From Lachnoclostridium phytofermentans (lineage in GTDB: Bacteria > Bacillota > Clostridia > Lachnospirales > Lachnospiraceae): DNA of 64,000 bases. The DNA lies in contig NZ_JPOF01000001.1 of NCBI RefSeq assembly GCF_000733755.1, forward strand, positions 476,001-540,000. The letters run 5' to 3'. Below are positions 1-64,000 of this stretch, piece by piece. The first letter of the stretch is position 1. Each line of letters opens with the position of its first letter. The position numbers and the translations under genes were made by a program. The notes under the pieces are model-generated. The model was not told the DNA's origin. It worked only from the letters and a program-made list of their open reading frames with translations, and did not search any database.

Positions 1-51
1 GCAGGATTACTTACAGTCGTAACATCGGGTGGCGAAGGAAAGAATACATGA
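1..51 (+). CDS. Possible C-terminal tail of an upstream gene (partial)
   Basis: The first reading frame is open from base 1 to a TGA at 49-51, giving only 16 residues of C-terminal tail. The stop overlaps the GAGGTGA sequence that would serve the next gene, which is what a coupled operon would show. The tail is too short to assign to any family, and the frame could be open by chance. Confidence 0.25.
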   Translation, partial: AGLLTVVTSGGEGKNT

Positions 52-61
52 GGTGATTGGT

Positions 62-1138
62 TTGGTATTAACAGAGAAGATAGAACAGGAAGTAAACATT
101 CTTATAGTGGATGATGTGATTGCAAATCTTGTTGTGTTGACAGAAATGATACGAAAGTCTGGTTATGTGGCACGTCCGGTTACCAGTGTAAAACAAGCAA
201 TACAGGCAATGGAGGTAACACTCCCACAACTGATTTTGTTAGATATCTCTATGCCGGATATGGATGGTTTTGAGTGGTGTGAGAGATTGAAAAAAGATGC
301 AACAACAAGAGATATCCCAATTATTTTTATTTCAGCGCTAAATTCTACCGAGGACAAAATACGAGGGTTTAAACTTGGTGCAGTTGATTTTATTAGTAAG
401 CCATTTGAACATGAGGAAGTGTCTCTTAGGATTAGTACTCATCTTAAAATACATCGAATGCAACAAGAGCTTGAAATGTATAACCAAAAGCTTCAAAAGT
501 TAGTGAAAGAACAGATGGAAAAGATAGCAACAGAGGAGAGAAATCTGATCTATGCGATGGCTAGGATGTGCGAAGCAAGAGATAAAGGAAGAGCAAATCA
601 TATTGAAAATATAGGTAAGAATAGTAGACTTCTTGCTATGAGCTTGCAATTTTCAGGGTTGTTTGAAGATGAGATTTCACAAGATTATATTGATACAATC
701 GAACTAGCTGCTGCACTTCACGATATTGGTAAAATATTTATACCTGATAATATTTTGCAAAAAAGAGGGAAACTTACTATAGAAGAAGAAAAAGTGCTGG
801 AATCACATGCAGAACTTGGTGCAAAGAATCTAAGTGAAGCTTATGCTCAAAGTGAATATAATGATTTTTTAAAGATGGCAATCGACATTGCTAAGTTTCA
901 TCATGAGAAGTTTGATGGTACAGGATATCCAATGGGGTTAAGAGAAACGGAGATACCACTATCAGCCCGCATTGTAGCTGTTGTAAATATGTATGATAAT
1001 TTGTTAAAATGTTATGAAAAGGAAGGAGACGGTGCACACGAAGAAGCACTACGACGTATGAAGCTTGAAGCAAATCGTAGCCTTGACCCGGAGATTTTAG
1101 AAGTATTTTTAAAAGTACAAAGGCAACTAAAAAGATAA
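62..1138 (+). CDS. Response regulator with HD-GYP domain (probable c-di-GMP phosphodiesterase)
   Basis: An N-terminal receiver domain carries the phospho-acceptor Asp in LLDISMPDMDG and the conserved Lys in ISKPF. A coiled linker follows, then an HD-GYP domain with HDIGK, HHEKFDGTGYP and the ARIVAV helix. HD-GYP proteins hydrolyse cyclic di-GMP, so phosphorylation by an unseen histidine kinase probably sets second-messenger level. All metal-binding HD and GYP residues are visible, so it should be active. I chose TTG at 62 because GAGGTGA lies five bases upstream; a GTG at 29 would add 11 residues but has no ribosome site. Two other c-di-GMP-type proteins occur in the window, at 36907 and 58522. 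The function call is secure, the start less so. Confidence 0.9.
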   Translation: MVLTEKIEQEVNILIVDDVIANLVVLTEMIRKSGYVARPVTSVKQAIQAMEVTLPQLILLDISMPDMDGFEWCERLKKDATTRDIPIIFISALNSTEDKIRGFKLGAVDFISKPFEHEEVSLRISTHLKIHRMQQELEMYNQKLQKLVKEQMEKIATEERNLIYAMARMCEARDKGRANHIENIGKNSRLLAMSLQFSGLFEDEISQDYIDTIELAAALHDIGKIFIPDNILQKRGKLTIEEEKVLESHAELGAKNLSEAYAQSEYNDFLKMAIDIAKFHHEKFDGTGYPMGLRETEIPLSARIVAVVNMYDNLLKCYEKEGDGAHEEALRRMKLEANRSLDPEILEVFLKVQRQLKR

Positions 1139-1164
1139 ACGAAAACCCAAGATTCCAGGCTAAT

Positions 1165-1196
1165 AGTCCGAAGGAACGACAGATAGATCTCGGACT
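1165..1196 (+). other. Inverted repeat between two genes
   Basis: AGTCCGA and TCGGACT form a 7-bp stem around an 18-nt loop in the 87-bp gap between the HD-GYP gene and the next. No T-tract follows, so it is not an obvious terminator; it may be a transcript hairpin or an operator. Confidence 0.3.
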
Positions 1197-1225
1197 TACT
1201 ATAAGATTAGGAAGAGGAATAAGGA

Positions 1226-2701
1226 ATGAGAAAGAAAGATCATTATCTTAATTTTGATGCAAAACGTAGGAAACGAAAATTTACTTCGAAAAGAGGAATG
1301 AAAGGCTTCCTGGGAAGAGGGATAAATGCACTTCTTATTTTAGTAATTGCGTTAGGACTTGGTACTTGTGTGTTTTTTTATGCAAAAGCAAAAATGGAGG
1401 ATACGGATAAAAAGAATTTTGCTGATAATGAACTGATTAAACGAAAGTTAGAGGAGTTATCGGATCGAACCTCATCGGGACCATATGGGATGTGGATTAC
1501 GAATCCAGTACAAGAAGAGATTATAGAACCTGTAGAAGACCAAGAAGTCTGGATGGCGAACTTTACAGATAATCGAAAAGCTGTAAAAGCAAAGGGAATA
1601 TATATTACTGCGTCGAAAGCGAATAGTAGTATTGATGATTTGTTAAAGTTAGTAGATGATACGGAACTTAATGCAATGGTAATTGATATCAAAGATGATG
1701 ATGGGAGAATCACGTATCAGATGGATTATCAACCTGCTATTGATATCAATGCAACTAGGGGCTATATTAGTGATATTGAAGGGTTAATAAAGAAGTTAAA
1801 AGAACACGATGTTTATCTAATTGCCCGAGTTGTAGCATTTAAGGACCCTGTACTTGCAGAAAAAAGACCTGAACTTGCGCTTAAGTATAAAGATGGTTCT
1901 ACCTTTCGTGATAAAGATAAATTAGCGTGGGTAAACCCATTTAAAAAAGAAGTGTGGGACTACTTGGTAGGAGTAGCTTCAAAATGCGCTGAAATTGGTT
2001 TTGATGAGGTAAATTTTGACTACATTCGATTTTCAACGGATAGTGGAATGTCAAATGTTGATTTTGGTGCTGAGGCTTCTAATAAAACCAAAATAGAAAC
2101 GATCACAGAGTTTGTAAAATATGCTTGTGAAGAGTTAAGACCATTAGGTATTTTTGTATCCGCAGATGTTTATGGAGCAATTATCAGTAGCTCTGTGGAT
2201 GCAAAGATAGTTGGGCAAAGCTATGTAGAGATGTCAAAATATCTAGATTATATTTGTCCGATGATTTACCCTTCTCATTATGGGGATGGGTATTATGGAA
2301 TTAAGTATCCAGATACCGAGCCTTATAATCTTATACTGGCAGCGCTAGATGCTTCCAGAAAGTCATTAAATCAGATACCAGAGGGGGAACATCGGGCGAA
2401 GGTACGACCTTGGCTTCAGGATTTTACTGCTTCTTGGATTAAACATTATATTCGATATGGGCCAAAGGAAGTCAGAGATCAGATAGAGGCTGTCTATGAT
2501 TCGGATTATTCGGAGTGGCTCCTATGGAATGGTTCTATGAATTATACCAAGGGAGCGTTATATACGGAGGAAGAAGCAGCGTTTCACTATGCGAATCGAC
2601 CAACCCCAACTCCTCTTCCAACCCCAACCGAAGTTCCACTACCAACCAGAGTTCCAAACTCTGGAAAGTATTATGAATCACCATGGAAATCAGGTAATTA
2701 A
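1226..2701 (+). CDS. DUF4015-type putative glycoside hydrolase, membrane anchored
   Basis: The basic N-terminus is followed by one membrane segment (about residues 30-52), so the rest should face outside. The body matches the DUF4015 glycosidase-like family: GIYITASKAN, VIDIKDDDGRITY, DEVNFDYIRF and YICPMIYPSHYG are TIM-barrel strand motifs with acidic residues where such enzymes act. The last 40 residues are a Pro/Thr-rich tail (PTPTPLPTPTEVPLPT), typical of a wall-spanning linker with no domain after it. The start is set by AGGAAGAGG before ATG 1226. Members are common in clostridia and thought to act on cell-wall or extracellular glycans, but the substrate is unknown. The gene probably stands alone, since an inverted repeat precedes it and a repeat region follows. 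Confidence 0.82.
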   Translation: MRKKDHYLNFDAKRRKRKFTSKRGMKGFLGRGINALLILVIALGLGTCVFFYAKAKMEDTDKKNFADNELIKRKLEELSDRTSSGPYGMWITNPVQEEIIEPVEDQEVWMANFTDNRKAVKAKGIYITASKANSSIDDLLKLVDDTELNAMVIDIKDDDGRITYQMDYQPAIDINATRGYISDIEGLIKKLKEHDVYLIARVVAFKDPVLAEKRPELALKYKDGSTFRDKDKLAWVNPFKKEVWDYLVGVASKCAEIGFDEVNFDYIRFSTDSGMSNVDFGAEASNKTKIETITEFVKYACEELRPLGIFVSADVYGAIISSSVDAKIVGQSYVEMSKYLDYICPMIYPSHYGDGYYGIKYPDTEPYNLILAALDASRKSLNQIPEGEHRAKVRPWLQDFTASWIKHYIRYGPKEVRDQIEAVYDSDYSEWLLWNGSMNYTKGALYTEEEAAFHYANRPTPTPLPTPTEVPLPTRVPNSGKYYESPWKSGN

Positions 2702-2751
2702 AAAATTATTGCAAGATATTTTTATTTGATGGGTATTTATAGATAGGCATA

Positions 2752-2838
2752 CGATATTTAGTGTGCGCATTGTCGTATTCCACTTTAATATCGAACGATA
2801 TTAGTGTGTGTGACATTGTCGTATTCCACTATAATATC
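2752..2838 (+). repeat. Imperfect tandem repeat with nested palindromes upstream of an ECF sigma gene
   Basis: Two direct copies of a 41-43 bp unit (2752-2792 and 2796-2838) share CATTGTCGTATTCCACT and end in AATATC. At the junction TAATATCG-AA-CGATATTA makes a perfect palindrome (about 2785-2802), and ATACGA/TCGTAT pairs within unit one. The array ends 24 bases before the sigma-factor start, so it probably contains the promoter or operator of that gene. The 'TATAAT' at 2830-2835 is a possible -10. Confidence 0.7.
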
Positions 2839-2862
2839 ATATACTCGAAGGAGGCAGTTAAC

Positions 2863-3417
2863 TTGACGGATGAAGAAATTCTTTCTCTGATATATAAGAA
2901 AAATCAACTAGGGCTCTCCTTGTTAGCAGAGAAGTACGAGAAACTGCTAGTATATATCGCAGCTGGTATCCTTGGAAACCATGTTAGGGATATCGAGGAG
3001 TGTGTAAACGATACTTACTTTAAATTCTGGAAGAATGCAGAGAAATATGATTATACCAAAGCCTCATTATCTACTTACCTTAAGGTGATTGTCAGAAACA
3101 CCGCAATCAATCGTTTACGCGACATAAAGAGGCATGAGGATCGAACGCATTCTGAGGATGTAGCAGAGCTTGCATCGGTGCTTCCAGATGTAAGTGTGAA
3201 CATTGAAAATCAAATGATGCGCAGAGAAAATGTAAAAAGACTAAATAAAATGATTGCAAGTCTCCCGGAGAAAGATCGGGAATTAATGATAAGAAAGTAT
3301 TTTTATGTGCAGTCCTCTAAAGTAATTGCACATGCGATGAGCATGTCGGTTACTGCAGTGGATAGTAGACTTTCACGATTACGTACAAAGATGAAAAATG
3401 AATTTCAACTAAATTAA
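2863..3417 (+). CDS. ECF-family RNA polymerase sigma factor
   Basis: This 184-residue protein has sigma region 2 in the N-terminal half (IEECVNDTYFKFWKNAEKYD, then the STYLKVIVRNTAINRLRD helix) and region 4 at the end (LPEKDRELMIRKYFY, VDSRLSRLRTKMK). It should direct RNA polymerase to a small regulon. TTG 2863 is chosen because AAGGAGG lies eight bases before it; an in-frame GTG at 2761 lies inside the upstream repeat and would add residues unlike any sigma factor. The next gene follows after 15 bases and encodes a single-pass membrane protein, the usual place for an anti-sigma factor. Autoregulation through the upstream repeat is likely but inferred. Confidence 0.88.
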   Translation: MTDEEILSLIYKKNQLGLSLLAEKYEKLLVYIAAGILGNHVRDIEECVNDTYFKFWKNAEKYDYTKASLSTYLKVIVRNTAINRLRDIKRHEDRTHSEDVAELASVLPDVSVNIENQMMRRENVKRLNKMIASLPEKDRELMIRKYFYVQSSKVIAHAMSMSVTAVDSRLSRLRTKMKNEFQLN

Positions 3418-3432
3418 AGAAGGGAGAAGCCA

Positions 3433-3855
3433 ATGACTGAAAATTACTTAATTGATCTAATGGGTAATCTGGATACTAGATTTTTAGAAAATGAGTACCC
3501 TGAAAGGGACATACAAAAACAAAAAGCCTTCACCAATAGAAGTCGAACATTAAGACCTTTTAAGAAGGGGAATGTGTTCGTAATTTCGGATACCTTAAAT
3601 CGAACAATAAATGAACAAAGAGAGCTATATGATAACATTGTTGCACATCCATACGAACCTGTATCAGAACGTGCGGCTCATGCAAAAGCACAAGTAAAAG
3701 AGAAGGTCGGTGCTGTTCAGGCAAAGATGAAAGCTCTAGTAGCAATAGTATCAGGAGTAGCAGCCATGTTAGTAGTTATCATTAGTATAGTGCGAATGGT
3801 TGCTAAGAAGAAATGGTTAAACAAATTATTTGGAAAGAGAGTACAAACAGCATAA
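3433..3855 (+). CDS. Small single-pass membrane protein, possible anti-sigma partner
   Basis: The 140-residue product has a charged N-terminal region of about 95 residues, then one hydrophobic segment (roughly residues 97-120, AIVSGVAAMLVVIISIV) and a basic C-terminus. This predicts a cytoplasmic N-terminal domain anchored in the membrane. I recognise no family and see no zinc-binding HxxxCxxC motif of the ZAS class. It follows the ECF sigma gene by 15 bases and has a GGGAG ribosome site, so it is almost certainly co-transcribed. An anti-sigma or signal-relay role is inferred only from this context and the topology. Confidence 0.65.
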   Translation: MTENYLIDLMGNLDTRFLENEYPERDIQKQKAFTNRSRTLRPFKKGNVFVISDTLNRTINEQRELYDNIVAHPYEPVSERAAHAKAQVKEKVGAVQAKMKALVAIVSGVAAMLVVIISIVRMVAKKKWLNKLFGKRVQTA

Positions 3856-3962
3856 GGAAGTTGGGTGTATTCGTTCATTGAATCAATACAAGAAAGCTTA
3901 TGAGAAGAATCTTGTTATTCGAAGTCTAGTAGCAAGCTTTCAGTTTATAATAATAAGAAATA

Positions 3963-4035
3963 GGGGAGAAACGGAAGAATCCTCCGTGAAGCTTACACGC
4001 TTCTCTTCGGAATAATTTCGTTTCTCTCCTCGTTT
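3963..4035 (+). terminator. Long imperfect hairpin ending the sigma-factor unit
   Basis: GGAGAAACG at the left pairs with CGTTTCTC near 4018-4026, and an inner GTGAAGC/GCTTC stem supports the same fold. TCGTTTTAAAT follows. It separates the sigma-factor pair from the fatty-acid operon. Mismatches and a short T-tract make it a probable rather than certain terminator. Confidence 0.5.
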
Positions 4036-4055
4036 TAAATTGAAATAAATCAAGC

Positions 4056-4075
4056 GCGTATACGCAGAATTGAGG
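4056..4075 (+). promoter_or_regulatory. Hairpin-RBS element upstream of fabD
   Basis: The palindrome GCGTATACGC is followed at once by AGAATTGAGG, which supplies the ribosome site six bases before ATG 4082. This is one of seven copies in the window of the layout hairpin + AGAAT-N-GAGG. Confidence 0.6.
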
Positions 4076-4081
4076 TTAAGT

Positions 4082-4999
4082 ATGAACCAAATAGCGTTTC
4101 TTTTTCCTGGACAGGGAGCTCAATATGCTAGTATGGGAAAAGATTTTTATGATACCTATAAAGAATCTAGAGAGGTATTTGAACTAGCGAGAGATGTTCT
4201 ATCGCTTGATATGACAAAATTGATTTTTGAAGAGGATGAAAGACTTCATATCACAGAATATACGCAGGCAGCAATGGTTATAACCATGGCAGCAATGTTA
4301 ATGGCGATAAAGGAGAAGAACATAACACCAGCGGTATGCGCTGGACTTAGTTTAGGAGAGTATGTAGCCCTTTATCAGAGTGGAGTCCTTAGCTTAAAAG
4401 ATGTGATTTATCTTGTAAGAAAAAGAGGAATCTATATGCAAGAAGCAGTTCCAGTATCGGTTGGAACTATGGCAGCAGTTTTAGGGCTTAGCAATGAAAA
4501 AGTCGAAGAAATTTGTGCCAATACCGAAGGAATAGTAACGGTTGCAAATTATAATTGTCCAGGTCAGGTTGTAATCTCTGGCGAGAAATCATCAGTTGAA
4601 GCTGCGAAGATTAGTCTTTTGGCTGCAGGAGCGAAAAGAGTACTACCACTTAATGTTAGCGGACCATTCCATTCGCCAATGCTTCTCACAGCTGGGGAAA
4701 AGCTTCGAATGGAATTAGAAAAAGTGACGATAAATGACCCAGTTATTCCATATGTTGCGAATACCACCGCGGAATATGTAACAAAGAAAGATTCAATCGT
4801 AGATCTATTGGCAACTCAGGTTTCCTCTTCAGTACGTTGGCAGCAAAGTGTGGAAATGATGATTGCAAATGGTATCACAACTTTTGTTGAGATAGGACCA
4901 GGGAAAACGTTATCCTCATTTGTAAAAAAGATAGATCGTACCATGCAGGTAATTAATATAGAAAAAGTGGAAGATTTAGATAAGTTAAACGCTTTATAA
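4082..4999 (+). CDS. fabD: Malonyl-CoA:ACP transacylase FabD
   Basis: FabD moves the malonyl group from CoA to acyl carrier protein, supplying the chain-extension unit of type II fatty-acid synthesis. Family motifs are intact: GQGAQ at residues 10-14, the nucleophile Ser90 in GLSLGEY, the catalytic His197 in GPFHSPM, and the Gln of YNCPGQVVISG. At 305 residues it is normal length. ATG 4082 is preferred over the in-frame TTG 4070 because GAGG lies six bases before it. It is the first gene of an eight-gene fab-acc operon; fabK and acpP, often found just upstream of fabD in Firmicutes, are replaced here by the sigma-factor unit. Confidence 0.96.
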   Translation: MNQIAFLFPGQGAQYASMGKDFYDTYKESREVFELARDVLSLDMTKLIFEEDERLHITEYTQAAMVITMAAMLMAIKEKNITPAVCAGLSLGEYVALYQSGVLSLKDVIYLVRKRGIYMQEAVPVSVGTMAAVLGLSNEKVEEICANTEGIVTVANYNCPGQVVISGEKSSVEAAKISLLAAGAKRVLPLNVSGPFHSPMLLTAGEKLRMELEKVTINDPVIPYVANTTAEYVTKKDSIVDLLATQVSSSVRWQQSVEMMIANGITTFVEIGPGKTLSSFVKKIDRTMQVINIEKVEDLDKLNAL

Positions 5000-5022
5000 A
5001 TAATAAACTAATATTGGTCATT

Positions 5023-5042
5023 TTTATACGCATAAATGGAGG
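5023..5042 (+). promoter_or_regulatory. Weak hairpin-RBS element upstream of fabG
   Basis: TTTAT-acgc-ATAAA is followed directly by TGGAGG, six bases before ATG 5049. The stem is only A-T pairs, so this is a weak relative of the GC hairpin elements. Confidence 0.3.
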
Positions 5043-5048
5043 AATGAT

Positions 5049-5789
5049 ATGTTAGAGAATAAAGTTGCAGTGGTGACTGGTGCGAGCCGTGGAATAGGAC
5101 GCCAGGTTGCGTTGACACTTGCTAATTATGGAGCAACAGTGATTGTGAATTATTGTGGTTCCAAGGAACGAGCAGAAGAAGTAGTTCAAACAATTAGAAA
5201 CAATGGTGGCAGAGCCATTGCTTATCAGGCAGATGTTGCAGATGCGAAGGCAACAGAAGTTATGTTTGCAGACATACTAAAAGAGTTTAAACAGATTGAT
5301 ATCTTAGTAAATAACGCTGGCATCACAAGGGATAACCTTATCATGAAGATGTCAGAGGAAGACTTTAATGCGGTCATTGACACAAATTTGAAAGGTTGCT
5401 TTCACTGTATCAAGCAAGTAACCCGTCCAATGCTAAAGCAAAGAAGTGGAAGAATCATTAATATTTCTTCTGTTGTGGGTGTGATTGGAAATATCGGGCA
5501 ATTGAATTATTGTGCGTCGAAGGCTGGTGTGATAGGAATGACAAAATCAGCAGCGAGAGAATTAGGATCACGTGGAATTACCGTGAATGCAGTAGCACCA
5601 GGATTTATACAAACAGAAATGACAGATGTTTTACCAGAGAATGCAAAAGAGATGGTACTTACCCAGATACCACTAAAAAAGTTTGGTGAAGTTTCTCATA
5701 TTGCTGAAACAGTTGCATTTTTAGCATCGGAGAAAGCGGCTTATATTACAGGGCAAGTAATACAGGTAGATGGCGGCATGGGAATGTAG
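5049..5789 (+). CDS. fabG: 3-oxoacyl-ACP reductase FabG
   Basis: FabG is the NADPH-dependent reductase that converts 3-ketoacyl-ACP to 3-hydroxyacyl-ACP. It is a classical short-chain dehydrogenase of 246 residues with the nucleotide-binding TGASRGIG motif (about 10-17), NNAG at 88-91, and the catalytic set Asn113, Ser141, Tyr154 and Lys158. The C-terminal [12 protein letters not shown] is typical. TGGAGG lies just upstream of ATG 5049. It sits between fabD and fabF in the usual order, with a 49-bp gap on the left and 56 bp on the right. Confidence 0.96.
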
Positions 5790-5805
5790 TTAGAAAATTG
5801 AATCG

Positions 5806-5839
5806 CTGTCAGAATTCGTGGTTGATGACAGAATGGAGG
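5806..5839 (+). promoter_or_regulatory. Hairpin-RBS element upstream of fabF
   Basis: CTGTCA (5806-5811) pairs with TGACAG (5826-5831), and the final AG begins AGAATGGAGG, the ribosome site for ATG 5846. The stem sequence differs from the GCGC versions but geometry and tail agree, so the pairing rather than the bases appears conserved. Confidence 0.55.
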
Positions 5840-5845
5840 ACTTAA

Positions 5846-7084
5846 ATGAAACGAGTAGTAGTCACAGGTATGGGAGTAATCACTCCGATAGGAAATAACA
5901 TGGAGGATTTTTGGAGTAATATCAAAAAAGGAACGACAGGTTTTGGACCGATTACCTACTTTGATACGACTGATTATCGAGCGAAGCTTGCAGCAGAAGT
6001 AAAAGATTTCAAAGCAAGCGACTATATGGATGGAAAGTCTGCAAGACGTATGGAAAAATTTTGTCAATATGCTGTTGCAGCTACAAAAGAAGCAATTGAG
6101 TCTAGTGGTCTTAATTTGGAAAAAGAAGATCGGACAAGAATTGGCGTGTCTGTTGGTTCTGGTATCGGTGATCTAATGATCATTGAAAAGGAATATGAGA
6201 AAGTCTTAAATAATAACGGACCGAAGAGAACCAATCCATTATTTGTACCTCTGATGATAAGTAATATGGCAGCAGGTAATGTATCCATTAATTTTGGTTT
6301 AAAAGGAAAATGTATCAACGTGGTAACTGCTTGCGCTACAGGGACACACTCAATAGGTGAGGCTTACCGTGCAATCCAATGTGGCGATGCAGATGTTATG
6401 GTCTGTGGTGGGACAGAAGCCGCGATATCAAAGCTTGGAGTTGCAGGATTTGGGGCACTCACTGCATTAAGTCCATCAGAAGATCCAAAGCGTGCATCCA
6501 TTCCTTTTGATAAAGAGCGTAACGGCTTTGTTATGGGAGAGGGAGCTGGTGTCGTTGTGATTGAGTCCTTAGAGCATGCCAAGGCAAGAGGTGCAAAGAT
6601 CTTAGCAGAGGTGGCTGGATATGGAGCAACCGCAGATGCATTTCACATTACTTCCCCTTCCGAAGATGGTGAAGGCGCTATGAGAGCTATGCTTCTTGCT
6701 GTGAAGGAAGCAGGCTTAAAGCCAGAGGATGTGGATTACATTAATGCTCACGGAACAAGTACGCATCACAATGACTTATTTGAGACAAAATCGATAAAAG
6801 GTGCTTTTGGAGAGTACGCATATCACCTGAATGTGAACTCCACAAAATCGATGACAGGTCACATGTTAGGTGCTGCCGGTGCTGTTGAATTCATTGTATG
6901 TGTGAAATCGGTACAGGAAGATTTTATTCATGCAACTGTGGGGTATAGCGTACCAGACGAAGAACTTGATTTGGATTATACAAAAGAAGCAAGAACTGAT
7001 AAAAAGGTTAATGTGGCGATTAGCAATTCGCTAGGATTTGGTGGTCACAATGGAACTCTTCTTGTAAAAAAATATGTAGAATAA
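5846..7084 (+). CDS. fabF: 3-oxoacyl-ACP synthase II FabF
   Basis: FabF condenses malonyl-ACP with acyl-ACP to lengthen the fatty acid chain. The Cys-His-His triad is present: Cys163 in VTACATGTHSIG, His302 in NAHGTSTHHND and His339 in STKSMTGHMLGAAG, the same spacing as the E. coli enzyme. The glycine-rich GFGGHNGTLL near the C-terminus completes the thiolase fold. Length (412) is normal. GGAGG precedes ATG 5846. With no fabH or fabB in the window, the initiating synthase must be encoded elsewhere. Confidence 0.96.
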   Translation: MKRVVVTGMGVITPIGNNMEDFWSNIKKGTTGFGPITYFDTTDYRAKLAAEVKDFKASDYMDGKSARRMEKFCQYAVAATKEAIESSGLNLEKEDRTRIGVSVGSGIGDLMIIEKEYEKVLNNNGPKRTNPLFVPLMISNMAAGNVSINFGLKGKCINVVTACATGTHSIGEAYRAIQCGDADVMVCGGTEAAISKLGVAGFGALTALSPSEDPKRASIPFDKERNGFVMGEGAGVVVIESLEHAKARGAKILAEVAGYGATADAFHITSPSEDGEGAMRAMLLAVKEAGLKPEDVDYINAHGTSTHHNDLFETKSIKGAFGEYAYHLNVNSTKSMTGHMLGAAGAVEFIVCVKSVQEDFIHATVGYSVPDEELDLDYTKEARTDKKVNVAISNSLGFGGHNGTLLVKKYVE

Positions 7085-7090
7085 GGAGTT

Positions 7091-7112
7091 GGCGCAAAGC
7101 GCCAGAATTGAG
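7091..7112 (+). promoter_or_regulatory. Hairpin-RBS element upstream of accB
   Basis: GGCGC-aaa-GCGCC is a perfect 5-bp GC stem with a 3-nt loop, followed without a gap by AGAATTGAG, the ribosome site of ATG 7119. It fills nearly all of the fabF-accB gap; an AAGGAG directly after the fabF stop is left unused. Confidence 0.6.
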
Positions 7113-7118
7113 AATCAT

Positions 7119-7553
7119 ATGGAAATTAAAGATATTATTGCATTGATAGAGGCGGTTTCCTCATCAAAGCTAACTTCTTTTACTTATGAAGAGGGAGAGA
7201 CAAAGCTTTCCTTTGAATTAGATCATGAACTGCTAGGTTCGTCTGCTTCTAAGGTAGTGGCAGCGACAGCAATCAGCGAACAAAGTTGTATACAGAAAGA
7301 GACCGTACCATGTAATATCATTACTTCTCCAATGGTGGGCACATTCTACCACGCGAAGGGAGAAGGAGAAGAACCATTTATTCAGGTTGGTGATAGAGTA
7401 ACTAAGGGGCAGGTAGTTGGTATCGTTGAGGCTATGAAGCTAATGAATGAGATTGAATCTCCATACGATGGTATAGTAGAAGAAATCTTAGTAAAAAACC
7501 AAGAGATGGTTGGATTTGAACAGAAGCTAGTCCGTATTCGTCCGCTTTCATAA
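7119..7553 (+). CDS. accB: Biotin carboxyl carrier protein of acetyl-CoA carboxylase
   Basis: AccB carries biotin between the carboxylase and transferase halves of acetyl-CoA carboxylase. The biotinylation motif EAMKLMNE puts the acceptor Lys at about residue 107, inside a C-terminal biotinyl domain (SPMVGTFY to the end). The N-terminal 30 residues are the usual helical segment (IKDIIALIEA) and a low-complexity linker joins the two. I start at ATG 7119; an in-frame TTG at 7089 would add ten residues encoded by the hairpin upstream, which is unlikely. 144 residues is a normal length. Confidence 0.94.
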   Translation: MEIKDIIALIEAVSSSKLTSFTYEEGETKLSFELDHELLGSSASKVVAATAISEQSCIQKETVPCNIITSPMVGTFYHAKGEGEEPFIQVGDRVTKGQVVGIVEAMKLMNEIESPYDGIVEEILVKNQEMVGFEQKLVRIRPLS

Positions 7554-7627
7554 AGCAAGATTGGTTAGGATAACTAAACTATCAACTGGCAATTTGTATT
7601 AGTGTAAGATTGTCATTGATATGAAAT

Positions 7628-7651
7628 GGCGCTAAAGTGCCAGAATAGAGG
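7628..7651 (+). promoter_or_regulatory. Hairpin-RBS element upstream of fabZ
   Basis: GGCGC-taaa-GTGCC forms a 5-bp stem with one G-T pair, followed directly by AGAATAGAGG and then ATG 7660. The rest of the 106-bp accB-fabZ gap shows nothing recognisable. Confidence 0.6.
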
Positions 7652-7659
7652 GTAGAATA

Positions 7660-8082
7660 ATGTTAAATTGTAAAGAAATTATGGATATCATTCCACACCG
7701 CAGTCCATTTTTATTAGTAGATAGAATCTTAGAGTTAGTTCCAGGAATTCGTGCTATCGGAAGAAAGTGTGTCACTTTTAATGAACCTTTTTTTACCGGA
7801 CATTATCCAGGTAATCCAGTGATGCCAGGAGTTTTAATCATTGAAGCCTTAGCACAAGTAGGTTCTGTGGTTATGTTATCTGTAGATGAAAATAAGGGCA
7901 AGAGCCCTTTCTTTGGAGGAATTGATAAGGCAAAGTTTCGTAACATGGTAACACCTGGTGATGTGTTAACCTTAGAGGTTGAATTACTAAAGCAAAAGGG
8001 ACCAGTTGGTGTAGCTACCGCGAAAGCATACGATGATGAAAAGGTTTTTGCTGAGGCAGAATTAACGTTTGTAATACGTTAG
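7660..8082 (+). CDS. fabZ: 3-hydroxyacyl-ACP dehydratase FabZ
   Basis: FabZ dehydrates 3-hydroxyacyl-ACP to trans-2-enoyl-ACP. The hot-dog fold motif HRSPFLLVDRI and the active-site segment GHYPGNPVMPGVLIIEALAQ are present, with His48 and Glu62 as catalytic pair. The 140-residue length is typical. GAGGG lies upstream of ATG 7660. It sits between accB and accC, the usual Firmicute order. The matching enoyl reductase (FabK or FabI) is not in this window. Confidence 0.96.
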   Translation: MLNCKEIMDIIPHRSPFLLVDRILELVPGIRAIGRKCVTFNEPFFTGHYPGNPVMPGVLIIEALAQVGSVVMLSVDENKGKSPFFGGIDKAKFRNMVTPGDVLTLEVELLKQKGPVGVATAKAYDDEKVFAEAELTFVIR

Positions 8083-8109
8083 CAGGGTAACGAAGGAATG
8101 GGGGTTCTT

Positions 8110-9465
8110 ATGTTTAAGAAGATTTTAGTAGCCAACCGTGGTGAAATTGCAGTTCGTATTATTCGTGCCTGTAGAGAGATGGGGATTCAAACGGTTGCGG
8201 TATATTCTACAGCAGATGAACAAGCACTGCATGCCCAATTAGCAGATGAAGCGATATGTATCGGACCAGCATATGCCAAGGATAGTTATTTAAAGATGGA
8301 GCGAATCTTAAGTGCAACATTGGCTTCTGGTGCTGAAGCGATACATCCAGGTTTCGGTTTTTTAGCAGAAAATAGTAAGTTTGCACAGCTGTGTGAAAAA
8401 TGTAATATTGCATTTATTGGTCCAAATAAAGATGTAATTGATCGCATGGGAGATAAAGCATGTGCAAGAAACACCATGATGGAGGCTAAAGTTCCAGTAG
8501 TACCAGGAACCAAAGAACCACTTCATGAGTTAAAGAGAGCCAAAGTTTTAGCCAATGAAATCGGATATCCGATAATGATTAAAGCAAGTGCTGGCGGCGG
8601 TGGCAGGGGTATGCGAATCGCGCATTCAGAAGAGGAATTTGAGAATTTATTTGAAACTGCTAGGCAAGAGGCAAAAAATGCTTTCGGTGATGATACAATG
8701 TATCTGGAACGATACATTTCTGGTGCAAGACATATTGAATTTCAGATTCTAGCGGATCAGTTCGGCAATGTAGTACATCTTGGGGAACGTGACTGTTCCG
8801 TCCAAAGAAGACATCAAAAGATGATTGAAGAAGCACCATCGGTTGCTCTTAATGAAACTCTGAGAAAAGAAATGGGAGAGATAGCAGTTAGGGCAGCAAA
8901 AGCAGCGAACTATACGAATGCAGGTACAATAGAATTTTTGCTAGATGATAAAGGAAGATACTATTTTATTGAGATGAATACAAGAATTCAGGTAGAGCAT
9001 GGGATTACAGAGCTTGTTACTGGAATTGATTTGATAAAGGAACAAATTAAAATAGCAGCAGGAAAGCCTCTTAGTTTTACACAGGAGGATATTAAAATTG
9101 AGGGACACGCAATCGAATGCAGAATCAATGCGGAGTGTCCGGAACGAGGTTTCTTACCGTCTCCTGGTACTGTAACAGAATTTCATATGCCAGGAGGTTT
9201 TGGAGTTCGTATTGATACGATGTTGTATGAAGGATATATAATTCCTAGGTATTATGATTCCCTGATAGCAAAAGTAATGGTACATGATAAAACAAGAGAA
9301 GAAGCGATTGCTAAGATGCGAGGTGTCCTTGGTGAACTCATTATTGATGGTATTGAAACGAATACTGATTTTCTATATCAATTAATCCAGAATAATGAAT
9401 TTCAAGCAGGAAAGATTACGACTGATTTTGTAGAACAATTTCTTTATAAAAATAGTGTGAAATAA
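8110..9465 (+). CDS. accC: Biotin carboxylase subunit of acetyl-CoA carboxylase
   Basis: AccC uses ATP and bicarbonate to carboxylate the biotin on AccB. The biotin carboxylase N-domain (ILVANRGEIAVRIIRACREMG), the ATP-grasp glycine loop (KASAGGGGRGMRI) and the active-site stretch RDCSVQRRHQKMIEEAPS are all visible, followed by EMNTRIQVEHG. I start at ATG 8110, with GGGGG before it, rather than ATG 8098, where the purine-rich site touches the start codon. The protein is then 451 residues, typical for the family. The gap to fabZ is 27 bp. Confidence 0.95.
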   Translation: MFKKILVANRGEIAVRIIRACREMGIQTVAVYSTADEQALHAQLADEAICIGPAYAKDSYLKMERILSATLASGAEAIHPGFGFLAENSKFAQLCEKCNIAFIGPNKDVIDRMGDKACARNTMMEAKVPVVPGTKEPLHELKRAKVLANEIGYPIMIKASAGGGGRGMRIAHSEEEFENLFETARQEAKNAFGDDTMYLERYISGARHIEFQILADQFGNVVHLGERDCSVQRRHQKMIEEAPSVALNETLRKEMGEIAVRAAKAANYTNAGTIEFLLDDKGRYYFIEMNTRIQVEHGITELVTGIDLIKEQIKIAAGKPLSFTQEDIKIEGHAIECRINAECPERGFLPSPGTVTEFHMPGGFGVRIDTMLYEGYIIPRYYDSLIAKVMVHDKTREEAIAKMRGVLGELIIDGIETNTDFLYQLIQNNEFQAGKITTDFVEQFLYKNSVK

Positions 9466-9474
9466 AAGAAATTT
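9455..9474 (+). repeat. 20-bp direct repeat, copy 1 (over the accC stop)
   Basis: The 20 bases from 9455 to 9474, beginning GTGTGAAATAAAAG, recur exactly at 10520-10539. This copy supplies the last codons and stop of accC; ACAC follows, allowing a weak hairpin with the initial GTGT. Confidence 0.6.
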
Positions 9475-9553
9475 ACACTTCTTATTATCTGGTATCAAAG
9501 GGTGTTATCTAAAAAGCGTAAGTGTGTTAGCGCACAAAGTATGGTTATGAGAA

Positions 9554-9577
9554 GGCGCTAAAGCGCTAGAATAGAGG
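9554..9577 (+). promoter_or_regulatory. Hairpin-RBS element upstream of accD
   Basis: GGCGCTAAAGCGCT, whose GCGC arms pair around a TAAA-type loop, is followed by AGAATAGAGG and then ATG 9583. Apart from one base in the stem it matches the element before fabZ. Confidence 0.6.
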
Positions 9578-9582
9578 TTACA

Positions 9583-10512
9583 ATGGGAATGTTTAAGAAA
9601 ACTGGAAACACGTCGGAGAAAGAAACCAGAAGGAATGAAAAAGTGAAAAATATGATGAATGAGCCACAAGTTCCCGATGGATTGTTTCAAAAATGTGAAA
9701 AATGTGGTGAAATTATTTATGCGGAAGATATAATAGCAAATTACTATATCTGCCCAAACTGTAATAATTACTTTCGAATCGCTCCCAAAACGAGACTTAG
9801 TATGGTTCTGGATAAAGGAAGCTTTATCGAATTTGATGTGGATTTACCAATTAGTAATCCACTTGATTTCCCAGGTTATGAAGCTAAGCTATCTCATATG
9901 AAGTCTGTCAATAATCTTGACGAAGCAATTATAACAGGAGAAGGAAGAATCTGCGGTGCAAGCGTTTCCATCGGTGTTATGGCCTCAACCTTCTTGATGG
10001 GAAGTATGGGCGGAGTAGTCGGTGAAAAAATCACTAGGTTGATTGAATATGCAACTGAGAAACGACAACCGCTGATATTATTTTGTTGTTCTGGTGGAGC
10101 AAGGATGCAGGAGGGAATTATATCTCTTATGCAGATGGCAAAGACAAGTGCAGCCTTAAAACGTCATTCCGATGCTGGATTAATTTATATCCCAATTCTA
10201 ACAGATCCAACTACCGGAGGTGTTGTTGCAAGTTTTGCAATGCTTGGTGATGTGATTCTTGCAGAGCCAGGAGCTTTAATTGGTTTTGCTGGACCACGTG
10301 TAATTGAACAGACGATTGGTCAGAAATTACCAGAAGGATTTCAACGTGCTGAGTTTTTATTAGAGCATGGGTTTATCGATAAAATTGTGAAACGAAGCAG
10401 ATTAAAACAAGTATTATCCTTCTTAATCAAAACAAGTATGAACCCTACTTATGAATCCATCTATGAAGAGGAGGAGCAAGTAGAAACGTCCGAACTAGAT
10501 GAGTTCTTATAG
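9583..10512 (+). CDS. accD: Acetyl-CoA carboxylase carboxyltransferase subunit beta
   Basis: AccD with AccA transfers the carboxyl group from biotin to acetyl-CoA. The N-terminal zinc ribbon is intact (CEKCG ... CPNCNNYF, four Cys), followed by the crotonase-type core with SGGARMQEG and [16 protein letters not shown], which binds the CoA carbonyl. The C-terminus is an acidic tail. Length is 309. Two ATGs lie close together (9583 and 9589); the first has the better-spaced AGAGG. The upstream gap of 117 bp holds the repeat at 9455 and the hairpin element. Confidence 0.95.
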
Positions 10513-10519
10513 GAGAACC

Positions 10520-10539
10520 GTGTGAAATAAAAGAAATTT
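10520..10539 (+). repeat. 20-bp direct repeat, copy 2 (after accD)
   Basis: An exact copy of 9455-9474, placed seven bases after the accD stop. Copy 1 spans the end of accC, so this copy looks like a fragment of the accC 3' end; TTTCACG follows and can pair with the preceding CGTG. Confidence 0.6.
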
Positions 10540-10555
10540 TTCACGAAAAGAACTC

Positions 10556-10584
10556 CAAAATAAAATCCATTTGATTTTATTTTG
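10556..10584 (+). terminator. Perfect 12-bp inverted repeat between accD and accA
   Basis: CAAAATAAAATC and GATTTTATTTTG pair perfectly around a CATTT loop, 30 bases before accA. The stem is nearly all A-T and no long T-run follows, so it may be a weak attenuator or an mRNA stability element rather than a full terminator. Confidence 0.4.
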
Positions 10585-10614
10585 TGCTTTTATTATTTGT
10601 GCAAGGAGGTAAAT

Positions 10615-11514
10615 ATGGAAAATAAAATATCTGCTTGGGAACGTGTGAAGATTGCAAGAGGAACAGAACGTCCAACAAGTATAGATTATATAAGTCATAT
10701 ATTTGACCGCTTTTTAGAGTTGCATGGTGACCGTTATTGCCGAGATGATGGTGCAATAGTTGGTGGAATCGCAACGATAGATGGAATACCAGTTACTGTG
10801 ATTGGGCAGCAAAAGGGACGTAATATCAAGCAAAACATGAAACGTAATTTTGGAATGCCAAATCCAGAAGGTTATCGTAAGGCACTTCGCCTTATGAAAC
10901 AAGCGGAAAAGTTTCACCGTCCTGTTGTTTGTTTCGTGGATACACCTGGAGCATTTTGCGGTATCGAAGCTGAGATGAGAGGGCAAGGAGAAGCCATTGC
11001 AAAAAATCTTTATGAGATGTCCGCTTTAAAGACACCAATCCTATCCATCGTAATAGGGGAAGGCGGAAGTGGTGGTGCATTAGCATTAGCAGTAGCAGAT
11101 GAGGTGTGGATGCTAGAAAATGCTACGTATTCCATTCTTTCTCCAGAAGGATTTGCATCGATATTATGGAAAGATAGTAAGAGAGCAGATGAAGCCGCTG
11201 GAATCATGAAAATAACCGGGGAAGACTTATTAGAATTAAAAATTATTGATCAAGTAATTCCTGAACTTTTAATGGAAGAGGCACCCAAGGAAACGTCGAC
11301 ACGTTTCGGTGAGGAGTCGGAACCAATCTCTGAATTTATCACTGATTTAGAGGAAAAGAATGAGGATAACGAAGTTAAAGTTACCTTAAATACAGGTAAT
11401 ATGGAGCATGTTGCGTGGTCATTAAAACAAGAAATATTAGAATTCATTAAGCGTTACTCTGATAAGGGGGAAGCTCTTATAGAAAACCGTTATCAAAGAT
11501 TTCGTAAGTTCTAA
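10615..11514 (+). CDS. accA: Acetyl-CoA carboxylase carboxyltransferase subunit alpha
   Basis: AccA is the second half of the carboxyltransferase. The crotonase-like core carries [45 protein letters not shown] and the [12 protein letters not shown] loop, all hallmarks of the family. The start is ATG 10615, with AAGGAGG four to five bases upstream; an in-frame ATG at 10582 lies within the inverted repeat and has no ribosome site. The length of 299 is slightly short of the E. coli protein, as usual in clostridia. It closes the fatty-acid operon. Confidence 0.95.
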
Positions 11515-11578
11515 TACTTTTAAAGGATGAATACTATTTTGATATTAAAAATTGTAGGTACATTCAGTACTCTAGTGC

Positions 11579-11620
11579 GAAAGGAGCTTTTAAGTTCCCT
11601 TTCCTTATAGGGTACTTTTT
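11579..11620 (+). terminator. Possible terminator of the fab-acc operon
   Basis: GAAAGGAGCTT pairs with AAGTTCCCTTTC with one bulge and one G-T pair, and a TACTTTTT tract follows about ten bases later. The gap between stem and T-tract weakens the call. Confidence 0.4.
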
Positions 11621-11711
11621 CTTGTTGGTAGGAAATTGCGATACAAGGAAGCAAGTATGGCAAAGGTACTTTGTTCTTACGATAATAGCCACTATAGTTA
11701 TTTTTCTACCA

Positions 11712-11740
11712 TTGACATAATATTACTGATAAGCTAAAAT
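11712..11740 (+). promoter_or_regulatory. Sigma-A type promoter of rubrerythrin
   Basis: TTGACA at 11712-11717 and TAAAAT at 11735-11740 are separated by 17 bp. This is a near-consensus vegetative promoter about 60 bases before the rubrerythrin start. Confidence 0.75.
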
Positions 11741-11751
11741 AATCCTAGAGA

Positions 11752-11766
11752 TTATAATAATGATTC
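11752..11766 (+). promoter_or_regulatory. PerR-box-like operator
   Basis: TTATAATAATGATTC matches 11 of the 14 fixed positions of the PerR consensus TTATAATNATTATAA, with a perfect left half. It lies just downstream of the predicted transcription start, where a peroxide-sensing repressor would block transcription. The identification rests only on sequence similarity. Confidence 0.5.
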
Positions 11767-11801
11767 TCAATTAATGTATTTAACGAAGGAAGGACGATAC
11801 T

Positions 11802-12341
11802 ATGGCTAATTTAAAAGGAACAAAGACAGAAGCTAACCTAAAGGCAGCATTTGCTGGGGAATCCGAAGCAAGAAACAAATACACTTATTATGCAAGTAAG
11901 GCAAAGAAAGAAGGATATGAGCAGATTGCCTCATTATTCTTAGAAACTGCAGAGAACGAGAAAGAGCATGCTAAGTTATGGTTTAAATTACTACATAACG
12001 GTATTGGCGATACTGCGCAGAATCTTAAAGATGCAGCAGCAGGCGAGAACTATGAATGGACTGATATGTATGCAAGCTTTGCAAAAGAAGCAAGAGAAGA
12101 GGGCTTCGATCACATTGCAGATTTATTTGAAGGCGTAGCAAAGATTGAGAAAGAACACGAAGAAAGATACCTTAAGCTTCTTGAGAACGTGGAGAAAGGC
12201 TTAGTTTTCTCTAAAGATGGAGATGCTATCTGGAAATGTAGAAATTGCGGACATATCGTGATTGGCAAGGAAGCTCCACAGATTTGTCCAGTTTGTGCTC
12301 ATCCACAGGCTTATTTCCAGGTGAAGGAAGAAAATTACTAA
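11802..12341 (+). CDS. rbr: Rubrerythrin
   Basis: Rubrerythrin reduces hydrogen peroxide in anaerobes. The N-terminal four-helix domain carries the diiron ligands ([28 protein letters not shown]) and the C-terminal rubredoxin-like domain has two Cys pairs (CRNCG and CPVC) that bind one iron. The 179-residue length is normal. A strong promoter and a PerR-like box precede it, fitting peroxide-induced expression. Electron donors such as rubredoxin or NADH:rubredoxin reductase are not encoded beside it. It is a single-gene unit, with a terminator at 12411. Confidence 0.96.
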
Positions 12342-12410
12342 GATTTAAATCTTAGGATGTAAACTTTGTAATATAATTTGGGTTAAATTAGTTAAGTGAT
12401 AAAAATCATA

Positions 12411-12432
12411 GGGCTGATTTAGCCCATTTTTA
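12411..12432 (+). terminator. Terminator after rubrerythrin
   Basis: GGGCT-gattt-AGCCC followed by ATTTTTAAATT is a compact intrinsic terminator. From here to the GH130 promoter near 12625 I see no gene in about 190 bp. Confidence 0.65.
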
Positions 12433-12624
12433 AATTGATAAGAAAATTATTTGCAATTATCTATTAAGATAAAACTATTAGAAGGAAGCACCTCACCCTG
12501 TTTGGTCATCAAGATAAAAAATCTATGCTTTCATAATGTGACTTCACTCACATATCCAGTGATGGGATGTGTGGCATACAAGGAAAATTAATAAACAAGT
12601 ACAAAAACAATATAAAATACTACA

Positions 12625-12652
12625 TTGTAAACAAGATGGGTTATGTTATATT
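12625..12652 (+). promoter_or_regulatory. Possible promoter of the GH130 gene
   Basis: TTGTAA and TATATT are 16 bp apart, about 50 bases before ATG 12700. Confidence 0.4.
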
Positions 12653-12699
12653 ACCATTACAAATAACTCTCAGGGGTAAGTGATAGGAGAACCACTACG

Positions 12700-13671
12700 A
12701 TGATTATTGGAGAAAATCTACCGAATATTCCATGGCAAGATAGACCAGCCGGATGTACAGATATTGTATGGCGCTATAGCAACAATCCAATTATAAAAAG
12801 AAACCAAATACCAGGTGCAAACAGTATTTTTAATAGTGCGGTAATTGTAAAGGATGGAAAGTTTGTCGGAATATTCCGCAGTGATAACACAGCAATGGAA
12901 CAGCATCTATTTCTTGGGAAAAGCGAGAACGGAATTGATTGGGATATTGAACATGAGCCGTTGCCTTTATATGATAAACAGGGGAATTATACAGGCGTTG
13001 CTTGTGGTTATGACCCCAGAGTGTGTTATATCGAAGATCGTTATTACGTGACTTGGTGTAAGGATTACCATGGACCAACGATTGGTGTGGCATATTCCTA
13101 TGATTTTAAACAATTTTTTCTATTAGAGAATGCATTTTTACCATTTAACCGAAATGGAGTATTGTTTCCAAAGAAGATTCAGAATAAATTCTTAATGCTT
13201 TCCAGGCCTTCCGATAATGGACATACACCATTTGGCGATATGTATCTAAGCCAGAGTCCAGATATGGAGCATTGGGGGTATCACCGATATGTAATGAAGG
13301 CTGAGGGATGGGCTTGGACTAAAATTGGTGCAGGGCCAATTCCGATTGAACTTTCCGATGGCTGGTTATTAATCTTTCATGGTGTAGGAACCACTTGTAA
13401 TGGTATGATATATAGTATGGGAGCCGCTATTCTTGATAAAGAGGAGCCATGGAAGGTAACCTATCGTTGTAAACCATATATCTTTCATCCATCAGAGCTT
13501 TATGAGTGTGTTGGTGATGTTCCAAATGTTACATTTCCTTGTGCAACAGTCCATGATGCAGCTACTGGGCGAATTGCTATTTATTATGGTGCAGCAGATA
13601 CCGTGGTTGGATTAGCGTTTACTCAGGTGGATGAGTTGGTGGATTTTATTAAAAAGAATGCAAAGGAATAA
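12700..13671 (+). CDS. GH130-family beta-mannoside phosphorylase-like protein
   Basis: The 323-residue protein has the five-bladed beta-propeller of family GH130: [19 protein letters not shown] near the N-terminus, then [19 protein letters not shown], where the Asp of YDPRV is the proposed proton donor. Later motifs include [21 protein letters not shown] and the [14 protein letters not shown] loop near the C-terminus. GH130 enzymes phosphorolyse beta-1,4- or beta-1,2-mannosides inside the cell; the exact linkage cannot be read from sequence. No transporter or mannose gene adjoins it, so it appears orphaned, with its own promoter and terminator. Confidence 0.87.
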
Positions 13672-13700
13672 GAATGTAAATATAATTTAGATTCCAGTTT

Positions 13701-13737
13701 GTCGAAGCCATTGATACTTAAATGGCTTCGACATTTT
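13701..13737 (+). terminator. Strong terminator after the GH130 gene
   Basis: GTCGAAGCCATT and AATGGCTTCGAC form a perfect 12-bp stem with an 8-nt loop, followed by ATTTTTC. From here to the subtilase start (about 300 bp) only a 20-bp tandem repeat and a hairpin element are seen. Confidence 0.85.
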
Positions 13738-13850
13738 TCATATAAGATGAACAGTAAATTTTACTTATTATCTGCTTTTGCTTTATTATTAATTTATGTA
13801 CTTATGATCTGCTCTAATCATTATAGAACTGAACTATACTAGAATATATT

Positions 13851-13890
13851 TGAATGAAAGTACGAAGATATGAATGAAAGTACGAAGATA
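13851..13890 (+). repeat. Perfect 20-bp tandem duplication
   Basis: TGAATGAAAGTACGAAGATA occurs twice head to tail. It lies in the spacer before the subtilase gene. Function unknown; probably a replication-slippage product. Confidence 0.8.
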
Positions 13891-14011
13891 TAATGCTAAA
13901 TATGGTTTTAGTAGTAAGATTAGAAAAATAAGAATATATTAAAGATAAGAATTAGAACCAGAGGATAAGTTGAAAAAAGAAATTCATTTTTCAACACCTT
14001 GTTTTGCTATC

Positions 14012-14036
14012 GCGTGCTAATGCACGCAGACGGGAG
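14012..14036 (+). promoter_or_regulatory. Variant hairpin-RBS element before the subtilase
   Basis: GCGTGC-taat-GCACGC is a perfect 6-bp stem, followed directly by AGACGGGAG, five bases before ATG 14042. The layout matches the elements of the fab operon but the tail differs from AGAAT-N-GAGG. Confidence 0.45.
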
Positions 14037-14041
14037 TTTGC

Positions 14042-15790
14042 ATGAATAGCGGAAAAGCAGATAATCAGCTGAATTTAGCACTAGATACAACGAATCGTGA
14101 ACGTGAGCAAACACAAGACTTAGATGTTGGGTACAATCCAGAAACGAGACAATGGGAGTTAATCGTTAAATTTAATAGTAGTTTGCAAAGAGTTGCGGAT
14201 GAATTAGGATTTTTATTCGTAGAATTATTAGGTAATTATGCGATTATTACCATTGATCAGGATAAAATTGATCGATTAGTTGGATATAGTGAGATTGAAT
14301 TTGTTGAGAAGCCAAAACAGTTAACCTTTGAAGTAACGGAGGGCAAGGTAGCTTCTTGTGTTACAGCAGTACAGGCTCCGCCTTTTAATTTAGAAGGGGA
14401 GGGTGTTATTGTAGCCGTTATCGACTCAGGAATTGATTATTCTCATCCAGACTTTAGAAAGGAAGATGGAAAGACCAGAATTATAGGGATTTGGGATCAA
14501 ACAATTCCAGCTACTGAAGATCGTAAACCCCCAGAAGGTTTTGTAGAAGGAACTTTGTACACTGAGGAAGATATTAACGCTGCTCTAGCAATTAACAATA
14601 TGTCGGAACGAATGAGACTCGTGCCAAGTACTGATTTATCGGGGCATGGTACCCATGTTGCCGGAATTGCTGCTGGAACAGGAATTTTATCTGATGGTAG
14701 ATATAAAGGAGTAGCGCCAAAGTGTGATATTTTGGTTGTGAAATTGGGGAATCCAATAAGTAAGTCATTTCCTAAGACATCACAGCTCATGACAGGTGTA
14801 GACTTTGCTGTAAAAACTGCCCTAGCAAGGAACCAGCCGTTAGCAATTAATGTTAGCTTTGGTAATAACTATGGTTCTCATGATGGCAATGCGATTATAG
14901 AAACATACTTAAATACTGCGGCAAATTACTGGAAAACAAATATAATAGTTGGAACGGGGAATGAGGGAGGTAGTAGGACTCATACCGCTGGTATATTAAC
15001 GCCAAATGTAAATGCAGTGGTCGAATTAGTAATTGGAGAAGGGGAAACATCAATTAATGTACAGTTATGGAAGAATTACTTTGATGAATTTGATATCTCT
15101 TTGATTCACCCAAGCGGTAATGTAGTTGGGCCGATTCCATCAATTCTTGGATCACAGCAATTTCAATTAAGACAGACGAAGATATTACTCTATTATGGCA
15201 AACCGATCCCTTCTAATAAAGCACAGGAAATTTATTTTGAGTTAATACCAGTAGATCAGTTTTTAGTATCTGGGATATGGAAAATTGAACTCACACCAAG
15301 AAGGATTATTGCTGGTAATTATAATCTATGGCTTCCTGCTTCTGGTACATTAAGTGGGCAGACTGGATTTTCAAGACCTACACCAGAGACAACATTAACC
15401 ATACCATCCACTGCATCAGGAGTCATTAGTGTAGGAGCATATGATTCCAATACGGATAGTCTTGCCTATTTTTCTGGACGCGGTTTTACCAGAGGAGATC
15501 AGATTGTAAAACCTGATTTGGTTGCTCCTGGGGTGGATATTATTTCAGCTTCCCCAGGGGGTGGGTACTCTGTACGGTCAGGTACCTCCATGGCAACCCC
15601 ATTTGTAACAGGAGCAGCTGCACTGTTAATGGAGTGGGGGATTGTAAAGGAGAATGATCTTTATCTCTATGGAGAGAAGATGAAAGCATATCTAATTAGT
15701 GGGGCAAAGCACTTACCAGCATTTAGAGAATATCCAAATCCAATCGTTGGGTGGGGGGCTCTTTGTGTCAGGGATAGTTTACCGATATAG
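14042..15790 (+). CDS. S8 family serine peptidase (Csp-like subtilase)
   Basis: This 582-residue subtilase has an intact triad: Asp128 in AVIDSGIDYSHPDF, His202 in GHGTHVAGIAAG and Ser516 in SGTSMATP, with the oxyanion Asn307 in GTGNEGG. There is no signal peptide. An N-terminal region of about 110 residues serves as prodomain, and an insert (roughly residues 320-450) splits the catalytic domain. That is the layout of the clostridial Csp proteases, which activate cortex hydrolase during spore germination. Several paralogs usually occur per genome, so the germination role is not certain. The decayed tail of a second copy lies at 20618, beyond an ABC exporter. Confidence 0.88.
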   Translation: MNSGKADNQLNLALDTTNREREQTQDLDVGYNPETRQWELIVKFNSSLQRVADELGFLFVELLGNYAIITIDQDKIDRLVGYSEIEFVEKPKQLTFEVTEGKVASCVTAVQAPPFNLEGEGVIVAVIDSGIDYSHPDFRKEDGKTRIIGIWDQTIPATEDRKPPEGFVEGTLYTEEDINAALAINNMSERMRLVPSTDLSGHGTHVAGIAAGTGILSDGRYKGVAPKCDILVVKLGNPISKSFPKTSQLMTGVDFAVKTALARNQPLAINVSFGNNYGSHDGNAIIETYLNTAANYWKTNIIVGTGNEGGSRTHTAGILTPNVNAVVELVIGEGETSINVQLWKNYFDEFDISLIHPSGNVVGPIPSILGSQQFQLRQTKILLYYGKPIPSNKAQEIYFELIPVDQFLVSGIWKIELTPRRIIAGNYNLWLPASGTLSGQTGFSRPTPETTLTIPSTASGVISVGAYDSNTDSLAYFSGRGFTRGDQIVKPDLVAPGVDIISASPGGGYSVRSGTSMATPFVTGAAALLMEWGIVKENDLYLYGEKMKAYLISGAKHLPAFREYPNPIVGWGALCVRDSLPI

Positions 15791-15827
15791 ATTTACTTGT
15801 TTACTTTCACAAAGTTCTATGAAATCC

Positions 15828-15874
15828 CTTCTTATCATAAATGATCAATTAATATTGGATCTATGATAAAGAAG
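15828..15874 (+). other. Inverted repeat downstream of the subtilase
   Basis: CTTCTTATCATA pairs with TATGATAAAGAAG around a loop of about 22 nt. A diverged copy of the loop and right arm occurs at 20687-20731 after the subtilase remnant, so gene tail and hairpin were duplicated together. Without a T-run it is not a clear terminator. Confidence 0.5.
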
Positions 15875-16062
15875 AGATTCTAGTTATCTTATATGTGATA
15901 TGGGAAAGAAAATAAAAAAGTGCAAAGTTAAGTAATTAGCAAATATAGATACATAATACTAAAATAGACTAATTAATTAGCTGGTGTGACACCACATTAT
16001 ATGAATTATTTCAGTTCTAATATCAATAACGAAACAGATATAACAATTCAAAAACATTTAGT

Positions 16063-16093
16063 CAGCCTGAATGGAGTACAACCAGTCAGGCTG
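16063..16093 (+). other. Stem-loop in a 660-bp region without a clear gene
   Basis: CAGCCTGA pairs with TCAGGCTG, extended by TGG/CCA around a 6-nt loop. It is the only strong structure between the subtilase and the small gene at 16451, apart from the inverted repeat at 15828 and a weak promoter-like TTGCTG / TATTAT pair near 16200. It may end a transcript or be part of a leader. Confidence 0.4.
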
Positions 16094-16450
16094 CTTTATG
16101 TTGATGCTCCTAATGGATTTATAGAAATAAAAAGAATAAACCTCAATTTTCAATCAAGGAAAAGAATAAATTAAAAAAAACTAATAATGGAAAAATATGT
16201 TGCTGATTAGCAAAAATATGATATTATATGTTATATAAAATATGTAAAAGATTACCACTTACCTAATGCTGAAAAAATAGTTTAAAGATTGTCAGCTTAA
16301 TGAAATATAGGATGAAAATCGTTAATTATATGGAGGTGATTCTAAGGTATCAGGAATTGTTATAGCTATAAAGAGGCTGTTGCCTGCCACGAAGGGTATA
16401 AGGCAAACAGATTCACACCAAATGAACCGGACTTATATCGTTTCCGTGTA

Positions 16451-16858
16451 GTGGAAGATGCTACTGATGGAGAGGTAAATACTTCAGTTTTATATCGCAT
16501 GATTTTTAAGAAAAACAGAACGAACATTGAGGAAGGCATACTGGAATTAGAAAGGGTTGTAGAAAAGTTAACTAAAATTCAGAATAACGAAAGAATAGAG
16601 ATAGAGCAGAGAATACTTGCTTCGATCAATGATATAGTGAATAGCAAGGGTGTTGAACTTTATAAATTAAAGTGTTATTTCGGAGAAGGAAAAGTGAGCA
16701 GGCTAGGAGAAATACTTTTGGAATTATGGAAGTCTGTACGTGATGTTATGTATAAAAATATATTAACAAGAAAAGAAAATGGCCTACTAATTCTTACTCA
16801 AAGGATACCTGTGATTGTTGAAGCAGAACGAAATTTGTTGGAGGAATTAACTAAATAA
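16451..16858 (+). CDS. Hypothetical helical protein with damaged or missing start
   Basis: I do not recognise this 135-residue product. It is highly charged and helix-rich, with a likely coiled coil around IEEGILELERVVEKLTKIQ. The GTG at 16451 has no ribosome site, while the frame stays open for 35 more codons back to 16346 with protein-like sequence (EAVACHEGYKANRFTPNEP) but no ATG, GTG or TTG. A good GGAGGTGA lies at 16332 in another frame. A frameshift near the 5' end is the simplest reading. The stop is 22 bases before the first ABC exporter gene, so it was probably part of that operon. Confidence 0.45.
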   Translation: MEDATDGEVNTSVLYRMIFKKNRTNIEEGILELERVVEKLTKIQNNERIEIEQRILASINDIVNSKGVELYKLKCYFGEGKVSRLGEILLELWKSVRDVMYKNILTRKENGLLILTQRIPVIVEAERNLLEELTK

Positions 16859-16880
16859 CAAGATAAATAGGAGATGTGGT

Positions 16881-18683
16881 ATGAAAAATAATAATATTGT
16901 TAAAAATTATTTTCGTATATTAAAGATTATTGCGCATGAAAATAAGAAATTTCTTTTTGCTTCTGTCTTACTTGTTATTTCCAGTAGTGCCTATCCATTT
17001 ATTAATATCTTTCTTTTGAAATATTTACTAGAAGCAATTGAAAGAAAAACATCTCTTGAGGACTTTATCATATTTGCAATAGTAGCTGTTTCCATCAATT
17101 TAGCGATTACGGGGATTAAAATCATATCAGACAGATATGAAAAACTCTATGCCAAAGTCCAGATGATTCCCATGACAAGACGGTTTATTACTCAGTCTAT
17201 TAAAATGGATTATCAAAATATGGAAAATGAACAGGTAATACAGGAGATGAACAGAGCCTCTTATGTTTTGCTCAACAAAATTAACCTGGAGCAGTATTTG
17301 GAGGCAGCAAACCTTATCCTTATTTCTTTTATTCAATTAATTATAACCATTGTTATTTTAGTGAATACCAATATTTTGATTTTTATGTTAGTGCTGCTGG
17401 TATCGATACTCAATAATGTTATAAATTTCGCAACCCAAAAGAAAAATTACATAGTACATAAGGGAATTGTGCCGATAGAAAGGCGATGGCGATACATTAT
17501 TGACATGACTACAGATATTTCTTTTGGAAAGACCGTAAGACTTCATAGTTTGAAGGACTATTTTCTGAAAAAAGGAGAGGAAAACCGTGGTGAGTTTATA
17601 TCTCTACATGGAAAAAGACTGAAAAATATTTTTCATGCGGATATGATTAAGGGAATTATTTCTTTATTACAGGAATTGGGGGTATTTATCTGGCTTGTTT
17701 ACGCTGTTATATATAAGGGATTATTAATTAGTAGTTTTACCGTTATATTTAATTCAGCTTCTCAGATGAATGCCAGTTTCGTTACATTGGCTGAGAATAT
17801 TTATCTATTAGCTGAGAATAACAATTATATGAATGACTTTTTTCACTTTCTGGACCGTAAAAGTCAACTGCGTTCAACTGGTTCCCTGTCTGTTAATGAA
17901 TTAAAGCAGACTGGATGCATTGAATTTCGTAACGTGTCTTTTACCTATCCCGGAAGTACCAGAGTTATCTTAAAGGATATTAACTTGAAGATAACTCCTG
18001 GGGAAAGTATAACGGTAATTGGTGAAAACGGTGCTGGCAAAACAACACTGGTTAAACTGCTGATGCGGCTTTATGATGTTACAAGTGGTGAAATCCTATA
18101 TGACAATGTCAACATTAAAGAATATGATTATGATGAATATATGAAGGTTTTAGCCACTATTTTTCAGGATTACCGGATTTTCGCATTCAGTATCTATGAA
18201 AATATATGTCTTCATGAAGATTATCAGAATGATGTTTTCCATATGGATGAAATACTTGAGGACAACAACATGCTGCAAAAGGTCAAAAGTCTGAAACATG
18301 GCGGTGAAATGATTTTATCCAAATTGTTTGATGAATCCGGTATTGAGCTTTCCGGGGGGCAAATGCAGAAGATTGCTTTATGTAGGGCAATCTATAAGGA
18401 TGCACCGGTGATTATCCTGGATGAACCAACTGCGAGTCTATCACCACTGGCAGAAGCAGAGCTCTATAAGGATTTTCACCGTTTGGTTAAAAATAAGACT
18501 GCAATTTATATTTCCCATCGGTTGAGCAGTTCTACAATCAGCGATAAAATTTGTGTTTTGCATAATGGAGAAATCATTGAATATGGATCTCACAAGCAAT
18601 TGATGGAGCTGAATGGGGAATATAAAAAGATGTATGAGCTTCAGTCAAGATATTATCAAGACCAGTTGGAGGAATCAGAATGA
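16881..18683 (+). CDS. ABC transporter, fused permease and ATPase (subunit 1)
   Basis: A 600-residue half-transporter: an N-terminal exporter-type membrane domain of about six helices (residues 20-310), then an ATPase domain with Walker A GENGAGKTTL, signature ELSGGQMQK, Walker B VIILDEPTA and the switch His in YISHRLSS. There is no N-terminal C39 peptidase domain, so it does not cleave leader peptides itself. RBS TAGGAGATG precedes ATG 16881. The next gene overlaps by four bases and encodes a similar half-transporter; the two very likely form one heterodimeric exporter. Cargo is unknown, and no peptide precursor or modification enzyme was found nearby. Confidence 0.92.
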   Translation: MKNNNIVKNYFRILKIIAHENKKFLFASVLLVISSSAYPFINIFLLKYLLEAIERKTSLEDFIIFAIVAVSINLAITGIKIISDRYEKLYAKVQMIPMTRRFITQSIKMDYQNMENEQVIQEMNRASYVLLNKINLEQYLEAANLILISFIQLIITIVILVNTNILIFMLVLLVSILNNVINFATQKKNYIVHKGIVPIERRWRYIIDMTTDISFGKTVRLHSLKDYFLKKGEENRGEFISLHGKRLKNIFHADMIKGIISLLQELGVFIWLVYAVIYKGLLISSFTVIFNSASQMNASFVTLAENIYLLAENNNYMNDFFHFLDRKSQLRSTGSLSVNELKQTGCIEFRNVSFTYPGSTRVILKDINLKITPGESITVIGENGAGKTTLVKLLMRLYDVTSGEILYDNVNIKEYDYDEYMKVLATIFQDYRIFAFSIYENICLHEDYQNDVFHMDEILEDNNMLQKVKSLKHGGEMILSKLFDESGIELSGGQMQKIALCRAIYKDAPVIILDEPTASLSPLAEAELYKDFHRLVKNKTAIYISHRLSSSTISDKICVLHNGEIIEYGSHKQLMELNGEYKKMYELQSRYYQDQLEESE

Positions 18684-20530
18684 AAAAAGCAGTGAAATGT
18701 ATAGGTCAATGGTTTTCATACTTTGGAGAGGTTCTTACATTATTAAAAAGAATTGGGAGGGTAGAACCGGGCTATCTGATTGGTTACGTGATCAATATCA
18801 TATTATCTGCGGTGATACCATTTAACAGTATTCTGTTTATTAAATTGCTTTTGGACGAATTTGTTAATCATCGTAGATTTGATGTATCATTGCTTTATGT
18901 ATTTCTGATGTGTGGCATTAATTTCTTATACAGATTTTTAACAGCTTGTCTTAATCGTCAGGAGCAGATGGCATTGGAGCGAATAAAAGCAAAATTTTTA
19001 TTAGACGTGGAAGAAGTAACTATGACGATGCCATATGATAAGCTGGAGAATGCAAAGGCTATTGACCAGCGTCAGAAGGCAATGGAAGTTTTTTATCCAA
19101 CCATGACTGGATTTATGGATTTACATAAAACAATGTATTTATTCCGTACGTTATTGGCGAACCTGCTACAGTTATTTGGTTTTGTCTCTATCTTGTTAAC
19201 ATTGAATTCTCAGGTTATTTTAATTATGTTTGTGATTTGCCTGTTCAGTATAATAATTGAATCCATTGCATCGGAAAAGGAGTTCAAGGTATGGAATATC
19301 ACATTGGTTCAATATGGCCGTAAATTAGGATATTTGCAAGATGTGGGTACAAACCTCGCCTACGCAAAGGAACTGCGGATTTATCAGCTTAGCAATTGGT
19401 TGTCAGCAAAATTGACAGATGTAATTAATAAAATAATAAAAGATGTTTCTAAAACAGTACGTTGGTTTGTTATGGTAGCGTGCATTTCCAATGCATTAAT
19501 TATCCTTTTTAATGGCGGCCTCTTTCTCTATTTTTACTTGCTGGCCTCTGATAAAATCATTACGCTTGCCGAGGTAACGGTTTATTTTAATACGGTCAGT
19601 TCCTTTATTGTTGCACTGCTTGCTATTTCAAATAGTTTGGTAATTCTATTTAAGTCGGGGCATTATTTGCAATCCTATAATGAATATATGAATATGGGTA
19701 CGGAAGAGGAATCCTCTTTTCCAATGGAACAAAATAAGGAAATATTTTCAGAAGATATGATTCAGAACATGTCGTTGGAATTCAGAGATGTCTGGTTTCG
19801 GTACCCTGGTTCACAAGAGGATACTTTAAGGGGTGTTTCCTTTAACATTGCTCCAGGGAGTAAGATTGCTATTGTAGGGGATAATGGTGCGGGTAAGACG
19901 ACAGTTATTAAGCTGCTTATGAAATTCTATCAACCGGATTCCGGTACCATATTACTTAATGGGGTAGAGATACAGAACATACCCAACAAAAAATACTATG
20001 AATATATATCTGCAGTTTTTCAGGATTTTAAGGTATTAAACTATACATTAAAAGAGAATATCGCTTTTGACAAGCTATGTGATCAAACCGAACTGGACCA
20101 GATAATAAAAGATTTGCAGATGGGAGAAATGGTTTCCAGACTACCTTCAGGACAGGAGACTATATGCGGAAGATTATTTGGAGAAGAAGGCATAGAACTC
20201 TCGGGAGGGCAAGCACAGAAAGTAGCTATTGCAAGAGCTTTATTAAAAAATTCTGGGGTAATTATTCTTGATGAGCCTACTGCCATGCTTTCACCGGCAG
20301 GAGAATTTGAAATATATCAGAATTTGAATGATTTGACGATGGGAAAAACGGCAATCTTTATCTCACATAGAATGTCGAGCTGTCGTTTCTGTGATAATAT
20401 TATTGTATTGGAACAGGGGAAAATAGTGGAGCAGGGAGATCATTTATCACTAATGAAGCTTAATGGATTATATTTCAAGATGTTTACTACTCAGGCACAA
20501 TTTTACCAGGACATGCAGAACATAGAATAG
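18680..20530 (+). CDS. ABC transporter, fused permease and ATPase (subunit 2)
   Basis: The partner half-transporter (616 residues) has the same order: six-helix permease, then Walker A GDNGAGKTTV, signature ELSGGQAQK, Walker B VIILDEPTA and FISHRMSS. Its ATG overlaps the stop of subunit 1 as ATGA, with GGAGG shortly before, showing translational coupling. Both subunits have a complete signature motif and Walker B Glu, so neither ATP site looks plainly degenerate, unlike many heterodimeric exporters. A subtilase fragment and a terminator follow. Confidence 0.92.
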   Translation: MKKAVKCIGQWFSYFGEVLTLLKRIGRVEPGYLIGYVINIILSAVIPFNSILFIKLLLDEFVNHRRFDVSLLYVFLMCGINFLYRFLTACLNRQEQMALERIKAKFLLDVEEVTMTMPYDKLENAKAIDQRQKAMEVFYPTMTGFMDLHKTMYLFRTLLANLLQLFGFVSILLTLNSQVILIMFVICLFSIIIESIASEKEFKVWNITLVQYGRKLGYLQDVGTNLAYAKELRIYQLSNWLSAKLTDVINKIIKDVSKTVRWFVMVACISNALIILFNGGLFLYFYLLASDKIITLAEVTVYFNTVSSFIVALLAISNSLVILFKSGHYLQSYNEYMNMGTEEESSFPMEQNKEIFSEDMIQNMSLEFRDVWFRYPGSQEDTLRGVSFNIAPGSKIAIVGDNGAGKTTVIKLLMKFYQPDSGTILLNGVEIQNIPNKKYYEYISAVFQDFKVLNYTLKENIAFDKLCDQTELDQIIKDLQMGEMVSRLPSGQETICGRLFGEEGIELSGGQAQKVAIARALLKNSGVIILDEPTAMLSPAGEFEIYQNLNDLTMGKTAIFISHRMSSCRFCDNIIVLEQGKIVEQGDHLSLMKLNGLYFKMFTTQAQFYQDMQNIE

Positions 20531-20617
20531 TAAGTAATTCATTAATGGATAAGAGAGGAAGTTTTCTAATTGCCAAAATCAGCGTTAGGATGATTGCTAT
20601 CATTGGTATGGCAGAGG

Positions 20618-20674
20618 ATAAGGGCTTATTTTATTAGTGGAGCGAAGCACTTACCCGTATATAATATTTTATAG
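20618..20674 (+). pseudogene. Decayed 3' end of a second Csp-like subtilase gene
   Basis: The frame reads IRAYFISGAKHLPVYNIL then stop. The segment AYFISGAKHLP matches AYLISGAKHLP from the C-terminus of the subtilase at 14042. About 60 bases upstream show no coding match I can follow, so only a stub survives. The hairpin that follows the intact gene is also recognisable here. The exporter pair therefore lies between one full and one vestigial subtilase. Confidence 0.7.
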
Positions 20675-20680
20675 TATTTT

Positions 20681-20740
20681 GAAGTTCTTCCTTATTAATG
20701 ATCTATTAATACCAGATCTATGATAAAGAAGAACTTTTTT
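20681..20740 (+). terminator. Terminator of the ABC exporter operon
   Basis: GAAGTTCTTC pairs with GAAGAACTT over a large loop and a TTTTTT tract follows at 20735. Part of the loop (ATTAATACCAGATCTATGAT) resembles the inverted repeat after the intact subtilase. Confidence 0.65.
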
Positions 20741-20901
20741 ATTCATGGCAAGGAAAAGTTCGCGAAGTGTGCTTTTTCTTGTTTATGAACGAAAAGCCCA
20801 GGAAGCATATACTCTCATCATTCCTTTCATAACGGATTCAAATCGGTGATGGATGAAACTAATATGTGATATATAATACCAATTATGTAAATAAGTGTTT
20901 C

Positions 20902-20930
20902 TTGCTAATAATTTACCACTGTAATATAAT
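20902..20930 (+). promoter_or_regulatory. Promoter upstream of the hydrolase-like gene
   Basis: TTGCTA and TATAAT are separated by exactly 17 bp, about 100 bases before the gene at 21031. Confidence 0.55.
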
Positions 20931-21030
20931 AAAGTATGATTGGTGAAAATCATTTCCAATTAGAAATTACTTTACCATGCTGTTACTTAAAAATGCGTAT
21001 TTACCGTAATAGGGAATGGAGGAAATCGTG

Positions 21031-21639
21031 ATGGAATTACAGTGCGACAAACAAACCAAGGATAAGAAAGAAAAAAATCGGGAGCGATGGAATTTTGTTA
21101 CATCGACAAAACAAGGAAAAAGACTTATATTTGAGTCTATGCAACCATATTCCATGGAGGTATTTTATCCAAAATCTTGTTCTCTAAATCAGAGTAAAAT
21201 CCCTTGTATATGCTTTCTCTCAGAAACAAAGAAGGGAACAGAAGAAGGTATAAAAAACTACGCAAGTCTTGCACAATTTGCAGAGCGTGGTTATTTCGTA
21301 GTCATATTACATAAGGAGTCCTCTTTTCATGATATGGAATCTATGAATCAGTGTTTGTTCTCAGTCAAAGAATATTTCAAAGACAATAAGAAGTATTCTT
21401 GTGATATAGAACGGATGGTTATTTGGATGGATCAGATACCAAGGGAAGTACCTGACTCCATAACATGCAGTGCTTTTGTTGCTTATCATGACAACCAAAA
21501 CGATGCCGAAGTTTCTACCAAATTAATCGAGATTGGTAAAGACTCGTCTAAGGTCTTATGTCTTAGCGGCGGAGACGGCTTATGGTCTGACGATATTTTT
21601 AATATTGTGGAGGATTATATCGTTTCATATTTTGAATAA
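21031..21639 (+). CDS. Degenerate alpha/beta-hydrolase-like protein
   Basis: The 202-residue product is not a clear family match, but its order resembles small alpha/beta-hydrolase esterases: a strand (IPCICFL), the helix and strand KNYASLAQFAERGYFVVIL, then SVKEYFKDNKKYSCDIERMVIWMDQ. In true esterases the last part reads like 'YGID..RI.VWGDSAGG' with the nucleophile Ser; here WMDQIPRE replaces it, so catalysis by that mechanism seems lost. The fold assignment is my inference. The start is ATG 21031 or GTG 21028, after GGAGG. The last 236 bases and the terminator are duplicated at 29371 beyond the IS island. Confidence 0.6.
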   Translation: MELQCDKQTKDKKEKNRERWNFVTSTKQGKRLIFESMQPYSMEVFYPKSCSLNQSKIPCICFLSETKKGTEEGIKNYASLAQFAERGYFVVILHKESSFHDMESMNQCLFSVKEYFKDNKKYSCDIERMVIWMDQIPREVPDSITCSAFVAYHDNQNDAEVSTKLIEIGKDSSKVLCLSGGDGLWSDDIFNIVEDYIVSYFE

Positions 21640-21763
21640 TTGCTGTAACTGAACGTAGATGGGATTCCAATTGCAGAACCGATGAATAAAACTTGGGACA
21701 AGAGAAATAGTTCTAAAAAGAAGATTAAGCTTCTTTTCGGAAACTTTCTTTTGTCCCTTTTTC
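21404..21763 (+). repeat. 360-bp direct repeat, copy A (3' end of the hydrolase-like gene)
   Basis: Bases 21404-21763 recur at 29371-29730 with a single difference (C at 21591, T at 29558). The repeat covers the final 78 codons, the stop and the terminator. The two copies bound 7.6 kb of mobile DNA, so the duplication is recent and linked to the arrival of that DNA. Confidence 0.95.
21695..21762 (+). terminator. Terminator of the hydrolase-like gene (copy A)
   Basis: GGGACAAGAGAAA pairs with TTTCTTTTGTCCC over an inner AAGAAG/CTTCTTTT stem, followed by TTTTT. The same terminator is present in copy A'. Confidence 0.75.
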
Positions 21764-21787
21764 ATACACGGAAAACGCATGAAAAAA

Positions 21788-21900
21788 GGTGGGGCTTCTG
21801 AAAGCCTTTTTTAGAAGCAAAACTCATTTATTTCTACTATTATTTAAAACGAAGAGAAAAATGGCATTAGGATTCGAATCCTAGTGCCATTTTGTCTACA
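21788..21900 (-). mobile_element. Solo end fragment of an IS1182-like element
   Basis: About 113 bp match, in inverted orientation and with few differences, the left end of the IS at 24964, including the terminal TTTGTCTACA and the palindrome around GGATTCGAATCC. Only the tail of the transposase gene and the end remain. With the full IS it forms an inverted repeat spanning 3.2 kb around the thrS paralog. Confidence 0.75.
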
Positions 21901-21906
21901 GTCTGA

Positions 21907-21936
21907 GATAGATTTTAAAAATCTATCGCTTTTTTA
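21907..21936 (+). terminator. Hairpin with T-tract next to the IS fragment
   Basis: GATAGATTTT and AAAATCTATC pair, followed by GCTTTTTT. It has the form of an intrinsic terminator left from an older transcription unit now broken by insertions. Confidence 0.5.
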
Positions 21937-22045
21937 TGTATTCTGCCATAATTGTTTTATAACGTTTATAGAAGAAAGTTTTACATATGAGAAATTTGAT
22001 CATAAGTTTTTTGAAATAATTTAAGATAAAAGAGATGCATAGAAA

Positions 22046-22370
22046 GTGAAACATAATTTACTAGATGTTATTTTTTTGCTATTGTTGCAACTCTTTGTGG
22101 AATGGATACCTGGCAAGATATCGCTGATTTTGCTGAAGAACGTGAAGATTGGTTCCGTAAATATTTGCGTTATTGATGTTAAGACTATGCGTGGAACTAT
22201 AGATAGTTTAATGGAAAAGTCAGCTATTCATGTGGTAAGCGCATGGGCAAGTTAGAATAAAATTGTGCTTTGACAGGTAAAGACCAACGAGAAGAGCAAT
22301 GAGATTACAGCAATCCCAGATTTATTGGAATTGTTAGTAATAAAAGGTTGTATCATTACAATTGATGCAA
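22046..22370 (+). pseudogene. ISAs1-family transposase remnant
   Basis: Pieces in shifting frames read as an ISAs1 transposase: LLDVIFL, then VATLCGMDTWQDIADFAEE in the next frame, then, after an internal deletion, IDVKTMRGT (the catalytic Asp of the usual IDGKTMRG), IHVVSAWAS and [16 protein letters not shown] followed by IDAMG. At least two stops and a frameshift interrupt it. No terminal repeats were recognised. Confidence 0.75.
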
Positions 22371-22434
22371 TGGGTATCTGGATTCAATAACAGATGACTC
22401 TCATACGTTTTCCGTGAATTCTCTGACGAATTAT

Positions 22435-22462
22435 CTTTACAAATAATCAATGGTATTATAAT
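22435..22462 (+). promoter_or_regulatory. Possible promoter of the thrS paralog
   Basis: CTTTAC and TATAAT are 16 bp apart, about 50 bases before ATG 22513. No T-box leader is present: the gap is too short and no TGGNACCGCG motif is seen. Confidence 0.4.
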
Positions 22463-22512
22463 ATAGAAAATATAGGCATTAAATTCCATAAAATAGATAA
22501 TGGAGGTAAATT

Positions 22513-24333
22513 ATGAAATTAGAATATTTTTCGGAATGTTATAGACATTCATTGGCTCACATATTAGCTAAAGCTGTTATTGAGCTTTTCGGAAGGGAAA
22601 ATGTTAAGTTGGGAATAGGTCCTCAGATTGACGAAGGATTTTATTATGATTTCCTCTTACCGAGATCTCTTACTCCAGATGATTTTGAGACTATTGAAAA
22701 TAAAATGCGTGAGATCTTGAAGAGAAAGGAAGATTTTGTTTATCGAGAAGTTTCGCGCTATGAAGCTTTTGCTGAGTTCGCTGATCAGCCTTTTAAGAAA
22801 GAACTCATAAGTGAATTACCGGATAACGAGGTAATAAGGATTTATAATACAGGTAATGATTTCAAGGATTTGTGTAGAGGTCCTCATGTAGAGAACACAA
22901 CTGAATTATTAAATTGCTCATTTGAAATTAAAGCAGTTTCTTCTGCGTACTGGAAAGGCAATGAGAATAACGATATTCTACAGAGAGTGTATGTGTTTGC
23001 ATTTGAAAATAAGGAAGACCTTAAAGCACATTTAGCATTTTTAAAAGAAGCAAAAGAAAGAGATCACAAAATATTAGGTCCTCAATTGGATCTGTTTTTT
23101 ATGGATGCAACTGCACCTGGAATGCCCTATTGGTTACCAAGAGGATGGAAACTGTTTAATACTATTCTTGATTTCTGGAGAGAGGAACATGAAAAACGTG
23201 GCTATCAGGAAATTTCTTCACCGTTAATTAATCACAACTCATTATGGATGACGTCAGGTCATTGGGATCATTATCAACACAACATGTTTACAATTGATAT
23301 TGATGAGAATACGATATATGGTGTAAAGCCTATGAACTGTCCAAACTCAATTGTGGTTTATAAAAGAAGAAATAGAAGTTACAAAGAATTACCTCTCAGA
23401 TTATCAGATTGTGATGTATTACACCGTAAAGAAAAGTCTGGTGAATTGAACGGTTTATTACGTGTACAGATGTTTAGACAGGATGACTCGCATAATTTTA
23501 TTACTGAGGACCAGATATATGATGAAGTTAATGCAATTTTAGATATTGCAGATTTATTCTATGGAATTTTCGGCTTAGAATATCGTCCGGAATTATCTAC
23601 TCGACCTGAACATTTTATGGGAGATATTGAGTTATGGGATAAAGCTGAAGTTGAATTAAAAGAAATTCTTGATAACAGATATGGTGTAAATGGATATGAT
23701 ATTAATGAAGGAGATGGAGCTTTTTATGGTCCGAAGATTGACATCATGATGAAAGATGCATTAAAAAGACAATGGCAAATGGGGACAATTCAATTGGATT
23801 TCCAACTACCTAGAAATTTCGATATTTCATATACTGATTATGATGGAAAGGCAAAAGTTCCAGTTATTATTCATCGAGTAATTTATGGCTCGCTTGAACG
23901 GTTTATCGGTATAATTATTGAAAATTTTAAAGGATCATTTCCCTTCTGGATATCACCTGTTCAAGTTGGTATTGTTCCAATTAGCGAAAAACATGTTGAA
24001 TATACGAAAGAAGTTATCAGCTTACTTCAGGCTGTGAAAGTTAGATTTGAAGCAGAGCTGTCTGAAACTCATATGAACAAGAAAATAAAATACTTTAGGA
24101 ATTATCGAGTCCCTTATGTATTAGTTCTTGGTGATAGTGAGGTGGAGAATAGAACAGTATCTATTAATATTCGAGGTGGAAAACAGTTGAAGAATATACC
24201 GGTAGATGATTTTGTAGCACTTTGCAGTAGATTATTAAAGACAAGAGCATTAAATCTAGCTGATAATGAAGGTGACATTAAATTATTATTAAATGAACAG
24301 ATTAATCCCCCAGCTATGCTGGGGCGAATATAA
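22513..24333 (+). CDS. thrS: Threonyl-tRNA synthetase lacking the TGS domain
   Basis: A class II synthetase that charges tRNA-Thr. The editing domain is complete (His12 and His16 in HSLAH, Cys121 and His125 in CRGPH). The catalytic core has the zinc ligands Cys276, His327 and His454, motif 2 in LHRKEKSGELNGLLRVQMFRQDD, and motif 3 around YGSLERFIG. A C-terminal anticodon-binding domain follows. The N-terminal TGS domain of ordinary ThrRS is absent; GGAGG before ATG 22513 shows this is the real start. The last ten or so codons (PPAMLGRI) are encoded by the hairpin at the end of an inserted IS200. Lying in an IS island, it is probably a second or resistance-type ThrRS; that role is inferred. 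Confidence 0.88.
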   Translation: MKLEYFSECYRHSLAHILAKAVIELFGRENVKLGIGPQIDEGFYYDFLLPRSLTPDDFETIENKMREILKRKEDFVYREVSRYEAFAEFADQPFKKELISELPDNEVIRIYNTGNDFKDLCRGPHVENTTELLNCSFEIKAVSSAYWKGNENNDILQRVYVFAFENKEDLKAHLAFLKEAKERDHKILGPQLDLFFMDATAPGMPYWLPRGWKLFNTILDFWREEHEKRGYQEISSPLINHNSLWMTSGHWDHYQHNMFTIDIDENTIYGVKPMNCPNSIVVYKRRNRSYKELPLRLSDCDVLHRKEKSGELNGLLRVQMFRQDDSHNFITEDQIYDEVNAILDIADLFYGIFGLEYRPELSTRPEHFMGDIELWDKAEVELKEILDNRYGVNGYDINEGDGAFYGPKIDIMMKDALKRQWQMGTIQLDFQLPRNFDISYTDYDGKAKVPVIIHRVIYGSLERFIGIIIENFKGSFPFWISPVQVGIVPISEKHVEYTKEVISLLQAVKVRFEAELSETHMNKKIKYFRNYRVPYVLVLGDSEVENRTVSINIRGGKQLKNIPVDDFVALCSRLLKTRALNLADNEGDIKLLLNEQINPPAMLGRI

Positions 24334-24960
24334 TAATCAGTAGCGTTACGTATGTTATAGAAAAGCCTCCTATGTTACACTGATAAAGGTACCGCAAGCC
24401 AATAACAGAATAGGAGGCGGTCCTAATAGACAGTTCAAGTCTATCACATACAAAATGGAAATGCCAATACCACATTGTATTTATTCCAAAATACAGAAGA
24501 AAAGTTATGTACGGAAACGTAAAGTCGGATGTTAGAGAGGTATTAAATAAACTATGTGAATTTAAAAAGGTGCATATAGTTGAAGGTGCAGTATGTGCAG
24601 ACCATGTACATTTATGCGTAAGCATACCACCAAAATTGAGTATATCTGAATTTGTAGGGTACCTTAAGGGGAAAAGTGCACTAATGATATTTGATAAACA
24701 TCCAGAGATTGGAAGTAAGTGGGATAGATCATTTTGGGCACCAGGTTATTAAGTATCAACGGTCGGAAATATCACTGAAGATGCAATAAAAAGATATATA
24801 CAAGAACAGCAAGAAGAATCAAAACAAGAAGAACAAAGCAAGTAGCGCCTCTTAAAGAGGCTGATGGTAACAGTGCTTGCGATACCAGTCTTTTAGGCGA
24901 GCATGTAACCAGCCTTATAGGGCTAATAGCAAACCACCACTTGATGAAGTGGTGGTTGCA
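24308..24960 (+). mobile_element. IS200/IS605-group element (tnpA only, inactive)
   Basis: The left end has the hairpin CCCCAGC-tat-GCTGGGG (24308-24324), and the right end CCACCACTT-gatg-AAGTGGTGG just before 24960. An internal GCCTCCTAT/ATAGGAGGC pair brackets the transposase ribosome site, the usual way IS200 elements hide their start. The boundaries are estimated from these hairpins. It landed at the 3' end of thrS and abuts an IS1182-like element. Confidence 0.75.
24426..24845 (+). pseudogene. tnpA: IS200 Y1 transposase, disabled
   Basis: The frame reads SLSHTKWKCQYHIVFIPKYR, then the HUH motif DHVHLCVSIPP, FVGYLKGKSA, FWAPGY and STVG. A TAA at 24750-24752 replaces the residue after GY. 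Beyond it the frame goes on to AIKRYIQEQ, which holds the catalytic Tyr, and ends at 24845. The start position after AGGAGG is ATA at 24426 instead of ATG. The nonsense codon removes the nucleophile, so the element cannot move by itself. Confidence 0.8.
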
Positions 24961-24963
24961 GAC

Positions 24964-26524
24964 TGTAGACAAAATGGCACTGGGATTCGAATCCTAATGC
25001 CATTTTTCTCTTCGTTTTAAATAATAGTAGAAATAAATGAGTTTTGCTTCTAAAAAAGGCTTTCAGAAGCCCCTTTCTTCCTAGCTTCTTTAAATTCATG
25101 CATGCAAAAGTCAGTCCGACTTTCATTTCCATCTGGGCTTTTCCTATCATCTGTGTGTATCTGAAGCCGTGATTCTCTTTTGCTGTTCCGAATAATCTTT
25201 CAAAAGTTTCTTTTCTTAGAGAATATAAATTTTTCATTCCAATGGTATACCTGATATCTTCACATTGTTCCATGTAATCATCCTAAATATGTTTTGTAAT
25301 CACTTTTACATGATTTTTGCTTTCCGTACACCGGGTTAGATATGGACATTGGGCACATGTTGTTTCGCAGCTCTTATATTCTCTATAACCATCACGATTC
25401 GTTGTGGAATACTTTAATACTTGATTGTTTGGGCATCATCTTTTGTCATTGGACGTTTACATGGAAGAAGAGGTTTGATACCATCTTCTATCAGAAGTTT
25501 TTCGATTACCGGTGTTTTATATCCTGCATCCATAACAAGTGTTTCTATTCCTATATCCTTGATTTTATCTAAAGTTCCTTAAAAGTTCGACTATCATGTT
25601 CATTACCATGATTTACTGTATAACCAAGAAGCCGTCCATTTTTGTCACATGCTGCTTCAACAGCATACGCAAAAACATGTTTATGTTCGCCTTTTCTGAA
25701 CCATCCGCTTTCTGGGTCTGTTGTACTACACTTTATTGTTTTTCCTTCTATTGGAACATCGTCAGTATAGTCATTTCCTTCACCACTTGATGGAGGTGTA
25801 TTATCATCATTTTTGTCATTTCTTTTGAATGCTTTTTTTCCGTGACTAGCTCAGTCTTCATTGATTTCTTTTTGAAGAAGATTTTCGTAGAACAATGCTT
25901 CTTTGTGAGCTATCTTTTGTTGCATCTTTTAATTATTAGCACTTGCTTTCACATGTGTTGCATCAACAAATACCTCTGTTGGATCAACAAATTTATACTT
26001 ATAGCATTCTGAAAGTATATGGGAGAAAATTTGTTCAAACAGTCGGTATCTTTAAATCTTCTTGTGTAATTCTTTCCGAATGTAGAGAAGTGGAGAATAT
26101 TGTCCATCATTTCTAATCCAAGAAACCAGCGGTATGCTACATTTACTTCGATTTCTTTCATTGTTTGCGCATACTTTTGATTCCATAGAGATACTGAATA
26201 AAAGGAATTTTAATCAACATAACTGATCCATACTTGGTCGTCCAAACTCTAAAGAATATTTATTCTTCACAAGCTCATATATAAAGTTCCAGTCTATAGC
26301 TCTATCAATAACTCTTAAAAGATGATTCTGAGGTACCATATCATCCATACAGAACATTTGGACCTGTTCTCTTTTTTATCTGTATTCTGAGTCATCATAT
26401 GCATTCAACACCTGTTTTTTATATAATAATTATATCATAAAAAGTGGGTAAAGTCTTATATTTACTGATTTATGTATCGATAGACGAGAAAAATCCCAGG
26501 ACTTCTCCTGGGACTTTGTCTACA
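24964..26524 (-). mobile_element. IS1182-like element, decayed
   Basis: TGTAGACAAA at 24964 and TTTGTCTACA ending at 26524 are matching terminal inverted repeats, 1.56 kb apart, and both ends carry a palindrome just inside. The transposase runs on the minus strand with several disruptions. A solo copy of its left end lies at 21788-21900. Confidence 0.8.
24990..26398 (-). pseudogene. IS1182-family transposase, frameshifted
   Basis: On the minus strand the pieces read in order as an IS1182 transposase: HLLRVIDRAIDWNFIYELV, LIKIPFIQYLYGIKSMRQT, then EIEVNVAYRWFLGLEMMD and HFSTFGKNYTRRFKDTD, and at the end SLRKETFERLFGTAKENHG with KVGLTFACMNLKKL. Stops and frame changes break it at least four times, so no active product is possible. 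Confidence 0.8.
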
Positions 26525-26599
26525 TTTGCTTGAAAACTTCATTCACACTGGTGTGCTGATTTGATGTTTAGCATAATTATTAAAGAAAATGTTAAGGGA

Positions 26600-27400
26600 A
26601 CACGTCTCAAAGGGGTAAGCAAGTACAACAGTTAAAAGTTGAGTGATTCCTGATAATAATAAGTCAGCATGCAGAGTCGTTTCATTCTGGGTTCTTCGAC
26701 CTGCAAGACAGTAACTGTTCTAGAAGTGGTTGATGGATTTTTCAGCAACAGACCGTATTTTATAGGTATTATTTCATTCATCTGTTCCACGCAATGTATC
26801 AGGATAGGCACGCAGATCTTTTTCGGGATAAATGTAAGTCATACGACTACATGGCGAGTCAGTACAAGGATTTTCACAATTACAGGACCGACGATATTTT
26901 CCGTCTTCCCCCTCCTTCCAAGTGACCTTGGGGCAAACGAAGTTATAGCAAGTAAATCCCTTACGGCTTCTGTCTTTCCCTTCTGATTTCATAGGGAGAT
27001 TTGGATCATTAGGGCAGCAAGGTAACCGTCTTTATTGATTGTATACGCATCATTTTTAATATCGGAACGACGATTCAAAGGTATATAGACCTAGTTAAAA
27101 TGCAGTTCTTTAAAAAGATATTGGTAGTTGTTTATTGTATCGAAAGCAGAATCTCCAAGGAAAACATCTGGATTTATTAAGGGATGTTTTTGAAAGAAAT
27201 CATCCAAAACAGGTTGCAGGGCTTTGGAATCATCAAGAGATTTATCCTCATTTGGGGAATCAGTTTTCTTATCAATTACCAAGCAGGATGAGCAGCAAGA
27301 AAATCTTTATTGTAGAAAGAGATATCGCGGACAATACCAAGACCGTAGAATATTTATCAATTCCCTAGTGGTCTAGCTTTTTCAGATACCGTTCACCGTA
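26600..27400 (-). pseudogene. DDE transposase remnant of another IS
   Basis: Two minus-strand pieces show transposase motifs: HPLINPDVFLGDSAFDT, with the second catalytic Asp in LGDSAFDT (27091-27282), and a Cys-rich part CPKVTWKEGEDG ... CTDSPCSRMTYIYPEKDLRAYP (26774-26992). Further 3', in other frames, AEKSINHF and LHADLLLSGITQLLTVVLA follow, as in clostridial DDE transposases. No terminal repeats were found. From about 27400 to 27614 there is only AT-rich DNA without features. Confidence 0.7.
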
Positions 27401-27627
27401 TAAATAAATCATTTAAACTGTTATAATTAATTCATCTCAATAATTTAGGATTAAGTAGTTAAGCAGGAATTTTGAGACTTACATAATCCACATAATCCCA
27501 CTTAAGGATTTAGTAAAATTGCTTAAATAAAATAAAATGGTAAAATATAGATAAAATTAATATTATATGTATAAAAATAACAAAATAAGTAATAAATGTC
27601 AATAATTGTTTTTGATATAGAACGGAT

Positions 27628-29370
27628 GCTGAATTGGAATCCGAAATTCCAGTTTGCAAAGTTAACTTCCGATTCGGCATACCTCTTGCAAGACTAAATT
27701 CCAGTAATCTAAGATTGGGGGTGCGGACGAAATCCTGAACTTGAATGAGTCAAAGGAGGAATGAGATGTACTCATATGAAGATCGCATCCGTGCAGTAAA
27801 GTTTTATATTAATTGTGGTTACAACGCAGCCTATACCGTTCGTAAGTTAGGTTATCCTGATGTAACCAACCTTAAGCATTGGTACAGAGAGTATTCTGAA
27901 CATAATGATCTCCATACCGGAAAGAAAAAATATAGCAAATATTCAGATGATGAAAAACGAGATGCTGTAGATTATTACTTTGAAAACAATCAGAACTCAT
28001 TGAAAACAGTCAAAGATCTAGGTTATCCAAGCCGGCCACTACTTCTTAGTTGGGTTGATGAATTGTATCCTGAAGATGAGAAACGTCATTGCAAACAATC
28101 CAAACCTCATGTAAGATGTTCTCAAGAAGAAAAAGTACAGGCAGTTATGGAGTCGTGTAAAGGTACACTGAAAATATCTCAAATAGCTGAGATATATAAT
28201 GTTACACCCTCCGCAGTTTCTACATGGCGAAAAGAACTGCTTGGAGACAGGAGAGAAATTAGCATGTCTAATCCATCTGAAACTGATAAAGATATAGATG
28301 AATTAATCCGTAAAAAAACTGAACTTGAAGCCAAAGTAAAGCGCCTCGAACAAGATGTATATAAACTTCAACTAGAACGTGACGTTTTAGAAAAAGCCGG
28401 TGACATTCTAAAAAAAGAAAAGGGCATCAATCTTGATGAACTCACCAATCGGGAAAAGGTATTCTTGATTGATGCCCTACGCTGTAAATACAAGCTTAAA
28501 GAACTCTTGCCGATTCTGAAACTCTCAAAAAGTAGTTACTGCTATCAAGTTAATAGTATTCGCACTTTCGACAAGTACCAAGAACTCAGAGGTATTATAA
28601 AGGAATTGTTCGATACTAATAAATGCAGATACGGATATCGCCGCATTCATTGTTTGTTGCAAAACAGAGGCATTATTGTTTCTGAAAAAGTGGTGCGTCG
28701 TATTATGAAAGAAGATCAACTCCTAGTTAAATGCACAAAGAAACGCAAATACAATTCGTATAAAGGCGAAATCAGTCCAGAAATTGATAACATAATAAAT
28801 CGTGATTTCTCTGCTAAAGCACCAAACCAAAAGTGGTTGACTGATATAACAGAGTTTCATATTCCAGCAGGTAAAGTGTATTTATCACCTATAATTGATT
28901 GCTTTGATGGTCTTGCTGTGTCTTGGACCATTGGTACTTCACCCAACGCAGAGCTTACAAACACAATGCTGAACAACGCGATTTCTTCCTTGCAGAAAGA
29001 CGAAAAACCGGTTATTCATTCTGATCGTGGCTGTCATTATCGCTGGCCAGAATGGATAAAAATCATTACTGAAGCAGACCTAACAAGATCAATGTCAAAG
29101 AAAGGGTGTTCCCCTGACAATTCAGCTTGCGAAGGTTTTTTCGGGCGACTTAAAAATGAAATGTTTTATAATCGAAAATGGAAACATGTATCTATAGATT
29201 CTTTTATTAAAGAACTTGATTCCTATCTCCGTTGGTATAATGAAGATAGAATTAAAATATCTTTGGGTGGGATGAGCCCACTTCAATATAGACGTAGTCT
29301 AGGAATAGCAGCTTAGTCCAAGAAAACGTCCGCACCCCCAACTGACCGGAATTTAACTTTTCAATTCAGC
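27628..29370 (+). mobile_element. Intact IS3-type insertion sequence
   Basis: The ends GCTGAATTG (27628) and CAATTCAGC (29362-29370) are inverted repeats, and a second, subterminal pair TTGGGGGTGCGGACG / CGTCCGCACCCCCAA lies near 27713 and 29328. The 13 bases ATATAGAACGGAT flank both sides directly (27615-27627 and 29371-29383). Length is 1743 bp. The transposase is full length, and the element sits 13-14 bp inside the 360-bp repeat copy A', so it arrived after that duplication. Confidence 0.85.
27766..29316 (+). CDS. IS3-family transposase, single fused ORF
   Basis: The 516-residue protein combines what most IS3 elements encode as OrfA and OrfB. The N-terminal part has three helix-turn-helix blocks (about residues 10-45, 60-90 and 115-145), a leucine-rich coiled coil (ELEAKVKRLEQDVYKLQLE), an HTH_21-type segment (CRYGYRRIHCLLQNRG) and an rve integrase core with the DDE triad Asp (WLTDITEF), Asp (HSDRGCHY) and Glu (ACEGFFGRLKNE). 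ATG 27766 follows AAGGAGG; the in-frame ATG at 27745 overlaps that site. No frameshift is needed. It appears functional. Confidence 0.92.
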   Translation: MYSYEDRIRAVKFYINCGYNAAYTVRKLGYPDVTNLKHWYREYSEHNDLHTGKKKYSKYSDDEKRDAVDYYFENNQNSLKTVKDLGYPSRPLLLSWVDELYPEDEKRHCKQSKPHVRCSQEEKVQAVMESCKGTLKISQIAEIYNVTPSAVSTWRKELLGDRREISMSNPSETDKDIDELIRKKTELEAKVKRLEQDVYKLQLERDVLEKAGDILKKEKGINLDELTNREKVFLIDALRCKYKLKELLPILKLSKSSYCYQVNSIRTFDKYQELRGIIKELFDTNKCRYGYRRIHCLLQNRGIIVSEKVVRRIMKEDQLLVKCTKKRKYNSYKGEISPEIDNIINRDFSAKAPNQKWLTDITEFHIPAGKVYLSPIIDCFDGLAVSWTIGTSPNAELTNTMLNNAISSLQKDEKPVIHSDRGCHYRWPEWIKIITEADLTRSMSKKGCSPDNSACEGFFGRLKNEMFYNRKWKHVSIDSFIKELDSYLRWYNEDRIKISLGGMSPLQYRRSLGIAA

Positions 29371-29606
29371 ATATAGAACGGATGGTTATTTGGATGGATC
29401 AGATACCAAGGGAAGTACCTGACTCCATAACATGCAGTGCTTTTGTTGCTTATCATGACAACCAAAACGATGCCGAAGTTTCTACCAAATTAATCGAGAT
29501 TGGTAAAGACTCGTCTAAGGTCTTATGTCTTAGCGGCGGAGACGGCTTATGGTCTGATGATATTTTTAATATTGTGGAGGATTATATCGTTTCATATTTT
29601 GAATAA
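29371..29606 (+). pseudogene. Truncated duplicate of the hydrolase-like gene
   Basis: This is the last 78 codons of the gene at 21031, identical except for one silent base, cut at its 5' end by the IS3-type element. It has no promoter or start of its own and is not expected to give a useful product. Confidence 0.9.
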
Positions 29607-29661
29607 TTGCTGTAACTGAACGTAGATGGGATTCCAATTGCAGAACCGATGAATAAAACTT

Positions 29662-29729
29662 GGGACAAGAGAAATAGTTCTAAAAAGAAGATTAAGCTTC
29701 TTTTCGGAAACTTTCTTTTGTCCCTTTTT
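29662..29729 (+). terminator. Terminator in repeat copy A'
   Basis: Same hairpin as at 21695: GGGACAAG pairs with CTTTTGTCCC, followed by TTTTT. Confidence 0.7.
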
Positions 29730-29742
29730 CGTATTCCGACCC

Positions 29743-29771
29743 TTGTACATGATAGGAAAAAATTATATAAT
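29743..29771 (+). promoter_or_regulatory. Promoter of the TPR lipoprotein - hflX unit
   Basis: TTGTAC and a perfect TATAAT are separated by 17 bp, about 45 bases before the start codon. Confidence 0.75.
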
Positions 29772-29815
29772 GACAATAATCGTTAACCTAAGGCAAAAAA
29801 GGGAGGATGGAGACA

Positions 29816-31054
29816 TTGAAGAAGAAAAAAGTGTTCCTAGCGGTATTATGTTTATCGCTTGTTGTTAGCGGCTGTGGATTAAGTAAAGCGAATCGGAGCT
29901 ATAGCAAAGCGTTGTCCTATTATGATGATGGAGAATATGAGAAGGCTGAGGAAAGTTTTATAAATGCGATTGAAGCAAATCCGGATAAAGCAGAATATTA
30001 TTTAGATTATGGATTTACACTGATTAAACTGAGTAGATACGAGGATGCGATTAAGGAATTTCAAAGCATTCTTATGGAGAAAGAAATCGCTATCGTAAAG
30101 CAAAATAATAAGAAAGCCTATCGTGGAATTGGTATTGCCTATTTATATGCGCAGTCTTATGAAGAGGCAATTAAAAATTTTGACTTAGCGCTCGAGATAA
30201 CAGAATTAAAAGATTTAGATACCGATATTTTATATTACAAAGGGAATGCACTAGAGAGAAGTGGTAATCTAGAGGAGGCTTCTAAAATCTATACAGAGAT
30301 TTTAGAAATACAAAAAGAAGATGCTGCGATTTATAATGCAAGAGCGAATATTAACCGAATTCTTGGTAATTATGAAGAGAGTATCAAAGACTATGATAAA
30401 GCGATAGAAATTTCCAAGGGAGATTTTGATCTTTATTTTGGAAAATTTGCTGCTTTAAAGGAGTTGTCCCGTACATCCGAGGCAGAAGAAGTGTTAAAGG
30501 TTGCAGCGGAACTTCCAGTTCATTCTGAGAAAGATAGTTTTGAATTAGCAAAGGTTTATTTTTATCAGAAAAATTATGACCATGCAAAGCTTCAACTGGA
30601 TCAGGCATTAAAAAATAGTTTTATTGAAGCAAATTATTTCCTGGGAGAAATTAGCATAGAGGAAGGGGACTTTAACCAAGCAATTGAGTATTTTGAAACC
30701 TTTGAGGAATCAAGTGGTACGGTATCTGCAATGTTTTATAACCAGTTATTGACCTGCTATCTCAATGAGGAAGAGTATGAGAAAGCGAAAGTTTGCCTAA
30801 AGAAAGCAAAAAAATACTCAGATGTATCCATAGAACAGCAGCTTTTAAGAAATGAAATTATACTATTAGAAAAGACCGGAGACTTTAACGAAGCATATGA
30901 GAAGATCAAAAAATATCTGAAACGTTACCCGGAGGATGTTGATGCGCAAAAAGATGCTACCTTTTTAAAGACTAGGGTGGAGGGTGCAAGCAAGGAAACC
31001 GATACGAATCAGCCAGAGAAGAATGATACATCGGAAACAGTTGACAAACCATAA
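29816..31054 (+). CDS. TPR-repeat lipoprotein
   Basis: The N-terminus is a lipoprotein signal: basic KKKK, a hydrophobic core and the lipobox VSGC, so the mature protein should be attached to the outer face of the membrane. The rest is about nine tetratricopeptide repeats (for example AEYYLDYGFTLIKLSRYEDA and ALERSGNLEEASKIYTEI), ending in a short polar tail. TPR domains mediate protein contacts; the partner is unknown. TTG 29816 is preferred, nine bases after GGGAGG; ATG 29807 touches the ribosome site. hflX follows after 18 bases, so they are likely co-transcribed. Confidence 0.85.
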   Translation: MKKKKVFLAVLCLSLVVSGCGLSKANRSYSKALSYYDDGEYEKAEESFINAIEANPDKAEYYLDYGFTLIKLSRYEDAIKEFQSILMEKEIAIVKQNNKKAYRGIGIAYLYAQSYEEAIKNFDLALEITELKDLDTDILYYKGNALERSGNLEEASKIYTEILEIQKEDAAIYNARANINRILGNYEESIKDYDKAIEISKGDFDLYFGKFAALKELSRTSEAEEVLKVAAELPVHSEKDSFELAKVYFYQKNYDHAKLQLDQALKNSFIEANYFLGEISIEEGDFNQAIEYFETFEESSGTVSAMFYNQLLTCYLNEEEYEKAKVCLKKAKKYSDVSIEQQLLRNEIILLEKTGDFNEAYEKIKKYLKRYPEDVDAQKDATFLKTRVEGASKETDTNQPEKNDTSETVDKP

Positions 31055-31072
31055 GGAGGACAACTTGTAGCT

Positions 31073-32329
31073 ATGGCAGAATTATATGAGATTAAGGAAG
31101 AGAAAGAGAAAGTGATTCTTGTTGCCGTCAGTGCTAACGAAAATGACGATACCGAAGAGTCAGTGGATGAGCTTATGGAACTAGTAGAAACTGCCGGTGC
31201 CATAACCGTTGGAAGAGTGATACAAAATCGTGAGAGTGTTCACCCTGGAACTTATGTAGGAAAGGGAAAGATAGAAGAAATACGCCTCTTGTTGGAGCAA
31301 TTAGGTGCGACAGGAATTATCTGTGACGATGAATTATCTCCTGCTCAATTAAAAAACCTTGAAGATGCTTTGCAGGCAAAGGTAATGGATCGTACTATGA
31401 TTATCTTAGATATCTTTGCACAGCATGCAAGTACAAGAGAAGGTAAAATACAAGTAGAATTAGCACAGTTAAAATACCGTTCTACAAGGTTAATTGGTAT
31501 GAGAAATTCATTATCAAGACTTGGTGGTGGTATTGGTACTAGAGGACCTGGTGAAAAGAAACTGGAGATTGATCGTCGTTTAATTAAAGATAGAATCGCA
31601 CAGTTAAATAGAGACTTAGAAGATATCAAGAAGAATAGAGAAGTTGCACGTTCCTTACGTATGAAGAATCCTGTTCCAGTGGTAGCAATCGTTGGCTATA
31701 CTAACGCAGGAAAATCTACGCTACTGAATCGCCTTACGGAAGCAGATGTGTTAGAGGCTGATATGCTATTTGCCACACTTGATCCAACCACTAGAAATCT
31801 TACCTTAGAGAGTGGACAGCAGGTATTACTTACCGATACGGTTGGTTTTATTAGAAAATTACCACACCATTTGATTGATGCGTTCCGTTCTACCTTAGAA
31901 GAAGCGAAGTATGCTGATATTATCTTACATGTGGTTGATGCATCGAATCCTCAAGTTTATAAGCAGATGCATATTGTTTATGAAACACTAAAAAAGCTAC
32001 AAGTAACAGATAAAACTATGATTACTGTCTTTAATAAGCAAGATCTAGTTATTATAGATGAACCAATGAAGGATTTGAAAGCAGATAAGACAATAAAAAT
32101 TTCTGCAAAGCAAGGAGAAGGTGTAGAAGAACTTTTAAATTTAATTGAAGAAGTCCTTAGAGAGGCAAAAGTACTCTTAGAGCATACCTTTTCCTATCAG
32201 GAAGCTGGAACTATACAGATGATTCGTAAGTATGGTCAGTTGCTTTTGGAGGAATATCAAGAAGATGGTATTTTTGTAAAAGCTTATGTTCCAAAGGATA
32301 TTGCATGCCAATTGCTTCAAAATAAATAA
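31073..32329 (+). CDS. hflX: GTPase HflX
   Basis: HflX is a ribosome-associated GTPase that splits stalled ribosomes. The N-terminal domain (ESVHPGTYVGKGKIEEI) and the linker GGGIGTRGPGEKKLE are typical, followed by the GTPase motifs G1 GYTNAGKST, G2/G3 FATLDPTTR and DTVGFIRKLP, and G4 NKQD. The 418-residue length is normal. ATG 31073 has AAGGAGG 13 bases upstream, a rather long spacing, but no nearer in-frame start exists. Confidence 0.95.
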   Translation: MAELYEIKEEKEKVILVAVSANENDDTEESVDELMELVETAGAITVGRVIQNRESVHPGTYVGKGKIEEIRLLLEQLGATGIICDDELSPAQLKNLEDALQAKVMDRTMIILDIFAQHASTREGKIQVELAQLKYRSTRLIGMRNSLSRLGGGIGTRGPGEKKLEIDRRLIKDRIAQLNRDLEDIKKNREVARSLRMKNPVPVVAIVGYTNAGKSTLLNRLTEADVLEADMLFATLDPTTRNLTLESGQQVLLTDTVGFIRKLPHHLIDAFRSTLEEAKYADIILHVVDASNPQVYKQMHIVYETLKKLQVTDKTMITVFNKQDLVIIDEPMKDLKADKTIKISAKQGEGVEELLNLIEEVLREAKVLLEHTFSYQEAGTIQMIRKYGQLLLEEYQEDGIFVKAYVPKDIACQLLQNK

Positions 32330-32336
32330 AGTGAAA

Positions 32337-32376
32337 GCAAACAGATAACTCGTTACACTCAGACAAATCTGTTTGC
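32337..32376 (+). terminator. Hairpin after hflX
   Basis: GCAAACAGAT and ATCTGTTTGC form a perfect 10-bp stem seven bases after the stop. The loop is 20 nt and there is no T-run, so termination here is only probable. Confidence 0.45.
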
Positions 32377-32531
32377 TGATATAGCACAAATACTCAGAAA
32401 AAAGAACTTCTAATGTATTTCCATAGACGCAATCGTTCTTTCTATTTGTGTAAATTGCCTAGTGTAGTTTTAGGAAGGGGATTAGACATTCGAATCATAT
32501 TTTAGAAAATAGAAGATATAGTATTAAGAAA

Positions 32532-32591
32532 AAAGTCCGGAAGAAGCGAAACATTACGAAAACCGAGTGTTTAAGCTACTTTCTGGACTTT
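32532..32591 (+). other. Long-range inverted repeat upstream of nrdD
   Basis: AAAGTCCGGAAG pairs with CTTTCTGGACTTT with one mismatch over a 35-nt loop, followed by a weak T-rich stretch. It may be a terminator of an earlier transcript. It ends just before the NrdR-like boxes. Confidence 0.4.
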
Positions 32592-32599
32592 CTGTTGAA

Positions 32600-32646
32600 A
32601 CACAATATGTAGTGGTAGGACTAAAGACATAAAATATATATTGTAG
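32600..32646 (+). promoter_or_regulatory. Tandem NrdR-like boxes upstream of nrdD
   Basis: ACACAATATGTAGTGG (32600-32615) closely fits the NrdR consensus acaCwAtATaTwGtgt. A second, weaker site has ATATATATTG ending at 32643. The conserved G positions (32612 and 32643) are 31 bp apart, about three helical turns, the usual spacing of paired NrdR sites. The pair ends seven bases before the -35 box. Confidence 0.65.
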
Positions 32647-32652
32647 TTAGCC

Positions 32653-32681
32653 TTGACGTTGCTATTGCTTTCTGCTAGAAT
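32653..32681 (+). promoter_or_regulatory. Promoter of nrdD
   Basis: TTGACG and TAGAAT with a 17-bp spacer, 40 bases before ATG 32721. Confidence 0.7.
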
Positions 32682-32720
32682 TTATTAAGGAACAATGTAG
32701 GTAAGAAGGGAGAAGTACAC

Positions 32721-35126
32721 ATGATTAAAGTTGTGAAACGGGATGGTGAAATAGCCGAATTTGCGCTTTCAAAAATCAGTAGTGCCATAGCGAAAGCATT
32801 CAATGCTACGCAAAAACTTTATAACGAGGATATCATTAATTTGCTGTCCTTGCGTGTTACATCAGATTTTCAAACCAAGTTGAAAGACAGTACGGTTACG
32901 GTGGAAGATATTCAAGACAGTGTAGAGCATATACTTGAACAATCTGGATATACCGATGTAGCAAAAGCTTATATTCTTTATCGTAAGAATAGGGAAAAAA
33001 TACGTAATATGAAATCTACTATTTTAGATTATAAAGAAATTGTAGATACGTATGTAAAGGAAGAAGACTGGAGAGTAAAGGAAAATTCTACAGTTACTTA
33101 TTCCGTTGGAGGATTAATTCTACATAATTCTGGAGCGATAACTGCAAATTATTGGCTGTCAGAGATTTATGATGAGGAAATAGCAAATGCCCATCGTAAC
33201 GCTGACCTACATATTCATGATTTATCGATGTTAACAGGTTATTGCGCAGGTTGGTCTTTAAAACAACTTATCAAAGAAGGGCTTGGTGGTATTCCAGGTA
33301 AAATTACCTCATCGCCAGCAAAACACCTTTCCACACTATGTAACCAGATGGTAAACTTCTTAGGCATCATGCAGAATGAATGGGCTGGCGCTCAGGCTTT
33401 CTCCTCCTTTGATACTTACCTGGCTCCATTTGTGAAAGTAGACAACTTAAGTTATGATGAAGTAAAGCAGTGTATTCAATGCTTTATCTATGGAGTGAAT
33501 ACTCCAAGTCGTTGGGGAACACAAGCACCATTCTCCAATATTACGTTAGACTGGACAGTGCCGAATGATTTAGCGGAACTGCCATGTATTGTCGGCGGAA
33601 AAGAGATGGATTTTAAATATAAAGCTTGTAAGAAAGAGATGGATTTAGTAAACAAAGCCTTTATCGAAATAATGATAGAGGGTGATGCGAATGGTCGTGG
33701 TTTCCAATATCCTATTCCAACTTACTCCATCACAAAGGATTTTGATTGGTCAGATACAGAGAACAATCGTTTATTATTTGAAATGACAGCAAAGTATGGA
33801 ACACCTTATTTCTCTAATTACATTAACTCTGATATGGAGCCAAGTGATGTTCGTTCGATGTGCTGCCGTCTCAGACTTGATCTTCGTGAATTACGTAAAA
33901 AGACGGGTGGTTTCTTTGGGAGTGGTGAAAGCACTGGCTCGGTGGGCGTTGTTACGATTAATATGCCGCGAATTGCATATGTATCAGCAAATCCAGCTGA
34001 ATTTTATCAAAGACTTGATCGTATGATGGACATCTCAGCAAGATCCTTAAAGGTAAAGAGAAAGGTTATCACGAAATTATTGGAAGAAGGATTATATCCA
34101 TACACGAAACGTTATCTTGGAACCTTTGATAACCATTTCTCGACCATTGGATTAATTGGAATGAATGAAGTTGGACTGAATGCAAGATGGCTTGGCAAAG
34201 ATATGACAGATAAGAAAACGCAACAATTTACAGTGGAAGTTTTAAATCATATGAGAGAACGTCTTGGTGATTATCAGGTAGAGTATGGAGATTTATATAA
34301 TCTAGAAGCAACACCTGCGGAATCCACCAGTTATCGTCTAGCAAAGCATGATAGAAAACGTTGGTCGGATATTTTAACAGCGGGTAAAGAAGGAGATGCG
34401 CCTTATTATACAAATAGTTCTCATCTTCCAGTAGATTATACTGATGATGTTTTCTCTGCGCTCGATGTTCAGGATCAGTTGCAAACGTTGTATACTTCTG
34501 GTACTGTATTCCACGCTTTCTTGGGTGAAAAATTACCTGACTGGAAAGCTGCAGCTAAGTTAGTGCGAACGATTTCTGAAAACTATAAATTACCTTATTA
34601 TACGATGTCACCAACCTACTCCATCTGTAAAAATCATGGATATATCAAAGGAGAGAACTTTGTATGTCCAGAATGTGGGGAACCAGCAGAAGTTTATAGT
34701 AGAATTACAGGATATTATCGACCAGTGCAAAACTGGAATGAAGGTAAATCACAAGAGTATAAAAATAGGGTGGAGTACAATCTATCACACGCATTGCATG
34801 CCAGTGATTTGCCTCGTACGGAAAATGGTTTAGAGGAAGTTGCGGTTACTTTAAATGTTGATGATAATGAGGGAGAGTTATCAAAGGATGGTTGTTATTT
34901 ATTTACGACAAAGACATGCCCAAATTGTAAACTGGTAAAAGGATATTTGGATGGTGTGGATTATCAAGTGGTAGATGCTGAGGAGAATATAGAGTTAGCA
35001 AAGCAATATCACATCATGCAAGCGCCTACGCTATTAGTGGTAAAAGAAGGAATGGCAACCAAGTATGTGAATGCTTCCAACATAAAGCAATTTGTAGATT
35101 TAGAGAGCGCTTATGTACTACACTAG
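32721..35126 (+). CDS. nrdD: Anaerobic ribonucleoside-triphosphate reductase with C-terminal redoxin domain
   Basis: Class III ribonucleotide reductase makes deoxynucleotides without oxygen. An N-terminal ATP-cone (about residues 1-90, VVKRDGEIAEFALSKI) senses dATP/ATP. The catalytic barrel contains FLGIMQNEWAGAQAFSS and NTPSRWGTQAPFSN. The glycyl-radical region reads CPECG ... RITGYYRPVQNWN, with the zinc Cys just before it. After this the protein goes on for about 90 residues into a glutaredoxin/thioredoxin-like domain with a CPNC active site and a cis-Pro in QAPTL. At 801 residues it is longer than usual. No nrdG activase gene is adjacent. Transcription probably depends on NrdR. Confidence 0.94.
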   Translation: MIKVVKRDGEIAEFALSKISSAIAKAFNATQKLYNEDIINLLSLRVTSDFQTKLKDSTVTVEDIQDSVEHILEQSGYTDVAKAYILYRKNREKIRNMKSTILDYKEIVDTYVKEEDWRVKENSTVTYSVGGLILHNSGAITANYWLSEIYDEEIANAHRNADLHIHDLSMLTGYCAGWSLKQLIKEGLGGIPGKITSSPAKHLSTLCNQMVNFLGIMQNEWAGAQAFSSFDTYLAPFVKVDNLSYDEVKQCIQCFIYGVNTPSRWGTQAPFSNITLDWTVPNDLAELPCIVGGKEMDFKYKACKKEMDLVNKAFIEIMIEGDANGRGFQYPIPTYSITKDFDWSDTENNRLLFEMTAKYGTPYFSNYINSDMEPSDVRSMCCRLRLDLRELRKKTGGFFGSGESTGSVGVVTINMPRIAYVSANPAEFYQRLDRMMDISARSLKVKRKVITKLLEEGLYPYTKRYLGTFDNHFSTIGLIGMNEVGLNARWLGKDMTDKKTQQFTVEVLNHMRERLGDYQVEYGDLYNLEATPAESTSYRLAKHDRKRWSDILTAGKEGDAPYYTNSSHLPVDYTDDVFSALDVQDQLQTLYTSGTVFHAFLGEKLPDWKAAAKLVRTISENYKLPYYTMSPTYSICKNHGYIKGENFVCPECGEPAEVYSRITGYYRPVQNWNEGKSQEYKNRVEYNLSHALHASDLPRTENGLEEVAVTLNVDDNEGELSKDGCYLFTTKTCPNCKLVKGYLDGVDYQVVDAEENIELAKQYHIMQAPTLLVVKEGMATKYVNASNIKQFVDLESAYVLH

Positions 35127-35206
35127 ATTCCTATAGTAGTTTGTCGATGTACTTAAACAAGAAGCATAGCGTTAGAATAAGTCTTACAAAAGAATAGTAT
35201 AAGGAT

Positions 35207-35248
35207 AAAAAAGATACAATCATGAGGAAAAGATTGTATCTTTTTTTT
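35207..35248 (+). terminator. Terminator of nrdD
   Basis: GATACAATC and GATTGTATC pair around ATGAGGAAAA, with a run of A before and eight T after. The ISL3 element has inserted within the T-tract. Confidence 0.85.
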
Positions 35249-35249
35249 A

Positions 35250-36685
35250 GGCTCTTTGTCAAGTGTTGGGGTATGATTGGACTCAATCATGCCCCATTAC
35301 TGGATTTAGAGCTGTTTTTATGTAGAGGTTCTAGAAATTCTATTTTTGGGCATGACAAATAAACCTTCGTGCCAGTCTGTTTTTATTTAGTTACAAGAGT
35401 GTAAAATACGGGTACGAAAACGTTCAAAGTTATGGATACCATATGAGGTACGTTTAAGAACCTTAATCTTGTTATTAAAGCCCTCTGTGGAACCGTTTGT
35501 AATTCCGTACTTAAAAGCATTTAATATTTCATTTGACCAATACCGATATGTTGCAGCGCACTTTTCAAACTCTTTAATACCTGAACTTTCAGCATTGCGG
35601 ATCCATTCATAGAACTCTGTTCTTTGGATTGAGTACTTTGTATTCTGACAAATATCATAAAACCATTCTTTTAGCATATGTGCTTTTCTTAAATCATCAT
35701 TATAAAGTAACATAATGTCACATGCTTTTTTATCCCTATTTTCTAGTTGTTTATACCTTGCTAAAATTAGTTTATGACTGCGTTTATAGTATTTTCTCAT
35801 CGTTGCAGTCATGCTTTTTTGTAGTCTTTTACGTACATTTTCGATGGCCCATGTAACTTGACGAACAAAGTGATATTTATCGATTATGACTTGAGCGTTA
35901 GGGAAAAAGCTATGAGCCAAATCAACATAAGGTTGCCACATATCACATACAAAATACTTTACGCGGTACCGCTCACTTCGGTTTATTTCTTTAAAATAAG
36001 AGGCTAAATGCGCTTGTGAACGATTTGGGAGGATATCCATTATAGAACGTTGCTTTGGATTTACTAGAATACATTGATATTTTCCAGTTTCAGCATTCCC
36101 CTTAAATTCATCAATTGAAATGGCTTCTTTTAAAGAAGGACAAGTATAATGAATAGTATCAAGAATTCGCGCCACAGTTGTAGCTGAGACATTCGCTCGA
36201 CGGGCTACGGTTTTTAAAGTCACGCTTTGTCTAAGTTCATTTACGATGTATTTAGTAAGTCGAGTAGTACGTTGTTGGTAATGTGCTAAAAAATCGTATT
36301 TTTCACTGAATCTTTTACCACATGCACAGCGATAACGTCTTTTTCTAAGTATTAGATAGCAGTCCTTCATCTGAAATGGTAGATCCCTAATAGTCTGTTG
36401 CCTGTAATCATGAACCTTATTTGTCTTAGCACCACAGGAAGGGCAAGTGTGAGTTTTTGCCTTAGTTTCAATAAATATTTTTACAAAAGAATCCGCATGA
36501 ATGATATTTTTTATTTTTACCTCTTTTAAATCTAGTAATTTATTGATACAATAATTATGCATTATTGCAACCTCCTGGTGATTGTTTTGGTAGACTGGCA
36601 CTGGGAGGCTTTTTTATTATTATAAAATAAAATGTTGGAGTAGTGAATTAATTTATTCACATACCCCAACATTTATTATAGAGCC
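35250..36685 (-). mobile_element. Intact ISL3-family insertion sequence
   Basis: The left end begins GGCTCTTTGTCAAG and continues to TGTTGGGGTATG; the right end carries the inverted copy, CATACCCCAACA to AGAGCC. The 8-bp sequence TTTTTTTA flanks both sides as a target duplication, the size typical of ISL3. One full-length transposase is encoded on the minus strand. The insertion lies between nrdD and the diguanylate cyclase and breaks no gene. Confidence 0.92.
35387..36562 (-). CDS. ISL3-family transposase
   Basis: The 391-residue protein has the N-terminal zinc finger of ISL3 transposases (CPSCGAKTNKVHDY ... RRYRCACGKRF), then a helix-turn-helix (LKTVARRANVSATTVARIL) and a DDE core: Asp in ISIDEFKG, Asp in VIIDKYHFVRQV and Glu in GSTEGFNNKIKVLKR. 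The C-terminus is complete. The start is the ATG at 36562, eight bases after CAGGAGG on the minus strand; an upstream in-frame ATG at 36601 has no ribosome site. Confidence 0.93.
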   Translation of the reverse strand: MHNYCINKLLDLKEVKIKNIIHADSFVKIFIETKAKTHTCPSCGAKTNKVHDYRQQTIRDLPFQMKDCYLILRKRRYRCACGKRFSEKYDFLAHYQQRTTRLTKYIVNELRQSVTLKTVARRANVSATTVARILDTIHYTCPSLKEAISIDEFKGNAETGKYQCILVNPKQRSIMDILPNRSQAHLASYFKEINRSERYRVKYFVCDMWQPYVDLAHSFFPNAQVIIDKYHFVRQVTWAIENVRKRLQKSMTATMRKYYKRSHKLILARYKQLENRDKKACDIMLLYNDDLRKAHMLKEWFYDICQNTKYSIQRTEFYEWIRNAESSGIKEFEKCAATYRYWSNEILNAFKYGITNGSTEGFNNKIKVLKRTSYGIHNFERFRTRILHSCN

Positions 36686-36760
36686 TTTTTTTACCTTGTT
36701 AAAATAAGAACAAAAGTTAAGAAATTTTATTTGTTTCTAGGTCAAAAGTCATAGAAAAAT

Positions 36761-36788
36761 TTGATTTTTAATTTATGTATGCTATAAT
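36761..36788 (+). promoter_or_regulatory. Promoter of the diguanylate cyclase gene
   Basis: TTGATT and TATAAT are 16 bp apart. The -10 box lies inside an apparent upstream extension of the reading frame, which argues that translation starts later, at 36907. Confidence 0.6.
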
Positions 36789-36906
36789 AAAGGAAGTATA
36801 TAGAAAAAATCCCCGTGCTTTTGCTTACAGATTCGGTTTTGAAGAAGTTGGCTTGGTGATTTTGTTATCAAACTTATTAGTATTAATATCTCTAAGAGGT
36901 GAGTGG

Positions 36907-38694
36907 ATGGAAGAAAATATGATACTGACAAGAGCATATGTGGGATGTGCTACTTTTGATAGTGACTTTCGTATAAGGGTAGGAGATGAAGGCATCTATC
37001 GCATTATCGATGAAGGGAAATGTTATCCTTATTCTCTTCTCATGTTAATACATACGAAGGAGCAGGAAGAGTTTTGCCATGTGGTTCGAAATTTGAAGGA
37101 AAATGAAGTAAACAGCGGAACTTTTCATATTCGACTAGAGGACGGACAGTTTTATATTACCTATTACATCGTAGAGAATCGTGGAATTCCTTACATGGAT
37201 GGAGTGTTATATCAAATCCGACTTTATAATATCAAGGCATTCCAGCAAGTAATAACAAAACAAAAGTATGAGATTATGGATTATCGAACTATCTTAAGTT
37301 TATCTTATAATCTTTATTTTACTTATAATGTAGATACAACAATTTTTACATATTATTGGATGAGTGGAAATCAAGAAGTTATAGCGGCACAACAACCTCT
37401 TCTTGAGTGGAAGAAAGAAGTATTGGAGAATGGTTATGTAAAAGAACAAGAACAAGCAATTCTTTGTAGCATGTGTGAAGATTTGATGGAAGGAAAATCG
37501 AATTTTTATTACCAGCTCATTAATAGCATCTTAACAAAGGGAAAAGAAGAAGTACGTTGGATTGTTCGAGGTAGTGCAGTTCATGAAAAAATGAAACTAT
37601 CTAGAATTGTTGGAGTGATTGAAATTGAGAAGTTAACAGGGGATGCAAAAGATGATTTCTTTTCCGATTTAATGAATCGTGATGCTTTGACGGGTTTATT
37701 AAATAAGCGAGCGATAACTCAACTTTCAGAACAAAAGATTCAATATGCAGGTAAGGATAAATTCCGATTTTTAATCTTAGACGTTGATAACTTTAAAACA
37801 ATTAATGATACCTATGGCCATATGTTTGGTGATGAGGCTATTGTAAAAGTCGCTAATATTGTAAAAAAGATGGTTGGTGATCATGGGGTCGTCGGAAGAA
37901 TAGGCGGAGATGAATTGTTTGCTATTCTTGAAAATGTGGATGATGAAAAAAGTTTAAGAAATGTTTTAAAGGCAATAAGAGAAAATGTTGCTTATGCTTA
38001 TGTAGGTTCACAAAACAATATTCATGTCACATGTTCCATGGGGTGTGTAGAGTATCCTACCGATGGGATATCGTATAAGGAACTATTTCAGAAAGCAGAC
38101 TATAGCTTATACCTTGCGAAAGAAAAGGGAAAAAATCGTTACATCATCTATAATCCTTTAAAACACGGAGAAATAAGTTGCAAGTCTTTAAATGCTACTC
38201 TTCTTTCGATGGATACCGCGTATGCTGGATGTAATCATACGAATATTTTTTCTAAAATGATTCAATCTTTATATAAAAAGGGAGAAACTGGAATAGAAGA
38301 GGTGTTTTGCCAGTTAGGTGAATTATATCAATTGGAAAAGATTAATGTATATTATGGAGAAGAATTACCACTTATTAGGCATTGGGGGACAACCTATTCC
38401 GAGGATAAGGATGCAAAATATCTGTTAGAACAAGGATATCAGAAAAATTTTTCTGAAAATGGTGTTATTGTACTGGATAATATGAATATCGGTAAATCTT
38501 TACAAGCATATCAGATTTTCATGAGACAAAAATTAACCTTTGTGATGCAAATCATGTTGAAAAAAGATAACACAATCTTTGGATTAATTTCTTTGGAAAG
38601 AACGGTAAAAAAATCTAAGATGTCAGCAGTTGATATTAACAACTTAGAGTTGATATGCCATTTGATAGGAAATATAATCCTAGATAAAACTTAA
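36907..38694 (+). CDS. GGDEF-domain protein (probable diguanylate cyclase)
   Basis: The 595-residue cytosolic protein has an N-terminal sensor-like region (about 1-250, no clear family), a GGDEF domain (DALTGLLNKRA, LDVDNFKTINDTYGH, RIGGDELFAIL), and about 170 further residues resembling a GAF-type regulatory domain. The active-site loop is GGDEL rather than GGDEF/GGEEF. The metal-binding and substrate Asp/Asn residues are present, so synthesis of cyclic di-GMP is plausible but not certain. I see no RxxD product-inhibition site five residues before the loop. ATG 36907 follows AGAGGTGAG; an ATG at 36775 would overlap the promoter. Confidence 0.82.
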   Translation: MEENMILTRAYVGCATFDSDFRIRVGDEGIYRIIDEGKCYPYSLLMLIHTKEQEEFCHVVRNLKENEVNSGTFHIRLEDGQFYITYYIVENRGIPYMDGVLYQIRLYNIKAFQQVITKQKYEIMDYRTILSLSYNLYFTYNVDTTIFTYYWMSGNQEVIAAQQPLLEWKKEVLENGYVKEQEQAILCSMCEDLMEGKSNFYYQLINSILTKGKEEVRWIVRGSAVHEKMKLSRIVGVIEIEKLTGDAKDDFFSDLMNRDALTGLLNKRAITQLSEQKIQYAGKDKFRFLILDVDNFKTINDTYGHMFGDEAIVKVANIVKKMVGDHGVVGRIGGDELFAILENVDDEKSLRNVLKAIRENVAYAYVGSQNNIHVTCSMGCVEYPTDGISYKELFQKADYSLYLAKEKGKNRYIIYNPLKHGEISCKSLNATLLSMDTAYAGCNHTNIFSKMIQSLYKKGETGIEEVFCQLGELYQLEKINVYYGEELPLIRHWGTTYSEDKDAKYLLEQGYQKNFSENGVIVLDNMNIGKSLQAYQIFMRQKLTFVMQIMLKKDNTIFGLISLERTVKKSKMSAVDINNLELICHLIGNIILDKT

Positions 38695-38753
38695 ATTCAT
38701 AGGTGATAAAAGGAAAAAGTATATGTCAAATTGATTACTTCATGAAAAAAAGC

Positions 38754-38782
38754 TTGAAAATTCGTAGATGAAAGACTAATAT
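38754..38782 (+). promoter_or_regulatory. Promoter of ilvE
   Basis: TTGAAA and TAATAT with a 17-bp spacer. Transcription from here would give a 5' leader of about 200 nt. Confidence 0.55.
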
Positions 38783-38907
38783 ATTACATAACACGAACGG
38801 AGCCTAAGGCAAAGGATCGAAAAATCCCCAAATCATTTCTTTGTATGAGGTATCCGTAAGAAATGTAATGTAATTTAGGAGTGAGAAGAAGATCTTTCAC
38901 TAATCAA

Positions 38908-38955
38908 GTTTGTGCTTGCGCTGTCACCACAAACCCAGAAAGAAAAGCAGCGCAA
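38908..38955 (+). promoter_or_regulatory. Candidate H-type pseudoknot in the ilvE leader
   Basis: GTTTGTG (38908-38914) pairs with CACAAAC (38928-38934). TTGCGCTG (38916-38923), inside that loop, pairs with CAGCGCAA (38948-38955). Together they make a pseudoknot with 7- and 8-bp stems, loops of 1 and 4 nt, and a purine-rich third loop of 13 nt. It ends 35 bases before ATG 38991. The two helices may instead be alternatives. Confidence 0.5.
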
Positions 38956-38990
38956 CATAAGGGGAAATATATAGAAAGAAGGATGTACAG

Positions 38991-40061
38991 ATGCTGAATA
39001 TCAGATATGAGAAAACAACTGCACCTAAAGAGCTTCCTGCAGCTGACAATCCATTAAAATTCGGTACTATTTTTACCGATCATATGTTTCTTATGGATTA
39101 TGAAGAAGGAAAGGGATGGCACGATGCTCGAATTGTCCCATATGGCCCAATCTCATTAGAACCATCCGCTATGGTATTTCACTATGGTCAAGAGATGTTT
39201 GAAGGATTAAAAGCATATAAAGCAGAGGATGGAAGAACTTTATTATTCCGCCCTAATAAGAATGCAGAACGTGCAAACAATAGTAATAAGAGACTTTGTA
39301 TGCCAACTATGCCAGAAGAGGATTTTGTTGATGCTGTAAAAGCAGTGGTTAAGATAGATGAAAGATGGATTCCTACAAAACCAGGTACTTCCTTGTATAT
39401 TCGTCCGTTTATCATTGCTACAGATCCATTTCTTGGGGTACGCCCATCCCATCGTTATCTGTTTGCTATCATTTTGTCACCAGTAGGTGCTTACTATCCA
39501 GAAGGATTAAATCCAGTTAAGATTTGGATAGAGGATGAGTATGTCAGAGCAATTAAAGGTGGTATTGGAGAGGCAAAAACAGGTGGTAACTATGTAGCTT
39601 CAATGGCTTCTCAAGTAAAAGCACATGAGGAAGGGTATTCTCAGGTATTATGGTTAGATGGTAAGGAAAGAAAATATATCGAGGAAGTTGGAGCGATGAA
39701 TATTTTCTTTAAGATTAATGGTAAAGTGTTAACGCCAGAATTAAATGGTAGTATATTACCAGGAGTAACCAGAGATTCCGTGCTTACGTTATGTAAGCTT
39801 TGGAACGTTCCAGTAGAGGAAAGAAAAATATCCGTAGAGGAACTTTATGAAGCAAGCAAAGATGGTAGTTTAGAAGAAGTTTTTGGTACCGGAACAGCGG
39901 CTGTAATTTCTCCAGTAGGACACCTTCGTTTTGAAGATCATGTATTAATGGTTGGAGATGGTGGTATTGGAGAACTTAGCCAAAAGATCTATGATACGAT
40001 AACAGGGATTCAATTAGGAAAAATAGAAGATACTCTTGGCTGGACCGTTGAGGTCTCGTAA
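38991..40061 (+). CDS. ilvE: Branched-chain amino acid aminotransferase
   Basis: IlvE is the PLP-dependent enzyme for the last step of leucine, isoleucine and valine synthesis. The 356-residue length and motifs (FHYGQEMFEGLKAY, LYIRPFI, the PLP Lys in EAKTGGNYVAS, GYSQVLWLDG, YIEEVGAMN and GTGTAAVISPVG) fit the type II subfamily shared with eukaryotic enzymes. GAAGGATG precedes ATG 38991. No other ilv or leu gene is nearby, so it is a single-gene unit with its own promoter, leader and terminator. A control by amino-acid supply would fit the leader but no T-box motif is present. Confidence 0.95.
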   Translation: MLNIRYEKTTAPKELPAADNPLKFGTIFTDHMFLMDYEEGKGWHDARIVPYGPISLEPSAMVFHYGQEMFEGLKAYKAEDGRTLLFRPNKNAERANNSNKRLCMPTMPEEDFVDAVKAVVKIDERWIPTKPGTSLYIRPFIIATDPFLGVRPSHRYLFAIILSPVGAYYPEGLNPVKIWIEDEYVRAIKGGIGEAKTGGNYVASMASQVKAHEEGYSQVLWLDGKERKYIEEVGAMNIFFKINGKVLTPELNGSILPGVTRDSVLTLCKLWNVPVEERKISVEELYEASKDGSLEEVFGTGTAAVISPVGHLRFEDHVLMVGDGGIGELSQKIYDTITGIQLGKIEDTLGWTVEVS

Positions 40062-40070
40062 AGGATAAAA

Positions 40071-40121
40071 AAAGAGAGTACGTTATTCTTAGCATGAAAG
40101 AATAGCGTACTCTCTTTTTTT
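40071..40121 (+). terminator. Strong terminator after ilvE
   Basis: AAAGAGAGTACG-TTATTCTT pairs with AAGAATAGCGTACTCTCTTT with one mismatch, and T's follow. The run of A before it makes it usable in both directions. Confidence 0.88.
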
Positions 40122-40183
40122 ATGGAATGTTATACAATGCATCTGGCATAGATTATAAGGTAACAAACGATTCGGAGCAAAAT

Positions 40184-41155
40184 ATGAAAGACAAGGTAAT
40201 CATGTTAGTATTGTTGCTAATCTTCCTATCTCTCATTGGAAGGTTATTCTATGATAAAGCAAAGGAGGAAACTGCGGTAGGGATTATTGGTAAAATAGAG
40301 TATGAATCACTGGATGAGTTAGCCCTTTTTGTTACCTTAGAAAATGAGGTACAGTTAAATAAGCAGGGAATGGTATGGATGGGGGGGAGTAGTATTTGGG
40401 ATCATGACATAACTGCTAGTATCAACGTAGATAGTGGTTATGTAAGTGATGGTGATTTAAGTAGAGAACCGGACTACGTACATCACTATCCAAATCTTTA
40501 TGCAAGATCAGATGCAGAATATAAGTCTCCTTCTGATGGAAGAAAAGTATGTTTTTTAACATTTGATGATGGACCAAGCGCAAATACCTTAAAGGTCTTA
40601 GATGTACTAGATGAAAAAAAAATAAAAGCGACCTTCTTTGTTATTGGTGAGGAAATCACAGAGCAGAATGCTAGTATATTAAAAGAAGTTGTCAATCGAG
40701 GGCATCTTATTGGTGTGCATACTTATGTGCATGATTATGATAAAATTTATAAGTCAGTCGATTCGTTCTTAAAGGATTATGATAAAGCATTTCAAAGAAT
40801 CGAGGAGGTAACTGGAGTACGTCCCTATATTTATCGATTTCCAGGAGGAAGTTATAATCATTATCTAAAGAGAATAAGAAAAGAATTGGTCGCTGAGATG
40901 GATAGAAGAGGGTTTACCTATTATGATTGGAATGTTAGTGGTGAGGATTCCGTAGGTTCCCCAACTGCCTATTCCATTAAGAAAAATATTAGCAGAGATT
41001 TGAATCGGTATCAATGTCCGGTAGTATTATTGCATGATGGCCAAACGAATCCATTAACGGCAAAGGTATTGGGAGGAATTATAGATTATATTGAATCAAA
41101 GGGTTATGAATTTGATACTTTAGATCACCGTGAACCTTGTCAGTTTCGCTGGTAG
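40184..41155 (+). CDS. Polysaccharide deacetylase (NodB domain), membrane anchored
   Basis: The 323-residue protein has an N-terminal membrane segment (VIMLVLLLIFLSLIG) and an extracellular NodB domain. Catalytic and zinc motifs are intact: TFDDGPS (catalytic Asp and metal Asp), HTYVHD (two metal His), RFPGGSYN, DWNVSGED and LLHDG. Such enzymes remove acetyl groups from N-acetylglucosamine in peptidoglycan or another surface glycan, often giving lysozyme resistance; the substrate cannot be told. ATG 40184 follows CGGAG; an ATG at 40127 lies just after the ilvE terminator with no ribosome site. Confidence 0.88.
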   Translation: MKDKVIMLVLLLIFLSLIGRLFYDKAKEETAVGIIGKIEYESLDELALFVTLENEVQLNKQGMVWMGGSSIWDHDITASINVDSGYVSDGDLSREPDYVHHYPNLYARSDAEYKSPSDGRKVCFLTFDDGPSANTLKVLDVLDEKKIKATFFVIGEEITEQNASILKEVVNRGHLIGVHTYVHDYDKIYKSVDSFLKDYDKAFQRIEEVTGVRPYIYRFPGGSYNHYLKRIRKELVAEMDRRGFTYYDWNVSGEDSVGSPTAYSIKKNISRDLNRYQCPVVLLHDGQTNPLTAKVLGGIIDYIESKGYEFDTLDHREPCQFRW

Positions 41156-41177
41156 TGAGAGATATACATAGTATAGG

Positions 41178-41246
41178 AAAAAGGGCTTTTGCATGTTAGG
41201 TTACTTGCTTTTTCTTGGCAGGTAATGATGCAAAAGTCCTTTTTTA
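41178..41246 (+). terminator. Terminator after the deacetylase gene
   Basis: AAAAAGGGCTTTTGCAT pairs with ATGCAAAAGTCCTTTTT (one mismatch) over a 33-nt loop, followed by T's. It also separates the convergent minus-strand gene. Confidence 0.7.
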
Positions 41247-41310
41247 TAACAAGTGAAGTGATTCATTATTCACTTGTTCGTTTGAATGAAAGAGTAAAGA
41301 GGAATACAAA

Positions 41311-42705
41311 TTATTGATATTCAGCAATTCGAGTGATAGCAACATAAATACCGGATATCTTATACCAGGTTGGAAGGTCGACGATTCCATTTTCCGGTAG
41401 GCCAAATTGCTTTTGGAATGCTTTTACAGCTTCTGCTGTTGCTGGGCCAAATACACCGTCGGCAGAGATATTAGGAATAGGATAGTATACATCAGCGATT
41501 GCATTTAATTGCTCTTGTAGTTGCATAACGCTAGAACCAGAGGAGCCTATTGTTAAATTATAACCAGGGAAGGAAACCGGAACTCCAGATACCTCATACG
41601 TTGAATTAATATAGATACTTTCTCCATAGAAGTATCGAAGAATTTGAATTGCTGTATATCCTTGATCCCCTAGAGTTTTCGAGCCCCATTGTGACATTAC
41701 TTCAGGACAGGTTACACGTTTACCATCACAATATTGTGTTAAGATTGGTTGTTTCACATTAGGACGGGACAAAAAGTTATTAAAGATCGTGTCAACTACT
41801 TTACTGATTGGATCAAAGAAGTTTCGTTCAGGCATAAATTTATGATCGTATGCAGTAGATGATGTAATGGTAAAATTAAATCCTTTGTTACGATACCACT
41901 CAGTAAAAACACGATTTAAGGTAAAAGATTGTATTGCTAATACATTTGCATAGATGGTAGCTTCTGGCCAAGTAGCATAGATTTCACTTGAGGCTACATT
42001 TTTAATGTAATCTCGATATGGGACCCAGTAATCTTTGGCGGAACGGTCGGAAGGAGGCCCATCATGAACGATAATAAATTCTGGAATAACAACATTGGGA
42101 AGTACAATTTCACCAGCTTCTTCCAAAGGCTTTATTTCAGATTCTAGAATCTTTGGTGGATAATCCCCATATAAAGTATGTTCAGGGATTACAAAAGATT
42201 CTGCGGTAGTCCCGGCTCCTGCCGACGGAGTAGGGTCAAGTGTGATATTTTGCCTAGCATTTACGGTTGGTAGAATTTGAGCTCCGGATATAATTACAGG
42301 CTCAAAGCCGGGTGCTTTTATGGTCAAAGTATACTCGGCATATGGCATTGGAGCGCTAGGTTCCAAACTGTAATCTAGAGGGGGAGCTGGTAATTCAATG
42401 ACGCCTGTTCTTCCAGTATCATCAGTTGTAACTTCCTCTAAAGGTTGCGTGGAAGGATCACCGGTAAAGTTAATATCAATTGTAGCATTACTAATAGGAC
42501 GATTATCCCTAGCAGAAATTACATCTACGGAAAGACCGCCGAATGACTGCGTTTCTACTTGAGCTGGATATACTCTATTATCGATACGAGGCATCATATT
42601 AGTACGAATTATTTGATTATCCATAGTAGGAGAATATACATCTTTATCCAACCCTAATCCTTGGCGATAGGCAGGGTAACGATAAGAGTTTGGGTTGTAT
42701 ATCAT
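41311..42705 (-). CDS. SpoIID-like protein with C-terminal peptidoglycan-binding domain
   Basis: The 464-residue protein has no signal peptide. It starts with a Tyr/Pro/Asn-rich segment, then a beta-sandwich, carboxypeptidase regulatory-like region (about 55-165, LSVDVISARDNRPISNATI). The middle (residues 215-385) resembles the SpoIID fold in EIYATWPEATIYANVLAIQSF and TYCDG-like QYCDGKRVTCPEVMSQWGS. A peptidoglycan-binding type 1 repeat ends it (LTIGSSGSSVMQLQEQLNAI ... DGVFGPATAEAVKAFQ). Such proteins are found in clostridial spores and probably act on cortex. GAGGT precedes the ATG at 42705. The SpoIID assignment is moderate. Confidence 0.75.
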   Translation of the reverse strand: MIYNPNSYRYPAYRQGLGLDKDVYSPTMDNQIIRTNMMPRIDNRVYPAQVETQSFGGLSVDVISARDNRPISNATIDINFTGDPSTQPLEEVTTDDTGRTGVIELPAPPLDYSLEPSAPMPYAEYTLTIKAPGFEPVIISGAQILPTVNARQNITLDPTPSAGAGTTAESFVIPEHTLYGDYPPKILESEIKPLEEAGEIVLPNVVIPEFIIVHDGPPSDRSAKDYWVPYRDYIKNVASSEIYATWPEATIYANVLAIQSFTLNRVFTEWYRNKGFNFTITSSTAYDHKFMPERNFFDPISKVVDTIFNNFLSRPNVKQPILTQYCDGKRVTCPEVMSQWGSKTLGDQGYTAIQILRYFYGESIYINSTYEVSGVPVSFPGYNLTIGSSGSSVMQLQEQLNAIADVYYPIPNISADGVFGPATAEAVKAFQKQFGLPENGIVDLPTWYKISGIYVAITRIAEYQ

Positions 42706-42900
42706 GATTTACTACCTCAATATACTGGTTCATGATAAGGTATGCGAAGAGGATAGGTTTGGTGCAAGTACATGTATAACCAAGTAAGTGCGATATGGAA
42801 GGAGTTATTATAAAACGAGATAAGTATATGTTATCTTGACGGAGTAAAGTAAATGTGCACAATCAGTACATAGTTTTACAATGCATTTTCTATCATATTT

Positions 42901-42914
42901 ATGAATAAATAGTT
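42901..42914 (+). promoter_or_regulatory. ArgR-like half-site before the carA promoter
   Basis: ATGAATAAATAGTT resembles one arm of the ARG box TGAATAATTATTCA and ends next to the -35 box. Similarity is limited to one half. Confidence 0.3.
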
Positions 42915-42915
42915 C

Positions 42916-42944
42916 TTGTATTTTCATGGGTGGTGTGGTATCAT
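42916..42944 (+). promoter_or_regulatory. Promoter of carAB
   Basis: TTGTAT and TATCAT with a 17-bp spacer. The leader to ATG 43145 is then about 190 nt. Confidence 0.6.
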
Positions 42945-42952
42945 TTTAACAA

Positions 42953-42972
42953 TTTGAGTATTTATTTGCAAA
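42953..42972 (+). promoter_or_regulatory. ArgR-box-like sequence at the carA transcription start
   Basis: TTTGAGTATTTATTTGCAAA is a 20-bp imperfect palindrome like the arginine-repressor box and overlaps the predicted start of transcription. Together with the site at 42901 it would bracket the promoter. Confidence 0.35.
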
Positions 42973-43026
42973 AAATTAAGCCTCAGGACTTAAGATGTAT
43001 CACCCTTAATTTTCATGGTTTACATG

Positions 43027-43061
43027 AAATAAGTGAAGGAGGCGATATATCTTATTTTTTT
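43027..43061 (+). terminator. Possible attenuator hairpin in the carA leader
   Basis: AAATAAG and CTTATTT enclose a loop with GGAGGCGATAT, and the right arm runs into seven T's. Preceding it, TTCATG/CATGAA could form an alternative hairpin. The stem is weak; no PyrR-binding motif was seen. Confidence 0.3.
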
Positions 43062-43144
43062 AGGTAGTAATTGGAAAAAATATACACTCAAAATATGGAA
43101 ATCGGGGCAACCCAAAAAAACATAACACAAATAGGAGGATTTGT

Positions 43145-44407
43145 ATGAAGGCTTTTCTGATACTGGAAGATGGGCATATTTTCGAAGGTAAACATATTGG
43201 TTCGAAAAGAGAGGTTATTAGCGAAATCGTATTTAATACCTCAATGACAGGTTATCTGGAGATATTAACGGATCCATCCTATGCTGGCCAGGCAGTGGTT
43301 ATGACGTATCCGCTGATTGGCAATTATGGTATTTGCCCATCGGATATGGAGTCATTAAAGGCGTGGCCAGATGGATTTATTGTAAGAGAGTTATCACGTG
43401 TACCAAGTAATTTTAGATCTGAAATAAGTTTAGAGGAGTTCTTGATTCAGAATGACATTCCGGGAATCACTGGTGTGGATACAAGAAGCTTAACGAAGAT
43501 TCTTCGTGAAAGCGGTACTATGAATGGTATGATAACTACGAATGAAAATTTCGTAATTGAGGATGTAGTGAATACATTAAAGGAGTATAAGGTAACTGGA
43601 GTAGTTGGCAAGGTAAGCTGTAAAGAAAAGAAGGTTACAACCCACGAGAACTTTAAACCAACCGATTTTGAGTTGGCAAAGATGACTTACATGGCATCTC
43701 CTGAGATGAAAGAAGCAATTGAGAAGGCGACAAGTAACGGTGTTTGTCTTGGTGAAATCGCAATGGCAAGCATGCAGGGTACTGCGGGAATCGCTTATTT
43801 AAATAAGTTAGCAGAAGATGAAAATTTAATAAAGACTCACTATAAGGTTGCTTTAATGGATTTTGGTTCAAAGAAAAATATTGAACATTGCTTATTAAAG
43901 AGGGGATGTGAAGTTACTGTTTATCCTTCTGATACAAAGGCAGAGGAAATCTTGGCAACAAACCCAGATGGAATTATGTTAAGTAATGGACCTGGAGACC
44001 CAGCAGAGTGCGTTGAAATTATTGAAGAAATTAAGAAATTATATGATTCCAACGTTCCAATCTTTGCAATTTGTTTAGGACACCAGCTAATGGCCCTTGC
44101 AAATGGTTTTGCTACCAAGAGAATGAAGTATGGACATCGTGGAGCAAACCATCCAGTCAAAGATTTAGAAACTGGACGTGTTTATCTATCTTCCCAAAAT
44201 CACGGTTATGTGGTAGTGGAAGATACCATTGATGAGACAAAGGCAGAGGTTCGTTTTATTAATGCAAATGATAAGACAATCGAGGGACTAAAGTATAAGA
44301 ATAAAAATATCTTTACGGTGCAGTTCCATCCGGAAGCATGTGCTGGTCCACAGGATTCCGAGTTCTTATTTGATGAGTTTATGAAGATGATGGAGGTAAA
44401 TGCGTAA
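43145..44407 (+). CDS. carA: Carbamoyl-phosphate synthase small subunit
   Basis: CarA is the glutaminase subunit that feeds ammonia to CarB for carbamoyl phosphate, used for arginine and pyrimidines. The N-terminal CPSase domain is typical (LILEDGHIFEG, GVDTRSLTKILRESGTMNG). The glutamine amidotransferase triad is intact: Cys in FAICLGHQL, and His and Glu in VQFHPEA. At 420 residues it is longer than the common 360-380; the extra 40-60 residues lie around 180-235 between the domains (ASPEMKEAIEKATSNGVCLG region). TAGGAGG precedes ATG 43145. The stop overlaps the start of carB by one base. Confidence 0.95.
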   Translation: MKAFLILEDGHIFEGKHIGSKREVISEIVFNTSMTGYLEILTDPSYAGQAVVMTYPLIGNYGICPSDMESLKAWPDGFIVRELSRVPSNFRSEISLEEFLIQNDIPGITGVDTRSLTKILRESGTMNGMITTNENFVIEDVVNTLKEYKVTGVVGKVSCKEKKVTTHENFKPTDFELAKMTYMASPEMKEAIEKATSNGVCLGEIAMASMQGTAGIAYLNKLAEDENLIKTHYKVALMDFGSKKNIEHCLLKRGCEVTVYPSDTKAEEILATNPDGIMLSNGPGDPAECVEIIEEIKKLYDSNVPIFAICLGHQLMALANGFATKRMKYGHRGANHPVKDLETGRVYLSSQNHGYVVVEDTIDETKAEVRFINANDKTIEGLKYKNKNIFTVQFHPEACAGPQDSEFLFDEFMKMMEVNA

Positions 44408-47400
44408 TGCCAAAGAATAATGACATTAAGAAGGTTTTAGTGATTGGTTCCGGCCCAATTGTTATTGGCCAGGCAGCAGAGTTTGATTATGCAGGTACCC
44501 AGGCGTGTCGTTCTTTAAAGGAAGAAGGAGTTACTGTTGTATTGGTTAACTCAAATCCAGCAACCATCATGACAGATAAAGACATTGCAGATATGGTTTA
44601 CATTGAACCATTGACTCCAGATGTTGTAAAGAAGATTATCTTAAAAGAAAAACCAGATAGCGTTCTTCCAACTCTTGGTGGTCAGGCAGCGTTAAATATC
44701 GCTATGGAGTTAGAGGAATCTGGATTTTTAGCGGAAACAGGCACGAAGCTAATCGGTACTACTTCTTTAACCATTAAGAAGGCAGAAGACCGTTTAGAAT
44801 TCAAGAATACCATGGAAAAAATCGGCGAGCCTTGTGCAGCCAGCGTGGTTGTTACTACAGTAGCTGCAGCGGTTGATTTTGCAGAAACTATTGGATATCC
44901 AGTCGTAATTCGTCCAGCATATACCCTTGGTGGTTCTGGCGGCGGTATTGCAGCGACAAAAGAAGAGCTCATCGATATCTGTACCAACGGGTTACGTCTT
45001 AGCCGTGTAGGACAGTGCTTAATCGAGCGTTGTATCTCAGGATGGAAAGAAATTGAATATGAAGTAATGCGTGATGGTGCAGGAAACTGTATTACCGTAT
45101 GTAACATGGAGAACTTAGATCCAGTTGGTGTTCATACTGGTGATAGTATCGTAGTTGCTCCATCCCAGACGTTATCCGATAAAGAATATCAGATGTTACG
45201 TACTTCCGCTTTAAATATTATCACAGAGTTAAAGATTACTGGTGGATGTAATGTACAGTATGCATTAAAGCCAGACAGTTTTGAGTACTGCGTAATCGAG
45301 GTAAATCCACGTGTAAGCCGTTCTTCTGCCCTTGCATCGAAGGCAACCGGATATCCAATTGCAAAGGTAGCAGCTAAGATTGCGCTTGGTTATACTCTAG
45401 ATGAGATTCCTAACGCAATTACAGGAAAGACTGTAGCAAGTTTCGAACCTGCGCTTGACTACTGTGTCGTAAAGATTCCTAAGTGGCCATTTGATAAGTT
45501 TATTATGGCGAAGAGAACCTTAACTACACAGATGAAGGCAACTGGTGAGGTAATGAGTATCTGTACGAACTTTGAAGGTGCGCTTATGAAGGCAGTACGT
45601 TCCTTAGAGCAGAACATCTATAGCATGAACTATGGTGACTACAGTAAGGACAGTATCGAGGATATTCGTGAGAAACTTCACTTAGTGGATGATAGACGTA
45701 TCTTTGTGATTGCTGAAGCAATCCGTCGTGGAATTACACCAGAAGAGATCAATGAGATAACAAAGATTGATTTATGGTTTATTGATAAAATTGCAATACT
45801 TACTGAAATGGAACAACGCCTAAGTGAGGAACCATTAACCAAAGAATTATTATTAGAAGCAAAGCGTATGGAATTCCCAGACCGTGTGATCGCACAGTTC
45901 AGTGGAAAAACGTTAGAAGAAGTGAAGAAACTTCGTAAAGAAGAGTATGGAATTCTTGCAGCATTTAAAACGGTAGATACTTGTGCAGCAGAGTTTGAGG
46001 CACAGACTCCATATTACTATTCCTGCTTTGATAGTGAGAATGAAGTAAATGCGACGAAGACCAAGAAGAAAGTATTAGTACTTGGTTCTGGCCCAATCCG
46101 CATCGGACAGGGTATTGAGTTTGACTATTGTTCCGTGCACGCAACTTGGTCTATGAGCAAGAACGGTTTCGAGACAATCATCGTAAATAACAATCCTGAA
46201 ACAGTAAGTACAGACTTTGATATCGCAGACAAGTTATACTTTGAGCCATTAACTCCAGAGGATGTAGAAAACATCGTAGATCTTGAACAGCCAGATGGTG
46301 CCGTAGTACAGTTTGGTGGTCAGACTGCAATTAAGTTAACCGAAGCACTTCTTAAGATGGGAGTTCCAATCTTAGGTACTAGTGCAGAAAATGTTGACGC
46401 TGCAGAAGACCGTGAGTTATTCGATGAAATTCTAGAGAAATGTTGTATCCCAAGACCTGCTGGTAAGACTGTATTTACTACTGAGGAAGCAATTGTTGCA
46501 GCGAATCAGTTAGGATATCCTGTACTCGTTCGTCCTTCCTACGTACTTGGTGGTGCAGGTATGCAAATTGCTATTTGTGATGACGATGTTCGTGAATTTA
46601 TGGAAATCATTAACCGTAACGTACAGGAACACCCAATTCTTGTAGATAAGTATTTGATGGGTAAGGAAGTAGAAGTGGATGCAGTTTGTGATGGCGAGGA
46701 CATCTTAATCCCTGGCATCATGGAGCACATCGAAAGAGCTGGTATCCACTCAGGTGATAGTATCTCTGTATACCCAGCACAGAGCGTAAGTGATAAGGTA
46801 CAGGATGTTATCGTTGATTATACAAGAAAGCTTGCAAAGTCCTTAAATGTTATCGGTTTAATTAACATCCAGTTTATCGTATATAATGAAGAAGTTTATG
46901 TGATCGAGGTTAATCCAAGATCCTCTCGTACCGTACCATACATTAGTAAGGTAACCGGTATTCCAATCGTTGATCTAGCATCAAAAGCGGTACTTGGAGA
47001 AAAGATTGCGAACTTAGGATATGGAACTGGGCTTGCAAAGAAAGCGGATTATATCGCGATTAAGATGCCAGTCTTCTCCTTCGAGAAGCTACGTGGAGCA
47101 GACATCGGCTTAGGACCTGAAATGAAGTCAACAGGTGAGTGTCTTGGTATTGCAAAGACTTTTAATGAAGCATTGTATAAGGCATTCCTTGGTGCTGGTA
47201 TCAATCTTCCAAAGCATAAGAAAATGATTCTTACCGTAAAGGATGCAGATAAACTAGAAGCAGTATCGGTAGGAAGAAGATTTAAAGCCCTTGGATACGA
47301 AATTTATGCAACAAGAAGTACTGCAAGAGTATTAAATGAAAATGGAGTAGAGGCCATTCCGGTTCAGAAGTTGGATGGAGAAGCTCCAACCATTCTAGAC

Positions 47401-47607
47401 TTACTACTTGGACATGAGATAGACTTAGTGGTGGATACACCAACACAAGGACGTGATAAATCCAGAGACGGTTTCATAATCCGTCGTACGTCGATTGAGA
47501 CTGGTGTAACCTGTTTAACTTCACTTGATACAGCAAATGCATTATTAACAAGCTTAGAAAATGTTGCAGATGGCGAATTAAGCTTAATTGATATAGCAAA
47601 AATATAA
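44407..47607 (+). CDS. carB: Carbamoyl-phosphate synthase large subunit
   Basis: CarB makes carbamoyl phosphate from bicarbonate, ammonia and two ATP. The 1066-residue protein has two homologous ATP-grasp halves: first half with GSGPIVIGQAAEFDYAGTQA and TLGGSGGGIA, second with GSGPIRIGQGIEFDYCSVHA and VLGGAGMQIA. A C-terminal MGS-like allosteric domain (KKMILTVKDADKLEA, then VDTPTQGRDKSRDGFIIRR) closes it. ATG 44407 uses the last base of the carA stop, so translation is coupled. Codon use in carB favours GTA, CGT and AAG, as in highly expressed genes. Confidence 0.97.
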   Translation: MPKNNDIKKVLVIGSGPIVIGQAAEFDYAGTQACRSLKEEGVTVVLVNSNPATIMTDKDIADMVYIEPLTPDVVKKIILKEKPDSVLPTLGGQAALNIAMELEESGFLAETGTKLIGTTSLTIKKAEDRLEFKNTMEKIGEPCAASVVVTTVAAAVDFAETIGYPVVIRPAYTLGGSGGGIAATKEELIDICTNGLRLSRVGQCLIERCISGWKEIEYEVMRDGAGNCITVCNMENLDPVGVHTGDSIVVAPSQTLSDKEYQMLRTSALNIITELKITGGCNVQYALKPDSFEYCVIEVNPRVSRSSALASKATGYPIAKVAAKIALGYTLDEIPNAITGKTVASFEPALDYCVVKIPKWPFDKFIMAKRTLTTQMKATGEVMSICTNFEGALMKAVRSLEQNIYSMNYGDYSKDSIEDIREKLHLVDDRRIFVIAEAIRRGITPEEINEITKIDLWFIDKIAILTEMEQRLSEEPLTKELLLEAKRMEFPDRVIAQFSGKTLEEVKKLRKEEYGILAAFKTVDTCAAEFEAQTPYYYSCFDSENEVNATKTKKKVLVLGSGPIRIGQGIEFDYCSVHATWSMSKNGFETIIVNNNPETVSTDFDIADKLYFEPLTPEDVENIVDLEQPDGAVVQFGGQTAIKLTEALLKMGVPILGTSAENVDAAEDRELFDEILEKCCIPRPAGKTVFTTEEAIVAANQLGYPVLVRPSYVLGGAGMQIAICDDDVREFMEIINRNVQEHPILVDKYLMGKEVEVDAVCDGEDILIPGIMEHIERAGIHSGDSISVYPAQSVSDKVQDVIVDYTRKLAKSLNVIGLINIQFIVYNEEVYVIEVNPRSSRTVPYISKVTGIPIVDLASKAVLGEKIANLGYGTGLAKKADYIAIKMPVFSFEKLRGADIGLGPEMKSTGECLGIAKTFNEALYKAFLGAGINLPKHKKMILTVKDADKLEAVSVGRRFKALGYEIYATRSTARVLNENGVEAIPVQKLDGEAPTILDLLLGHEIDLVVDTPTQGRDKSRDGFIIRRTSIETGVTCLTSLDTANALLTSLENVADGELSLIDIAKI

Positions 47608-47635
47608 GAAGAATAGATGAATTTTTAGAATTATA

Positions 47636-47663
47636 AAAAGAGAGGTAAGCTTACCTCTCTTTT
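47636..47663 (+). terminator. Bidirectional terminator between carB and a minus-strand lipoprotein gene
   Basis: AAAAGAGAGGTAAG is followed by its exact complement CTTACCTCTCTTTT, a perfect 28-bp palindrome with A's before and T's after. It can end transcripts from both sides. Confidence 0.88.
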
Positions 47664-47698
47664 CTACATAACAATCGCAAAGCGAAAATTCTCTTGTT

Positions 47699-48115
47699 TT
47701 ACTCTTTTTCGATCAAAGAAAACACATACCATTCCCCGCCATCCATAATTAGAGTGTCTAAACTTGTAGCTTTGCCATATTCAATCGTAAATTTTTTTTC
47801 TTTAGACCCAAGGTTAATACCTTCTTCCTTAACAGAAAGTGGTATCGGTGTAGAAATAGTGATAGAACTCTCATCAATTTTAATAACTTTGAATTTCCTT
47901 AGGAGATAGTCAGAATCACCATCAAGCGCGATAACATATGTTTCATTTAATATAATATTTTCAAATAAGAATTCATCTTCTGGATAATCAATATCTTGGT
48001 CCGACCACGAATCAACCACTAAATGAAGGCTGTAATTACTTTCTTTAGGTGAGCATGAAACGAACAGCGTAGCGGCTACTATAACAATAAAGCAAACTAT
48101 AATATTTTCTTTCAT
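47699..48115 (-). CDS. Hypothetical small lipoprotein
   Basis: The 138-residue product has a lipoprotein signal (MKENIIVCFIVIVAATLFVSC) with a FVSC lipobox. The mature part is mostly beta-type with no family I recognise. The start is the ATG at 48115, preceded by AGAAAGGA; an in-frame ATG at 48139 would add eight charged residues and lacks a site. It is convergent with carB and divergent from the Fe-S gene at 48455. A surface or secretion-related role is a guess based only on lipidation. Confidence 0.72.
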   Translation of the reverse strand: MKENIIVCFIVIVAATLFVSCSPKESNYSLHLVVDSWSDQDIDYPEDEFLFENIILNETYVIALDGDSDYLLRKFKVIKIDESSITISTPIPLSVKEEGINLGSKEKKFTIEYGKATSLDTLIMDGGEWYVFSLIEKE

Positions 48116-48393
48116 GTAGTATCCTTTCTTCCTTTTCAAATAGCCATGAAGAAACCTAATTTGGCAGAGGTCTGTAGAAGATATCTCACAGATTAGGTTA
48201 TGTCAAAGCTTGAGGTAAGTCCAATTCATGGAAGGGTGGTATTTAGTTATTATTAATTATTACATAATTTTACCATAAATTCTATAATTTGACTAGATTT
48301 TCTTCTATTATTTCCATGGGATATCGGATAGAGTTCATGAGTTTATATATATTTATCTTGTTATTTTAACCCATGAGAAGTAAAAAATATAGA

Positions 48394-48422
48394 TTGCATA
48401 ACTAGTCTAACTCCATTATACT
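48394..48422 (+). promoter_or_regulatory. Promoter of the first FrhB-type gene
   Basis: TTGCAT and TATACT with a 17-bp spacer, 33 bases before the start. The rest of the 315-bp divergent gap shows nothing distinct. Confidence 0.6.
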
Positions 48423-48454
48423 GTAAGAGATTAGATAGAAGGGAGGTTCTTATC

Positions 48455-50500
48455 ATGAAGATTGGAATCGTCGGTTATGCGAAACCAGAGATAGAAAGCC
48501 TTTTGCAAGCATATGCAGTGAAAAAAGTATTAGAGGATCAAGCTTTAGATTGCTATTGGTATCGTAATAAAGATAATGTTACTTATAAAAGTACGAGAAC
48601 CGCTCGTAGAAGGAATATACTAGACTCTTTAAGTCGTCGCCAGTATATTCACATAGATTTAAATGAAGTTAGGGCCGCGCAAGAAGGCTTTATTAGAGAT
48701 AGATTATCCTTGAATCAAAATAAAACGGAAAAAGCAGATAGTTTTGTGATTGTCAATCATAAGTCTACTATTGATACCACGAACTCTAACGCGAGTTACA
48801 TAGACTTTTATCAAAGAAGTTATGAACTCAAGAGTGAAATTACAGAAGCATTGCTGCTTTGTGATTTAGCGGAATATGAGAAGATAATGGGTGCAAGTCC
48901 TAAAGAACAGTCCTATGTATTCATGGATTGTGAGTCTGACAAGTCTGGTATTATACCGTCAATTCGACGGATAGCAAAGGCAAATAAACTAGAAGTGATC
49001 TCTAAAGCTTATAATCGAACTTTTTACGGATTTGAAAAAGTGACCGAGATTTTTGATCCTTCCGAATATTTGGCATATATCCGTGATGCAAAATTAGTAG
49101 TCACCGATTCCTTTGCGACGGTATATTTTGCTATTCTACTAAAGAAACCATTGATATGCTATGATCAGGGAATGACACAAGGTAAAATTAAACGCTTCCT
49201 ACAGAGATTATCGATGATGGAGAGTTATTTTACGATTAAGCCTACGGAAACATCATTAAAAGCTTATGCCATGAAGCACCCGCATATAGTAAGTAATCAA
49301 CTTATGAAGTACCGTATGGATCTGACGGATCGTTTGCTTGATTCATTGGGGGTTTTTAACTTAGATCAACTAGTAAATTGTCCGACTAAAATAACCCGTG
49401 GTGAGTGTTGCGGATGTTATGCTTGTAAAGAAGTATGTCCTACCGATGCCATCCAGATGTTACAAGACAAAGAAGGATTTTATTATCCTAATGTGAATAA
49501 AGAAAAGTGTATTAATTGTGGATTATGTGAAAAAGTATGTGTTAAGAGAGAAAATTCTCAGATTGTATCTTATGAACCAGATTATCCAAAGGTATATAGT
49601 GCAATTAACAAGGACGAGAATGTAAGAATGATAAGTACTTCCGGCGGCGTATTTCATGTTTTATCGAAATATGCAATCGAACAACGGGAAGGTGTCGTAG
49701 TTGGAGTTAAGTTTGACGATGAAATGAATGCAGTATCTACGTTAGCTTCAACGATGAAGGATGTGAAGGCATTCTATGGTTCTAAATATGTTAAGAGTGA
49801 AATTGATGGGGTATACGAAAAGGTAAAAGAGCAGTTAAATGCAGGAAGATTTGTCTTATATTCTGGTTTACCTTGTGAATGTGCCGGTCTAAAAGCATAT
49901 TTACGAAAGGACTATGAGAATCTATTCATAAGTGAAATTTTATGCCATGCTGCACCGTCACCGAAAGTATTTAAGACATATCTTAAGTTTCTTTCCATTA
50001 AGTACAAGTCACCGGTTACCAATGTAGTATTCCGTGATAAAAGGAATGGATGGCTAATTCATAAGTGTAGTATGGTCGTAGAATTTAAAGATCGTAAGCC
50101 ACTTGTGGTAAATGCAAGAAGAAATAATTATTTCAGAAATTTCTTATTGGATAATATTCAACGCCCAGGATGTTCTAACTGTAGTTTTGTTGGAAGAAAA
50201 CGAGTTGGAGATATTACCATCGGTGACTTCTGGGGAATCCATCACATCGATGAAGAAATGTTTGATGATAAAGGAACTAGTGCCATTATGGTAAACACGG
50301 TAAAAGGGGAGAAGGTTCTTGAAGAACTAAAAGCTTCTTTCTTTATGAAAGAAAGAAGCATAAAAGAGTTGTTTAAATATAACCACAGCAAGCCTTGTCC
50401 GCTCAAACCAGAACGAGAAGAGATTTTTAAACGTTTAGGAAAAGAAAGAATTGATTCGTTGTTAGAAAGTTTTAATGATCTTAAGAATAAAGCAAAATAA
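48455..50500 (+). CDS. FrhB-type iron-sulfur protein fused to a pyruvyltransferase-like domain (copy 1)
   Basis: The first 320 residues resemble polysaccharide pyruvyl transferases (KIGIVGYAKPEIESLLQAYAV, then AKLVVTDSFATVYFAILLKKP), but the family's SFHGT motif is SFATV here, so transferase activity is doubtful. Next come two 4Fe-4S clusters (CCGCYACKEVCPTDAI and CINCGLCEKVC), then a coenzyme F420 hydrogenase/dehydrogenase beta-subunit-like flavin domain (STSGGVFHVLSKYAI, YSGLPCECAGLKAYL, GDFWGIHHIDEEMF). The protein probably moves electrons between ferredoxin and flavin; substrate unknown. RBS GGGAGG precedes ATG 48455. A paralog of similar build follows at 50977. Confidence 0.83.
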   Translation: MKIGIVGYAKPEIESLLQAYAVKKVLEDQALDCYWYRNKDNVTYKSTRTARRRNILDSLSRRQYIHIDLNEVRAAQEGFIRDRLSLNQNKTEKADSFVIVNHKSTIDTTNSNASYIDFYQRSYELKSEITEALLLCDLAEYEKIMGASPKEQSYVFMDCESDKSGIIPSIRRIAKANKLEVISKAYNRTFYGFEKVTEIFDPSEYLAYIRDAKLVVTDSFATVYFAILLKKPLICYDQGMTQGKIKRFLQRLSMMESYFTIKPTETSLKAYAMKHPHIVSNQLMKYRMDLTDRLLDSLGVFNLDQLVNCPTKITRGECCGCYACKEVCPTDAIQMLQDKEGFYYPNVNKEKCINCGLCEKVCVKRENSQIVSYEPDYPKVYSAINKDENVRMISTSGGVFHVLSKYAIEQREGVVVGVKFDDEMNAVSTLASTMKDVKAFYGSKYVKSEIDGVYEKVKEQLNAGRFVLYSGLPCECAGLKAYLRKDYENLFISEILCHAAPSPKVFKTYLKFLSIKYKSPVTNVVFRDKRNGWLIHKCSMVVEFKDRKPLVVNARRNNYFRNFLLDNIQRPGCSNCSFVGRKRVGDITIGDFWGIHHIDEEMFDDKGTSAIMVNTVKGEKVLEELKASFFMKERSIKELFKYNHSKPCPLKPEREEIFKRLGKERIDSLLESFNDLKNKAK

Positions 50501-50501
50501 A

Positions 50502-50705
50502 GAAGGATTCAAGTAAGAGCTCAAGCAAGGATCAAAGAAAGAATTTAAGCAAGAAATAAAAATAAGGAATCAAAACCAATATTTAAATAAAGAATCAAAG
50601 TAAGAATTTAAAACAAGATTAAACAAGAATTAAACAAAGAATCAAAACAAAGAATCAAAACAAAGAATCAAAACAAAGTTTTAAGAAAAGATATAGAACA
50701 AGGAA
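50502..50705 (+). repeat. A-rich degenerate minisatellite in a 3' untranslated region
   Basis: A 13-bp unit CAAAGAATCAAAA is repeated three times exactly around 50637-50680, and looser copies of AAGAATCAAA or CAAGNAAGAATT extend left to the stop codon. The strand is almost all purine plus C, with few T. All frames contain stops. It lies between the stop and the terminator, so it would be transcribed. Confidence 0.7.
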
Positions 50706-50757
50706 TAAATTAAGTTAATAAAAGAAAATTGAAGAAGAAATGAAATACGAATCAGAA

Positions 50758-50800
50758 GTAAGGAGAAAATAATTAGAAGATTTTCTTCCTTACTTTTTTT
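50758..50800 (+). terminator. Terminator after FrhB-type copy 1
   Basis: GTAAGGAGAAAAT pairs with ATTTTCTTCCTTAC (one mismatch), followed by seven T's. It gives copy 1 a 3' untranslated region of about 260 nt. Confidence 0.85.
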
Positions 50801-50976
50801 CGTTCATTGGAATTATAATGTTAGGCAGAACTTTTTCATAAGAGTTTCCAAACTAGACAGATACATACTACAAAATACTTTGGGGATAGTAATCATACAA
50901 TAATTAGTCAGATGTAATCATTCCTCGTAGTACTAAGATTATTGTAAGAAATGTATGGTAGGAAAGGAACTCTAGT

Positions 50977-52962
50977 ATGAAAATAGGGATTGTAGCAGAT
51001 TTAAACGATATGAACCTGGATGTTTGGTTATCTACTTATGCTTTACAAGAAGCGTTACAAGAAATGGAACATATGTCAGTGGTAATTAATCATTCCTTTC
51101 GAGATACGTTGGAGGAAGAAAAACTAGGAGCGAAGGAGCTTGCCTATGAGTTTTATAATGTTGTAGAAGGAAGTTCACAGCTTAGCGATACCACTGGATA
51201 TTATAATTTATTTGAAGTTTATCTGGTAGCAGGTGATAGAATGTGGCAGAAGGTAAAGGATGCTGCTTTTACAGAGTATTATCCAATCCATTATTTAAGA
51301 GATTCTATAATCTTAATGCAACAAAAAAGTTATCACCATCTTGCAAGAAAAAGATTGATTAAGGAAGATTATCTTCTTTCTTATTATGAGCGTCCTACAA
51401 AGGAAAAACAAGAGTTGTTGAGCTTTCTTGTGAAGGAAAATTGCTTAGAATTGGTGTCAAACAAGAGAGAGGAAGTTAATTTAAACTGCTACCAAAGCTA
51501 TACTGATCAAGATATCAAAGAATTCTTATCCTATCTTCGATATGCTAAAATTGTAATTACGGATTCAGGGTTTATTTCCCTTATGGCTCTTCTATATGAA
51601 AAACCATTTTTACTTATGTCAGAAGAATCAAATGAAGTTTTGGCAGTAGGAATACTTAAGAAATTAGGATTATCCAGTATCATCCTATCCGATATTTCTT
51701 CTTTGATGGATATTAGTTACTACAACTCCTTATTGTCCACTTATGAAAACAATCAACAAGAATTTAGAAATCGTATCAAATCATACAGAGAAGAGCATAA
51801 GAAAAAAATACGTCAGTTATTACGAGTATCTAGTTATGAGAGATATGTCGACTGCCCAACAGATATCAAAAAGATTGAGTGTTGTGGATGTACCGCTTGT
51901 AGGGAAGTATGCCCTTACAATGCAATCGAAATGAAGGCTGATGAGGAAGGATTTATCTATCCGGTTGTAGATCATGAAAAGTGCGTCAAATGTATGCTTT
52001 GTAAAAAGATCTGTGTAAAGAGAGAAAATCCACAGACGGTTTCTTATGCAAAAAGCTATCCTCTTGTATATGCAGTTAATAATAAGAAGCTTAAGGTGAG
52101 AACGAATAGTTCCTCTGGGGGAATTTTTCCGGAATTAGTGCAATATGTCATCGAAGAGTTAAAGGGATGTGTCGTTGGTGTAAAGTTTGATAAAGACATG
52201 AATGCAGTTTCATCGATTGCGCATACCATGGAGGAAGCAAAAGAATTTTATGGAGCTAAGTATACCAAGAGTGATTTTACAGGTATGTTTCGAAAGGTGA
52301 AGAAGCTATTAGATCAGGGTGAAACTGTTCTTTTTTCATCGTTACCATGTGAAGCAGCTGGGCTTCGTGCATTTTTAAGGAAAAGTTATGAAAATCTCAT
52401 CGTATGTGAAGTGCTTTGCCATGCGGGACCCTCGCCACTTGTTTTTCGTCGTTACGTTCAGTACTTAGAAAAACGTTTTAAGTCTAAAGTTAAGAAGATC
52501 AATTTCCGAGATAAATCAAAGGGTTGGCTTGCTCTTGATAATACCATGGTTGTCGAATTTGCGAATCGAGAACCTCTAAAGGTAAAAGCAAGAAGGAATA
52601 ATTATTATCGCAGCTTTATTAAAGACAATATAGCACGCCCAGCTTGTAGTCAATGTTCCTTTGTATATACCAACCGGGTTGGTGATTTAACCATGGGGGA
52701 TTTTTGGGGCATTCAATACGCAAAACCTGAGATGTTTGATAACAAAGGTACCAGTATATTAATGATTAACACTAAGATAGGAGAAGATATTTGGAATAAA
52801 ATATCGAATCGATTTGAATATGAAGAAAGCAATTTAAAAGAGGCTTTTCGCTATAATCATAAGAAGCCTATTAAGTTAACGGAAAAGAGAAATGAATTTT
52901 TTGATCGATTTGAGAAAGAAGAAATCAATTCCTTGTTACAAGAATTTAATGATTTAAAATAA
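50977..52962 (+). CDS. FrhB-type iron-sulfur protein fused to a pyruvyltransferase-like domain (copy 2)
   Basis: This 661-residue paralog has the same order as copy 1: degenerate pyruvyltransferase-like part (AKIVITDSGFISLMALLYEKP, again without SFHGT), ferredoxin clusters CCGCTACREVCPYNAI and CVKCMLCKKIC, then the FrhB-like domain (SSSGGIFPELVQYVI, FSSLPCEAAGLRAFL, GDFWGIQYAKPEMF). The C-terminal two thirds are far more alike than the N-terminal third, which suggests duplication followed by divergence of the front domain. RBS AGGAAAGGA precedes ATG 50977. It has its own upstream gap of 180 bp after the terminator, so it is probably expressed separately. Confidence 0.83.
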   Translation: MKIGIVADLNDMNLDVWLSTYALQEALQEMEHMSVVINHSFRDTLEEEKLGAKELAYEFYNVVEGSSQLSDTTGYYNLFEVYLVAGDRMWQKVKDAAFTEYYPIHYLRDSIILMQQKSYHHLARKRLIKEDYLLSYYERPTKEKQELLSFLVKENCLELVSNKREEVNLNCYQSYTDQDIKEFLSYLRYAKIVITDSGFISLMALLYEKPFLLMSEESNEVLAVGILKKLGLSSIILSDISSLMDISYYNSLLSTYENNQQEFRNRIKSYREEHKKKIRQLLRVSSYERYVDCPTDIKKIECCGCTACREVCPYNAIEMKADEEGFIYPVVDHEKCVKCMLCKKICVKRENPQTVSYAKSYPLVYAVNNKKLKVRTNSSSGGIFPELVQYVIEELKGCVVGVKFDKDMNAVSSIAHTMEEAKEFYGAKYTKSDFTGMFRKVKKLLDQGETVLFSSLPCEAAGLRAFLRKSYENLIVCEVLCHAGPSPLVFRRYVQYLEKRFKSKVKKINFRDKSKGWLALDNTMVVEFANREPLKVKARRNNYYRSFIKDNIARPACSQCSFVYTNRVGDLTMGDFWGIQYAKPEMFDNKGTSILMINTKIGEDIWNKISNRFEYEESNLKEAFRYNHKKPIKLTEKRNEFFDRFEKEEINSLLQEFNDLK

Positions 52963-52967
52963 ATTCC

Positions 52968-52997
52968 TTTACCATTTGAAAGGATTAGTGATATAAT
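52968..52997 (+). promoter_or_regulatory. Promoter upstream of apt
   Basis: TTTACC and TATAAT with an 18-bp spacer. A leader of about 155 nt with a weak ACAGG/CCTGT pairing follows; it does not match a purine riboswitch. Confidence 0.45.
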
Positions 52998-53157
52998 AGA
53001 TTAGTTGAGTGAATGTGACAGGCGAGCGATAAAACTTTTGTCTAGAAAACCTGTGCATGAGATGAGAATGTGAAAAAGAACATGATTAGGACCACCTCTG
53101 CGAGCAGATTTTGTATGCAATGGGTGTTAGTGTGAAAGAAAGGTATGATGTTAAAAG

Positions 53158-53682
53158 ATGAAAAAGTTAGAAGAGTATGTTAGAAGCATTCCGGATTTTC
53201 CTGAGGAAGGAATTGTTTTTCGCGATGTAACCAGTGTTTTACAAGATAAAGATAGCTTAAAGATGTCAATCGATCAGATGCAAGAAAACCTAAAGGGACT
53301 TGATTTTGATGTAATTGTCGGTCCGGAATCCAGAGGATTTATCTTTGGTGTACCGATTGCATATAATTTAAACAAGGCGTTTATTCCAGTTCGTAAGAAG
53401 GGAAAACTACCTTGTGAGACAGTTGAGATGGAATATGCATTAGAGTATGGCACGGCTACTATTGAAATGCATAAAGATTCCATTAAGCCAGGACAAAAGG
53501 TTGTTATTATCGATGACTTAATCGCTACTGGAGGTACGATTGAGGCAATCACAAAGTTGATCGAACAATTGGGTGGAGAAGTTGTGAAGATTGTTTTCCT
53601 TATGGAATTAGAAGGTCTTAAGGGAAGAGAGAAATTAAAAGGCTATGATGTTGCTTCTGTAATAAAATATGCTGGTAAATAA
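53158..53682 (+). CDS. apt: Adenine phosphoribosyltransferase
   Basis: Apt salvages adenine to AMP with PRPP. The 174-residue protein has the family N-terminus (IPDFPEEGIVFRDVTSVL), the conserved GPESRGFIFGVPIA and the PRPP-binding loop VVIIDDLIATGGT. The ribosome site is poor (GAAAGG about 14 bases upstream), yet the protein begins where the family normally does. It is followed after a large hairpin by relA, a common pairing in clostridia. Confidence 0.95.
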   Translation: MKKLEEYVRSIPDFPEEGIVFRDVTSVLQDKDSLKMSIDQMQENLKGLDFDVIVGPESRGFIFGVPIAYNLNKAFIPVRKKGKLPCETVEMEYALEYGTATIEMHKDSIKPGQKVVIIDDLIATGGTIEAITKLIEQLGGEVVKIVFLMELEGLKGREKLKGYDVASVIKYAGK

Positions 53683-53692
53683 TAAGCATGTT

Positions 53693-53793
53693 GAGAGGGT
53701 GTACAAAATTACTATTTCAAGCAAATAGGGGGTGTCTTTCTTTGACAGAAAGATACTGCCCGAACGTAAGAAATAGTTTTGTACACTCTTTTT
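53693..53793 (+). repeat. MITE-like palindromic element, also serving as terminator
   Basis: AGAGGGTGTACAAAA on the left and TTTTGTACACTCTT on the right are inverted repeats at the ends of a 100-bp segment, extended inward by ACTATTTC/GAAATAGT. An inner GTCTTTC/GAAAGAT hairpin lies in the middle. T's follow the right end. It may be a non-autonomous miniature transposon that now ends apt transcription. Confidence 0.55.
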
Positions 53794-53932
53794 TCGTTCT
53801 ATTATTTCTAAAAACGCATGAAATTGGCTATAGAACAGTCATAGAATGTCAAAAAGATTGATTTTTTCAACTTTTGTTATTATAATAAGAAGATAAAGCT
53901 TAATGGCCCCCGAAATGAAAGGAATGGTTCTT

Positions 53933-56290
53933 ATGGAGAAATCGTTAATACAGAGTACAGACACAAACTTAGAACCGAAAAAACTTCATAATGTTAGTGT
54001 TATTCCAAATAATGACACTGCGATCAAATATCAAAAAGACCGCAAAATAGGTGTTGTTCCATCCGATTTTACGAGTCCTGAGGAGCTCTATGAGATTTTG
54101 CTTAAGACCATTCGTGCCTATCATCCATCTACTGATGTAGAAATTGTTGAGAAGGCTTATAAAATTGCGACTTTTGCACATAAAAATCAGATGCGTAAAT
54201 CAGGGGAACCTTATATCATACATCCTCTTTGTGTAGCGATTATTCTTGCAGAATTAGAACTTGATAAAGAGACAATTGTCGCAGGGATTCTTCACGATGT
54301 AGTGGAGGATACTGTTTTAACCGTAGCAGAGCTGACGAAAGAGTTCGGAGAGGAAGTAGCACTGTTAGTGGATGGAGTTACGAAGTTAACGAAGTTAAAT
54401 TATTCGAAGGATAAAGTGGAAATCCAAGCAGAAAATCTACGTAAGATGTTTCTTGCCATGGCAAAGGATATCCGCGTTATTTTAATAAAGTTGGCCGACA
54501 GACTTCATAATATGAGAACGATGCAGTACCAGACGCCAAAGAAACAAATAGAAAAGTCCAGAGAAACAATGGATATCTATGCTCCAATAGCACAGCGTCT
54601 TGGTATTTCTAAAATTAAAATAGAGCTGGATGATTTATCACTACAATACCTTGAGCCAGAAGTTTACGAGGAGCTGAATGAGAAGATCTCATCAAAAAAA
54701 GAAGAACGAGAAGCTTTTATTAATAGCATAGTAGAAGATGTTGGAAAACATATCAAAGAAGCAAATATTTCAGCAAAGATAGATGGTCGTGTAAAGCATT
54801 TCTTTAGTATCTATAAGAAGATGGTGAATCAAGGGAAAACCCTAGAACAAATCTATGACTTATTTGCGGTACGGATTATTGTGGAAACTGTGAAGGATTG
54901 CTATGCAGCTCTCGGAGTCATTCATGAGATGTATAAGCCGATACCGGGGCGTTTCAAAGATTACATCGCAATGCCGAAACCAAATATGTATCAGTCACTT
55001 CATACCACTTTAATTGGTCCAAATGGACAGCCATTTGAAATTCAGATTCGTACTTTTGAAATGCATCGTACTGCAGAATATGGTATTGCAGCGCATTGGA
55101 AATACAAAGAAGGTCAAGACGGTAAAAATACAAGAGATACGGAAGAAGCAAAGCTTACCTGGCTTCGCCAGATACTTGAGTGGCAAAGGGATTTATCGGA
55201 TAATAAAGAGTTTTTAAGTTTGTTAAAGAATGACTTAGATTTATTTTCAGATAGTGTTTACTGTTTTACACCGACCGGAGATGTTAAAAACTTACCAGCT
55301 GGTTCTAATCCAGTAGATTTTGCTTATAGTATTCATAGTGCAGTTGGAAATAAGATGGTTGGTGCCAGAGTGAACGGAAAACTTGTACCAATTGATTATG
55401 TGATTCAAAATGGCGACCGTATTGAAATTATTACCTCTCAAAATTCAAAAGGTCCAAGTAGAGACTGGCTTAATATTGTTAAGAGTACTCAGGCAAAAAA
55501 TAAGATAAATCAATGGTTTAAAACAGAATTAAAAGAAGACAATATCATCCGCGGTAAAGAGATGCTTGTTGCCTACTGCAAATCTAAGAGTATTACAATG
55601 AGTGACTTATTGAAAAATGAGTTTATGGATATTGTAATGAAGAAATATGGTTTCCGTGACTGGGAATCTGTTTATGCAGCAGTAGGACATGGTGGATTAA
55701 AAGAAGGTCAGGTAATTAATAAACTGCAAGAAGAATTTATGAAGAAGAATCGGAAAGAAATGACCGATGAAAAGGTTCTTGAAACGATTGCAGATGTGAA
55801 GTTTGACCGACCGGCAGTTATGAAATCCAAAGGTGGCATTGTAGTACAAGGAATTCATGATGTTGCAGTGCATTTTTCTAAATGCTGCTCTCCAGTACCT
55901 GGAGATGAAATAGTTGGATTCGTTACAAGAGGGCGTGGAGTTTCGATTCATCGAACCGATTGTATTAATGTGATTAACCTTCCATACGAAGATAGAGAAC
56001 GACTAATTGATGCAGAGTGGAATATTCCTGCTGATAAACAAAATACAGGATTATACACTGCTGAGATTAAAATCTTTGCGAATAACCGCAATGGTGTTTT
56101 GCTTGATGTATCAAGAATCTTTACGGAAAATAAGATTGATGTTACTTCTATGACGGTAAGAACAAGTAAACAAGGAACCGCAACGATTAGTGTAGGTTTT
56201 GAAATTAATGGAGTAGAACAGTTACAATCCATTATTAGTAAGCTTCGTGGAATTGAGAGTGTAATTGACATTGAGCGTACTACCGGTTAA
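53933..56290 (+). CDS. relA: Bifunctional (p)ppGpp synthetase/hydrolase
   Basis: This RelA/SpoT-family protein controls the stringent response. Domains in order: HD hydrolase (HKNQMRKSGEPYIIHP, ILHDVVEDT), synthetase (GRVKHFFSIYKKM, YDLFAVRIIV, YQSLHTTLIGPNG), TGS (YCFTPTGDVKNLPAGSNPVDFAY), a zinc-finger/helical part with HFSKCCSPVPGD, and a C-terminal ACT domain. The HD pair and the synthetase acidic residues are present, so both activities are expected. I start at ATG 53933 with GAAAGGA before it; ATG 53903 would add ten residues without a site. The length is 785. Confidence 0.95.
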   Translation: MEKSLIQSTDTNLEPKKLHNVSVIPNNDTAIKYQKDRKIGVVPSDFTSPEELYEILLKTIRAYHPSTDVEIVEKAYKIATFAHKNQMRKSGEPYIIHPLCVAIILAELELDKETIVAGILHDVVEDTVLTVAELTKEFGEEVALLVDGVTKLTKLNYSKDKVEIQAENLRKMFLAMAKDIRVILIKLADRLHNMRTMQYQTPKKQIEKSRETMDIYAPIAQRLGISKIKIELDDLSLQYLEPEVYEELNEKISSKKEEREAFINSIVEDVGKHIKEANISAKIDGRVKHFFSIYKKMVNQGKTLEQIYDLFAVRIIVETVKDCYAALGVIHEMYKPIPGRFKDYIAMPKPNMYQSLHTTLIGPNGQPFEIQIRTFEMHRTAEYGIAAHWKYKEGQDGKNTRDTEEAKLTWLRQILEWQRDLSDNKEFLSLLKNDLDLFSDSVYCFTPTGDVKNLPAGSNPVDFAYSIHSAVGNKMVGARVNGKLVPIDYVIQNGDRIEIITSQNSKGPSRDWLNIVKSTQAKNKINQWFKTELKEDNIIRGKEMLVAYCKSKSITMSDLLKNEFMDIVMKKYGFRDWESVYAAVGHGGLKEGQVINKLQEEFMKKNRKEMTDEKVLETIADVKFDRPAVMKSKGGIVVQGIHDVAVHFSKCCSPVPGDEIVGFVTRGRGVSIHRTDCINVINLPYEDRERLIDAEWNIPADKQNTGLYTAEIKIFANNRNGVLLDVSRIFTENKIDVTSMTVRTSKQGTATISVGFEINGVEQLQSIISKLRGIESVIDIERTTG

Positions 56291-56392
56291 AAATAAGGTA
56301 AGACTTATAATAGGAGTGCGGACAAAGATCTGCAGTTATGCAGGCATTATAAATGCAATCATAAGTGCGCCATGCAAGATATGGAGGAAGTA

Positions 56393-57040
56393 ATGAGTAA
56401 GATTAGACTTGATATGCTTACCCTTGGTAAAATTAGAACCAATTGTATTATTGTTAGTAATGAAGATACAAAGGAAGCAGTTGTATTTGACCCTGGGGAT
56501 GAATGCGAACGTATAATAGAACACTTAAACCGTAATGAACTCAGTATAAAAGCTATTTTATTAACACATGGTCATTTTGATCATATTATGGCTGCACAGG
56601 AGCTTGCTTCCTTGACGAGAGTTCCAATCTATGCATATGAGTCAGAGCGTGAGCTTCTTGCAAATCCTTCGCTAAATTGTTCCTCCATCTTTGGTAAATC
56701 CTTTACCTTAGCGCCTGTAGAAAGCCTACAGGATGGAGAAAAAATTCAATTTGCTGATATTGATTTTGTAGTACTTCATACTCCTGGGCATACGAAAGGT
56801 TCGGTATGCTATTATATACCTGATGAACAGATTCTCTTAAGTGGAGATACCTTGTTTTTTGAGTCAATCGGACGTACCGATTTCCCTACTGGAAACAGTG
56901 AAGTATTAATAAAATCAGTAAGAGAAAAGTTGTTTGCCTTACCGAAGGAGGTTAAAGTATATCCTGGACATGGTTGTAGTACAAGCATTGGTTATGAGAT
57001 GCTAAATAATCCATATGTGAATGAAGAGGGAAGTTTTTAA
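56393..57040 (+). CDS. MBL-fold metallohydrolase (glyoxalase II-like)
   Basis: The 215-residue protein has the metallo-beta-lactamase metal motif THGHFDH, then HTPGHTKGSVCYY, LLSGDTLFFESIGRTDFP and the final VYPGHG. All ligands for two metals are present. It belongs to the small YcbL/glyoxalase II-like group, whose physiological thioester substrate is not settled. ATG 56393 is chosen with GGAGG five bases away; an ATG at 56372 lacks a site. It lies between relA and hemZ, its usual clostridial location, with 3 bp to hemZ. Confidence 0.9.
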   Translation: MSKIRLDMLTLGKIRTNCIIVSNEDTKEAVVFDPGDECERIIEHLNRNELSIKAILLTHGHFDHIMAAQELASLTRVPIYAYESERELLANPSLNCSSIFGKSFTLAPVESLQDGEKIQFADIDFVVLHTPGHTKGSVCYYIPDEQILLSGDTLFFESIGRTDFPTGNSEVLIKSVREKLFALPKEVKVYPGHGCSTSIGYEMLNNPYVNEEGSF

Positions 57041-57043
57041 TAG

Positions 57044-58519
57044 ATGATACAGTTAATGATGATTGGGGAGGATTACGAACAGGACATAGCGCCTTTACTA
57101 AAGTCATTCTACCCCAAAGAAGAAATCAACATAATTAAATACCAAACAGAACCAGAACAAGCGCTGTCTACAGAGACAACGCATGTCTTACGGCTATTCC
57201 AAGACCGATTTGAGGTATTCTTATATGAGAAGGATAACTTAAAGAAACGAGAGGAAGAAATCTTAACGGAGTCTCCATTAACAAGGAGTATTTATCGTAA
57301 TGCACTGTTACGTGTTCTTTATCGGTTCCTTTCTGAGGATACAAATCAGTCGCTCCCATGGGGAATTATGACAGGAATACGTCCAACGAAACAAGTACTT
57401 GAGAGGCTTGAGGAAGGGACGAAGGAAGAAGAAATCAAAAAGTATCTCAAAGAAGAGTATTATTGCTCCGATGAAAAGATTGCATTAAGCCTTAATGTTG
57501 CAAAGCGAGAGCATGAAATACTAAAAGATTTGAACTATCAAGAGGGATATAGTATCTACATTGGTATCCCATTTTGCCCTAGCACCTGTCACTACTGTTC
57601 GTTTACCTCTTATCCGCTGGAACGATTTGAACACCTAGTGGAGCCATATCTTATGGCGTTAACAAAAGAAATGGAATATGCATCTACTTGTATAGAGAAG
57701 CCATTAAGCACTATTTACGTCGGTGGAGGTACTCCGACAACACTTAGTGTAAAACAATTAGAGTATCTATTAACGAAAGTTGATCAGTATTTTGGCATCA
57801 ATGGATTAAAGGAACTAACGGTGGAAGCAGGACGACCGGATAGTATCACAAGAGAAAAACTTGAGATATTAAAAGATTTTGGTGTATCAAGAATATCGAT
57901 TAATCCACAATCCATGCGTCAAAAAACGTTAGATCTCATTGGAAGAAAGCATACGGCTACTCAGATTGAGGAAGCGTTCTACTTAGCAAGAGAGATTGGT
58001 CATGATAACATCAATATGGATATTATCATAGGTCTTAGCGGAGAAAATCCTTCCGATGTCTTATATACTCTAGACAAAATCAAGTCTATGAATCCGGATA
58101 GTTTAACGGTACACACGCTTGCCATTAAGAGAGCTGCTAGGTTAAATACGCAAAGAGAACAGTATAAAGATATGGAAGCAGTTCGGGTAAGTGACATGTT
58201 ATCAGAAACGGTGTTATTTGCAAACGAAAATGATTACCATCCATATTACTTATATCGGCAAAAGAATATGGCTGAAAATCTTGAAAACGTTGGTTATGCA
58301 AGGCATGGCAAAGAAGGAATCTATAATATCTTAATCATGGAAGAAAAACAAACGATTCTGGCACTTGGCGCCGGAGGCTCTTCAAAGTTTGTATTTCATA
58401 AAGAAAACCGAATCGAACGAGTAGAAAACGTAAAAAGTGTGATGGATTATACAGAACGTATTGACGAGATGATTCAAAGAAAGAAGGATTTTCTAAGAAA
58501 TTCCATAAAGGACTTATAA
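57044..58519 (+). CDS. hemZ: HemZ-type radical SAM protein (coproporphyrinogen dehydrogenase family)
   Basis: This 491-residue protein has an extra N-terminal domain of about 160 residues, then a radical SAM core with CPSTCHYCSF (CxxxCxxC cluster site), YVGGGTPTTLS and the HemN-like EAGRPDSIT. This matches HemZ, an oxygen-independent coproporphyrinogen oxidase homolog of Firmicutes. Whether HemZ truly makes protoporphyrinogen is debated in the family, and no other haem gene is present here. It starts three bases after the MBL gene and ends two before the HD gene, so it is translationally tied to both. Confidence 0.9.
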   Translation: MIQLMMIGEDYEQDIAPLLKSFYPKEEINIIKYQTEPEQALSTETTHVLRLFQDRFEVFLYEKDNLKKREEEILTESPLTRSIYRNALLRVLYRFLSEDTNQSLPWGIMTGIRPTKQVLERLEEGTKEEEIKKYLKEEYYCSDEKIALSLNVAKREHEILKDLNYQEGYSIYIGIPFCPSTCHYCSFTSYPLERFEHLVEPYLMALTKEMEYASTCIEKPLSTIYVGGGTPTTLSVKQLEYLLTKVDQYFGINGLKELTVEAGRPDSITREKLEILKDFGVSRISINPQSMRQKTLDLIGRKHTATQIEEAFYLAREIGHDNINMDIIIGLSGENPSDVLYTLDKIKSMNPDSLTVHTLAIKRAARLNTQREQYKDMEAVRVSDMLSETVLFANENDYHPYYLYRQKNMAENLENVGYARHGKEGIYNILIMEEKQTILALGAGGSSKFVFHKENRIERVENVKSVMDYTERIDEMIQRKKDFLRNSIKDL

Positions 58520-58521
58520 GA

Positions 58522-59244
58522 ATGGGGATTTTAGGATTTTATAGAAAAGAAGAACTAAAACTTAATCAAAAAGAAGCCACTCATGCATTTGGAAATCTGA
58601 CAGCACCTTCTACGACTGGGATTGCAATTATTCATGGATTAGATTATGAGGGCTTAAGTGAAGAAGAGAAAGACGAGGCAATCTCTCATGGAATACTAGT
58701 GAGTAATCTCGCGTACTCCATAGCGAAAGAACTTAAATTATCTAAAAAAACTTGTGAAGAGCTTGCAGAAGCAGGAATCGTACATGATATTGGCAAACTA
58801 AAACTTGGTGAGTATCTGTATGGTAGAGAGCTCGAGACTTTAAAGATAGAAGAGATGAAGTATATAAGGCTTCACCCCAGTTTAGGAGCTGAGATTTTAA
58901 AAGAACATCGATGCCACTCGAAGGAAGTATTAACTTCCATCTATCACCATCATGAAAACTTTGATGGCTCAGGATATCCAGACAATTTATCGGGGAAAGA
59001 AATCCCATATGGAGCAAGAATACTCCGTGTTTGCGATGTGTTTGCTGCTTTAGTAACAGAACGGCCTTATCGTTCCTCCTTTGAAATTGATACAGCGATT
59101 GAACTTATGATAGATGAAGTAAAGAATTTTGATATGGAGATTTTTTTGGCATTCTTGCGTTTTGTCCATTCCAAAGAGTTTGAACCAATACGTGATTATG
59201 TTATTTATGTAAATGATAACACTATGACCAAACCTGCAGTATAG
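58522..59244 (+). CDS. HD-GYP domain protein
   Basis: The 240-residue protein is little more than one HD-GYP domain: HGILVSNLAYSIAKEL, the HD pair in IVHDIGKLKLGEY, IYHHHENFDGSGYPDNL and GARILRVCDVFAALV. It has no receiver or sensor domain. Metal ligands are intact, so cyclic di-GMP hydrolysis is likely. Placement between hemZ and hisS is unusual for a signalling gene and suggests steady, growth-linked expression. It is separated from hisS by a 45-bp gap that holds a hairpin-RBS element. Confidence 0.88.
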   Translation: MGILGFYRKEELKLNQKEATHAFGNLTAPSTTGIAIIHGLDYEGLSEEEKDEAISHGILVSNLAYSIAKELKLSKKTCEELAEAGIVHDIGKLKLGEYLYGRELETLKIEEMKYIRLHPSLGAEILKEHRCHSKEVLTSIYHHHENFDGSGYPDNLSGKEIPYGARILRVCDVFAALVTERPYRSSFEIDTAIELMIDEVKNFDMEIFLAFLRFVHSKEFEPIRDYVIYVNDNTMTKPAV

Positions 59245-59260
59245 TGTGAAATATTATAAA

Positions 59261-59284
59261 GGCGCCAATGCGCCAGAATGGAGG
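59261..59284 (+). promoter_or_regulatory. Hairpin-RBS element upstream of hisS
   Basis: GGCGC-caat-GCGCC is a perfect 5-bp GC stem, followed at once by AGAATGGAGG, the ribosome site for ATG 59290. It lies 50 kb from the fab operon and is as good a match as the copies there. Confidence 0.6.
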
Positions 59285-59289
59285 ATAAG

Positions 59290-60543
59290 ATGATTACGCA
59301 GCGCCCAAAAGGAACCCTTGATTGGTATGGGGATAATATGTATAAAAGAACATTAATTGAAGAGCTGGCAAGAAAGCTATGTAAGGCTTATAATATGAAA
59401 GAAATTATAACTCCGGTATTTGAGCATACGATTCTTTTCCAACGTGGAGTGGGAGAGACAACGGATGTTGTACAAAAAGAAATGTACACGTTTCTCGATA
59501 AAAAAGACCGTAGCATAACTCTTAAGCCTGAGGGAACTGCTGGTGCTATTCGTGCTTATTTAGAGAATAACCTATATGCAGAAAGTCAGCCAACCAAACT
59601 TTTTTATGTAACTCCAGCCTTTCGTTATGAGCAACCACAAAGCGGTAGATTACGTCAGCATCATCAGTTTGGGGTTGAATTTGTAGGTTCCAAAAGTCCT
59701 TTGGCTGAAGTGGAATTAATCACTTTAATTACCACCTTTATAAAGGAAATCGGATTAAAGAAAGCAAAGCTTCATATTAACAGTATCGGATGTAAGAATT
59801 GCAGAGCTACTTATAATGAAGCACTTCTTTCCTACTTAAGAAAACACGAAGACCGCTTATGTTCGACTTGTAAAGAACGTATGCAAAAAAATCCGCTTCG
59901 TGTAATCGATTGTAAAGAAAAAGCTTGCAAGGAAATAGTAAAAGATGCTCCTAGAACGATTGAATATTTAGATGAGGAATGTAAAAATCATTTTGAGGAA
60001 CTACAAAGTCTTCTTAAGATATTAAATATTCCATATGAAATTGATACCGGTATCGTAAGGGGTCTTGATTATTATACAAAGACAGTATTTGAATTTGTAA
60101 ATGAAGAAGGATTTACCTTATGTGGTGGTGGTCGCTATGATGGGTTAGTTCATGAAATTGATGAAAAGCAAGACATTCCAAGTGTTGGATTTGGTATGGG
60201 TATCGAACGTATTCTTTATTTTCTAGAGAAAGAAGAAGTGTCGTTACCACCACAGCCAGCAATCGAACTTTATGTTGGTATTCTTGGAGGAGAAGCAAAA
60301 GCATCTGCTTATCAGCTCGTGACTACACTTCGTAATGCAGGAATTATTACAGAAACAGATTACATGGATCGTTCTGTGAAAGCACAGATGAAATATGCGA
60401 ATAAGATCGGTGCAAAAAATACGGTAATTCTTGGAGCAGATGAGTTGGCAAATGGAAAAGCTAACGTAAAGAATATGGAAACCGGGGAACAAACTGAGCT
60501 TCCACTAGAAGAGATAGCAGATTTTATCCTTAAGAATGCATAA
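59290..60543 (+). CDS. hisS: Histidyl-tRNA synthetase
   Basis: HisS charges tRNA-His. It has class II motif 1 ([17 protein letters not shown]), motif 2 ([21 protein letters not shown]), the histidine-specific segments [13 protein letters not shown] and [10 protein letters not shown], motif 3 ([12 protein letters not shown]), and a C-terminal anticodon-binding domain. ATG 59290, five bases after GGAGG, is preferred over ATG 59278, which overlaps that site. The length of 417 is normal. No T-box leader is present. aspS follows, as in many Firmicutes. Confidence 0.96.
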
Positions 60544-60570
60544 GACATTATACAACATATATGCGGCTTA

Positions 60571-60584
60571 CCGCCTAAAGGCGG
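60571..60584 (+). promoter_or_regulatory. GC hairpin in the hisS-aspS gap
   Basis: CCGCC-taaa-GGCGG is a perfect 5-bp stem with the same TAAA loop as the fabZ and accD elements. It stands about 40 bases before the aspS ribosome site and lacks the AGAAT-N-GAGG tail. Confidence 0.4.
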
Positions 60585-60633
60585 ATGTTTGGAAGTATAG
60601 GAAATATTTAAATTGGATACAGGAGGATTTGAC

Positions 60634-62430
60634 ATGGCAGAGTCAATGAAGGGATTACACAGAACTCATCGTTGTACAGAGCTTAACAGCAGCAATGTTG
60701 GTGAAGTTGTAACAGTGATGGGTTGGGTACAAAAGAGCAGAAATAAGGGCGGTATTATCTTTGTAGATTTAAGAGACCGTTCCGGTTTATTACAGATTAT
60801 TTTTGAAGAAGGAGATACCGGAACCGAAGGATTTGAAAAAGCTTGTAAACTACGTAGTGAATTTGTTATCGCTGTGGTGGGAAAAGTGGAACATCGTTCT
60901 GGTGCTGTGAATGAAAATCTTGCAACAGGTTCCATCGAAGTTAGAGCAACTGAGTTACGTATCTTATCGGAATCAGAAACACCTCCATTTCCAATTGAAG
61001 AAGATTCAAAAACAAAAGAAGAATTACGATTAAAATATCGTTATCTTGATTTAAGAAGACCAGACTTAGTACGAAACTTAATGCTTCGTAGTAAAGTTGC
61101 CACATTAACAAGACAGTTTTTATCAGACGAGGGATTCCTTGAGATCGAGACTCCAATGTTAACAAAATCCACACCGGAAGGCGCAAGAGATTATCTTGTA
61201 CCAAGCCGTGTGCATCCAGGTAATTTTTATGCGTTACCACAGTCACCACAGATTTTTAAGCAGTTATTGATGGTGAGTGGTTATGACCGTTATTTCCAGA
61301 TTGTGAAATGTTTCCGTGATGAGGATCTTCGTGCTGACAGACAACCAGAATTTACTCAGATCGATATGGAACTTAGCTTTGTTGATGTAGATGATGTCAT
61401 CTCTGTCAATGAGCGTTTACTACAGAAGATGTTTAAAGAAACAATTGGTATCGAGGTTTCTCTTCCAATTCAAAGAATGACTTGGAGAGAAGCAATGGAT
61501 CGCTACGGTTCTGACAAACCAGATACTAGATTTGGTATGGAATTAAAGAATGTATCAGAACTAGTTAAGGATTGTGGGTTTGCAGTATTTACCGGTGCCC
61601 TAGAAAATGGCGGTTCTGTGCGTGGTATCAATGCAAATGGTCAAGGGGAGATGCCTCGTAAGAAGATTGATGCCTTGGTTGAATTTGCAAAAGGTTATGG
61701 AGCAAAAGGATTGGCTTACCTAAGCATCAATGCAGATGGAACTTATAAGTCCTCTTTCTCTAAGTTTATGACAGAAGAAGAATTATCTGCTTTAGTAGAA
61801 GCAATGGATGGTAAACCAGGTGACCTTCTGTTCTTTGCAGCAGATAAAGACAAAGTAGTTTTTGATGTACTTGGTAATCTTCGTCTTGAAATTGCTAGAA
61901 ATCTTGAGCTATTAGATAAGAATACGTATAACTTCTTATGGGTAACGGAGTTCCCATTACTTGAGTACTCAGAAGAAGAAGGAAGATATACTGCAATGCA
62001 CCATCCATTTACAATGCCTATGGATGAGGATCTTCCACTTCTTTTAACTGACCCAGGTAAAGTTCGTGCCAAAGCATATGATATTGTATTAAATGGTACA
62101 GAAGTAGGTGGTGGTAGTGTCCGTATCTTCCAGAATAATGTTCAGGAAAAGATGTTTGAAGTTCTTGGATTTACGAAGGAAGAAGCTTATGAGAGATTCG
62201 GATTTTTATTAAATGCATTCAAATATGGTGTTCCACCACACGCTGGTTTAGCTTATGGCTTAGATCGTCTTGTTATGTTAATGGCGAAAGAAGATTCCAT
62301 CCGTGATGTAATCGCTTTCCCTAAAGTAAAAGATGCATCCTGCTTAATGACTGACGCTCCAAATGTTGTAGATAACAAACAATTAGAAGAGCTTTCCATT
62401 GCACTAGCAAAGAAAGAGATAGAAGAATAA
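60634..62430 (+). CDS. aspS: Aspartyl-tRNA synthetase
   Basis: AspS charges tRNA-Asp. The order is a bacterial-type: OB-fold anticodon domain (GWVQKSRNKGGIIFVDLRDRSG), catalytic core with motif 1 (LEIETPMLTKSTPEGARDYL), motif 2 (FRDEDLRADRQPEFTQIDME), the bacterial GAD insertion (about 290-420), and motif 3 (AYGLDRLVMLM). ATG 60634 follows AGGAGG; an in-frame TTG at 60613 is ignored. The length of 598 is typical. The stop shares one base with the start of the next gene. The type (discriminating or not) was not determined. Confidence 0.96.
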   Translation: MAESMKGLHRTHRCTELNSSNVGEVVTVMGWVQKSRNKGGIIFVDLRDRSGLLQIIFEEGDTGTEGFEKACKLRSEFVIAVVGKVEHRSGAVNENLATGSIEVRATELRILSESETPPFPIEEDSKTKEELRLKYRYLDLRRPDLVRNLMLRSKVATLTRQFLSDEGFLEIETPMLTKSTPEGARDYLVPSRVHPGNFYALPQSPQIFKQLLMVSGYDRYFQIVKCFRDEDLRADRQPEFTQIDMELSFVDVDDVISVNERLLQKMFKETIGIEVSLPIQRMTWREAMDRYGSDKPDTRFGMELKNVSELVKDCGFAVFTGALENGGSVRGINANGQGEMPRKKIDALVEFAKGYGAKGLAYLSINADGTYKSSFSKFMTEEELSALVEAMDGKPGDLLFFAADKDKVVFDVLGNLRLEIARNLELLDKNTYNFLWVTEFPLLEYSEEEGRYTAMHHPFTMPMDEDLPLLLTDPGKVRAKAYDIVLNGTEVGGGSVRIFQNNVQEKMFEVLGFTKEEAYERFGFLLNAFKYGVPPHAGLAYGLDRLVMLMAKEDSIRDVIAFPKVKDASCLMTDAPNVVDNKQLEELSIALAKKEIEE

Positions 62431-62708
62431 TGGGTACTGTAGAGTATACATTATTATGTTACCTTTTGATTGTTAATCTGCTAGGATTTAGTAGTATGGG
62501 AATTGATAAAAAGAGAGCTAAGGCACGAGAGTGGAGGATTAAGGAAAGTACTTTATTCTTAATAGCCTTCCTTGGAGGGAGCTTAGGCTCTCTTCTTGGT
62601 ATGAAGATATTCCGGCACAAAACGAAGCATAGAAGTTTTCAGATATTAATTCCATCTTTCTTAATATTGCAAATTATAATAGGCATTATCTACATTGTGA
62701 AAATGTAA
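62430..62708 (+). CDS. DUF1294 small membrane protein
   Basis: The 92-residue protein has three hydrophobic segments (about 5-22, 42-58 and 70-90) and the DUF1294 signature: MGIDKKRAKAREWRIKE, then ESTLFLIAFLGGSLGSLLGMKIFRHKT. The function of this family is unknown; some members are fused to cold-shock domains, and here a cold-shock gene lies 160 bp downstream. Its start overlaps the aspS stop, so it is translated as the tail of that operon. Confidence 0.85.
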   Translation: MGTVEYTLLCYLLIVNLLGFSSMGIDKKRAKAREWRIKESTLFLIAFLGGSLGSLLGMKIFRHKTKHRSFQILIPSFLILQIIIGIIYIVKM

Positions 62709-62767
62709 ATGTTGGTAAATAAAACGTGTAGAAATGTGTCATAATTTAACAGTTAACAATTTTTTGT

Positions 62768-62796
62768 TTGACAATATTAGAAATCAATGGTATCAT
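62768..62796 (+). promoter_or_regulatory. Promoter of the cold-shock gene
   Basis: TTGACA and TATCAT with a 17-bp spacer. The leader to ATG 62868 is about 65 nt and contains TGCC-aaat-GGCA. Confidence 0.75.
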
Positions 62797-62867
62797 AATG
62801 GTGTTACATCTTGCCAAATGGCAGAGTGATTGTAGCAATATTATATTTTTTTTTGGAGGATTATCTC

Positions 62868-63068
62868 ATGAACAAAGGTACTGTAAAGTGGTTTAACAAT
62901 CAAAAAGGTTTCGGTTTCATCTCTGATGAGCAGGGCAACGATGTATTCGTACATTACTCAGGTCTTAACATGGACGGCTTCAAGTCTTTAGAAGAAGGAC
63001 AGGAAGTTGCTTTTGAAGTTGTGCAGGGTGCTAAAGGACCTCAGGCTACTAACGTAACAAGATTATAA
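62868..63068 (+). CDS. csp: CspA-family cold-shock protein
   Basis: This 66-residue single-domain protein has both RNA-binding motifs, KGFGFIS and VFVHYS, and opens with the usual GTVKWFNNQ. It should bind single-stranded nucleic acid as an RNA chaperone. ATG 62868 follows TTGGAGG; an in-frame ATG at 62811 would add 19 residues but lies inside the leader. Codon use is that of a highly expressed gene (GGT, AAC, TTC). It is a single-gene unit ended by the terminator at 63242. Confidence 0.95.
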
Positions 63069-63241
63069 TTCTTGATAAAGTAGCAGATAACTGATTCGTC
63101 TTGTTCTAGACATAGAACCGTTTGATTTCAGACGATTCCATGATCGTGGAATTACTTTCAGTGTACCTTTTTCTATTATATAAATGTAATATTTTATACG
63201 GAATTAGCTATATTGTAAGACAATTATGTAACGAATCTAAA

Positions 63242-63270
63242 CCCCAAGACTTAGGTCTTGGGGTATTTTT
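63242..63270 (+). terminator. Terminator of the cold-shock gene
   Basis: CCCCAAGAC and GTCTTGGGG form a perfect 9-bp stem with a 4-nt loop, followed by TATTTTTA. It lies about 170 bases after the stop; I see no gene between. Confidence 0.85.
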
Positions 63271-63294
63271 ATATATTTCTATACTTCTTTTTAC

Positions 63295-63323
63295 TTCACA
63301 GATTTTGGAATAGATGATATAAT
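63295..63323 (+). promoter_or_regulatory. Promoter of galM
   Basis: TTCACA and a perfect TATAAT with a 17-bp spacer, about 105 bases before ATG 63428. Confidence 0.6.
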
Positions 63324-63393
63324 AACTCTAGTTTTTAGAGAGAAAAGGGTCAAAGAAGTTTTATGTAAGAATTATAGAAGGGTTCGTCCCTTA

Positions 63394-63422
63394 TGCGTAT
63401 TAAGGATGCGCAGGAATGGAGG
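63394..63422 (+). promoter_or_regulatory. Hairpin-RBS element upstream of galM
   Basis: TGCGTAT pairs with ATGCGCA (one G-T pair) around TAAGG, followed directly by GGAATGGAGG and then ATG 63428. The tail differs from AGAAT-N-GAGG by one base. Confidence 0.5.
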
Positions 63423-63427
63423 TCACT

Positions 63428-64000
63428 ATGAAGCTATCGCAAAAACCTTTTGGCAAAACCAAACAAGGTGAGAAGGTAACATTATATACTATTACGAATG
63501 ATCAGGGTATGGTTGTATCTGTTAGCGATTATGGAGCTAATATTATCAGTATCATCGTTCCTGATAAGAATGGAAAACAGGATGATATTGCTCTTGGTTA
63601 TGACAATGTAAAACAATATGAAGAGAATGGGCCTGGTTATGGCTCTTTTATCGGTCGTCATGCGAATCGTATCGCTAATGCATCAGTTGTAATAAGTGGT
63701 AAAGAGTATAAATTGGAAAAGAATGATGGTAATAACAATTTACATAGCGGTAGTAAGAGTTATAACAAATACCTCTATGAGACAGAAATTTTTAAAGATA
63801 AGGATGAGGTTACGGTAGAGTTTTCTCGCCTCAGCCCAGATATGGAGCAGGGGTTACCAGGCAATCTTGATATTGTAGTATCCTATACTTTAACAAATGA
63901 TAATGAATTAGTAATTGAGTATTATGGTGTGTCGGATAAGGATACGATAATTAACTTCACGAATCATTCCTATTTTAATTTGGCTGGTCATAATAGCGGA
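63428..64000 (+). CDS. galM: Aldose 1-epimerase (galactose mutarotase), partial
   Basis: GalM interconverts alpha and beta anomers of galactose and other aldoses. The 191 residues present show the family N-terminus (ITNDQGMVVSVSDYGANI, IIVPDKNG), the substrate-binding GSFIGRHANRIANA and NLHSG, and INFTNHSYFNLAGH with the catalytic His. The gene runs off the window's end, with about 150 residues still to come. RBS TGGAGG precedes ATG 63428. Confidence 0.93.
   Translation, partial: MKLSQKPFGKTKQGEKVTLYTITNDQGMVVSVSDYGANIISIIVPDKNGKQDDIALGYDNVKQYEENGPGYGSFIGRHANRIANASVVISGKEYKLEKNDGNNNLHSGSKSYNKYLYETEIFKDKDEVTVEFSRLSPDMEQGLPGNLDIVVSYTLTNDNELVIEYYGVSDKDTIINFTNHSYFNLAGHNSG

Follow-up and report, generated by a model that had tools for sequence, protein, structure and literature searches.

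A dispersed pseudoknot unit with its own Shine-Dalgarno sequence at ribosome-binding sites of unrelated genes in Lachnoclostridium phytofermentans and its relatives

Introduction

SAM-II, preQ1-II and NAD+-II are H-type translational riboswitches with an A- or purine-rich third loop (L3), located at the Shine-Dalgarno (SD) sequence, and they precede few, functionally related genes. Elements of the IS200/IS605 type, like their non-autonomous derivatives, have hairpins near their ends and insert in a defined orientation 3' of a short target. The unit described here, one copy of which lies in the leader of ilvE, resembles the three riboswitches in its two interlocking helices, its purine-rich L3 and its placement at the SD; unlike them, it precedes unrelated genes, brings its own SD and occupies positions that turn over between sister species. 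To the IS200/IS605 group it bears a resemblance only; its left flank and its right end both look SD-like.

BOX, RUP and SPRITE are small interspersed repeats of Streptococcus pneumoniae, and the part of their account drawn on here describes them neither with a pseudoknot and an SD nor between an SD and a start codon (PMC3049150). Set against that part of the account, our unit appears to work like a repeat of the BOX/RUP type that also carries a translational pseudoknot. The STAXI motif is a repeated pseudoknot which, according to the portion of its description used here, occurs in tandem copies near DNA-handling genes (PMC2864571), whereas our unit sits at the ribosome-binding sites of unrelated genes. 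No description of this element was found in the open-licence literature searched.

The pseudoknot of the ilvE leader is one copy of a dispersed structured repeat that occupies SD-to-start spacers and carries its own SD; this repeat is likely to have spread by insertion and would act at translation initiation. Insertion between an SD and a start codon should silence the gene. If our reading is true, an element with its own structured ribosome-binding site would let mobile DNA be tolerated in a new manner and would at once offer a ready-made route to a genome-wide translational regulon; the unit precedes the core genes dnaE, smc, dnaK, ileS, carB and purC.

Results

A pseudoknot in the ilvE leader

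The window, that is, the whole stretch of 64,000 nucleotides that was analysed, carries ilvE, encoding a branched-chain amino acid aminotransferase (38991–40061; NF009897, 420 bits), followed by a terminator-like hairpin (40071–40117); these and all the leader features below are on the forward strand. The original prediction had placed two perfect, interlocking helices of 7 and 8 bp with a 13-nt purine-rich L3 ahead of this gene, and sequence and fold agree with it throughout. Helix S1 pairs GUUUGUG (38908–38914) with CACAAAC (38928–38934) and helix S2 pairs UUGCGCUG (38916–38923) with CAGCGCAA (38948–38955), both being supported by fold and covariation. Within this pseudoknot (38908–38955) L1 measures 1 nt, L2 4 nt and L3 13 nt (CCAGAAAGAAAAG, 38935–38947), and the 3' end of S2 lies 35 nt before the ATG of ilvE, as had been claimed. 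Upstream of the pseudoknot the unit can include a hairpin, P0, which is present here (AGUGA.../...UCACU, 38880–38901; fold of locus L192) and has counterparts of similar form and position in other copies. Downstream of S2, the SD-like AGGGGA (38960–38965) was assigned to the unit from its sequence and a spacing count; its GGGG core is 26 nt from the ATG, as against usually 6 nt in other copies, a departure from the usual SD spacing that speaks against our explanation. The likely native SD of ilvE, AAGAAGGA (38976–38983), is found downstream of the unit, and relatives without the unit have a purine-rich SD in the same place, judging by eye.

At the 5' end of the leader, a long imperfect hairpin of 93 nt (38780–38872, closing UAUAUUACAU/AUGUAAUGUA) is strong in the fold, lies outside the dispersed family and is, by eye, absent from the ilvE leader of the sister genome G003; in the scan of 38650–39050 it had no credible Rfam match. 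P0, this hairpin and the native SD had not been mentioned in the original prediction. The promoter TTGAAA-17-TAATAT (38754–38782; 9 of 12 matches) is present as stated. Its motif recurs, by eye, in the ilvE leaders of congeners and of some other genera, and the proposed leader of about 200 nt is therefore likely. As bare patterns, neither the promoter nor the pseudoknot is beyond chance: the promoter scan returned 6 sites against a shuffled mean of 6.0, and interlocking perfect stems of 7 and 8 bp occur, within the same bounds, at two more places on the forward strand of the window and at two on the reverse strand. A T-box or another known leader had not been seen at this site, and in agreement with this no Rfam 15 family, the T-box included, reached its gathering threshold in the window; E-value scans of sets of 9 and 20 loci and of 38650–39050 returned only matches far under the gathering scores.

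Recurrence of the pseudoknot

It is recurrence that lifts the pseudoknot above chance. When the ilvE leader was compared by blastn with 98 genomes, its own (G000) included, repeated short matches to 38879–38922 were obtained in G000 and G003, at places with the same layout ahead of unrelated genes. The pattern of S1 and GCG alone, GTTTGTGN{0,4}GCGN{2,12}AAAC, has 16 matches in G000 and none in the reversed control; an S2 partner lies downstream in all 16, which was equalled by 0–26 of 500 shuffles (by 7 in the case of the window copy). Most of the 397 genomes of the host family contain 0–2 matches to the same pattern, as does the control, and higher counts were found in G003 (27), G136 (29), G205 (19), G237 (18), G305 (18) and G214 (15), with controls of 0–5; the counts include some sites twice, G205 being an example, because both strands match there. 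Matches in G136, a 2.4-Mb genome, and in G432 are copies read on the opposite strand, and the ten matches in G386 proved to be ten exact copies of GTTTGTGGCGATGAAAGAAAC, one apparently unrelated repeat. A narrower pattern gave 13 stretches in a scan of named records, all from Lachnoclostridium phytofermentans UBA11728, a scan from which own-genome records may be excluded.

Structure and covariation of the unit

The unit, about 75–120 nt long, begins with the optional P0 hairpin and continues with the H-type pseudoknot S1/S2, which a gap of 4 nt separates from an SD belonging to the unit; the start codon follows. Alignment A1 took 28 of the 69 copies with a start codon, excluding type A, long-L3 variants, near-duplicates, copies of other layout and copies in which S2 was unresolved by the script. 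In A1, 93.4% of cells pair and double-sided changes occur in 8 of 20 pairs (0 of 500 shuffles), with a nearly invariant S1 core and a covarying S2. The covariance model R1, in which S2 is entered as pairs and S1 as sequence, scores the window copy at 58.7 bits (38903–38973), this copy being one of the 28 model sequences. R1 matched all 100 loci chosen from its better matches, and these make up alignment A2, which leans to S2, overlaps partially with A1 and contains 46 copies from G214, G305 and G283, genomes absent from A1. Here 94.3% of cells are paired and 14 of 19 pairs have double-sided changes, and none of 500 shuffles did as well on any measure; the two helices behave alike (S1, 94.6% paired and double-sided changes in 7 of 10 pairs; S2, 94.1% and 7 of 9), and slid controls give 22–48% paired. 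G-U far exceeds A-C (75 versus 17 in S1, 68 versus 25 in S2), which assigns the structure to the coding strand, as expected for RNA or single-stranded DNA of that strand. In A1 and A2 together S1, GUUUGUG/CACAAAC, is near-invariant in copies from 12 genera and the second helix covaries; such a shared structure with covariation is what a metabolite riboswitch would also display.

In 15 type-A copies a conserved block extends from GAGTGAAAG to GGAGGCTAA between variable flanks (the 5' block was scored on nine). Like a small interspersed repeat, the unit has defined ends and many copies per genome. Sequestration of the SD by L3 in type A (UUAGC..CUCC with GGAGGCUAA, by eye) is broken in several copies and is not claimed. 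A variant of G136 and G432 (loci L103–L112 and L147–L149) has a 10-bp S2, CCGCAGRCGC/GCGUCUGCGG in the former genome and GUGCCUGCGG in the latter, and a long L3 with a hairpin of its own. An S2 of 9–10 bp with an L1 of 1–2 nt is tight for an H-type fold, which counts against our explanation, and, by eye, L3 could alternatively pair with the 3' strand of S2.

Distribution among genomes

Genomes were surveyed with R1 at E ≤ 0.001 under stricter filters, scoring no more than 12 candidates in each genome, and some of the genomes had been used in the model. Matches were obtained in 47 of 397 genomes, or 42 of 334 genera, of the host family (probably Lachnospiraceae). A class-wide draw of 341 genomes gave two with a match, both belonging to the host family, and none outside it. 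Fuller counts at E ≤ 0.01 were made in 13 genomes picked for having matches: the own genome has 30 copies (43 at E ≤ 1), and the others have 43 (G003), 32 (G205), 49 (G214), 27 (G237), 22 (G283), 42 (G305), 24 (G314), 8 (G356), 10 (G390), 11 (G259), 15 (G432) and 3 (G136), the last being an undercount because its L3 is long. R1 also matched in G028 (2), G058 (1), G020 (10), G149 (7) and G341 (12), and had no match in the congeners G001 (78% complete), G002 and G004. A phage origin was considered and rejected: among the five viral contigs matching the short pattern, one has a strong copy and the others score 14.9–18.9 bits or nothing. The strong copy (L395, 7797–7870, 90.9 bits) precedes what looks by eye like a cation-transporting ATPase gene, so that this part of the viral-contig record is probably the host flank of a prophage.

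Placement at ribosome-binding sites

A same-strand SD and ORF start lie downstream of 14 of the 16 own-genome pattern matches, the exceptions being L046 and L059. The same was found, at 12–75 nt, for 53 of a wider set of 60 hand-picked pattern matches, four truncated loci having been set aside and loci of G136, G432 and G103 not being counted. In A2 the start codon falls on the last three positions of the model in 87 of 100 copies; in the 87 scored copies the distance from S2 to the SD is exactly 4 nt in 83 and that from the SD core to the start exactly 6 nt in 54, both counts being helped by the presence of these columns in the model.

By score, P0 is present in 85 of 158 copies, none of which was dropped for a short flank. 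In the 18 nt around the 5' side of P0, 67 of these 85 copies have 4 nt or more of continuous SD-like sequence, versus 32, 37 and 32 of 85 in three control windows; for 5 nt or more the figures are 40 versus 6, 11 and 9. The position of this upstream SD peaks at −10 to −5 relative to P0. Against our explanation, it is absent from 18 of the 85 copies, and about 40% of control windows contain a 4-nt stretch. We read it as the stranded native SD of the gene. Tandem or nested units start just after the SD of the preceding unit (L061; L117, L121 and L124; L066).

Genes behind the unit

Downstream genes were named with NCBIfam or Pfam from the first 300 residues, so several scores are under whole-protein cut-offs. 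In the own genome they encode an arabinofuranosidase, a ThiF/TcdA-like protein, Hsp33 and ABC transporters, and further include leuA, hisB, trpD, dnaE, ilvE, truA, gatA and smc; in G214 and G305 they comprise hom, argG, dnaK, nrdG, purC, ileS, carB and ddl together with genes for a purH-type enzyme, pyruvate kinase, BioY, MatE and GH43. The genes rplM, frr, gpmI, purF and argB were recognised by eye only. The 40 proteins scanned represent unrelated families, with no common pathway or signal evident among them; six had no family at the NCBIfam and Pfam thresholds used. NCBIfam gave none for the protein behind L194. When 98 downstream proteins were compared all against all, only 7 pairs reached 1e-15, and three of these look orthologous, namely dnaE and a small hypothetical protein (G000–G003) and hom (G214–G305). 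Further sites common to two genomes are gatA, hisB and the gene at L245.

Empty sites, remnants and shared sites

For 22 loci of G000 or G003 we searched the other of these two genomes for the counterpart, for 12 of them G002 and G004 as well, and we aligned a part of the set. At 3 of the 22 loci a close relative has a clean empty site, flanked by an SD and the ATG, as either insertion or precise loss would leave: at L062 G000 has GAGAGGAGAA directly before CTTATG, at L250 G000 has GATGGGAG then AAAGCATG, and at L195 G003 has GGGGGGTAGA then ACATG. Inspection of the three by eye for a target-site duplication revealed a possible 4–6 nt repeat (TAGA/GGTAGA) at L195 and none evident at L062 and L250. 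At four other loci (L058, L065, L066 with G000 tlyA as counterpart, and L201 with G002 and G004) the unit is absent and the 5' flank does not align; the counterparts of L058 and L065 have an SD directly before ATG.

Remnants were seen at three loci, L060 in G000, where S1 is deleted, leuA (L185) in G003, where the 3' strand of S2 and the SD are kept, and perhaps L194; therefore loss also happens. Units are shared at gatA (L200), at hisB (L186, decayed) and at L245. The leader is otherwise changed at L057 and L197, the L063 query matched another copy, not an orthologue, and six loci (L238, L049, L209, L072, L187 and L199) gave no alignment or usable match.

Discussion

The arrangement of stranded SD, pseudoknot, second SD and start codon suggests the following course of events. 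A small mobile element would enter the spacer between the native SD and the start codon, in the orientation of the gene, and leave the native SD stranded upstream; the gene would then be translated from the SD at the 3' end of the unit, abutted by the pseudoknot. The pseudoknot could insulate the new SD from pairing with upstream sequence, or it could be a gate that a trans factor sets by recognising the near-invariant S1, and we have no preference between the two. We infer movement by insertion, as opposed to precise loss, and regulation at initiation. A bolder version, which we offer only tentatively and regard as rather doubtful, is that the element homes to ribosome-binding sites, survives because its pseudoknot-capped SD restores translation and, in each genome, places 20–50 unrelated genes under a single translational signal that is read through the near-invariant S1.

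The most substantial alternative is a class of riboswitch or protein-responsive leader that would have multiplied through ordinary duplication of regulatory sequence and come to govern a very large regulon; a ligand or protein on S1 would stabilise the pseudoknot by the SD and so set the translation of many genes. The near-invariant S1 across 12 genera, the covarying S2 and the fixed 4-nt distance to the SD all fit it, as do the many biosynthetic and translational targets (leuA, hisB, trpD, argG, purC and ileS; rplM and frr by eye), and structural conservation across genera could mean host regulation and not selfish spread. Yet no single metabolite suits so heterogeneous a set of targets, a shared global signal being still conceivable; few of the targets are orthologous, as the comparison of 98 proteins indicates, the unit is missing or decayed at other orthologous loci, and three congeners have no match at all. 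We consider this alternative unlikely, albeit with an appreciable chance of being correct. A leader peptide, encoded by a short ORF that would use the upstream SD and a GUG or UUG in P0 and would open S1 when translated, is very unlikely. It would account for the SD peak 5–10 nt before P0 and for the start codon within the 5' strand of many P0 stems, but an SD with a start codon precedes S1 in only 66 of 160 copies, the frames are divided 24/23/19, stops are scattered before, inside and after the unit, and many copies have no P0; a conserved leader peptide of the attenuator kind was thus rejected, having no fixed frame.

The remaining readings concern the window copy itself. The original prediction raised the possibility of a regulatory pseudoknot before ilvE, which as a riboswitch specific to this gene would respond to a branched-chain metabolite or to PLP. 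What survives of this is a real, constrained RNA pseudoknot within the leader of about 200 nt; a role as a sensor dedicated to ilvE, amino acids or PLP is not supported. Copies before leuA and before a distant aminotransferase gene in G314 speak for such a role, but the closest ilvE orthologues lack the pseudoknot, and non-conservation of both stems in close relatives is an outcome that the original prediction had itself named as its refutation: the family model matched 2 of 20 loci, the window's own and that of the G314 aminotransferase, and had no match in the ilvE leaders of G001, G002, G003, G004, G028 and the other relatives searched. In G003, whose ilvE is 95% identical to that of the window, the leader has GATGCGCAGGAATAAGGG in place of the 3' part of the unit, a remnant by eye, automatic alignments being unusable across the unit. 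There is no special support for branched-chain amino acids, keto acids, glutamate or PLP as the ligand because the same type of RNA precedes many unrelated genes. Since the unit lies upstream of the likely native SD, it is unlikely to control the translation of ilvE directly. We therefore regard the ilvE-specific riboswitch as most improbable. That the pseudoknot is a chance product of a 64-kb window, in which equally long interlocking stems do occur elsewhere, has next to no probability, being already refuted by the family with its 30 copies in the genome, the empty reversed-pattern control and the covariation. As a copy of the dispersed repeat, the one at ilvE is probably a passenger with little direct effect on the gene.

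Other features of the window

Directly upstream of ilvE lies a gene for a GGDEF-domain protein (36775–38694, forward strand), the 3' end of which contains a promoter-like TTGATA-17-TATAAT (38650–38678), found by the scan that performs at chance level. The family model has a weak second match in the window at 9517–9585 on the forward strand (17.5 bits, E = 0.11), perhaps a decayed copy or a chance hit. An ISL3-family transposase (Pfam DDE_Tnp_ISL3) is encoded on the reverse strand at 35390–36601, with the ilvE leader following at a distance of about 2.3 kb.
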